A DNA stretch of 29,285 nt, from the IMG/VR virus record IMGVR_UViG_3300047297_000122, positions 1-29,285 of that record. One strand, given 5' to 3'. A program made the translations under genes and the position numbers. Below are positions 1-29,285 of this stretch, piece after piece. How positions within the stretch are numbered: position 1 is the stretch's first letter; each line of letters starts with the position of its first letter. Under the pieces are notes generated by a model that was given only the letters and a program-made list of their open reading frames with translations, was not told the DNA's origin and did not search any database. Source of the stretch: a virus.

Positions 1-300
1 TCCTTGGTCCCCGAAAATTGTGATCACAGAAGGTGTCTTGGGCGGAGCGAGGGCCTCTGCCAAGATGAAAGACAGCCCGTGCTTATGGGTCAGCAGTGTA
101 TTATATGCGATTTGCATATCCGAGATACCTACTGAAATTTTTGAAACGGCCTTCAATTCTATTTTGAAAGTCCCAGCGGGAGAAGACACGTCAATATCGG
201 GTATTCCGCCCCCATGTCGGTTCTCGATGCGGGTGCATAGGCATCCTTCGGCCTCAAGAAGAGGCTTCAGGCTCTTCCAAAGCTTTGCTTCCGGTCCCAT
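1..300 (-). CDS. PD-(D/E)xK phage nuclease, C-terminal part missing at window edge
   Basis: The frame is open for 100 codons from ATG at 300 to the left edge, so the gene is truncated by the window. The translation has the PD-(D/E)xK nuclease arrangement: GGGIPDID at about residues 34-41, then FKIELKA at about 49-55 (metal-binding D, then E-x-K), then SDMQIAYNTLLTHKHG, which resembles the Q-x(n)-Y/H-G helix of VRR-NUC and resolvase-like enzymes. It would cut DNA, plausibly branched or packaging intermediates; that role is inferred. A GGAGG lies about 10 bases before the ATG, and the start overlaps the end of the terminase small subunit gene by 47 bases, so the two are probably translationally coupled. 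Similar nucleases often sit next to phage terminase genes. Confidence 0.72.
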   Translation of the reverse strand, partial: MGPEAKLWKSLKPLLEAEGCLCTRIENRHGGGIPDIDVSSPAGTFKIELKAVSKISVGISDMQIAYNTLLTHKHGLSFILAEALAPPKTPSVITIFGDQG

Positions 301-829
301 TTGTGCTGGCCTCCGATGGGGTTACGTCCTTGAGGAACGGGTATTTTTCCTGCAACTCCATCAAGCGCGTCACGATCTGGTCGCGGCTCATGTTCTCGAT
401 GCGGTTAAGCGTCTCACGGCGGTCAGTCGTTAGGCCACCCAAGGCGCTGCGCAGCTTCTCTGCGTTGATGGCAGCGGAAAACTGGTTAGCCTCTTCCGCA
501 CCACGTGACAGGTTATACAGGCGCTCCAACTGTCCCAGCGTGGTCACACCATACTTACGTTCCTTGGCCTCTCGCAGTTCCTTGATATACTCGACAACGT
601 GAGGAAAATCCGTGCCGTTCAGCAGCCTACTGGCATAGGTAGCCGCCATGTGGTCATTGAAGCCAGCGCGGCGGGCGCATTCGGCGTTGGTGTATAGCCC
701 TTCAGCATAGAGTTCGGCAAAAGTCTTCTGCCGTTCTGTGATCACACGACCAAAATCCTCTTCTATCTTAGCGATGTTTTGCCCCTTCAAAGCAGCGGCG
801 GCTTCGCGGTTCTTCCTTGCGCCTCGCAT
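254..829 (-). CDS. terS: Terminase small subunit
   Basis: A 191-residue protein of the Terminase_2 type. After a basic N-terminus, residues about 33-60 carry TERQKTFAELYAEG and NAECARRAGF, the helix-turn-helix signature of small terminases (RQ..F..Y..G.....A..AGF). The downstream segment with repeated Ala-rich helices (NQFSAAINAEKLRSALGGL) also fits. The protein binds the packaging site and hands the genome to the large subunit, which is not in the window. The start is supported by GGAGG in the leader just before the ATG. The gene is the first of a leftward packaging operon and is followed by an overlapping nuclease. The structured non-coding region to its right may contain its binding site. 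Confidence 0.85.
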   Translation of the reverse strand: MRGARKNREAAAALKGQNIAKIEEDFGRVITERQKTFAELYAEGLYTNAECARRAGFNDHMAATYASRLLNGTDFPHVVEYIKELREAKERKYGVTTLGQLERLYNLSRGAEEANQFSAAINAEKLRSALGGLTTDRRETLNRIENMSRDQIVTRLMELQEKYPFLKDVTPSEASTNGTGSKALEEPEASS

Positions 830-914
830 GGCGGTCCTCCAAGTTTACTAAACCACCTTTTGGTTACTGCCGCAGGGGGCAGTCGGTCAAGGCGAATCAG
901 GCAAAAAAGCTATA

Positions 915-1101
915 AGGGTTTTTTAGGGGTCTCCCCTTTCGTTTCGTTACAGTAAGTCCCCCTGAAAATGTTAAGTGTAAATGGACTGTGTTGAACACTT
1001 CCTATTGTTTTCAGATACTTACATATACTCATTACACTTTTTCCATTCTTACAGAGGTTCAACGAAGTTTTGAAATCAATAGGGGACCCCTAAAAAACCC
1101 T
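915..1101. repeat. Long inverted repeat with palindromic arms
   Basis: The left arm (915-937) and right arm (1081-1101) are inverted copies that differ only by a 2-base gap. Each arm reads AGGGG..CCCCT joined to TAAAAAACCCT, or its complement. Each arm is itself a small palindrome: AGGGG-TCT-CCCCT at 925-937 and AGGGG-A-CCCCT at 1081-1091. The arms enclose 143 bases that contain a further extended stem at 952-1022. Possible roles are bidirectional transcription termination, a replication origin or a packaging signal; the sequence does not decide among them. Confidence 0.8.
952..1022. repeat. Nested extended stem-loop inside the inverted repeat
   Basis: Three consecutive stem segments are collinear: GTAAGT (952-957) with ACTTAC (1017-1022), CTGAAAA (962-968) with TTTTCAG (1008-1014), and AAGTGT (973-978) with ACACTT (995-1000). 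The tip contains GTGTTGAACAC (988-998), another palindrome. Together they make a stem of 19 base pairs interrupted by small internal loops, centred within the larger inverted repeat. It could extrude as a cruciform or act as a protein-binding array. Confidence 0.75.
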
Positions 1102-1182
1102 ATATACCTTTTTTTGGCCCTTTTTTGGCCTCTAAGTGCTTGATGCAAATGAAAAAACCCTCAACACAAAACTCATTACACT
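1027..1182. repeat. Two copies of ACTCATTACACT
   Basis: An exact 12-base direct repeat occurs at 1027-1038 and 1171-1182, one copy beside each of the two extended stems. The related words AAGTGTAAATG (973-983, near-complement) and TGTGTTGA (987-994 and, on the plus strand, 1204-1211; complement at 1161-1168) recur in the same region. This gives an iteron-like pattern. Confidence 0.65.
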
Positions 1183-1223
1183 CCCTTTCGGAAATGTAAA
1201 AAGTGTGTTGAGGGCGGTTTTTC
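1151..1223. repeat. Second extended stem-loop, terminator-like
   Basis: CCCTCAACAC (1158-1167) pairs perfectly with GTGTTGAGGG (1205-1214). An outer A-run at 1152-1157 faces a T-run at 1218-1222, and an inner TTACA (1176-1180) pairs with TGTAA (1195-1199). The A-stem-T arrangement would allow a bidirectional rho-independent terminator, although the long loop is unusual for one. Its size (73 bases) is close to that of the first extended stem (71 bases), and it carries the same repeated words. Confidence 0.7.
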
Positions 1224-1276
1224 TTCCAGCGATTTCATATAGTTAGCATCTAACTTTTCCGAGGTCAAGTGTCATA

Positions 1277-1307
1277 CCACTTTTGTAAAGATGCCACTTT
1301 TGTAAAG
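1277..1307. repeat. Tandem CCACTTTTGTAAAG boxes
   Basis: The 14-base word CCACTTTTGTAAAG occurs at 1277-1290 and again at 1294-1307, a 17-base period. Each box contains the small palindrome CTTT-TGT-AAAG. It is placed about 120 bases before the first early gene, so it looks like a pair of regulator-binding sites. No regulator can be assigned. Confidence 0.6.
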
Positions 1308-1357
1308 GTCCAAGGTGCAAGGGCCAAGCCAATCGAACAGACCCCCACAAATTACTC

Positions 1358-1391
1358 TTGCAAGTCCACCCACATTGTGTACAGTGAACAA
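1358..1391 (+). promoter_or_regulatory. Likely early promoter with palindromic operator
   Basis: A possible -35 TTGCAA (1358-1363) is followed after 16 bases by TACAGT (1380-1385). The second box lies inside the palindrome TTGTGTACAGTGAACAA (1375-1391), which fits TTGTnnACnGTnnACAA. The same form occurs at 10362-10378, and a related split palindrome is at 7814-7842. The boxes are only fair matches to sigma-70 consensus, but the shared palindrome upstream of the long early operon argues for a regulated promoter. Confidence 0.5.
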
Positions 1392-1429
1392 GCGACCACT
1401 ACCAAACCCAAACCTGAAAGGAAACCAAG

Positions 1430-1882
1430 ATGACATCCCCAGCCATTCTGCAACCCATCTTTGACAAGGTTGCCGCGCACTTCCTATCGATGAAGGTTCC
1501 GTCAATGACCTCTGACCATGTCATGTGCCTGTACCGAGACGAGGCTACGGGCAACCGCTGCTTTGTCGGCGCTTTGATCCAAGACGAGGATTATGATCCT
1601 AAGATCGAGGGCGTATCGATTAGAAGCCATGACACCAAACCCATATATAGAAGTTCACGCGACAAGCTTGAAATCGCTGTCGTGCGCGGCCTAAACGCCA
1701 TGGGCATCGAGATCGACGATTTGAGCGATGAACTGCGCGAAGCCCTCGAAAACTTGCAGGTCCTTCATGACGGCTGGGGTGAGGGGAGGTATGGGCGCGA
1801 GGTTGTCGAACAACGCCTACGCGCCTTCGCTGCCAGAAATGGGCTATCAGATGCTGCCCTGCGCAAAGAGGTGGCGGCATGA
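1430..1882 (+). CDS. Early phage protein with CLYRD...CFVGALI.DEDYDP motif
   Basis: A protein of 150 residues, the first gene of the early operon. Residues about 33-60 contain CLYRDEATGNRCFVGALI followed by DEDYDPKIEG. This resembles a family widespread in phages with the pattern (C/R)xYR...G.KCaVGcLIpDe.YdP..EG, whose function I do not know. The C-terminal half is helical and charged. The start is supported by GAAAGGAAACC just upstream, a leader that recurs before 2093, 2665 and 3491. It ends in an ATGA overlap with the next gene, indicating coupled translation. Confidence 0.7.
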   Translation: MTSPAILQPIFDKVAAHFLSMKVPSMTSDHVMCLYRDEATGNRCFVGALIQDEDYDPKIEGVSIRSHDTKPIYRSSRDKLEIAVVRGLNAMGIEIDDLSDELREALENLQVLHDGWGEGRYGREVVEQRLRAFAARNGLSDAALRKEVAA

Positions 1883-2100
1883 GCGTGACGCTGTGGTCTG
1901 GAAAGCGGTCACTGACGATCACGTCTGTGTTTGACCCTGCTTATGGGCTGGACGAGGGCACGCGCTACCAAGCCTTGGTCGATGCGGAAAACCACGGCGT
2001 TAAAGTCGCTGCCACAATGCACAACGTCTCGACGCCCTCGATCTACCGCTGGCGCAAGGAAATGATCATGAAACCCGCAAAGGAAACCAAAAATGGCTGA
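1879..2100 (+). CDS. Small helix-turn-helix protein
   Basis: A 73-residue protein. Residues about 28-62 (RYQALVDAENHGVKVAATMHNVS then SIYRWRKEM) resemble the helix-turn-helix of transposase-type and phage DNA-binding proteins, in which an 'A..hgV....IYRWR' recognition helix ends the motif. It may bind DNA and regulate transcription, but this is inferred from one motif. The start overlaps the previous stop as ATGA, and the end overlaps the next gene by 8 bases. Confidence 0.65.
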   Translation: MSVTLWSGKRSLTITSVFDPAYGLDEGTRYQALVDAENHGVKVAATMHNVSTPSIYRWRKEMIMKPAKETKNG

Positions 2101-2374
2101 CCTTCAATATCGTGCTTACATCGATGGCCTTGCCATCTACTCTGTCACGCTCAACCCAGAGATCAAGCCACACGACCAGATCGAGGAGCGAGACATCATG
2201 CAGACGTTGGCTTGGTCTTCTGGTGACGGATACACCGCCGCCTTCGACCAACTCTGCGCGGTGCAAGCTTGCGCACGGGTCTTGGGCCATGACGAGATCA
2301 ATATTGGCTTGGCGGCGTTGATCCACGGCAAGTGGATCGCCATCAAACAGTCCAACCTGACGATGGAGCACTGA
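2093..2374 (+). CDS. Phage protein, paralog of the next gene (copy 1)
   Basis: A protein of 93 residues with no function I recognise. It aligns along its length with the following gene: YSVTLNPEI matches FSVDNNPNT, LAWSSGDGYTAAFDQL matches LPWSPEDGETKAFELF, and LAALIHGKWIAIKQSNLT matches LAAKVDGEWIACHPTNLS. The pair is therefore a diverged tandem duplication. The start follows an AAAGGAAACC ribosome-binding leader. Predicted soluble, with no membrane segment. Confidence 0.7.
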   Translation: MADLQYRAYIDGLAIYSVTLNPEIKPHDQIEERDIMQTLAWSSGDGYTAAFDQLCAVQACARVLGHDEINIGLAALIHGKWIAIKQSNLTMEH

Positions 2375-2376
2375 CC

Positions 2377-2652
2377 ATGACCACCAGCCTCAAGCTTACC
2401 TTTGCCCGCTACGTCTACGAACTGGGCGTGTTCTCCGTCGATAACAACCCCAACACGGGCTTCGGCGATGCCTTGGACCAAGGTGCGATGGTCTGCAAAC
2501 TCCCTTGGTCGCCAGAAGACGGGGAAACCAAGGCTTTCGAACTGTTTAAGGCGGCACAAGCCGCAGCATCAGCGCTGGGCGGAGTGATCTGCCTTGCCGC
2601 AAAAGTCGACGGCGAATGGATCGCCTGTCACCCCACCAACCTGTCAGAATAA
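2377..2652 (+). CDS. Phage protein, paralog of the previous gene (copy 2)
   Basis: A protein of 91 residues. The ATG at 2377 is chosen because it lies 3 bases after the upstream stop and matches the length of the paralog; a longer in-frame start at 2332 would run back into the previous gene. It shares the FSV..NP, LPWSPEDG..KAFELF and GEWIA motifs with the gene at 2093. Function unknown. Retention of two diverged copies suggests they either interact or have split roles. Confidence 0.7.
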   Translation: MTTSLKLTFARYVYELGVFSVDNNPNTGFGDALDQGAMVCKLPWSPEDGETKAFELFKAAQAAASALGGVICLAAKVDGEWIACHPTNLSE

Positions 2653-2664
2653 GGAAACCTGAAC

Positions 2665-3249
2665 ATGAACCTAAACAAATGCGACAAAGCCGCCATCGTC
2701 GAAGCCATCATGGCTGACGTCCCTGTGGTCGACTACAAGAAGAAGATCAGGGAATACGTGCAAGCAGAAGCGGTCAAGCTTATGCCAGCCGCCGTCCTTG
2801 CCCTGTACAACGACGAGGCGCTGCGGCCCTTCGTTACGACCATCCGCATCTATGGGCGCTACTACGGGTCGAGCGGTGACTGCGGATTTATCCACTGGAT
2901 GTCCACTGATCCTAACACCTACCGCACCATCTACCTAGCCAACAGCGACAACCACGATCCGCTGACCAAGACGCTCAAGGCCAACGTGCGACAGGCCGTG
3001 CTTGAGTTCTGTGATGCTGCCGAAAAGCAGGACAAGGACCGAGGTTCGATGAAGGATAAGCTTACGTCAATGCTCTTGCCCATCCGCACCATCAAGCAAG
3101 CCAAGACGCTGCTAGAGGCCGACCTTCACAAGTATCTACCTGTAGAGCCGCCCAAAGGCGAGAAGGCTGCATCTGCATCCGTGGCGCTTGTGCCTTATGT
3201 CGTGGACAGCCTGAAGGAGATGGGCTGGCCCAAGGAGCAAGCAGCATGA
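2665..3249 (+). CDS. Possible Nmad5-like (nucleotide-modification-associated) protein
   Basis: A protein of 194 residues. The layout recalls the phage Nmad5 family: an N-terminal helix (residues 5-20), a long Ala/Lys-rich helix, a central beta region (about 58-95, IRIYGRYYG..CGFIHW), and a C-terminal stretch LTSMLLPIRTIKQAKTLLEA then HKYLPVEPP (about 130-160), where the family has its conserved 'T.kQl...wPe...ylP' element. The family name comes from gene neighbourhoods with predicted base-modifying enzymes; its biochemistry is not known. The assignment rests on overall pattern only and needs a profile search. The leader AAGGAAACC supports the start, and the end overlaps the next gene as ATGA. 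Confidence 0.5.
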   Translation: MNLNKCDKAAIVEAIMADVPVVDYKKKIREYVQAEAVKLMPAAVLALYNDEALRPFVTTIRIYGRYYGSSGDCGFIHWMSTDPNTYRTIYLANSDNHDPLTKTLKANVRQAVLEFCDAAEKQDKDRGSMKDKLTSMLLPIRTIKQAKTLLEADLHKYLPVEPPKGEKAASASVALVPYVVDSLKEMGWPKEQAA

Positions 3250-3479
3250 CCCTCTACGTAGTGATCTGGCGTCCCTACGATGCCACATCCTTTTACCTGA
3301 CGGACGTCTATTTGCCGGACGATCTGGACCCAGATTCGATGACCGATGACAACTGGGTCAACCGCGCCTGTGAGATCGAGGAAGACGATCTGGAAGAAAA
3401 CGAGAAAAGCCAGCCGCCCAGCATCATGGGCTGCGACTTTGTTGCCGTGTTGCGCGGCCCCATCACTCTTATTCGCTGA
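3246..3479 (+). CDS. Small acidic protein of unknown function
   Basis: A 77-residue protein, strongly acidic in the middle (EIEEDDLEENEK at about 44-55), with an aromatic N-terminal strand (MTLYVVIWRPYD) and a hydrophobic C-terminal strand (GCDFVAVLRGPITLIR). No family recognised. The start overlaps the stop of the preceding gene as ATGA. Small acidic early proteins in phages often bind host proteins or mimic DNA, but nothing here shows that directly. Confidence 0.6.
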   Translation: MTLYVVIWRPYDATSFYLTDVYLPDDLDPDSMTDDNWVNRACEIEEDDLEENEKSQPPSIMGCDFVAVLRGPITLIR

Positions 3480-3490
3480 AAGGAAAGAAC

Positions 3491-3703
3491 ATGACTGACA
3501 CGACCCAACTCCACGCCTACCCGCACGACACTGGTTTAGCCCCCTGCAAGGGGCTGACCAAGCGCGAATGGTACGCTGGCCTCGCTATGATGGGGCTCAT
3601 GCCCCATGCCGTAACGCACGTGTTCACAGCACAAGAACTGGCGGAACGCGCCTTCGAGATCGCGGACGCAATGATGTACGCCATCCAGAAGGACGAGGTG
3701 TGA
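3491..3703 (+). CDS. Small phage protein with GLTKREWYAGLAMMGL motif
   Basis: A protein of 70 residues. GLTKREWYAGLAMMGLM (about 21-37) followed by a helix AQELAERAFEIADAMM (about 47-62) matches a short protein common in phages and prophages with the pattern G(M/L)T.R.yfA..AmqGLl....A..A...AD.m. Its role is unknown. A strong GAAAGGAAAG leader precedes the ATG. Confidence 0.65.
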   Translation: MTDTTQLHAYPHDTGLAPCKGLTKREWYAGLAMMGLMPHAVTHVFTAQELAERAFEIADAMMYAIQKDEV

Positions 3704-3705
3704 TC

Positions 3706-3876
3706 ATGAGAACCAAACCCTGTCCAGAATGCGAGGGCCAAGGTCAGAGGGAATACGAGCGGGTGCATCGCGCATCCGCATCGAACCCCTACGGCGACAT
3801 CGAAAGCTACATGGCAGAATGCGACAACTGCCATGGGTCGGGTGAAATTGAGTACGACGATGAGGACGAGGAATGA
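3706..3876 (+). CDS. DnaJ-type zinc-ribbon small protein
   Basis: A 56-residue protein with two CxxCxGxG elements: CPECEGQG at about residues 6-13 and CDNCHGSG at about 41-48. These four cysteines are the zinc-binding signature of the DnaJ central domain, here alone without a J domain. The tail is acidic (EYDDEDEE). It probably binds zinc and serves as a small adaptor or protein-binding module; that role is inferred. The start at 3706 is preferred over longer in-frame options because it follows the previous stop directly and the upstream extension overlaps another gene. The end overlaps the next gene as ATGA. Confidence 0.7.
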   Translation: MRTKPCPECEGQGQREYERVHRASASNPYGDIESYMAECDNCHGSGEIEYDDEDEE

Positions 3877-4076
3877 CGGAAGTAATCGTTGCCATCGCCC
3901 TCATCTGCGGGGAAGTCGTGTGCTCGAATGTGGTGTATGAACCAAGGTTCAAGGACATGGCGTCTTGCGAAGCATACATCGGTAACGAGCGGCAAGTCCG
4001 CTCGTTAAACCAAGAACAGGTCGTGTTGGACGACTGCATATGGACGACAGAAGAAATCATGAAGGAATTCAAATGA
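3873..4076 (+). CDS. Small protein with hydrophobic N-terminus and paired cysteines
   Basis: A protein of 67 residues. MTEVIVAIALICGEVVCSNVV begins with a short hydrophobic stretch that could be a weak signal or membrane segment. Cysteines at about 12, 17, 33 and 55 could form disulfides if it is exported. No family recognised. It is tied to both neighbours by ATGA overlaps. Confidence 0.55.
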   Translation: MTEVIVAIALICGEVVCSNVVYEPRFKDMASCEAYIGNERQVRSLNQEQVVLDDCIWTTEEIMKEFK

Positions 4077-4318
4077 CCAAGGTCACGCACAAAAGCACGG
4101 CGGAGATGCAAGCCTTCGAGAAGATCAGCAGGGATATGAATCGCTGCTTTGAGACATGGGAAGCGGCGGGCATCCAGCCCAGCCTTGCCCTGTGGGCAAT
4201 GACAGTGCTGATCACCGAAACCTTGCGCAACGCACTGGACGGCGACAGAGGGAAAGTCGCGGAGTTTATACTTGCCGCGATGAACTCTGCTTTGTCGGGC
4301 CAAGAAGGGAAGAACTGA
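4073..4318 (+). CDS. Small helical protein of unknown function
   Basis: An 81-residue protein that is mainly alpha-helical by appearance: AEMQAFEKISRDMNRCFETWEAAG, then SLALWAMTVLITETLRNALDG, then KVAEFILAAMNSAL. No recognised family. ATG at 4073 is chosen over the in-frame ATG at 4040 because it forms an ATGA overlap with the previous stop, like the other genes of this operon. It ends in a TGATG overlap with the next gene. Confidence 0.6.
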   Translation: MTKVTHKSTAEMQAFEKISRDMNRCFETWEAAGIQPSLALWAMTVLITETLRNALDGDRGKVAEFILAAMNSALSGQEGKN

Positions 4319-4932
4319 TGGTGGGCGGGTTGAATTACGCGCCGGAAGACGTGCGCACCAGCGAAGTCATGGTGGCATCGATTTCAGGGTCGGGTGTGGC
4401 CTTTGCCTTCATGCCCCACAAGGTGGGCGAAGAGCCCCAAATCGTGGCGATTGCGCCCAAGATCGCCAAGTTGCACGACATCCGCATTGGCGAGACAGTC
4501 GAAGTTGGTTACGTCGAAAACTTCCCTGAGCACATCGAGCGTGTGCCGTGGCGGGCCGTTGCCATCTACAACAAAACGGATGGCAACGAAAAGACCCCGC
4601 TGGGCATCAAGCCTACGGAAGCGCGCAAGACCATCGAAGATCAGGTCTTGAACATCGTCATGAACGGCGAAGTCTGGAACCGAGCAGAGATGTATGTCGA
4701 ACTGTTCAATGAAGACTTCACGTCCCTGACGGCGTCCGAGGTCGAACGCGCAAGGTACGAGGCCATAGGCCACTCCCTGCAGCGGCTGCACGACACGGGC
4801 GCAATTGCCTGTGCCAAGGTCTACGGGCCCGCAAAGAAGAACGCCACGGCCCTGTACTACGCCAAGTCCACCCACGTGCTGGGCCGCGCACTGATGGGGC
4901 TGGACGACCTAGAGGCGGACGACAGTCGATGA
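4318..4932 (+). CDS. OB-fold/winged-helix fusion protein
   Basis: A protein of 204 residues from ATG at 4318, which overlaps the previous stop (TGATG); a longer in-frame start at 4156 would lie inside the upstream gene. Residues about 16-85 (SGSGVAFAFMPHK..EPQIVAIAPKIAKLHDIRIGETVEVGYVEN..WRAVAIY) have the strand pattern of an OB fold or cold-shock-like domain. Residues about 100-190 (RKTIEDQVLNIVMNGEVWNRAEMY...VERARYEAIGHSLQRLHDTGAI..ALYYAK) look like a winged helix-turn-helix. The combination points to a nucleic-acid-binding regulator. Both domain calls come from secondary-structure pattern, not sequence identity. Confidence 0.6.
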   Translation: MVGGLNYAPEDVRTSEVMVASISGSGVAFAFMPHKVGEEPQIVAIAPKIAKLHDIRIGETVEVGYVENFPEHIERVPWRAVAIYNKTDGNEKTPLGIKPTEARKTIEDQVLNIVMNGEVWNRAEMYVELFNEDFTSLTASEVERARYEAIGHSLQRLHDTGAIACAKVYGPAKKNATALYYAKSTHVLGRALMGLDDLEADDSR

Positions 4933-5150
4933 GCCAGCGGCATGACGTCAGCAAGCGCCCACAGGGCCTGTTTCACATCGTCATGGGTGAGGCACAGGCC
5001 GGAGACGAAGTGATCTACCACAGAGGGGCCTATGCCGCAGGGCCCCACAAGAAAGACGCCTACGACACCTACTGCAACGGGCAGTGCACCTTGTACCAAA
5101 GGAAACTGGGCAAGGACCTGTTCGAGTATGTGGCGAAAAAGAAACCTTAA
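4929..5150 (+). CDS. Small phage protein, 'VMGEAQAGDEVIYHRG' family
   Basis: A 73-residue protein. HIVMGEAQAGDEVIYHRGAY at about 16-35 and TLYQRKLGKDLFEYVAKKK at about 54-72 match a small conserved phage protein with the pattern h.vM.eA..GD.iiYHrG......A....G...L.Qrr.....FeYia.k. The function is not known to me. It starts with an ATGA overlap and is followed by an 18-base gap containing AAGGAG for the next gene. Confidence 0.65.
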   Translation: MSQRHDVSKRPQGLFHIVMGEAQAGDEVIYHRGAYAAGPHKKDAYDTYCNGQCTLYQRKLGKDLFEYVAKKKP

Positions 5151-5168
5151 CCCAAGAAGGAGCAGACC

Positions 5169-5564
5169 ATGAAGGACGAAATGAGCAAGACTGTATACGA
5201 ACAGCACACCGAACTCTTCGACTACCTACGCTTCCGCTATCCAAACATCGTGGAAGTATCCAAACAGGTCTACACCACACAGCAGCTAGACTTGGCTGTC
5301 GGCGCTACGTCAGGATGTTCGGTGCATTGGATCAAGCGGTCTAATCACCCCAGCAGCGCCACGGAACGCCGCGCAGGGATGTATCTTCAGCAACGCGCAG
5401 CCAATGCCCAGAAGGCAAGCGCAGCCGCACCAGCCGCCGCCCCCGTCACATCGTCCGGCGCAGCGACAATGGTTTTGGTATCCGTGCCCGATGAAGCGAA
5501 GGCAAAGGCTGACCTACTGTTCAGTATGCTGCGGACCATCAACTGCGAAGTGGTGGACTTCTGA
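5169..5564 (+). CDS. Protein of unknown function with Ala/Pro linker
   Basis: A protein of 131 residues in two parts: an N-terminal helical region (about 8-75) with WIKRSNHPSSATERRAG, then an Ala/Pro-rich linker (about 80-100) and a C-terminal segment VPDEAKAKADLLFSMLRTINCEVVDF. The N-terminal part could be a DNA-binding helix bundle, but the match is not specific. AAGGAG lies 7 bases before the ATG at 5169; a second Met at residue 5 is also possible. Confidence 0.6.
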   Translation: MKDEMSKTVYEQHTELFDYLRFRYPNIVEVSKQVYTTQQLDLAVGATSGCSVHWIKRSNHPSSATERRAGMYLQQRAANAQKASAAAPAAAPVTSSGAATMVLVSVPDEAKAKADLLFSMLRTINCEVVDF

Positions 5565-5567
5565 AGG

Positions 5568-5894
5568 ATGCGGGTACGAATACAGGGCGTGACATACGAA
5601 AGCGTCCAAGATGCGGCTAAGGCCTTCAACGTCACCGAGCAGACCATCCGGCGGGTGCTGAACGAGGGCCGAGAAGATAGGCTCAAGGTCAAACGGGTTG
5701 GGTGCAAGCGTGGTCGGCCCCAACCCATCACCATCGAAGGGGTCACGTGGCCCAACCAGAAGACCGCAAACGCAGCGCTGGGCTTGCCCTACAACTACCT
5801 AGGACAGGCCATAAACAGAAACCGCCCGAAGACGATGGCTAAGATCGAGGCCGTGGTTCGGGCATACAAGGAAAGAATGATATGCGCTGGCTGA
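5568..5894 (+). CDS. Double IENR1/NUMOD1-like DNA-binding protein (copy 1)
   Basis: A 108-residue protein built from two similar units: GVTYESVQDAAKAFNVTEQT (about 6-25, ending RRVLNEG) and GVTWPNQKTANAALGLPYNY (about 57-76). The 'G..Y.S...AA.al.v....i...L..G' pattern is that of the IENR1/NUMOD1 repeat, a small helix-turn-helix that tethers HNH and GIY-YIG homing endonucleases to DNA. No nuclease domain is present. A paralog lies at 7105. It probably binds DNA; any regulatory role is inferred. It begins just after the preceding stop and overlaps the next gene. Confidence 0.65.
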   Translation: MRVRIQGVTYESVQDAAKAFNVTEQTIRRVLNEGREDRLKVKRVGCKRGRPQPITIEGVTWPNQKTANAALGLPYNYLGQAINRNRPKTMAKIEAVVRAYKERMICAG

Positions 5895-6181
5895 ACACGT
5901 TTATAGCCCTGAGCAAGAAGCAAACCCGCGCCGACATGATTGCGGAGCACCTCAAAGACATGGAAGCGGTGGGGGTCTACATCACCGACAAGCGGACGCC
6001 GGAACAAGAGGCGATGTACAAGGAGCAGTTGGTTATTCAGCGCCAGCTTGGCTTTGAGCAGGGTGATGGCGCACAAAACTGGCTGCGTCTGCATCAGATC
6101 CTGCTGGATTATGAAGATCGGCTGAAGCATCTGGAATCACAGGTCGGGACACGGAAGGGTGGCGGCGATGAAATCGTTTGA
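5882..6181 (+). CDS. Helical protein of unknown function
   Basis: A 99-residue protein that is charged and helical: QTRADMIAEHLKDMEAVGVYI, then PEQEAMYKEQLVIQRQLGF, then LRLHQILLDYEDRLKHLESQV, which suggests a coiled-coil C-terminal half. No family recognised. AAGGAAAG precedes the ATG, which lies 13 bases inside the previous gene. Its own end overlaps the next, membrane-protein gene by 14 bases. Confidence 0.6.
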   Translation: MRWLNTFIALSKKQTRADMIAEHLKDMEAVGVYITDKRTPEQEAMYKEQLVIQRQLGFEQGDGAQNWLRLHQILLDYEDRLKHLESQVGTRKGGGDEIV

Positions 6182-6332
6182 TGGGGGGCTGTTGGAAGTC
6201 CTACTCTTGACCGCCTTCGTTGCTGGGGTGCTTGCCATCCTGTTCGCGGCCATAAGTTTGGCAGTTTTGCTGGTTATCCACTCCCTTGAGGCGGTGGACG
6301 AGTACAAGAAACGCAAGAAGCGGGGGTGGTGA
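6168..6332 (+). CDS. Single-pass membrane peptide, 54 residues
   Basis: From ATG at 6168 the frame gives a 54-residue protein with a long hydrophobic helix at about residues 8-38 (LLEVLLLTAFVAGVLAILFA and on to VLLVIH) and a basic C-terminus KKRKKRGW. By the positive-inside rule the tail would be cytoplasmic. The gene overlaps its upstream neighbour and ends in a TGATG overlap with the next one. Function unknown; it could be a small membrane effector of the early phase. Confidence 0.6.
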   Translation: MKSFDGGLLEVLLLTAFVAGVLAILFAAISLAVLLVIHSLEAVDEYKKRKKRGW

Positions 6333-6493
6333 TGGGTGAACTATTTGTCGGTTTATGGCTTGGGCTGGTGGTCGCGGTAGTTACATGGGGTGTAACAACC
6401 AGCAACTGGAAACATGACACAGTGGAGCGCGGACTTGCGCTCTACTGCCCGATGGATGGGCAATGGGCATGGAATGGAGAGTGCGAGAAATGA
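6332..6493 (+). CDS. Single-pass membrane peptide with CPMDGQWAWNGEC tail
   Basis: From ATG at 6332 the frame gives 53 residues: one membrane helix (about 4-22, LFVGLWLGLVVAVVTWGV) followed by a polar part ending ALYCPMDGQWAWNGECEK. Similar short phage proteins carry a hydrophobic N-terminus and a C-terminal 'YCP..G.w.W.G.C' motif, which could form a disulfide outside the membrane. The TGATG start and ATGA end overlaps show it belongs to the operon. Function unknown. Confidence 0.6.
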   Translation: MGELFVGLWLGLVVAVVTWGVTTSNWKHDTVERGLALYCPMDGQWAWNGECEK

Positions 6494-6921
6494 CTGAATA
6501 TGTAAAGGGTCAAATCTACGGCTGGAACGGTGGCGAATGCACTGTGCATCCTAAGACAATGGTGCAGGTTTGGCTCCGTAGTGGTGGAGTTAAGGCGGCT
6601 AATGCGCAGGTTCTAGTGTGGGACCACAATCAAAATGGGCATGACATCGTTTGCTTTCAGGTGATCACACCCTACGACGAACCAAAGACGATCTGGGTGA
6701 ATGAGTATGCTGACGGGCGTGTCAGTGGCTCTACCTCGGAAGAAGAGGTAAAGTATGTGGGGTCTAGTTGGCACACCCAGCATCGCCGTAAAGTATGTGG
6801 AGGTGAAGGAATGACGGACCTGAAAAATGAATTTACAAAAGGCTTTGCATGGGGCCTTGGGTTAGGCTGCGGGGTCCAACTATTCGCCTTAATCGCAGTG
6901 TTTTGTAGGTGGGTGATGTGA
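6490..6921 (+). CDS. Phage GWNGGECTVHP family protein, apparently fused to a membrane peptide
   Basis: From ATG at 6490 (ATGA overlap) this gives 143 residues. The first part (YVKGQIYGWNGGECTVHPKT, VQVWLRSG, then DIVCFQVITPYDEP) matches a protein common in phages with a 'GW.GGecPVhp...v.v.lRsG' motif, function unknown. The last 36 residues (from MTDLKNEFTKGFAWGLGLGC) form a membrane helix preceded by their own GGAGGTGAAGGA and ATG at 6811. The 13-base word GTAAAGTATGTGG occurs at 6748-6760 and 6788-6800. Removing one 40-base repeat interval would end the first part at a TGA overlapping the ATG at 6811, so the gene looks like a fusion of two formerly separate genes. Confidence 0.65.
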   Translation: MTEYVKGQIYGWNGGECTVHPKTMVQVWLRSGGVKAANAQVLVWDHNQNGHDIVCFQVITPYDEPKTIWVNEYADGRVSGSTSEEEVKYVGSSWHTQHRRKVCGGEGMTDLKNEFTKGFAWGLGLGCGVQLFALIAVFCRWVM

Positions 6922-7115
6922 TGACTGACCTGATCAAGAGAAACATGACAGCCCGCTACGGTAACCGCACCATCATCAAGATGTTCAATCAGATCAACGC
7001 CTTACGGAAGGCCATACGTGCCGAAGGTACGCCAGCCATCCAAGAAGCGTGGGACAAGGTCGAAGAACACATCGACTTCGTCTACATACAGAGCGAGGCG
7101 AAGAATGCTGATTAA
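6921..7115 (+). CDS. Small helical protein of unknown function
   Basis: A 64-residue protein from ATG at 6921, which overlaps the previous stop (TGATG). An ATG at 6909 in the same frame is less likely. It is mostly helical (NRTIIKMFNQINALRKAIRA, then IQEAWDKVEEHIDFVYIQSE) and of mixed charge. No family recognised. It overlaps the next gene by 11 bases. Confidence 0.6.
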   Translation: MTDLIKRNMTARYGNRTIIKMFNQINALRKAIRAEGTPAIQEAWDKVEEHIDFVYIQSEAKNAD

Positions 7116-7446
7116 GGTCAGGGGCGTAACCTACGGCTCCGTCAAGGAAGCTGCAGAGGCTCTTGGGGTAAACTTCCATTCAGTATACTCCGCGCTTAAT
7201 AGGGGCGGACTCGAAAAGCTTGGGCTGGGCAAGACAAAGCCCAAGCCCGTTACCATAGGAAACACGACTTTCAGGTCCATGACAGCAGCCAGCGTCGCGC
7301 TGGGGCTTGGAAGATCGTACCTAGAGTGGGCGATGCGGGAGGGCGGAAAGAGGGCCAAGGACCGAGTTGCCTTTGCCATGGAACGCTACAAGGCCCGCGA
7401 AGAAATAACCAAGGCCATCGAACAATGCGGTAAGGGAAAAAAGTAA
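7105..7446 (+). CDS. Double IENR1/NUMOD1-like DNA-binding protein (copy 2)
   Basis: A protein of 113 residues, paralog of the gene at 5568. Unit 1 is GVTYGSVKEAAEALGVNFHS (about 6-25), followed by SALNRGG. Unit 2 is NTTFRSMTAASVALGLGRSY (about 53-72). Both proteins share the linker pattern K..P.TI between the units and 'ALGL..YL..A' in unit 2. No nuclease domain is present. ATG at 7105 is chosen over a longer upstream frame because GAGG lies about 7 bases ahead and the extension would overlap the previous gene completely. It ends TAATG, overlapping the next small gene. Confidence 0.65.
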   Translation: MLIKVRGVTYGSVKEAAEALGVNFHSVYSALNRGGLEKLGLGKTKPKPVTIGNTTFRSMTAASVALGLGRSYLEWAMREGGKRAKDRVAFAMERYKAREEITKAIEQCGKGKK

Positions 7447-7508
7447 TGCACCACGCAGCCGGAGCACTTCTTATCATCATCTTTATTTTGCTGATCCTAC
7501 GATCTTAG
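7446..7508 (+). CDS. 20-residue hydrophobic peptide
   Basis: The ATG at 7446 shares its A with the stop codon of the preceding gene (TAATG). The frame encodes 20 residues, starting MHHAAGALLIIIF, almost all hydrophobic and ending in LRS. It would form one membrane helix. AAGGG lies upstream at a usable distance. It is very short, so it may be a chance frame, but its position in the chain of overlapping starts is the same as that of the other membrane peptides here. Confidence 0.4.
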   Translation: MHHAAGALLIIIFILLILRS

Positions 7509-7547
7509 GGTCTTGATAGGGGAAACAACCCCGGATACAAAATCCAC

Positions 7548-7642
7548 GAGGGACGTAACACATTTAGCAAACGGCAACGGTGGCTTTCTGTATTGGTCGA
7601 ACAAGTCTGCGCTACAGCCTATCATCCAATCGTCCCTCACCA
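7548..7642 (+). ncRNA. tRNA-like element with acceptor-type stem and CCA
   Basis: GAGGGAC (7548-7554) pairs perfectly with GTCCCTC (7632-7638), extended by one G-C pair inside, and is followed by A and CCA (7639-7642). This is exactly the 7-base-pair acceptor, discriminator and CCA of a tRNA, 95 bases in all, and it ends 4 bases before a genuine tRNA. The interior does not fold as a cloverleaf: no TTCRA T-loop is visible. An internal ATTGG/CCAAT pair (7592-7596, 7626-7630) would stack on the stem. It could be a decayed tRNA, a tRNA mimic, or coincidence. Confidence 0.35.
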
Positions 7643-7646
7643 GTTT

Positions 7647-7723
7647 TGCGCGGTAGAGCAGTCCGGTAGCTCGTCTGGCTCATACCCAGAAGGTCGTAGG
7701 TTCAAATCCTACCCTCGCAACCA
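7647..7723 (+). tRNA. tRNA-Met (CAU), initiator-like
   Basis: The 77 bases fold as a complete cloverleaf with encoded CCA. The D arm is GAGC/GCTC, the anticodon arm TCTGG-CTCATAC-CCAGA with anticodon CAT, the variable loop AGGTC, and the T arm GTAGG-TTCAAAT-CCTAC. The acceptor TGCGCGG/CCTCGCA has one C-T mismatch at 5:68. The A11:T24 pair in the D arm is typical of bacterial initiator tRNA. The 1:72 pair is a weak T-A, and the anticodon stem keeps two of the three G-C pairs of initiators. So it is either initiator-derived or an unusual elongator. Confidence 0.9.
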
Positions 7724-7802
7724 AGGAACTGTGGGTCGCTACCACAGCGTGACAGGACGTTAGCTTGTGACAAGCGGGGAGAGACCCGCGCAATCCAAAT
7801 AG

Positions 7803-7842
7803 TTGCTTCCTACTTGTTCACCTGTTATAGGACAGTGAACAT
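7803..7842 (+). promoter_or_regulatory. Promoter with split-palindrome operator
   Basis: TTGCTT (7803-7808) and TATAGG (7826-7831) are separated by exactly 17 bases, a plausible sigma-70 promoter for the regulator gene at 7857. The -10 lies between two inverted half-sites, TTGTTCAC (7814-7821) and GTGAACAT (7835-7842). Pairing extends inward as TGT/ACA with one unpaired C. The right half, with ACA before it, matches ACAGTGAACA at 1381-1390. The arrangement suggests autoregulation by the ribbon-helix-helix protein just downstream. Confidence 0.6.
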
Positions 7843-7856
7843 CTAGGAGAGTGCCT

Positions 7857-8024
7857 GTGCCAAGGACCAAGGACATACAATTTCGGAACGTGGCCGTTCC
7901 AATCGACGTTTACGACAAGCTTCGTGAACTGGCCGACTTCGATGATAGGTCACTGGCACGTGAACTGGCATTCCTGATCAAAGAAGCCCACGCACAAATC
8001 ATTGGAGACAAAGGTGTCCGATGA
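7857..8024 (+). CDS. Ribbon-helix-helix (Arc/CopG-type) regulator
   Basis: A 55-residue protein. AGGAG at 7845-7849 lies 7 bases before GTG 7857; another GTG at 7851 is too close to that site. The sequence KDIQFRNVAVPIDVYDKL, then ADFDDRSLARELAFLIKEA, gives one beta strand followed by two helices. That is the whole ribbon-helix-helix fold, with the strand inserting into the DNA major groove as a dimer. It lies directly downstream of a palindrome flanking its own -10 box, and related palindromes precede two other operons, so it is a good candidate for the common repressor. That link is inferred. It overlaps the next gene. Confidence 0.75.
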   Translation: MPRTKDIQFRNVAVPIDVYDKLRELADFDDRSLARELAFLIKEAHAQIIGDKGVR

Positions 8025-8601
8025 TCCCTTAGTTGGTTTTATTCAAGCCTTTTTGTCTATGGCTCCTACGATAGGTATGGTTCCTGAAATGAACCCCATA
8101 CACAAGATAGAGGATGTAACCTCAGTCTTGTGGTATCGAAAGAAACCTTTTCAGGTGCAGATGTTCATTGTTCCGCCAAACTACATCATTCCAGAGCACA
8201 CTCATCCAAATGTGGACAGTTTTGAAGTGATGTTGGGGGGACAAATATCCTTTTCTAAAAACGGGAAATGGGTTGCGGAAAAAGACTTAGCGTTTCAGCC
8301 AAAGAGCCAGTCTATGCCAAATTTGGCTCCAAGGCGCGGTGCGTGTATTCGTGTCTTGCCTAACGACCTACATGGTGGCGCATTTGGGCCAAGTGGCGGC
8401 GTGTTTATGAGCGTCCAACATTGGCTAAACGATACGGACCCGCATTGCGTCTCTGCAGACTATGACGGAAAAACCATGGGGGATCATCACCACTCAATGG
8501 TTAAGTTTGGGGAAGCTGTCAGCAAGGGTGGGCAGGAAAACCTAACATGGAAGGATGCAGCCTACTTGGAGGAAGAACCCCCAGAATTCTTAACGCACTA
8601 A
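8014..8601 (+). CDS. Cupin-fold protein
   Basis: A 195-residue protein from GTG 8014, preceded by GGAG at 8003-8006; a TTG at 8002 is a less likely start. Residues about 57-74 contain PEHTHPNVDSFEVMLGG, the first cupin motif (H-x-H, then E, then G). A later HGG at about 120 (LPNDLHGGAFGP) could supply the second-motif histidine. Cupins bind a metal and include dioxygenases, isomerases and sugar or small-molecule binders; the substrate cannot be read from the sequence. HHHSM near residue 157 is an extra His cluster. The gene is richer in A/T than its neighbours and is paired with a regulator, like a cargo module acquired by transfer. It meets the next, opposite-strand gene tail to tail with a 4-base overlap. 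Confidence 0.7.
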   Translation: MSDDPLVGFIQAFLSMAPTIGMVPEMNPIHKIEDVTSVLWYRKKPFQVQMFIVPPNYIIPEHTHPNVDSFEVMLGGQISFSKNGKWVAEKDLAFQPKSQSMPNLAPRRGACIRVLPNDLHGGAFGPSGGVFMSVQHWLNDTDPHCVSADYDGKTMGDHHHSMVKFGEAVSKGGQENLTWKDAAYLEEEPPEFLTH

Positions 8602-8858
8602 GGCCCCTTTTTCTTTTTGGTGTCCCTAAGGTACTTAGGCTCGATGTCCTTGATCTTATACTGGTGCATATCTTTCAGCATAAACAAGGCCATAGCACGT
8701 GTTATCCCGACCTCATGACATAGCTTGGAGACTATACCGCTGCGGGTCCGCTTGACCCCCGGAGTTTGCTTCTTTCGCTTCTGCCGGACGGATTCGACGA
8801 ACAGCCGGACGACGGCTTCGCTGTCTACTTGGTTCGTTTTGGACTTAGACGCAGCCAC
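8598..8858 (-). CDS. Small basic protein downstream of the helicase
   Basis: An 86-residue, Lys/Arg-rich protein from a GTG start at 8858. It overlaps the end of the helicase gene by 34 bases. An AAGGA immediately abuts the GTG, which is too close for a normal ribosome-binding site, so expression may depend on coupling to the helicase; no other start lies upstream before a stop. Residues about 43-66 (SGIVSKLCHEVGITRAMALF) could be a helix-turn-helix. It ends in a lysine run (DTKKKKGP). It may be a DNA-binding partner of the helicase, by context only. Confidence 0.55.
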   Translation of the reverse strand: MAASKSKTNQVDSEAVVRLFVESVRQKRKKQTPGVKRTRSGIVSKLCHEVGITRAMALFMLKDMHQYKIKDIEPKYLRDTKKKKGP

Positions 8859-10318
8859 TCCTTAGCCTCTTCACCCAAGACCTTGGCCCCAAGGTCGATC
8901 TTTTGCCGCAGCGCCTTCACAATCTTCTCGTCAATCGTGTTTGGGCTGATCAGGTCTATATACAGCACCTTGTTCTTTTGTCCTAGGCGGTGTGCACGAT
9001 CTTCGCTTTGAATTCGATGTTCGAGGTCAAAGCTGTTCGCGTAGTAGACCACAGTTGTAGCCTCTGTGAGGGTGATCCCATAGCCCGCCGTAGCAGCGTT
9101 GCCGATGAAGAACCGCAGGGCGCTGTCAGGCTTTTGGAACTCCTGCACGATGCGCAACCTCTCATCGTCGGACGTGTCGCCGTAGTAGGACGCAGCCGAC
9201 CCTTCCCCAAATTCCTCGTTCAGGCGCTTGGTGATCTGCTGGATGTCGTGCCGGAAGCGTGACCAGAGGATGACCTTGCCGCTGGCCTCTTGGCAGATCG
9301 ATACAACCTCCTCCAAGCGATTGGTGGGGAACTCGACGATGTCTCCATCGTCCGTTTTCAGATGGCCCGACATGACCTGTTGCAAGCGCAGCATCTGCGA
9401 GATGATCGAGGGCGTGGACACCAGTTCCCCGCTGGCAAGGAAGGTCAGCCCTTCGTGCCTGATTTCGTCGTACATCTTGGCTTGCTCAGGGGTCAGGTCC
9501 ACTTCACGGGTGGTGTAGACCTTCTCCGGCAGATCAAGGCAGTCCTTCTTCAAGACCCGATAGCTGAACTGGGAGATGATGCCTGACAACTCGTCGAGGT
9601 TGCGATAGCCCACCACTTGCTCGAAGCTATGCGCCCCCATCTTGCGCTTCTGGGTGACGGCGTAGCGGCCTTGGAAACTGTAATAGCTGGAGTGGCCCAA
9701 GAGCCGAGGTCCGAGGAACTCGGCCTGAGCATAGATGTCCAGTGGCGCTTTGGTTACGGGCGACCCTGTCAATATGCGGCGGTATGCAAAATATGCTCCC
9801 GCCTTAATGAGGTTCTTGGTCCGCTTGGCCTTCATATTCTTGATCGTGGTCGATTCGTCCACGCCAATCAGGCCACGGGCCCCAAACTTCTTACCCAGCC
9901 ACGTCAGGGCCTCGACGCCTTTGACTGTGGACAGCGCCTCGATGTTCATGACGAAGAAGGTCATCCCCTCGAAGGGCGTGGCAACCGAGCGGATTTCCTT
10001 CAACTGCGCAGCGTTGGGCGAACTGACCCAGCGGATTGTGCGGTGCGGAACGCTGTCGGAGAAGTGTTCTGGGATTTCCTTGGACACCCAGTTGCGATAC
10101 ACACCCTTAGGGGCAAACAGAACGGCGAAGTCGATCAAGCCGTCCAGATACAAAAGTCCGATGTTGTCGAGCAAGGTTTTGGATTTCCCTGTTCCCATCT
10201 CCATCAGATAGCCGTAAGCTGGCTGATACGCGCCGCGACGCAGGGCTTCTCTCTGATGGTCGTAAGGAGCGGTTTTGAAAGAAAACTTTTCCAATGACGT
10301 TTCATGGTTGACATACAT
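8825..10318 (-). CDS. SNF2-family DEAD-like helicase/translocase (SF2)
   Basis: A 497-residue protein with the SF2/SNF2 motif set in order: YDHQREAL (Q-like, about 19-26), Walker A MGTGKSKT (41-48), DEST box (154-157), LTGSP motif III (183-187), and motif VI EDRAHRLGQKNKVLYIDLI (from about 439), the arginine-finger region diagnostic of SNF2-type ATPases. It uses ATP to move along double-stranded DNA and could remodel replication or recombination intermediates. A perfect TAAGGAGGTGAACC leader precedes the ATG. It is transcribed opposite to the other replication genes, divergently from the operon at 10399, and shares its control region. Confidence 0.9.
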   Translation of the reverse strand: MYVNHETSLEKFSFKTAPYDHQREALRRGAYQPAYGYLMEMGTGKSKTLLDNIGLLYLDGLIDFAVLFAPKGVYRNWVSKEIPEHFSDSVPHRTIRWVSSPNAAQLKEIRSVATPFEGMTFFVMNIEALSTVKGVEALTWLGKKFGARGLIGVDESTTIKNMKAKRTKNLIKAGAYFAYRRILTGSPVTKAPLDIYAQAEFLGPRLLGHSSYYSFQGRYAVTQKRKMGAHSFEQVVGYRNLDELSGIISQFSYRVLKKDCLDLPEKVYTTREVDLTPEQAKMYDEIRHEGLTFLASGELVSTPSIISQMLRLQQVMSGHLKTDDGDIVEFPTNRLEEVVSICQEASGKVILWSRFRHDIQQITKRLNEEFGEGSAASYYGDTSDDERLRIVQEFQKPDSALRFFIGNAATAGYGITLTEATTVVYYANSFDLEHRIQSEDRAHRLGQKNKVLYIDLISPNTIDEKIVKALRQKIDLGAKVLGEEAKEWLRLSPKRTK

Positions 10319-10338
10319 GGTTCACCTCCTTATATGTG

Positions 10339-10378
10339 CTTGTACGGAAGACATAAGTTACTTGTCAACTGTATACAA
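10339..10378. promoter_or_regulatory. Divergent promoter region with palindromic operator
   Basis: The 80 bases between the leftward helicase gene and the rightward replication operon contain the palindrome TTGTCAACTGTATACAA (10362-10378), of the form TTGTnnACnGTnnACAA, also found at 1375-1391. For the minus strand, a perfect -35 TTGACA (complement of 10363-10368) lies in the palindrome, with a fair -10 TACAAG (complement of 10339-10344) 18 bases on. For the plus strand, a -10 TATACA (10372-10377) also lies in the palindrome, with a weak -35. One bound protein could therefore control both directions. Confidence 0.55.
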
Positions 10379-10398
10379 CCCTGAAGAGGAGATACTTT

Positions 10399-10965
10399 GT
10401 GAAAGAGACCCAGTTATCGATGTCTGAAATCTTTGACGAAGCCGCCGCGCTATCGTCCTTAGACAAAGACACAATGAAGACGCTGTCTGACTTGGTGAAA
10501 ACCCTGCGCCGGATCGAGGAGCAGATTGCCGACGGCGAAGAGCACATCAAAACGCTCAAATCCGAAAAGCATCGTTTGTCCACGGAACTCATCCCAAGCC
10601 TGATGGCTGAGATGGGCACTGAGCGCATCGATGTTTACGGCATGACAGTGACGATCAAACCCATCATCCACGCATCGATCCCTGAAGATCGTCGCGACGA
10701 AGCTTTTGGGTGGCTGCGTTCGAGCGGTCATGAAGACATCATCAAGAATGATGTGACGTTGTCCTTCGGTAAGGGCAGCGACAACGTGGTCAAGAGCCTA
10801 ATTGCTGATCTTGAGAAGCAAGGCTACGACCCGCAGCACAAAGTCCATGTGCATCCGATGACCCTCAAAGCCTTTGTCCGTGAGCAACTGGAAAAGGGCG
10901 CACCCATCAACCTCGATATGTTCGGCGCATACGTCCTGAACACCGCAGAAATCCGGAGAAAGTAA
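10399..10965 (+). CDS. Conserved replication-module protein of unknown function
   Basis: A 188-residue protein from GTG 10399, with AGAGGAG 7 bases upstream. The N-terminal half has a long coiled coil (about 28-66: TMKTLSDLVKTLRRIEEQIA, then HIKTLKSEKHRLSTELIP). The C-terminal half has short strands and the conserved-looking VHPMTLKAFVREQLEKG (about 152-168) followed by LDMFGAYV. I do not recognise a named family. As the first gene of the replication operon, followed immediately by the SSB-like gene, it may act with single-stranded DNA, but no catalytic motif is visible. Confidence 0.7.
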   Translation: MKETQLSMSEIFDEAAALSSLDKDTMKTLSDLVKTLRRIEEQIADGEEHIKTLKSEKHRLSTELIPSLMAEMGTERIDVYGMTVTIKPIIHASIPEDRRDEAFGWLRSSGHEDIIKNDVTLSFGKGSDNVVKSLIADLEKQGYDPQHKVHVHPMTLKAFVREQLEKGAPINLDMFGAYVLNTAEIRRK

Positions 10966-11784
10966 ATGACAACCGCAGTTTCCAAGAAGACCGCTACCGA
11001 AGTGTCGACCGACGTTCTGGACGACATTTACGACACCGCTGGGGATGGAGCCCACTACGACTCCTCCGAGATGCAAATCCCGTTCATTCGGGTGCTGCAA
11101 GCCCTGTCGCCCCAGTTGAACAAGAACAAGCCTGAGTACATCAAGGGTGCGTCCGCTGGTGACATCTACAACACCGTGACCAATCAAGTCTGGCCCAGCG
11201 AAAACGGCATTACTGTCATCCCCGTCTACCAAGAAACCAAGTATCTGGAGTTTGTGCCACGGTCACAGGGCGGCGGGTTCAAGGGTGAGCGCCATGCGTC
11301 TGACCCCGACCTGCAAAGCACCCACCGCGAAGGCTCCAAGGAACTCTTGCCCAACGGCAACGAGTTGGTGAAGAGCGACCACCACTTCTGCCTGATCCTA
11401 GACGATGACGGCTCTTACCAGCCAGCCATCGTGGACATGAAGTCCACCGCCCTGAAGGTGTCGCGCCGCTGGAAGACCCAGATTGCGATGCAGAAGGTGA
11501 AGTCGCCTGATGGTCGTATGCTTACCCCCGCCCTCTACGCCACCATGTGGAAGCTTGGCGTGGTCGAGGAAAGCAATGACCAAGGTTCGTGGTCCAACTG
11601 GTCGGTAGACAAAATCGGTCTGGTGCAGTCCCGTGAACTGTTCCAAGAAGCCAAGGCCCTGCGCGAAAGCATCGCCGCTGGTTCGGTTAAGGCCGCTGCA
11701 GACCCTGATCGTGGCTCCAACTCCAGCAACGGTTCGGGCAACGCCAACCGTGGCGGTGTGCGTGAAGACGAAATTCCCTTTTAA
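10966..11784 (+). CDS. Phage single-stranded DNA-binding-like protein
   Basis: A 272-residue protein. The core (about 35-215) is rich in strands and aromatic residues (IPFIRVLQALSPQLNK, VIPVYQETKYLEFVPRSQGG). It is followed by a disordered Ser/Asn/Gly linker (SNSSNGSGNANRGG) and an acidic tip EDEIPF. A flexible linker plus an acidic, hydrophobic-ended tip is the layout of bacterial and phage SSB proteins, where the tip recruits partner enzymes. Its place just before primase and polymerase agrees. The core is not a typical bacterial OB signature, so the call relies on tail, context and resemblance to phage proteins annotated this way. Confidence 0.6.
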   Translation: MTTAVSKKTATEVSTDVLDDIYDTAGDGAHYDSSEMQIPFIRVLQALSPQLNKNKPEYIKGASAGDIYNTVTNQVWPSENGITVIPVYQETKYLEFVPRSQGGGFKGERHASDPDLQSTHREGSKELLPNGNELVKSDHHFCLILDDDGSYQPAIVDMKSTALKVSRRWKTQIAMQKVKSPDGRMLTPALYATMWKLGVVEESNDQGSWSNWSVDKIGLVQSRELFQEAKALRESIAAGSVKAAADPDRGSNSSNGSGNANRGGVREDEIPF

Positions 11785-11797
11785 GATCAACGACTTA

Positions 11798-11819
11798 CGG
11801 CGGGGCTTCGGTCCCGCCG
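11798..11819 (+). promoter_or_regulatory. Very stable UUCG hairpin between genes
   Basis: CGGCGGGGC (11798-11806) pairs with GTCCCGCCG (11811-11819) across a TTCG loop. This gives nine pairs, one of them G-U, closed by C(UUCG)G, the most stable tetraloop type. It lies in the 57-base gap between the SSB-like and primase genes. No T-run follows, so it is more likely an mRNA-stabilising or expression-setting element than a terminator. Confidence 0.75.
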
Positions 11820-11841
11820 CCACTGATCTGAAGGGAAGGCA

Positions 11842-13416
11842 ATGTCAAACGAGCAAAGATTTCTTGAAGCCTTCGCCGGATCGGAAGAAGGCCACGGGCA
11901 AACGACCGTCACAAGTGCGCGTCGATCCAAGGATGGCAAGGCTGAAGCCAAAAGCTTCGTGGTCCGAGGGCCGCTGACCGAGGACATCATCGCAAGCCAC
12001 TTGGGTGGAAAGCAGGGCATTGGAGCCATTCCAATCACCCGCGAGAACCGCGCCAAGTTTGGCGCAATCGACATCGACCAATACGACCTCGACCATGCGG
12101 GCCTGATTGCAAAGGTGCGCAAGTATCGGCTCCCTGTCATCCCCTGTCGGTCGAAGTCAGGCGGGGCCCACCTGTTTGTCTTTTTATCCGATTGGGTGGA
12201 AGCCCGACTGCTGCGCGAATACCTAGGCGAGATGGCCTCTGCACTGGGCTATGCGAAGGCCGAAATCTTCCCAAAACAGGACTCGATCCTGATCGAAAAG
12301 GGTGACGTCGGCAACTTCATCAACCTCCCCTACTTTGATGCGGAAAATACGCTCCGCTATGCGTTTAATGACGCTGGGGAGGCTATGACCCTAGAAGAAT
12401 TTCTTGACGCTGTAGAGGCCAGCAGGGTCGATCTATCGGCCATGGAGTTTCTGACCTACGTCGACGAGGATACAGCGCAGGAAGACGCCCCAGAGCGCGG
12501 CTGGCTAAAGGAACTGCCACCGTGCATCCGCAACAAGCTACGCGAAGGCCCGATTACGTCCGAGCGCAACCATTGGGCATTCCAGTACTGCGTCTTCTGC
12601 AAGAAAAAGGACATCGATAGCTGGAAGCCTATGGTCGAGGAGTTCAACGCACGGGAGTTTTCCCCGCCGCTGCCCTCGCAGGAATTGTCCGGCACGGTCA
12701 TGCGGTCGCACGACAAGAAGGAATATGGCTACAAGTGCAACGAGCCCGCCATAGCCGCCTACTGCGACAAGAAGGCTTGCCGCAAGCTAAAGCACGGCAT
12801 TGGCAGCAAGACAGCCGACCTGCCCAACATAGGTGGCCTGACCATCCTTATGTCGGACCCGAAGCTGTTGTTCTTGGACGTCGATGGCAAGCGGTTGGAG
12901 ATCACGATCAAACAATTGCAGCACCAGACACTATTCCAAGAGGCTTGCATGGAACAACTGCTGTTCGCCCCGCAAAGGCTCAAGGACCCCGATTGGGTGG
13001 CTATGGTCAACGATATGCTGCGCAACGCCACACAGGTCCCTGTGCCCGAAGAATTGACCACACGGGGCCAGTTCGTCGATCTACTCAAGACCTACTGCAC
13101 CAGCCGGATAAGAGCCAAGGACCCAGAAGAGTTGAGCATGGGCAAGCCTTGGACAGACGAGGTCATAGGCCGCACGATGTTCACCATGGGTGGCCTGTTC
13201 GAGTTCCTGCGGCAGCGTAACTTCAGCCTTCTGACCAAGCCGCAGGTGCAGCAAATCCTGAAGTCGATGAATAACGATGCCGACTGTGACGGTCACAAGA
13301 GCATCAAGAAGTCCGATGGATCATGGTCCACAGTTCGCGTGTGGTGGGTTCCCCAGTTCTCTAACGATGAGGTTTCAATGCCTCCAAAGGAAGTACAATC
13401 CGATGTCCCATTCTGA
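11842..13416 (+). CDS. TOTE-type archaeo-eukaryotic primase
   Basis: A 524-residue protein. The N-terminal domain has the AEP catalytic pattern: GAIDID (Asp77 and Asp79, metal ligands), then SKSGGAHLFVFL (His110, nucleotide binding), then EIFPKQD and GNFINLPYF (about 150-180), which are characteristic of the TOTE/TR-AEP primases. It would make primers for the family A polymerase of the same operon. The middle region has several cysteines (CNEPAIAAYCDKKACRKLKHG, about 300-320) that could bind zinc. The C-terminal part is unassigned; no ring-helicase motifs follow. GAAGGGAAGG precedes the ATG. Confidence 0.8.
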   Translation: MSNEQRFLEAFAGSEEGHGQTTVTSARRSKDGKAEAKSFVVRGPLTEDIIASHLGGKQGIGAIPITRENRAKFGAIDIDQYDLDHAGLIAKVRKYRLPVIPCRSKSGGAHLFVFLSDWVEARLLREYLGEMASALGYAKAEIFPKQDSILIEKGDVGNFINLPYFDAENTLRYAFNDAGEAMTLEEFLDAVEASRVDLSAMEFLTYVDEDTAQEDAPERGWLKELPPCIRNKLREGPITSERNHWAFQYCVFCKKKDIDSWKPMVEEFNAREFSPPLPSQELSGTVMRSHDKKEYGYKCNEPAIAAYCDKKACRKLKHGIGSKTADLPNIGGLTILMSDPKLLFLDVDGKRLEITIKQLQHQTLFQEACMEQLLFAPQRLKDPDWVAMVNDMLRNATQVPVPEELTTRGQFVDLLKTYCTSRIRAKDPEELSMGKPWTDEVIGRTMFTMGGLFEFLRQRNFSLLTKPQVQQILKSMNNDADCDGHKSIKKSDGSWSTVRVWWVPQFSNDEVSMPPKEVQSDVPF

Positions 13417-13621
13417 GATTATCCTTCACAACGTCAAAGACCTTCAGCGCATCTTCAACCTGTCTAGGTCCAGCGTCTACCGCATGATTGGCCGCGAAGG
13501 CTTTCCGGCGTCTGTCGTTGTCGGCCCTGCTGACAAGCGTGGCTCTGCCGCCCGCTGGCGTTCCGATGAGGTGCAAGCCTACATCGAAACCTTGCCACGG
13601 GAGAAGATCATTGACGTCTAA
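13403..13621 (+). CDS. AlpA/MerR-like helix-turn-helix protein
   Basis: A 72-residue protein from ATG 13403, inside the end of the primase gene. The sequence VKDLQRIFNLSRSSVYRMI, then GFPASVVVG, RWRSDEVQAYIETLPR has the layout of AlpA/excisionase-type winged helix proteins: a recognition helix (SRSSVYRMI), a FPAs wing and a terminal 'W...EV..yI' helix. Such proteins act as transcription factors or excisionases. With no integrase in the window and an operon position between primase and helicase, a regulatory or replication accessory role is more likely. It overlaps both neighbours. Confidence 0.75.
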   Translation: MSHSEIILHNVKDLQRIFNLSRSSVYRMIGREGFPASVVVGPADKRGSAARWRSDEVQAYIETLPREKIIDV

Positions 13622-15125
13622 GCTTATCTTCGGGCCACCGGGGTGCGGCAAGACGTACTTCCTGATTGGGAAGATACGAGAAGCCCTGCAGCGTGGCGTC
13701 CACCCCGACCGGATTGGCTTTTCGTCCTTCACGAACAAGGCCGTCGATGAGGCCATGATGCGGGTGGGCAAGGAGTTTGCCCTGACCAAAAAGGATATGC
13801 CCTTCATGCGAACCCTGCACTCGCTGTGCTTCAGGGCGCTGGGCCTGACCAGAAACGACGTGGTCAACGGCGAAGACTACGCCGCGCTGGGGCGCATCCT
13901 GCATCTAAGCTTCAGGGAAGGACGCAACATCGATCCCGAAGACGATTGGGCCATGCCCGGGGATATCTTCGACGACGATTACCTGCGCATCTATGACAGG
14001 TCCCGTCTGCGCATGGTTTCGCTCGAGCAAGAGTTCAAGGAGTCCGCCGACTACTCCCTGTCCTACCCTGCCTTGTTGCAGATGGTGGGGACATGGGAAA
14101 ACTACAAATCCGTCAACGGCAAGCTGGACTTCACCGATATGCTGATCAAGTTCCTCGAAGTGGGCGAAACCCCACGGCTGGAACTATTGATTGTGGACGA
14201 AGCGCAGGACCTGACACCGCTGCAATGGGCCGTGGTCCGACGGATCATGGAGACCTCCAAGGAGACCTTCTTTGCCGGAGACGATGATCAGGCCATCCAC
14301 ACGTGGGCGGGCGTGGACATCAAGTTGTTTCTGGGCTCCTCTGAAGACAAGAAGGTGCTCGACCAAAGCTTCCGTATCCCCAAGAAGGTCCACGCCTTGG
14401 CCGACAGCGTGGTGAAGCGGATACACGTGCGACAGCCCAAGTTTTGGATGCCCACAGAGCGTGAGGGCAGCGTATCCTTCCACATGGACCGCCGCACCGT
14501 GCCGTTGGACCAAGGTTCGTGGACCCTGATGGCTAGGACCAATTTCCAAGTCAACGAGTTGGCGAAGAGTTTGCGCGAAGACGGCGTCTTCTACAGCCGC
14601 GGGACCCAGCGCAGCGTATCCCTGCCCCTGTCGCAGGGCATAGATGCGTGGTTCCGGCTCCTGAAGGGCGATGCACTGACCAAGGACGAGGTGAAGGCCC
14701 TGATGAAGCGGTTGCCCAAGATTGGCAAACGCAAGGCGCTGACGTCTGGGGCGATGGCGGCACTCGATACGGGCGACCCAGAGGGGCGCTATCCTCTGGA
14801 CCTGCTACAGCGCGACTACGGCCTTCTGATCAATAGCGGTGGGGTCGAGGTGTTCGGCTTAACCGACGACGAGGAAGTTTACATCAGGTCGCTGTTGCGC
14901 GGAGGCGTCAAGCTTTTGGATGACCCAAGGATCAAGCTTGCGACGATCCACTCCATGAAGGGTGGGGAAGACGATAACATCATGCTGCTGACCGATTCCA
15001 CCCGCAACTGCGCCCTATCCCCTGACCAAGACAGCGAAAGTCGTGTTTGGTACACAGGCGTTACAAGAACAAAGGAGAACCTCCATGTCGTCGAGTCCAA
15101 CAGAAAATACCGATACCAAATCTGA
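13611..15125 (+). CDS. UvrD/PcrA-like SF1 DNA helicase
   Basis: A 504-residue protein. TTG 13611 is chosen as start: GGAG lies 7 bases ahead, and it places the Walker A GPPGCGKT at residues 8-15 as usual. A longer frame from 13488 would overlap the previous gene entirely. Other SF1A motifs follow in order: FTNKAVDEAM (motif Ia), VDEAQDLTPLQW (motif II, Asp196-Glu197), FAGDDDQAIHTWAG (motif III), DQSFRIP (IV), ATIHSMKGGEDDNIMLL (V) and WYTGVTRTKENLHVV (VI). It is a shorter relative of UvrD and Rep. It is likely the 3'-5' unwinding helicase of the phage replisome or a recombination helicase. The gene overlaps the next one by 41 bases. Confidence 0.9.
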   Translation: MTSKLIFGPPGCGKTYFLIGKIREALQRGVHPDRIGFSSFTNKAVDEAMMRVGKEFALTKKDMPFMRTLHSLCFRALGLTRNDVVNGEDYAALGRILHLSFREGRNIDPEDDWAMPGDIFDDDYLRIYDRSRLRMVSLEQEFKESADYSLSYPALLQMVGTWENYKSVNGKLDFTDMLIKFLEVGETPRLELLIVDEAQDLTPLQWAVVRRIMETSKETFFAGDDDQAIHTWAGVDIKLFLGSSEDKKVLDQSFRIPKKVHALADSVVKRIHVRQPKFWMPTEREGSVSFHMDRRTVPLDQGSWTLMARTNFQVNELAKSLREDGVFYSRGTQRSVSLPLSQGIDAWFRLLKGDALTKDEVKALMKRLPKIGKRKALTSGAMAALDTGDPEGRYPLDLLQRDYGLLINSGGVEVFGLTDDEEVYIRSLLRGGVKLLDDPRIKLATIHSMKGGEDDNIMLLTDSTRNCALSPDQDSESRVWYTGVTRTKENLHVVESNRKYRYQI

Positions 15126-15543
15126 GGGTTGGAACGCCCAGCAGGAATGGGAAGACGAGGGGCTTATGTCCGCACCGAGCATAATGATGACCAAATACCC
15201 AGACGACAATCCGAAGACAGCCTTTGGCGAAGCAAAGCCCAAGATGAGTGACACCCCGACCATTGGCGTACAGGAGATGGGCAGGGTATTTACGGGCGGC
15301 GCTGCCAAGTATGGACGCTTCAACTGGCGCGACCACGCCGTCTCTGCCACAGTCTACTATGACGCTGCCCAGCGCCATCTGATGGCATGGTTCAGGGGCG
15401 AAGACCTCGATCCCGAAAGCGGTGTTTCGCACCTTGCCCACGTCATGGCTTGCTGCAACATCCTCTTGGATGCCGAGAAGCACGGCAAACTGAACGACAA
15501 CAGACTGACGACCGGAAAAGGAAGCCTGACCAGTGGCGATTGA
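15085..15543 (+). CDS. dATP/dGTP diphosphohydrolase (MazZ/DUF5664 family)
   Basis: A 152-residue protein from ATG 15085, with AAAGGAG upstream. The signature is GGAAKYGRFNWRDH (about 72-85), then AAQRHLMAWFRGEDLDPESG (about 93-112), then HLAHVMACCNILLDAEK: the helical MazG-like fold with EDxDPESG and HLAH metal-binding segments of the DUF5664/MazZ family. These enzymes hydrolyse dATP or dGTP to the monophosphate. In some phages MazZ feeds dGMP to PurZ for 2-aminoadenine synthesis; the family is also found without PurZ. PurZ and DatZ are not in the window. It overlaps the polymerase gene start by 11 bases, which ties the two functions together. Confidence 0.8.
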   Translation: MSSSPTENTDTKSEGWNAQQEWEDEGLMSAPSIMMTKYPDDNPKTAFGEAKPKMSDTPTIGVQEMGRVFTGGAAKYGRFNWRDHAVSATVYYDAAQRHLMAWFRGEDLDPESGVSHLAHVMACCNILLDAEKHGKLNDNRLTTGKGSLTSGD

Positions 15544-17437
15544 TAAGAAAGACGACCGCACAATGGGTTTCATGACCGTCCTCGATGTGGATGCAACCAC
15601 ACGGGAGTGGGTCCCTCCGACCAGTTTTCCGGACCTTACGGGCTATAAGGAGGTTGCCATTGACCTCGAGACCCATGACCCCAATCTGACCACCCTAGGA
15701 CCCGGCTGGGCGCGTAAGGATGGCAAGGTGGTGGGCGTTGCGGTTGCCGCTGGAGAAGACGCTTGGTACTTCCCCTTTGCCCACGCAGTCGCCCCAAACC
15801 TAGACAAGCGCATGGTCCTGCGGTGGCTGCAAAAGCAGGTGCAGACGCCACGGCAGACAAAGGTCATGCACAACGCCCAGTACGACCTTGGCTGGCTCAT
15901 GGCAGAAGGGATCGAGGTCCAAGGCAAGATCATCGATACCATGATTGTCGCGGCTCTGGTGGACGAGAATAGGCTGTCCTACAGCCTCGACAACCTCGCC
16001 AAGCAGTACTGTGGGATGCGCAAAGACGAAAAGCTACTCCGCGCTGCGGCCAAGGATTGGGCACTTGATCCCAAGAAGGATATGTGGCGGCTTCCAGCAA
16101 CCTATGTTGGGACCTACGCCGAGCAGGACGCACGGGCCACGCTGGCCCTGTGGAAGGTCCTACAGAAGGAATTGGACGAACAGCAGCTTCAGGCCATCTT
16201 CGAGATTGAACAGCCCCTGACCGAAATCTTGGTCAAGATGCGGATGCAAGGCGTCCCTGTCGATCTGGACAAGGCCGAGCAGTCCCGCAAGGTGCTGCGT
16301 GGTAGGGCCGCTGAACTGAAGGCCTTCATCAAAGCAAAGAGTGGCGTGGACATCGAACCTTGGGCCGCAGCCAGCGTCCAGAAGGTCTTTGACAAGCTTG
16401 GGCTGACCTACGAACAGACGGAAACGGGCCAGCCTTCCTTTACCAAGATGTTCTTGGCGTCCCACCCCAATGAGGTGGCGAACGCAGTTGTCCAGCTTCG
16501 CGAAATGGACAAGGCCGACAGCACGTTCATCGACTCGATCTTAGAGCACTCCAAGGGTGGCCGCATCCACTGCGAATTCCACCAACTTCGTTCTGACGAA
16601 GGCGGAACGGTGACGGGGCGGATGTCGTGCAGCAACCCCAATCTTCAGCAAATTCCTGCCCGCGACCCTGTGGTCAAGAAGCTAATCCGGGGTATTTTTG
16701 TCCCCGAAGACGGCTGCAAGTGGGGGTCCTTCGATTACTCCTCCCAAGAGCCAAGGTTATTGGTCCACTATTGCGCCATCCTACCGAGGGATATGCGCCA
16801 TCCGATGATCGATGACATGGTTGCCCAGTTCCACGCCGGAAACGCCGACCTGCACCAGATGACAGCCGACATCGTGGGCGTGAAGCGCAAGCAAGCCAAG
16901 ACGATCAACCTAGGCATCATGTATGGCATGGGCGTGGCTAAGATGGCGACCCAGCTTGGGATCGATCAGGACGAGGCCAAGGGCCTTCTGGCGGTGTACC
17001 ACGACAAGGTCCCCTTCGTGAAAGGCATCGCGGACATCGCATCGCGTCAGGCAGAGCAGCACGGCAAGGTTAGGACAGTGGGCGGTCGCCTGTGTCGGTT
17101 CCCATTGTGGGAGAGCCGCCAGTTTGGCTACACGAAGCCGCTGCCGCACGATGAGGCGCTCAAGGAGTACGGTCCGGGCCTACGCCGCGCCTTCACGTAC
17201 AAGGCCCTGAACAAGCTTATCCAAGGCTCTGCCGCCGACCAAACCAAGAAGGCCATGGTGGACTGCATGAAAGAGGGCCTACAGCCCATGCTGCAAATCC
17301 ATGACGAACTGTGCTTCAATGTCGAAAGCGATGAGCAAGCGGCCAAGATCAGGGAGATCATGGAAAACGGTATCAACCTAATGGTCCCCAGCAAGGTGGA
17401 CCAAGACCTTCAAACCAACTGGGGAGACGTAGACTGA
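15533..17437 (+). CDS. polA: Family A DNA polymerase with 3'-5' exonuclease
   Basis: A 634-residue protein from GTG 15533; ATG 15563 is an alternative. Exonuclease motifs: AIDLETHD (Asp44, Glu46), HNAQYDLGWL (Asp118) and YAEQDA (Tyr195, Asp199), so proofreading should be active. No 5'-3' exonuclease domain is present. Polymerase motif A is SFDYSSQEPRLL (Asp401), differing from the usual DYSQIELR. Motif B is KTINLGIMYG (Lys456, Leu460, Tyr464). Motif C is HDE (590-592). Leu460 replaces the Phe found at E. coli position 762. It replicates the phage genome together with the primase and helicases of this operon. Confidence 0.93.
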   Translation: MAIDKKDDRTMGFMTVLDVDATTREWVPPTSFPDLTGYKEVAIDLETHDPNLTTLGPGWARKDGKVVGVAVAAGEDAWYFPFAHAVAPNLDKRMVLRWLQKQVQTPRQTKVMHNAQYDLGWLMAEGIEVQGKIIDTMIVAALVDENRLSYSLDNLAKQYCGMRKDEKLLRAAAKDWALDPKKDMWRLPATYVGTYAEQDARATLALWKVLQKELDEQQLQAIFEIEQPLTEILVKMRMQGVPVDLDKAEQSRKVLRGRAAELKAFIKAKSGVDIEPWAAASVQKVFDKLGLTYEQTETGQPSFTKMFLASHPNEVANAVVQLREMDKADSTFIDSILEHSKGGRIHCEFHQLRSDEGGTVTGRMSCSNPNLQQIPARDPVVKKLIRGIFVPEDGCKWGSFDYSSQEPRLLVHYCAILPRDMRHPMIDDMVAQFHAGNADLHQMTADIVGVKRKQAKTINLGIMYGMGVAKMATQLGIDQDEAKGLLAVYHDKVPFVKGIADIASRQAEQHGKVRTVGGRLCRFPLWESRQFGYTKPLPHDEALKEYGPGLRRAFTYKALNKLIQGSAADQTKKAMVDCMKEGLQPMLQIHDELCFNVESDEQAAKIREIMENGINLMVPSKVDQDLQTNWGDVD

Positions 17438-17667
17438 TGAAAGACATCATTGGGTTCAAGGATATGCACCCCGCTCAGGTCAAAGAGTTCATGAACTTCA
17501 TAGCGGATGCACTGGGCATGGCCCGCGCCTTATCGGACGAACTGGAAGAAGAGAGCATCTTCGAGGACACCAAGAGTAAGGTAGAAAGCCTGATCGAGAT
17601 GTTTGGCGGTCAGGCCTTGATCATTGACCAAATGTCGCCCGAGTCGTCGGATTTGGAACAAGGATAG
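17437..17667 (+). CDS. Small acidic protein ending the replication operon
   Basis: A 76-residue acidic, helical protein (FMNFIADALGMARALSDELE, then SKVESLIEMFGGQALIIDQ). The ATG overlaps the polymerase stop (TGATG), so it is the last gene of the operon and coupled to polymerase. No family recognised. Its last 47 bases overlap, on the opposite strand, the end of the large virion gene at 17621-20866. Confidence 0.6.
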   Translation: MKDIIGFKDMHPAQVKEFMNFIADALGMARALSDELEEESIFEDTKSKVESLIEMFGGQALIIDQMSPESSDLEQG

Positions 17668-20600
17668 GGCTGATCTGGCGCTGTGAAGGCATCGCTGTGG
17701 TAGCGGAAGCAGGGGAGGTCTTAGGGGACTGACCCATAAAGGGCTTAGTAAACGTATCTACCTCCCTTTGCCCAACCTTACCTAGCGCAGAAAGCATTTC
17801 TTCAGCGCCCTTTTCCACTGATCCCTTACGCTCATTGAACTTCTGTGCAGCAAGGGTTTCCGCAGGACGAACCTCCTGTTGCGCCTGTTCCCCAAGTCCA
17901 TAGCCACCCTGTAGGGTCGCTTGGGCGATCAACTGGTTCATGACCTGAAACCCTTGAGCGATTGGGTCGTCTGTCAGGAATTTACCCGCCATGAACTGCT
18001 TCAGGGTGTTTGGGTTGCGAGAAGCCATGAGCGCCTTTAGCACCTTGGGGTTACGCAGCGCCTTAGACATGACAAGAAACGCCGCTGCCGTGGGCAGCAC
18101 GGTCAGAGGACTGAAGATCAGGTGGGCTCCACTCAAGCTAAGGGCAACGGCAGCGCCCGCAAGGCCGCTCTTACCCACTATTGTCTTGTTTGACGCACGA
18201 ACCATGTCTGCGGCAACCGTGTTCAGGGCCTTTGCCGTACCTGCGCCAAACAAGGCGTCTAGGTTCTTGTCGCCATAGCTGTTGACGATGTCCTGCAATC
18301 GGTTACCAAGACGTCCTGAGCGGAATGCATCGACAAAGTCTTCTGTCATCTTTACCGTACCGTCTTCTGCAAAGGCAATGTCTGCCTGTTGCAGGATACG
18401 GCCCATGGCGGCGTCCTTGACGCCTTCCATGACCTCTGGGCTCAGGGCATTTTTGGCGGCGTTGATGTTGCTCGTTGTGTTGAGGACTTCTTTCCCAATG
18501 GTCTCTATGTCACCCGTTTTGAGGGTATTCAGGAACTGATTTTTATCTAGTTCCCCACGGGCTATCTGAGACTTTTTAAGCTGCGTCAGGGCGTCGGTTA
18601 ACGGCACGTTGCGCGACATGAGATCGTCAATGACCGAAGGAGCAAGGTCAGCCTTACCACGCTTCATCACCTCAATCAGATCATTAAGGGGTCCCTTTTC
18701 CCCACGGAAAAGGACATCAAATACAGAACCTTTTTCCTGTAGGGTTGCGGAAAACTTAACGGGATCAATCAGTTCCGCGCCTGTCGTAGGGTCTATAACC
18801 TTTGACCGATTCATCACATCTTGCAGATACATACGGGCAAGGTCCTGACGTAGGTCCTCTGCGGGATTAAAGGCCATTCTTGAAACAGCTAAATCCTCTG
18901 CGCGGCCCTCGACTCGAGCAATCTGTTGCGCCAATAGGCGGCGGGCTTGGCTGTTGGCCGGAAGAAGCGCCATCTGGTTGCGGGCCTGATCCACGGGCAT
19001 GCCGTTCACCAATTGCTGGGCCGCAGTTCTATCCCCCATGGGTAGGTCCTCGATGTACTTAGCACCGCGAACAGCCTTAAGAAGTTGCAGCAAAGCTTCT
19101 GGGTTGTCCTTCTCGATGATTTGGTCGAAAATGAACTTCTTGTTCAACTGACGCTTCTGGGCTTGCTTCATGATCGACTGCGTTACGACGTTGTCAAAAC
19201 GCTGCATACCATTGCGATACAAGGCATTTGTCCGGCGCACTAGGCCAAGAGCTTTTGACATATCCTCAAAGCTTGCCGTAAAGTTTTTGGGGCCAACTAT
19301 TTTAGCGCCATCGGCAGTTCCCATATCCACAGCGCGTTGAAGCGCAATCTCTGTTCCATCTATGGCTTTGGTAATGGATGACCGTAACGCTCCAAGTGCG
19401 CCGACATTAACATCCGCCACCAAAGATGGGCTGTAGGAGGCATCTATAAGACCTGTTCTAATGCGGGAAACCTCCTCCAGAGTGGCAAACTCTGGAAGTT
19501 CCTGAACCATTTTTGCAAACTTTGTAACTTCAATGTCTGCGGCAGAATTTTTTACCAAGTACGCAAGTTCTTTCTTCATCGTAGCCGTTGGAATAATGGC
19601 TTGATCCTTCAGAACTTTGGTAGCTTTTGCGTAAAGAGAGTCGACATTTTCGTCGAAGCCACGCTTACGTAGTTGAAGAACTTGCGCCAAGTCCTTTGGA
19701 ACAATGCCATTCTTGCGAAGGCCTGCCATGACATCACCCATGTACTTATTTGTTGTGACATCCAGATTCTTCTGTGCGGCCAAAAGGTCTTCGTCTGCAG
19801 TGGCGTAGAGCTTGTCCATGTCAGTACGAACAGCATCGGACAGGTCGTCAATTGCTCCCTCATCCACAACACGCAAGGAGCGGAGTTCCTTGATGATCTG
19901 GTCAAGGTTTTGCGTAGCTGCCTTTTTGTTCGGGAAAACACTCTCGTACAGGGCTTGCATACGGTTAAGGATAGGACGGAACTGTTCGCCCGTAGCACCG
20001 CCAATGGTCGGCTTGAAGTCGCGGGCAATAAGATCACGGGCTTGTTTACGCAGGACTTCGTTTTCTGCACCCCCGGGACCTTTGATCATGCGGCCAAACA
20101 CCTTTGAGATGCCTCGGCCAAGACCTTCACCCGCCATGGAAAACACACCTTCCATGGCAGATTCTCGCATAACTTCCCCGAGGCCTTGATCCTGAAGACC
20201 TTGGGCAGATTCGATGCCTTCGTCCAACGCCTTGCCCGCCGCCGCCGCTGCACCCGCAATAGCGATACCCGGAATAGTACCGACACCCGAGAAGGTCAAA
20301 GCAGCGCCGATACCTGCAGCCGTGGGCAAAGCAGCTTGGCCCAAGAACTCCTTAAAGTCGCCCCACGACAGGCCCTCTTCATCGATGGAAACTTCTGGAC
20401 CTTTGCCCATGCCCAAAGCATCCCGCCCCTTCTGGGTCAGGATGAAGCGTCCAAGCGGGTCCTTACGGAAGGTGTCTTTGCCAATGTTCTTGGTTAGGTA
20501 GTTCGCCCGTTCTTGGTCCGTGTCCATGCGACCGTAGCCAAAACGTGAGAAATTACCAAGGTCTTGAAGACCTTGGGTGTAGTCTACCCCCTGTTCTTCA

Positions 20601-20866
20601 TAGGGAACCGAGGCGTATTCTTCTGCGGACATCCGTTCCCCAGAAGGGGTAATGCCAGCTTGTCTCCGCATACGAGCATATTCACGAATCTGATCCGTGG
20701 TCATCTCAGCGAGGTTGGGCTTTGCGATCCCCCCAAGCTCACCTGAAGATGCGCCAAGCCCCGAAAGGCTTTGTGAAATGGCGCGGCTTTCCTCTTCCGT
20801 GGGGGTATCCCCGGCAATCTTGACTTGGATGATGCCAGAAGGGCTTTTAACCTTGATAATACCCAT
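17621..20866 (-). CDS. Large internal virion / DNA ejection-type protein
   Basis: A 1081-residue protein, the last gene of the leftward virion operon. The N-terminus is variable (MGIIKVKSPSGIIQVKIAGD). A Gly/Ala-rich hydrophobic region (about 180-215: PTAAGIGAALTFSGVGTIPG, then IAIAGAAAAAG) and another near the C-terminus (about 935-965: SGAHLIFSPLTVLPTAAAFL) could insert in membrane. The middle is long, charged and helical. This size, the membrane-active segments and the position after other virion genes fit podoviral internal virion proteins that leave the capsid with the DNA and form a channel. No lytic transglycosylase motif was seen. There is no strong sequence signature, so the role is inferred. 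Confidence 0.65.
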   Translation of the reverse strand: MGIIKVKSPSGIIQVKIAGDTPTEEESRAISQSLSGLGASSGELGGIAKPNLAEMTTDQIREYARMRRQAGITPSGERMSAEEYASVPYEEQGVDYTQGLQDLGNFSRFGYGRMDTDQERANYLTKNIGKDTFRKDPLGRFILTQKGRDALGMGKGPEVSIDEEGLSWGDFKEFLGQAALPTAAGIGAALTFSGVGTIPGIAIAGAAAAAGKALDEGIESAQGLQDQGLGEVMRESAMEGVFSMAGEGLGRGISKVFGRMIKGPGGAENEVLRKQARDLIARDFKPTIGGATGEQFRPILNRMQALYESVFPNKKAATQNLDQIIKELRSLRVVDEGAIDDLSDAVRTDMDKLYATADEDLLAAQKNLDVTTNKYMGDVMAGLRKNGIVPKDLAQVLQLRKRGFDENVDSLYAKATKVLKDQAIIPTATMKKELAYLVKNSAADIEVTKFAKMVQELPEFATLEEVSRIRTGLIDASYSPSLVADVNVGALGALRSSITKAIDGTEIALQRAVDMGTADGAKIVGPKNFTASFEDMSKALGLVRRTNALYRNGMQRFDNVVTQSIMKQAQKRQLNKKFIFDQIIEKDNPEALLQLLKAVRGAKYIEDLPMGDRTAAQQLVNGMPVDQARNQMALLPANSQARRLLAQQIARVEGRAEDLAVSRMAFNPAEDLRQDLARMYLQDVMNRSKVIDPTTGAELIDPVKFSATLQEKGSVFDVLFRGEKGPLNDLIEVMKRGKADLAPSVIDDLMSRNVPLTDALTQLKKSQIARGELDKNQFLNTLKTGDIETIGKEVLNTTSNINAAKNALSPEVMEGVKDAAMGRILQQADIAFAEDGTVKMTEDFVDAFRSGRLGNRLQDIVNSYGDKNLDALFGAGTAKALNTVAADMVRASNKTIVGKSGLAGAAVALSLSGAHLIFSPLTVLPTAAAFLVMSKALRNPKVLKALMASRNPNTLKQFMAGKFLTDDPIAQGFQVMNQLIAQATLQGGYGLGEQAQQEVRPAETLAAQKFNERKGSVEKGAEEMLSALGKVGQREVDTFTKPFMGQSPKTSPASATTAMPSQRQISPILVPNPTTRATFGQ

Positions 20867-20867
20867 G

Positions 20868-22847
20868 TCAGCGCTCCGGAATAACTATTTCGTAAACCCC
20901 ATTTTCGCCAAGTACCAGACTTCCGAATTGGGACGGAGTCGATGTCTGGGTCTGTTCGCCAAGTATAGACTTATACGGATCAAGCGCCGTCAGTGCAGAA
21001 ACCGGATTGTCAATGGTTCCTGAACGAAGATACCGCCCGGAAAAAGCTTTTTCAACACCTCCCATAGTCGCCAAGGATTGTTGACGAGCGGATTGCATTT
21101 TGTTTGACGCGGCCTTTAGCTGGTTAAGCAACGTGTCGTCCGACACAAAGGCCAATGAAAAGACGCCGTCCTTTAACGCTGCGTCAGCGAAGGCTTCCGC
21201 CATCATGGTGACGTCAAAGTTCGAGATCGAGTTGGCCGACTGCACCCCAGACAACGATGCTGGCATCATTTCCTGAAACGCTAACTTCATAGTGGCGACA
21301 AACTCATCCCTGTCGGTAAACTGTGCAGCTACGTCAGGAAGCCCTGCCGCAGAAGCAACCTTTGCAGCAATCGATTTTGCGGAAGCTTCAAGACCAGTAA
21401 CCCCTCCCTGTCCCACCTGAAGCATGGCCGAATCTAGGTAATCCAGAGCACGTTGTGCCGATATGGCCGCTGAGGCGGCTTCTGAATACGTTTTCGTCTC
21501 GGAGGCTAGGAAAGAATCATCTATAAGACCCTGCTCATAGGTTTTTTGCATTAGTTCAAGCATCGCGGACTTTTTTGTGGCGAGGGCAGATATCATTTCA
21601 GTATCGCCAAATCCGGGCGGGACCATGCCACCGTTCTTTTCAATCTTCCCATAAGGAATATAGACCGCAGTTCCTGCCGGAACCTTTTTACCCTCATACG
21701 TAGTATCCGTAAGAGCAACAAACTTAATGGGCTCTTTAGCCCTTTGCTGTTCTTGGTCATACTTTTCAAGGCCATATTGCATGGCCGTAAGCTGTATCTG
21801 GCGATCAAATTCGGCCTTAGCAGCCTTGTCCTTGATGGCCATGTCAGCGCCTAGGGATAATCCATCAGCGATGTTGGACATGGCGTTGGGGCTATCCCCA
21901 GCCGCGATGGCAAAGCCAATCTGGGCCAGCAATAGGCCCTTGTCGATGCCTTCGTACTTCGGGCCCATGTCTGCGAACTGCTTTGCAAAGTCGGCAGCGG
22001 TCTTTTCTCGGACCTCGGGCGCAGGATCGTTTAGACCTGTGACAAGTTCAGCAGGGTTTGACACCAGAGGCTTACGTCCACGGGCATCGGCTTCCATGGT
22101 CGTCGGACCTTTTTGTGATACGGGAGCCCCTTGAGGACCTTGTGGCAACTTACGAGCTTCGGCCTCCATACCGCTTGGTCCCGCTTGGTTCTCAAGGCGA
22201 CCCTTAAAGGCAGGGAGGTCCGCCGCAGTCATAATCTTACCTTTGTCAAACATCCGATACTGCCCACGGGCGTCGGCTTCCATGTCCGTTGGTACGGGCG
22301 CAGCCGCTGTCGCCTTCGACAGGTCTTCTTTGGTTCTCGGCATGGGGATTTGACGATCCCCCGGGGTTGCAAGACCCGTTCTGGAAGTTTTGGGCGTATT
22401 ACGTGCGTCGGCAAGCGCCCGTGCAACAGCAAAATCAAAGTCTGCGGGCTCCATATCAAAGTCTGCAGCAGTCATGCCGCTCGTCGCCGAGTACCCATTT
22501 TGGATGTTAGCCCGTGCAGCGTTGTAGGCAATGTCTGACTTGCGCTCAAGTTCGGCAGCAAGCGACGTAGCGCCAAGGGTGGCAAACGCCGGAGACAGTA
22601 CATCCGCCGCCGCCCCGTATATGTTATTCCCCGTTCCCGAAAGAACACCAAGCGTGTAATCCGCCGCTGTACCCAAGCCGGATCGAATGACGTCGCCAAG
22701 TTGACCAGCCTCAACAACCCGTCGTTGCTGCAACGGGCTTTCTACAGGTCCGCCCCTGTCAAACCGTTCAATGCCCGCAATGTCGTTCAGGCGGTTACGC
22801 GCCGCCGTGTTGTTTTGAAACATCGGGCGGTCAAACACACTAGCCAT
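20868..22847 (-). CDS. Internal virion-type protein with repeated MEADARG motif
   Basis: A protein of 659 residues. After IERFDRGGPVESP, a motif like the 'RF.rGG' tags seen in phage virion proteins, it has a low-complexity half containing three copies of a short motif: PTDMEADARGQ, PSGMEAEARKL and PTTMEADARGR (about 195-260). The C-terminal half (about 290-620) is helical with Ala-rich segments (LLLAQIGFAIAAGDSPNAM, SAAISAQRALDYLD). No enzymatic motif was found. It is separated by one base from the 1081-residue gene and probably functions with it in the virion core. AAGGAGAACTGATCG precedes the ATG. Confidence 0.6.
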   Translation of the reverse strand: MASVFDRPMFQNNTAARNRLNDIAGIERFDRGGPVESPLQQRRVVEAGQLGDVIRSGLGTAADYTLGVLSGTGNNIYGAAADVLSPAFATLGATSLAAELERKSDIAYNAARANIQNGYSATSGMTAADFDMEPADFDFAVARALADARNTPKTSRTGLATPGDRQIPMPRTKEDLSKATAAAPVPTDMEADARGQYRMFDKGKIMTAADLPAFKGRLENQAGPSGMEAEARKLPQGPQGAPVSQKGPTTMEADARGRKPLVSNPAELVTGLNDPAPEVREKTAADFAKQFADMGPKYEGIDKGLLLAQIGFAIAAGDSPNAMSNIADGLSLGADMAIKDKAAKAEFDRQIQLTAMQYGLEKYDQEQQRAKEPIKFVALTDTTYEGKKVPAGTAVYIPYGKIEKNGGMVPPGFGDTEMISALATKKSAMLELMQKTYEQGLIDDSFLASETKTYSEAASAAISAQRALDYLDSAMLQVGQGGVTGLEASAKSIAAKVASAAGLPDVAAQFTDRDEFVATMKLAFQEMMPASLSGVQSANSISNFDVTMMAEAFADAALKDGVFSLAFVSDDTLLNQLKAASNKMQSARQQSLATMGGVEKAFSGRYLRSGTIDNPVSALTALDPYKSILGEQTQTSTPSQFGSLVLGENGVYEIVIPER

Positions 22848-22869
22848 CGATCAGTTCTCCTTATGCGCC

Positions 22870-23928
22870 TTAACCCCAAAACCCTGATTTGCCCAATCCT
22901 AGGCCAGCAATACCTAGGCCAGCAATCTGGGACGCGGCACTGGGTCCGGGTTGCGTGGAACTTTGTGTTCCCATCGCCATCATGGGCATACCCTGAACAA
23001 TGCCCGCATACTGCCCAAGAGTTTGCCACGGGGACATAACCTCTTGGTACTGGTTCTGGCGGGCGGCGTCCAACTCAGCTTGGGTCTGGGTCTGGTACAT
23101 ACTGCCAACATCCATCAACGTGCCGATGTCGCGGATGTTCAGGCTCTGGCCAAGTTCAGCAAGGCCACCCATGCCAGTGCCAAGGTTCCCCAGCGTACTT
23201 GCCAAGCCACCTGCCGTCTGTGCGCCTTGCAGCCCCAACTGCCCGTAGGATGTGCCAAGGTTCCCCAACAGCTTTGCATAGTCCGCTTGACGCAGTTGCT
23301 GCGCCTCGAAGGCCTTTTGGGCCATGTCTTGAGCAGATTGATAGCCAGCCGCACGAAGGGACGAGGACGTCTTGGCCTGTTGCTCTGCGATATTACGGCC
23401 CAGTTCGCGTTGCTCTACCCCTTGACGGCTACCGCCAAAGGCTCCAGACCCAACAGCCTGTGACCGTAGACCTTGCGCTTGCGTCTCGCCTTGACGGGCG
23501 ATGTCGCCTTCAGCTTTTCGGACGACGTCTTCAAGGTAGGGGTTCATGAAGTCTTGATAGGCGGAAGGATTGTAGCCCTGCGTTGCCCCCAAGCCTGTAG
23601 CAGCGGAGCCTGTCTGGTAAGGTTGTGCGTTGGCCAAGGTCCCCGGAACAAGGTTCAAGGCCCCCGTAGCTGCCGTAATGCCGCTACCCATTGCATTCGA
23701 AGCTGAAGTCAACGCGGGCAGGTATCCACCGATACCTGCATGGGCCAGCCCAGCCGCCTGTTGGTGCTCGGGAGCAAGGCCCGCGACGCGATAATCCGGC
23801 AGGTCCATCCCTTGGCTGTAAAGCCTCTGGGCTTCAGCCATAATGCCCTTATCCCCGAAGAGATAAGGCTTCATTTCCGCTGGGATGTCCTGCGTTACGG
23901 TCGATGTCTGTGGTAAGCTGCTACCCAT
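22870..23928 (-). CDS. Phage virion protein with GAFGGSRQGV motif
   Basis: A 352-residue protein. YQDFMNPYLEDVVRKAEGDI, then QAVGSGAFGGSRQGVEQREL (about 125-180), is a conserved feature of a virion protein seen in many aquatic podoviruses and siphoviruses (pattern Y..PY...V......i.r......GafGgSRqgv...e). The rest is Gln/Ala/Gly-rich with coiled-coil character and a Gly-rich C-terminus (IAGLGIAGLGLGKSGFWG). Likely part of the internal core or tail tube interior. It begins by overlapping the previous stop (TAATG). Confidence 0.65.
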   Translation of the reverse strand: MGSSLPQTSTVTQDIPAEMKPYLFGDKGIMAEAQRLYSQGMDLPDYRVAGLAPEHQQAAGLAHAGIGGYLPALTSASNAMGSGITAATGALNLVPGTLANAQPYQTGSAATGLGATQGYNPSAYQDFMNPYLEDVVRKAEGDIARQGETQAQGLRSQAVGSGAFGGSRQGVEQRELGRNIAEQQAKTSSSLRAAGYQSAQDMAQKAFEAQQLRQADYAKLLGNLGTSYGQLGLQGAQTAGGLASTLGNLGTGMGGLAELGQSLNIRDIGTLMDVGSMYQTQTQAELDAARQNQYQEVMSPWQTLGQYAGIVQGMPMMAMGTQSSTQPGPSAASQIAGLGIAGLGLGKSGFWG

Positions 23929-25007
23929 TATGCCATTTCCCCGTTTTCGAACCGACGCATCAGTTCATACATTCTGGTGACGCCACGTTCGCGGCTTCCG
24001 TTACCAATACCACGAACCGCCTTGGCAGTCATGACAAACTCGCCGTCCGACAGCGCGGCGTCCTTAACAGGCTTGCCATCTTGATAGATCGTGGCGGGCA
24101 CGGAATCGCTGGTCCCGGTCCCCGGACCCTCTATTTCGCCGCCCGTGGCAAATGCGTGTGCCCCCCAGTTCTTAAGCGGGGCCCCCTTCTCGCTATAGGC
24201 CATAGACTGCTCCATTGCAGCATCTCGATCTGCCTTAGTCGCGTACCGCTTCATGGTGTACGGGTCTATAAAGGGCAGTTCTTTGGCAATGCTTGGATCA
24301 ACCTGCCCCGAGAAATAACCTTTGTTTTCGCCATAGCCTTGATACATAAGGTCTAGGGACCTGTCCAACGGAGAGGGAGACGTATCCGACGGGTATAGCG
24401 TTTCTGGGGCGTACAACAGAAGGTCTTCCCCGGCCCTTTGCCGTCGATCCTGCTCTTCCCGCATCATTGCCCCGTAGGGCGACTGATAGCCGCCGCTTTG
24501 GATTTCCGGAATTTCCGGAAGACCTTGCAGCCGGGGGTCCAGCGGAATGGTGGACAGGGCAGAGATGCCCGGGACGGTTGACCTGCGGCGCTCTTGGATG
24601 TCTGCGCCTATAGCAGGAGACCCTGCGGTAGCCGCAGCCGGAGCAGCGGCAGTCATAGTAGACGCAGATGTTTGCTCGGGGCGGCGGGGAGGTGCAAACC
24701 GCGCAGCCATGCCCATGTCTGTCGGGCCGGATATCTGTTTACCGCCAATGCCCATGAGTTGGGCAATGCCACCGCTCAGGTTCTTGCCCATTCCCGGAAA
24801 GAGCATCGACCCACCGCCAGCTAGGGCAGCGTTGCGAAGAGCATCTTTACCGCTGCCGCCTGTCAGCAAAGTACCGATTCCAGTACCAAGGGCCGGGAGC
24901 CAAGCATTGCTAAGAAGTGCACCGATGCCTGTGGCTGCTCCGCCCGCAGCACCAACGCCCAAAGCACCGCCAAGTGCTGCAACGATGGGTCCGATAATAG
25001 GAATCAT
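23928..25007 (-). CDS. Virion protein with Gly/Ala membrane segment and GPGTGTSDS motif
   Basis: A 359-residue protein. It starts with a Gly/Ala-rich hydrophobic N-terminus (IPIIGPIVAALGGALGVGAA, about 2-60). Near the end, FATGGEIEGPGTGTSDSVPA, then LSDGEFVMTAKAVRG and MRRFENGEMA, is a tail motif common in phage virion and tape-measure-like proteins. The GEFVMTAKAVRG segment is shared by unrelated phage structural proteins and may mediate assembly or cleavage. GPTDMGMAAR in the middle resembles the MEADARG repeats of the gene at 20868. Probably an internal or tail-associated virion protein. Confidence 0.65.
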   Translation of the reverse strand: MIPIIGPIVAALGGALGVGAAGGAATGIGALLSNAWLPALGTGIGTLLTGGSGKDALRNAALAGGGSMLFPGMGKNLSGGIAQLMGIGGKQISGPTDMGMAARFAPPRRPEQTSASTMTAAAPAAATAGSPAIGADIQERRRSTVPGISALSTIPLDPRLQGLPEIPEIQSGGYQSPYGAMMREEQDRRQRAGEDLLLYAPETLYPSDTSPSPLDRSLDLMYQGYGENKGYFSGQVDPSIAKELPFIDPYTMKRYATKADRDAAMEQSMAYSEKGAPLKNWGAHAFATGGEIEGPGTGTSDSVPATIYQDGKPVKDAALSDGEFVMTAKAVRGIGNGSRERGVTRMYELMRRFENGEMA

Positions 25008-25047
25008 TGTATCTCTACCCTTGCGCTGTTGCGGGTGACTTGAGCAA

Positions 25048-25080
25048 CTGTATCAGACCTTGCAAAAGGTTTCCATACAG
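25048..25080 (-). promoter_or_regulatory. Two-part hairpin between virion genes
   Basis: CTGTAT (25048-25053) pairs with ATACAG (25075-25080), and inside it ACCTT (25057-25061) pairs with AAGGT (25066-25070) around a 4-base loop. It fills most of the 81-base gap between the genes at 25089 and 25007, the largest gap in the virion operon. There is no clear T-run, so it may be an RNA-processing or attenuation element rather than a full terminator. Confidence 0.6.
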
Positions 25081-25088
25081 GCGTTGCG

Positions 25089-25340
25089 TCAGACCACGAT
25101 CCTTATTTCCCCAGTAGCCGTCTTGTATATATCGTCAACTGCCAAACCACCTGCAATCGCAGCGGCGTTGTTGGCGTAGGTCTTCAGGCGGATCAACCGC
25201 AACGTGGAGTATACGGCCTCTCCGGGGTTGTTCGTCTGCTGAATGAACGTCGAGAAGGCCCGCACAATCTGGTTCAGATACTCTTGACTATAGGCCAACG
25301 GCGGGGTCGGAAAGTATGGTACTGGACTGTTAGTTCCCAT
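25089..25340 (-). CDS. Small conserved virion-operon protein
   Basis: An 83-residue protein. PVPYFPTPPLAYSQEYLNQI, then VRAFSTFIQQTNNPG, matches a small protein often found beside tail genes in aquatic phages (pattern 'lp.p...Yd..yl.q.vR.fs.f..q..NPg'). A beta-rich C-terminus (GEIRIVV) follows. The function is unknown; it could be a tail or connector accessory protein. Its start overlaps the stop of the upstream gene (TGATG), so it is coupled to the gp10-like gene. Confidence 0.65.
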   Translation of the reverse strand: MGTNSPVPYFPTPPLAYSQEYLNQIVRAFSTFIQQTNNPGEAVYSTLRLIRLKTYANNAAAIAGGLAVDDIYKTATGEIRIVV

Positions 25341-27199
25341 CAGCGCCTCCCGTCAGGTCGGACATCGAGCCTTGGGTCCCCAAGACGCCATGCCGTGTTT
25401 GTCTGGTTGGACTCCACCCGGATCGACATCGACCGACCGCGCAAGCGGACGAAGACCTGATCCGTGAAGTACTGCACGTTCACGTCGGCAGTCTTTACGA
25501 CAGGGTTTGCGTCGGAAGCAATAAAGGCATCTCCCGGGAAGTTACGCGCCTTGATGGTAAACGTAACCGTGGACGACTCCGACGTGGAGTTTCGGAAGGT
25601 GATGTCAGGGATGACCCGTGTGGCAAACATGAACTGGTCGCCTTCGCCAAGGTCCACGACGCTCGACTCGATGTACGGGTTCAGGGCCGTTGGCGGGTTA
25701 TTGCTGCCGTCGTCAAGGCCATACTCCTGATAGTACAACTTATTGTCAGAACTTGCGGCAATGGGATACCCTAAAGTGCCACGATCTACCCAAGAGGTTC
25801 TCGGCATCGATCCGTAGTACCAAATCTTCTGATCGTAGTTGTAGATCACATAGCTATCATTTTCTTCGCTTTCGGCGGACGGATAGAACCACCAAACTTC
25901 CGAAAACGAACTGCTGTGACCAGCGTTAATCTTCAGGGCCTGTGCTGTGTTCAAGTTGCTGAACACATACTCTTTTACGTCGCATGGTATTTGGGCCACG
26001 CTACCGCTGTAAACGTAGAATTCGCCCTTGCCCATCCAGAAGACAACGTCGCCCACGGCCACCATGGCGTTGGGACCCATGATCGAGACACCAGAAGAAA
26101 TCTCCTGCACACCAAAGGTATAGGGTGGGCCGATGTATTGCATGGCGTGGATAGACACGTCCGTGAAGACCACGACCTGTTGTTTGGTTTGCACAGCGCC
26201 GATGATCTCGGACCCTGAACCAATACGCAGTTCACCCGCTGTGTTGTCAGCGCGGGTTTCCCAATCGGTCAGGCTTTCTTGGCTTGAGAATCGTATGACA
26301 AGAGGGTCTTGTACCCCCGGATCAGTTTCTGGGTCACAACCAAAGACGATGATGTGTCGATCACGTTCCGACACGATCACCTGCTTGACGATTGTGGGCG
26401 TCAGGTTTGCACCGACCAAGGAGGCCAGTTCAACAGCGCGTACCGACACACCTGCAGAAGTGTCCCAGTAATAAAGGCCACCGTCATGCACGGCCATGAG
26501 CAGGTCTTCACCGTAGTTATCTTGGCTCCAGATGCGCAACTGTGCTCCGGGAATAGTTGTCGTTGACGCTGATCCCCATCCAGATACACCCCAGCCACCA
26601 GCACCCCAACCCGTGCCATACACGGACGTATCCAGACCTGTGTTGATTTGGTACTCTGCAGTTACCGTACCACCGCCCGTTACACTTCCTGCAGATGCGG
26701 AACCGCCCGTATTTATGGTATAGGTATCCGAGGTCGGAGTGGTCAGGACCTGCTGTTCTTTGTTGAGTTGGGCTGCAGTGATGCCGCTTACAGCCGTCGC
26801 CCCAGAAAATGTGACGAAGTCATTCGGATAGCACCCATGTGCGACATCCGTGACCGTAACAATCCCAGACCCAGCAGCCTGTGTCGTAAACGGGTTTGTA
26901 AGTGTCGCATTCGGCAGTCGCAGCGGAGTGATGTCGTAAAAGGTACTGCCCTTAACGACGTAGTACTTCAGGTTCGTGCCCACAGCCAAGTAGGTCGTGC
27001 CGTCCAAGGCAGTCCAAGGCAGAAGGGATCGATTTGTTCCAAGGAACGAGGTGCTGGAAAAAGGGCTCCAGCCACCGATGCTCTCCGGTTTCCCGTAGCG
27101 AAACCGGATCATATTGCAATCGTACCAGCCGCCCTCATTGGCGTATGCGGTAGTTTCCCGGTTAATCCCGGGGCGGAACTGGAGTTTGATAAGCGCCAT
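25340..27199 (-). CDS. P22 gp10-like tail hub / DNA-stabilisation protein
   Basis: A protein of 619 residues, nearly all beta strand. The N-terminus (MALIKLQFRPGINRETTAYA, then GGWYDCNMIRFRYGKPESIGGW) is typical of phage stabilisation proteins that close the portal channel, such as P22 gp10. Repeated propeller-like segments follow (LLMAVHDGGLYYWDTS; IIVFGCDPETDPGVQDP; VVFWMGKGEFYVYSG; SYVIYNYDQKIWYYGSMPRT). A Gly/Trp-rich stretch (GTGWGAGGWGVSGWGS, about 195-212) is striking. It is predicted to seal the packaged DNA below the portal. The ribosome-binding site lies in a hairpin (27205-27221). Confidence 0.7.
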   Translation of the reverse strand: MALIKLQFRPGINRETTAYANEGGWYDCNMIRFRYGKPESIGGWSPFSSTSFLGTNRSLLPWTALDGTTYLAVGTNLKYYVVKGSTFYDITPLRLPNATLTNPFTTQAAGSGIVTVTDVAHGCYPNDFVTFSGATAVSGITAAQLNKEQQVLTTPTSDTYTINTGGSASAGSVTGGGTVTAEYQINTGLDTSVYGTGWGAGGWGVSGWGSASTTTIPGAQLRIWSQDNYGEDLLMAVHDGGLYYWDTSAGVSVRAVELASLVGANLTPTIVKQVIVSERDRHIIVFGCDPETDPGVQDPLVIRFSSQESLTDWETRADNTAGELRIGSGSEIIGAVQTKQQVVVFTDVSIHAMQYIGPPYTFGVQEISSGVSIMGPNAMVAVGDVVFWMGKGEFYVYSGSVAQIPCDVKEYVFSNLNTAQALKINAGHSSSFSEVWWFYPSAESEENDSYVIYNYDQKIWYYGSMPRTSWVDRGTLGYPIAASSDNKLYYQEYGLDDGSNNPPTALNPYIESSVVDLGEGDQFMFATRVIPDITFRNSTSESSTVTFTIKARNFPGDAFIASDANPVVKTADVNVQYFTDQVFVRLRGRSMSIRVESNQTNTAWRLGDPRLDVRPDGRR

Positions 27200-27204
27200 G
27201 ACTG

Positions 27205-27221
27205 TCTCCTGCTTCGGGAGA
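27205..27221 (-). promoter_or_regulatory. Hairpin containing the ribosome-binding site of the tail hub gene
   Basis: Read on the minus strand, TCTCC and GGAGA pair around a 7-base loop, and the AGGAGA Shine-Dalgarno of the gene starting at 27199 forms the downstream arm, 5 bases before the ATG. The RBS would be hidden when the hairpin forms. This could tune expression relative to the lysis genes upstream. Confidence 0.5.
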
Positions 27222-27228
27222 TACTACA

Positions 27229-28062
27229 TCAGTTGAGTAGCTTCGCCAATGTCTTTGGACCAACGATGCCATCGGCTGCAAGGCCGTTGGCAGCTTGCCA
27301 CTTCTTGACTGCGGCCTCGGTCCCCGGACCAAACACACCATCGTCCTCAAGACCCAACTCAGCTTGCATCCGCTTTACGGCCTCGCCCGTAGAACCCTTT
27401 TTCAGAACGCCGGGGATGGCCGCAGCGTTGGTAATCGGTGCGGGGACCGCGCCACCTAGAATAGCAAGGGCTTGCTCATAGTGCTTTTTGCGATCTTCGA
27501 GACCAATGGTCCCACCATTGATCAACTTCGTCATCTTGATGATGTCGTTTTCGTCACAAGCAGCGTTGATGTTACGGCTTTTCCAGTACCAGCAAGCCGA
27601 CTCAAGTGCACCCTTTTTGGTTTGCACGTAGTCGATGACTTGTTCAGGCGACATTCCTACACTTTTTCCAAAAGCAGTAGTATTGTCACGCCCGGTCAAC
27701 TGGATGACCCCTCTGCCTCTGAACTTGAAGCCATCCCCAGACGCCGTATCCCCATTGCCAAGACGATTGGCGTAAATGACGTTGGCGATTTTTTCCGGCT
27801 GTTTGGCGTAGTCAGCAGCGTTGCGCCCTGCCTTCGAGAAGTATTTTGAGAACAGTTTTTCCAAAGTCTCAGCCCGATAATTGAGGTTTTCGGACAAGGC
27901 CGTGAAGTTCATTGACTCGTGACCACACTGCGCGAAGAAGCCAGCAATGCGGTTGAGGGTATTGATCTCGTATTTAGGCAGAATTTCCAAGGCGGCATCA
28001 GCCCAAGCGGCAGCATCAGCGTTGCCATGCAAAATGTGGATGATGTGGTCTTTGGTCAACAT
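27229..28062 (-). CDS. Endolysin: GH19 chitinase-like lysozyme with peptidoglycan-binding domain
   Basis: A 277-residue protein. The catalytic domain (about 1-205) is of the glycoside hydrolase 19 type: NRIAGFFAQCGHESMNF carries the catalytic Glu49, and FKFRGRGVIQLTGRDN (about 112-127) is the conserved substrate-binding loop. Residues about 220-276 (LKKGSTGEAVKRMQAELGL, DGVFGPGTEAAVKKWQAANG, GIVGPKTLAKLL) form a PG_binding_1 domain. No signal peptide is present, so a holin or the membrane proteins upstream must release it. It hydrolyses the glycan strands of the host wall at lysis. Confidence 0.92.
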   Translation of the reverse strand: MLTKDHIIHILHGNADAAAWADAALEILPKYEINTLNRIAGFFAQCGHESMNFTALSENLNYRAETLEKLFSKYFSKAGRNAADYAKQPEKIANVIYANRLGNGDTASGDGFKFRGRGVIQLTGRDNTTAFGKSVGMSPEQVIDYVQTKKGALESACWYWKSRNINAACDENDIIKMTKLINGGTIGLEDRKKHYEQALAILGGAVPAPITNAAAIPGVLKKGSTGEAVKRMQAELGLEDDGVFGPGTEAAVKKWQAANGLAADGIVGPKTLAKLLN

Positions 28063-28073
28063 CTGACGTCTCC

Positions 28074-28481
28074 TTAATTACACCACGAAGACTTTGCTTC
28101 GCCTTTATAGGGGCGGGCTAAACCCTTTTCTATCAGCATTTCGGACAAGCTCCGTCCGTCAAGGAAAACATCCCCAAGAACACGACCTCCATACTTGTCC
28201 CAAGCCTTGATTTGCACATCCACGACCTTAGCCGCAGCAACCGTATCTTTGGTAAATGCGCTGGCAAGTTTGGCTTTTGCGGCCTCCGCTTCGCACTGTG
28301 CGCGGGGGGCTTTTTCCGGCGTATCGACGCCAAGAACGCGGATGGACAGTTTTGGTGGCAACGGCGCTGGTAAGAAATCAACGGCGATCTCAACTGTATC
28401 GCCGTCAATCACACGGGTGATTTCATAGGGTGTGGCCAGCACGGGGCTGGCCGACAGAAGAAGTATGCCAAGCCACTTCAC
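28074..28481 (-). CDS. Secreted staphylococcal-nuclease-like thermonuclease
   Basis: A 135-residue protein from a GTG start in a GTGA overlap with the upstream stop. Residues 1-17 (MKWLGILLLSASPVLAT) form a signal peptide with an A-x-A-like cleavage site before TPYE. The SNase core has all key residues: VIDGDTV (Asp26, Asp28), IRVLGVDTPE (Arg48, Asp53, Thr54, Glu56) and KYGGRVL (Arg100). It cleaves DNA and RNA with calcium and would act in the periplasm or after lysis. Its place beside the endolysin suggests degradation of host nucleic acid, or reduction of viscosity, at release. Two further cysteines (63 and 134) might form a disulfide. Confidence 0.88.
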   Translation of the reverse strand: MKWLGILLLSASPVLATPYEITRVIDGDTVEIAVDFLPAPLPPKLSIRVLGVDTPEKAPRAQCEAEAAKAKLASAFTKDTVAAAKVVDVQIKAWDKYGGRVLGDVFLDGRSLSEMLIEKGLARPYKGEAKSSWCN

Positions 28482-28699
28482 TTCTTAGGCTTCTTCTTAA
28501 GTACAGCGCCAAGGATAGAATCCTTATCCGACCCTGCCGCCCCAGTAAGCCCTCCGAGCAGGTCGCCTACATTGCCTGTGGCGGCAATCTTGATGGCGTC
28601 TTCCACCGGATCAGGCAGATCGACTTTATCCAGCACTGCATCCACGGCTTTTTCTTTCAACTTGCGCCCAATCAGAGCGCCAACCAAACGACCAATCAT
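28478..28699 (-). CDS. Small amphipathic protein in the lysis cassette
   Basis: A 73-residue protein. The N-terminal MIGRLVGALIGRKLKEKAVD is amphipathic and basic. The middle (VEDAIKIAATGNVGDLLGGL) is Gly/Ala-rich, and the tail is Lys-rich (KKKPKK). It overlaps both neighbours by a few bases. It has no full membrane segment. It may associate with the membrane, as an antiholin or spanin-related factor would, but no such family is recognised. Confidence 0.55.
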   Translation of the reverse strand: MIGRLVGALIGRKLKEKAVDAVLDKVDLPDPVEDAIKIAATGNVGDLLGGLTGAAGSDKDSILGAVLKKKPKK

Positions 28700-28962
28700 T
28701 CTGAGGGTCCTTCCTCTGGGGTTTTGCTGCGGTTGTTTCCTGCCGCCATGACGCCGCCAAGTGCGCCAACGATGAAGCTGGCAATGGGGGTCAAGAGTTC
28801 GAAGAACTTGCGGTCATTTTCAGAGCTTTCGCCCATGGGCTGGGTAACAAAAACAAGGCTGTACAGGATCACGAAGATCGTGCCGCCAAGAATAACGGTC
28901 AAGGCCACGCCGATAAAGTAGCGGAGCTTGGCTTCCATTTCATCAGGATCAGGCTTACCCAT
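28696..28962 (-). CDS. Two-helix holin-like membrane protein
   Basis: An 88-residue protein with two membrane segments: about 16-38 (IGVALTVILGGTIFVILYSL) and about 56-75 (LLTPIASFIVGALGGVMAAG), separated by a polar loop, with a polar charged C-terminus. Size, topology and a place just before the endolysin genes fit a class II holin. 'FFELLTPIASFIVGALGGVMA' type segments occur in small membrane proteins of many aquatic phages. It would permeabilise the inner membrane and release the endolysin. Its start overlaps the upstream gene by 8 bases. Confidence 0.65.
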   Translation of the reverse strand: MGKPDPDEMEAKLRYFIGVALTVILGGTIFVILYSLVFVTQPMGESSENDRKFFELLTPIASFIVGALGGVMAAGNNRSKTPEEGPSE

Positions 28963-29143
28963 TTGGTCCTCCTAGCAGGTCTTCGGGGCATTGTTTTGTT
29001 GCCGTGCATATCGGCGGCTGGCACTCGGGTAGACCCCACTTGTTGGGGTCCTGACACGGGTAACGGTAAAATCCGTCTTGCGACACCCAAAATATGCCCA
29101 CAATAGCTAGGGCAAACAGGAGCCACATGATTTTTTCTTTCAT
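28955..29143 (-). CDS. Small membrane protein with CQDP / CPEDL motif
   Basis: A protein of 62 residues with one N-terminal membrane helix (about 5-22, IMWLLFALAIVGIFWVS). An external part with four cysteines in the pattern YPCQDPNKWGLPEC, then PPICTATKQCPEDLLGG, follows. This short protein occurs beside lysis genes in many aquatic phages. The cysteines could form disulfides in the periplasm. A spanin-like or envelope-anchoring role is possible but not shown. GAGGG precedes the ATG. Confidence 0.65.
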   Translation of the reverse strand: MKEKIMWLLFALAIVGIFWVSQDGFYRYPCQDPNKWGLPECQPPICTATKQCPEDLLGGPNG

Positions 29144-29150
29144 CTTGCCC

Positions 29151-29285
29151 TCACTGGATTGGGTTCTTGCTTAGGTCGTCCATCGCTTTCCACAGGTCTT
29201 CGATGTCGCGGTCGTATGTGTCAAGCTTATCCTTCAGACCTGCCGTGATGGCATCAGACTTCTCGACCGAAGAGCGTAGATCGAG
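29151..29285 (-). CDS. C-terminal end of a coiled-coil protein (start outside window)
   Basis: The minus-strand frame is open from the right edge to TGA at 29151-29153, giving the last 44 residues of a longer protein. The visible part (SSVEKSDAITAGLKDKLDTY, then DIEDLWKAMDDLSKNPIQ) is charged and heptad-like, a probable coiled coil. The frame ends 7 bases before the next gene's ATG, with that gene's GAGGG between, so it is part of the same leftward operon. Identity cannot be determined from this fragment. Confidence 0.6.
   Translation of the reverse strand, partial: LDLRSSVEKSDAITAGLKDKLDTYDRDIEDLWKAMDDLSKNPIQ

Follow-up and report, generated by a model that had tools for sequence, protein, structure and literature searches.

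The replication origins of phage lambda and the Stx phages contain iterons for the O protein (PMC7466680). Phage NrS-1 encodes a primase-polymerase that uses one particular short motif, TTTGGTTA, as its start site for DNA synthesis (PMC8718748); for the PolpTN2-like and PrimQH primases, it was proposed from structure that a C-terminal winged helix recognizes the cognate origin via helix 3 and the wing (PMC5862659); and in plasmid pRN1, a long stem-loop next to a terminator was proposed as the origin (PMC4234260). Here, we analyzed a linear virus record of 29,285 bases, which is a fragment (the window, meaning the whole stretch of DNA), together with related loci. We estimate at roughly 60% the probability that the region upstream of the terminase small subunit gene terS is this phage's single origin-type iteron locus and that it is read by the phage's AEP primase.

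The locus resembles the lambda and Stx origins in having tandem short iterons by AT-rich DNA and a phage-encoded candidate for an iteron-bound initiator. However, in lambda the O gene itself contains the iterons and the initiator is a separate protein, whereas here several kb (about 10 kb in the window) separate the array from its putative reader, which is the primase itself; moreover, the words are about 7-9 bp long, spaced by one turn, arranged in inverted sets and swapped between phages. The short-motif start of the NrS-1 enzyme suggested the idea of the primase as the word reader. Both are phage enzymes of the AEP superfamily with a short start motif, a putative one in the present case, and GTG is also found in the NrS-1 motif; however, recognition in NrS-1 has been assigned to a helix-bundle domain and the template strand, whereas here we expect a C-terminal winged helix to read duplex DNA at arrays of words. 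The PolpTN2-like and PrimQH enzymes share with our candidate an AEP primase with a C-terminal winged helix as the proposed origin reader. In their case this is a speculation without sites, while here there is a family of sites that covaries with the wing, and the primase belongs to a different AEP group (AEP-TOTE type). To judge from the searched literature, origin recognition by the winged helix of an AEP primase would here gain its first set of sites. Finally, pRN1 is likewise an AEP-based replicon with a long stem-loop beside a terminator, but it has a single stem-loop, whereas here conservation concerns the word array, and just one subclade has the long hairpin.

The leftward genes of the window begin at terS (829-254, minus strand; Pfam Terminase_2, E 5e-7; PHROG terminase small subunit, E 2e-13), the first gene of the leftward, late operon, and pick up again from the right end of the window. 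The rightward genes run from 1430 and include those for the AEP primase, a UvrD-type helicase and a family A DNA polymerase. Therefore, 830-1430 is the divergent gap between two operons. A nuclease-like gene (1-303, minus strand), which is cut by the contig end, overlaps the end of terS, as does its homologue in the compared relatives; its product contains a GGGIPDI...ELK motif (read by eye) and had no match in a Pfam search. The nearest cultured phages by TerS are the Pelagibacter phages HTVC027P and HTVC023P, phage 023Pt_psg01 and phage DSL-LC04 (31-36% identity), and no known phage had a direct DNA match. An Rfam search returned only a tRNA, and a tRNA-Met (CAT) gene lies within the early region at 7647-7723. 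The GC content is 39.5% at 841-1260 compared with 53-56% in the neighboring blocks, in agreement with the AT-richness noted by the sequence-only reading. GC skew in four near-complete relatives gave a signal confounded by gene orientation.

The sequence-only reading had also described an inverted repeat enclosing one interrupted stem and followed by another, with words shared between the stems. We recovered the outer inverted repeat (given there as 915-937 with 1081-1101) as 915-934 paired with 1082-1101, two arms of 20 nt of which 19 (95%) are complementary. Similar flanking repeats occur in L005, L125 and L163, but arms at p <= 0.05 flank only 12 of 35 arrays, arguing against the repeat as a universal feature. 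The inner interrupted stem at 952-1022 is present, but its fold exceeds chance by a moderate margin only (RNA z = -2.3 on the plus strand and -1.8 on the minus strand; DNA z = -2.5). By contrast, folding of the second stem at 1151-1223 is far beyond chance: as minus-strand RNA it reaches -36.9 kcal/mol (z = -6.9), a value that no shuffle out of 200 equaled, and as plus-strand RNA -25.8 kcal/mol (z = -5.7). The shared words were found as claimed, at or a few bases from the places first reported, with ACTCATTACACT occurring twice (1027-1038 and 1171-1182) and TGTGTTGA three times (987-994, plus; 1161-1168, minus; 1204-1211, plus). More generally, the 601-bp gap contains eight matches to AGTGTAATGAG with up to three mismatches; 300 shuffles gave 1.8 (maximum 6), and the density of such matches over the whole window would predict 0.66.

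We group the words and repeats of the gap in sets. Set B (1160-1212) consists of GTGTTGAG at 1160-1167 (minus), GTAATGAG at 1172-1179 (minus) and GTGTTGAG at 1205-1212 (plus). The degenerate set C (952-1038) contains TGTGTTGA at 987-994 (plus), TTTACA at 976-981 (minus) and GTAATGAG at 1028-1035 (minus), and it lies where L057, L535 and L214 have their canonical 3+3 arrays. Set A, which the earlier reading did not include, is a direct repeat of CCACTTTTGTAAAG (1274-1290 and 1291-1307; two copies 17 nt apart); at its place, L005 has TGATTACA-N6-TGTAATCA. Altogether, the window has two words, GTAATGAG twice and GTGTTGA three times, in a worn version of the array of its relatives; the two words have canonical arrays in L214 (GTAATGA) and L535 (GTGTTGA). 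The array of the window itself is degenerate and lies under the five-copy threshold applied to the relatives. The argument is carried by the array-bearing relatives.

About 70 related loci have a short-word array upstream of terS. The array comprises 4-12 copies of one phage-specific word of the form GT-NNNN-A; the copies stand 9-11 bp apart and form inverted sets, usually with three copies one way and three inverted. The word differs by phage group and includes GTAATCA, GTTCTCA, GTACTCA, GTATCCA, GTCATCA, GTCCTCA, GTAAACA, GTACTAA, GTTACAA, GTAACGA, GTAACAA, GTAACCA, GTAGAAA, GTAATGA, GTGTTGA and others. In the 26-kb contig L005/G001, all 10 copies of TGATTACA lie within 357 bp; in the cultured phage HTVC023P (60.9 kb), five of the seven copies of CTAGGAAA lie inside 92 bp directly upstream of terS, at 11680-11771, and two elsewhere. 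A cluster search with the five-copy threshold detected arrays in 39 loci, whereas 120 shuffled loci (1.28 Mb) yielded none. Each contig has one array locus; contigs of 20-46 kb with the primase and without terS had no array except for one marginal five-copy match (G081, TGGA, spread over 220 bp), consistent with one locus per genome beside terS. CRP-901, the primase-polymerase of which is unrelated to this primase (PMC10149686), has a TerS homologue; it has coding sequence before terS and no array. A T-rich tract of about 40 nt adjoins the array in the L057 group. In the relatives, the arrays have the properties of an iteron origin, namely several copies of a short word, regular spacing and a single place in the genome; in the window, they are degenerate. 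The interpretation in the sequence-only reading finds partial support: its suggestion of a replication origin is favored by these arrays, kept in about 70 relatives, and by the link between word and primase wing described below, although the word itself differs by group.

Among close relatives, the iteron core of L057/L059/L060 compared with that of L066 and L072 suggests a cassette exchange of a few hundred bases, with TerS and neighboring proteins 95-100% identical. By eye, the L059 core resembles the cores of L066 and L072; thus, the cassettes seem to recombine.

The second stem (hairpin II, about 1151-1223) also has features of a transcription signal, which the earlier reading had not reported. 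Read on the minus strand, it has a GAAA tetraloop and a stem ending in GAGGG followed by TTTTTT; the tetraloop is GAAA or UUCG in the window and L001. The fold is kept with a replaced stem sequence and a T-rich 3' flank in L001, L003, L005, L013 and L016, and hairpin II is more stable as minus-strand than as plus-strand RNA in five of six cases, while L004 and L012 have a weak fold at this place; these comparisons are based on single folds. The stable hairpin, the U tract and the fold kept despite sequence change suggest that hairpin II is a minus-strand intrinsic terminator. The iteron words form its arms. About 20 nt before it in the window's subclade lies a leftward promoter-like layout (1240-1268, minus strand; TTGACC, a 17-nt spacer and TGC-TAACTA, an extended -10), which recurs as TTGAC[CG]-N17-TGCTAA, with a TGC-TAAGTA-like -10, in L001, L002, L003, L005, L013 and L016. 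A rightward promoter-like site for the early operon, TTGCAA-N16-TACAGT, is located at 1358-1385 (plus strand), and L001 has TTGCAC-N16-TATAGT at the same place. A generic sigma-70 consensus scan called no promoter in the region at its thresholds, and both sites, which the earlier reading did not mention, rest on conserved layouts recognized by eye. From their sequences, the leftward promoter, hairpin II and the T-rich run have the anatomy of a putative early-terminated late leader. As a separate observation, runs of a 7-bp unit, CCTTGGA/TCCAAGG (GGACCTTGGACC), which is unrelated to GT-NNNN-A, lie beside the leftward promoter in many relatives; they are found in L013 at about -515 to -479 upstream of terS, similarly in L012, L014, L056 and L109, and in the window at 1305-1325.

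The predicted reader of the iterons is the AEP primase (11842-13416, plus strand; Pfam AEP-TOTE, E 9e-15; PHROG primase, E 1e-83). An AlphaFold2 model (pLDDT 85.6), which matched Prim-Pol domains in Foldseek with CAPP Prim-Pol as the best PDB match (E 7e-11), predicts an AEP catalytic domain followed by a C-terminal winged helix with helices at 449-458 and 466-476 and strands at 483-489 and 495-504 (block pLDDT about 92); a Pfam search with the C-terminal part alone gave no match. The part that follows the iteron word is the wing (residues 481-500; 13282-13341, plus strand). In a word-association test of 54 primases (38 after removal of near-duplicates) corrected for overall identity, the columns most associated with the word were 487, 497, 485 and 495, the top four of 524, all of which lie on the two wing strands of the model. 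When the same test was applied to TerS, the nuclease, the SNF2 helicase, an SSB-like protein and PolA, single columns scored equally high, because the permutation ignores phylogeny, but were scattered. Column-by-column association as the sole evidence is therefore nonspecific, the SNF2 helicase, PolA and the nuclease matching the scores, and it is only the clustering in the wing that is special.

Comparisons of close relatives point in the same direction and are more informative than the column statistic. In the sharpest case, the primases of L163 (GTTCTCA) and L434 (GTACTCA) are 96.8% identical, and the 16 differences in 503 residues affect 8 of the 18 wing residues and 8 of the 485 residues outside the wing (p 5e-9). 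No such substitution cluster was seen in eight further proteins of this pair. Between L163 and L456 (GTAAACA), 5 of 18 wing residues changed versus 16 of 485 (p 5e-4), with a scan P of 0.054 and clustering in the TerS C-terminal tail as well. Residue 487 was kept in 10 of 10 sister pairs with the same word, down to 65% identity. A word-to-residue-487 rule, fixed before new contigs were scored and with contigs lacking a clear word left unscored, gave N for L453 (TCTC) and L434 (ACTC), A for L456 and L435 (AAAC), R for L497 and L528 (AACG), R for L476 (AACA) and R for the ATCA phages; it fitted every new phage with a clear covered word, although several of them are closely similar to one another or to members of the training set. 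The window, with GTAATGA and GTGTTGA, has S487, W495 and T497 in common with both L214 and L535. Residue 487 does not follow the word throughout: K occurs with both AGAA and AACC, S can occur with AACG as well as AATG, and one ACTA phage has N. Some same-word control pairs showed no wing excess; three others showed a mild to moderate one (L246/L260, p 0.019; L163/L453, p 0.043; L294/L165, p 0.0017, with six aligned residues), which argues that the wing evolves fast in general. The phylogenetic correction of the word-wing tests, which covered 38-60 primases, was simple.

Other early proteins were considered as readers. The OB-fold and winged-helix protein encoded at 4318-4932 was rejected, as its C-terminal half is identical in L066 (ACTC) and L068 (CATC) and the halves found in AAAC phages are unrelated. 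The small HTH protein encoded at 1879-2100 was also rejected, being near-identical in L009 and L013 despite different words. Small early proteins that vary, beyond those tested here, may act as co-readers. As a further observation, the protein at 4318-4932 and its homologues in L066, L068, L093, L320 and L322 have a near-identical OB-like N-terminal half and a C-terminal half swapped wholesale between close relatives; they look like modular DNA-binding proteins.

The words might instead serve a phage regulator as operators where the early and late promoters diverge, with hairpin II as an attenuator before the late operon and replication beginning elsewhere. The promoter-like elements in both directions, the minus-strand terminator with its U tract and tetraloop, the position of set A adjoining the -35 of the leftward promoter and the further DNA-binding candidates encoded in the early operon would all fit. 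However, the word follows a replication protein, the primase; the OB-fold and winged-helix protein does not track it; and no hairpin II was seen in the L057-type relatives, which have the clearest arrays. We consider this explanation unlikely.

Packaging sites (cos or pac) are often located upstream of terS, and the sequence-only reading regarded such a site as the other serious option. In that case, the words would be TerS-binding sites; the array lies directly upstream of terS in relatives found via TerS, and the N terminus of TerS is of helix-turn-helix type. Yet, L057 (GTTCTCA) and L060 (GTACTCA) have different words and 100% identical TerS and neighboring nuclease, L063 and L072 are the same and L066 and L068 differ little in the compared TerS region, and four phages that share GTAATCA (L076, L126, L092 and L099) differ in the TerS helix. 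TerS was therefore rejected as the word reader; because the word is independent of TerS, a TerS-read pac or cos site is disfavored and very improbable, although a packaging cut may still be located in this region. As a side observation, TerS of L163 and L456 differ by eight clustered substitutions at residues 156-173, in the C-terminal tail, where terS and the nuclease gene overlap.

That hairpin II is a plain bidirectional terminator among chance repeats would agree with the A and T tracts on both of its sides and its high stability on both strands but leaves unexplained the same word in several non-terminator places, the confinement of all copies in the 26-kb contig and the primase-wing link, so that this reading, which is contradicted for the relatives and could stand for the window alone only if its degenerate words were non-functional, is hardly credible.

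For an iteron locus read by the primase, we propose the following mechanism. Copies of the short word (GTAATGAG/GTGTTGAG here; GT-NNNN-A generally) one helical turn apart, in mutually inverted sets and flanked by an inverted repeat, would be recognized as duplex DNA by the wing of the primase winged helix, as the covariation suggests. By analogy, several primases may bind cooperatively, open the adjoining AT-rich DNA and start primer synthesis, so that replication would be initiated at the array. In the window's subclade, the divergent promoters, early and late, would enclose the array, and set B, with its inverted words, appears to have been turned into a leftward intrinsic terminator just past the late promoter, the sequence being observed and its function predicted. 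We speculate that primase binding also times late transcription.

Beyond this, we tentatively suggest, at slightly less than even odds, a rapidly switching lock-and-key origin specificity, in which the wing reads the four-base core of GT-NNNN-A, near-identical genomes differ jointly in cassette and wing, and the word can be predicted from the wing. Given a candidate origin, a candidate initiator and a relation of residue to base, the recognition of an origin by an AEP primase becomes directly testable. The rapid swapping of words suggests selection on origin specificity. If the lock-and-key model is true, these phages would offer a readable recognition code for a replication initiator in an abundant phage group, and its driving force might be competition with relatives or satellites that co-infect and use the same origin.
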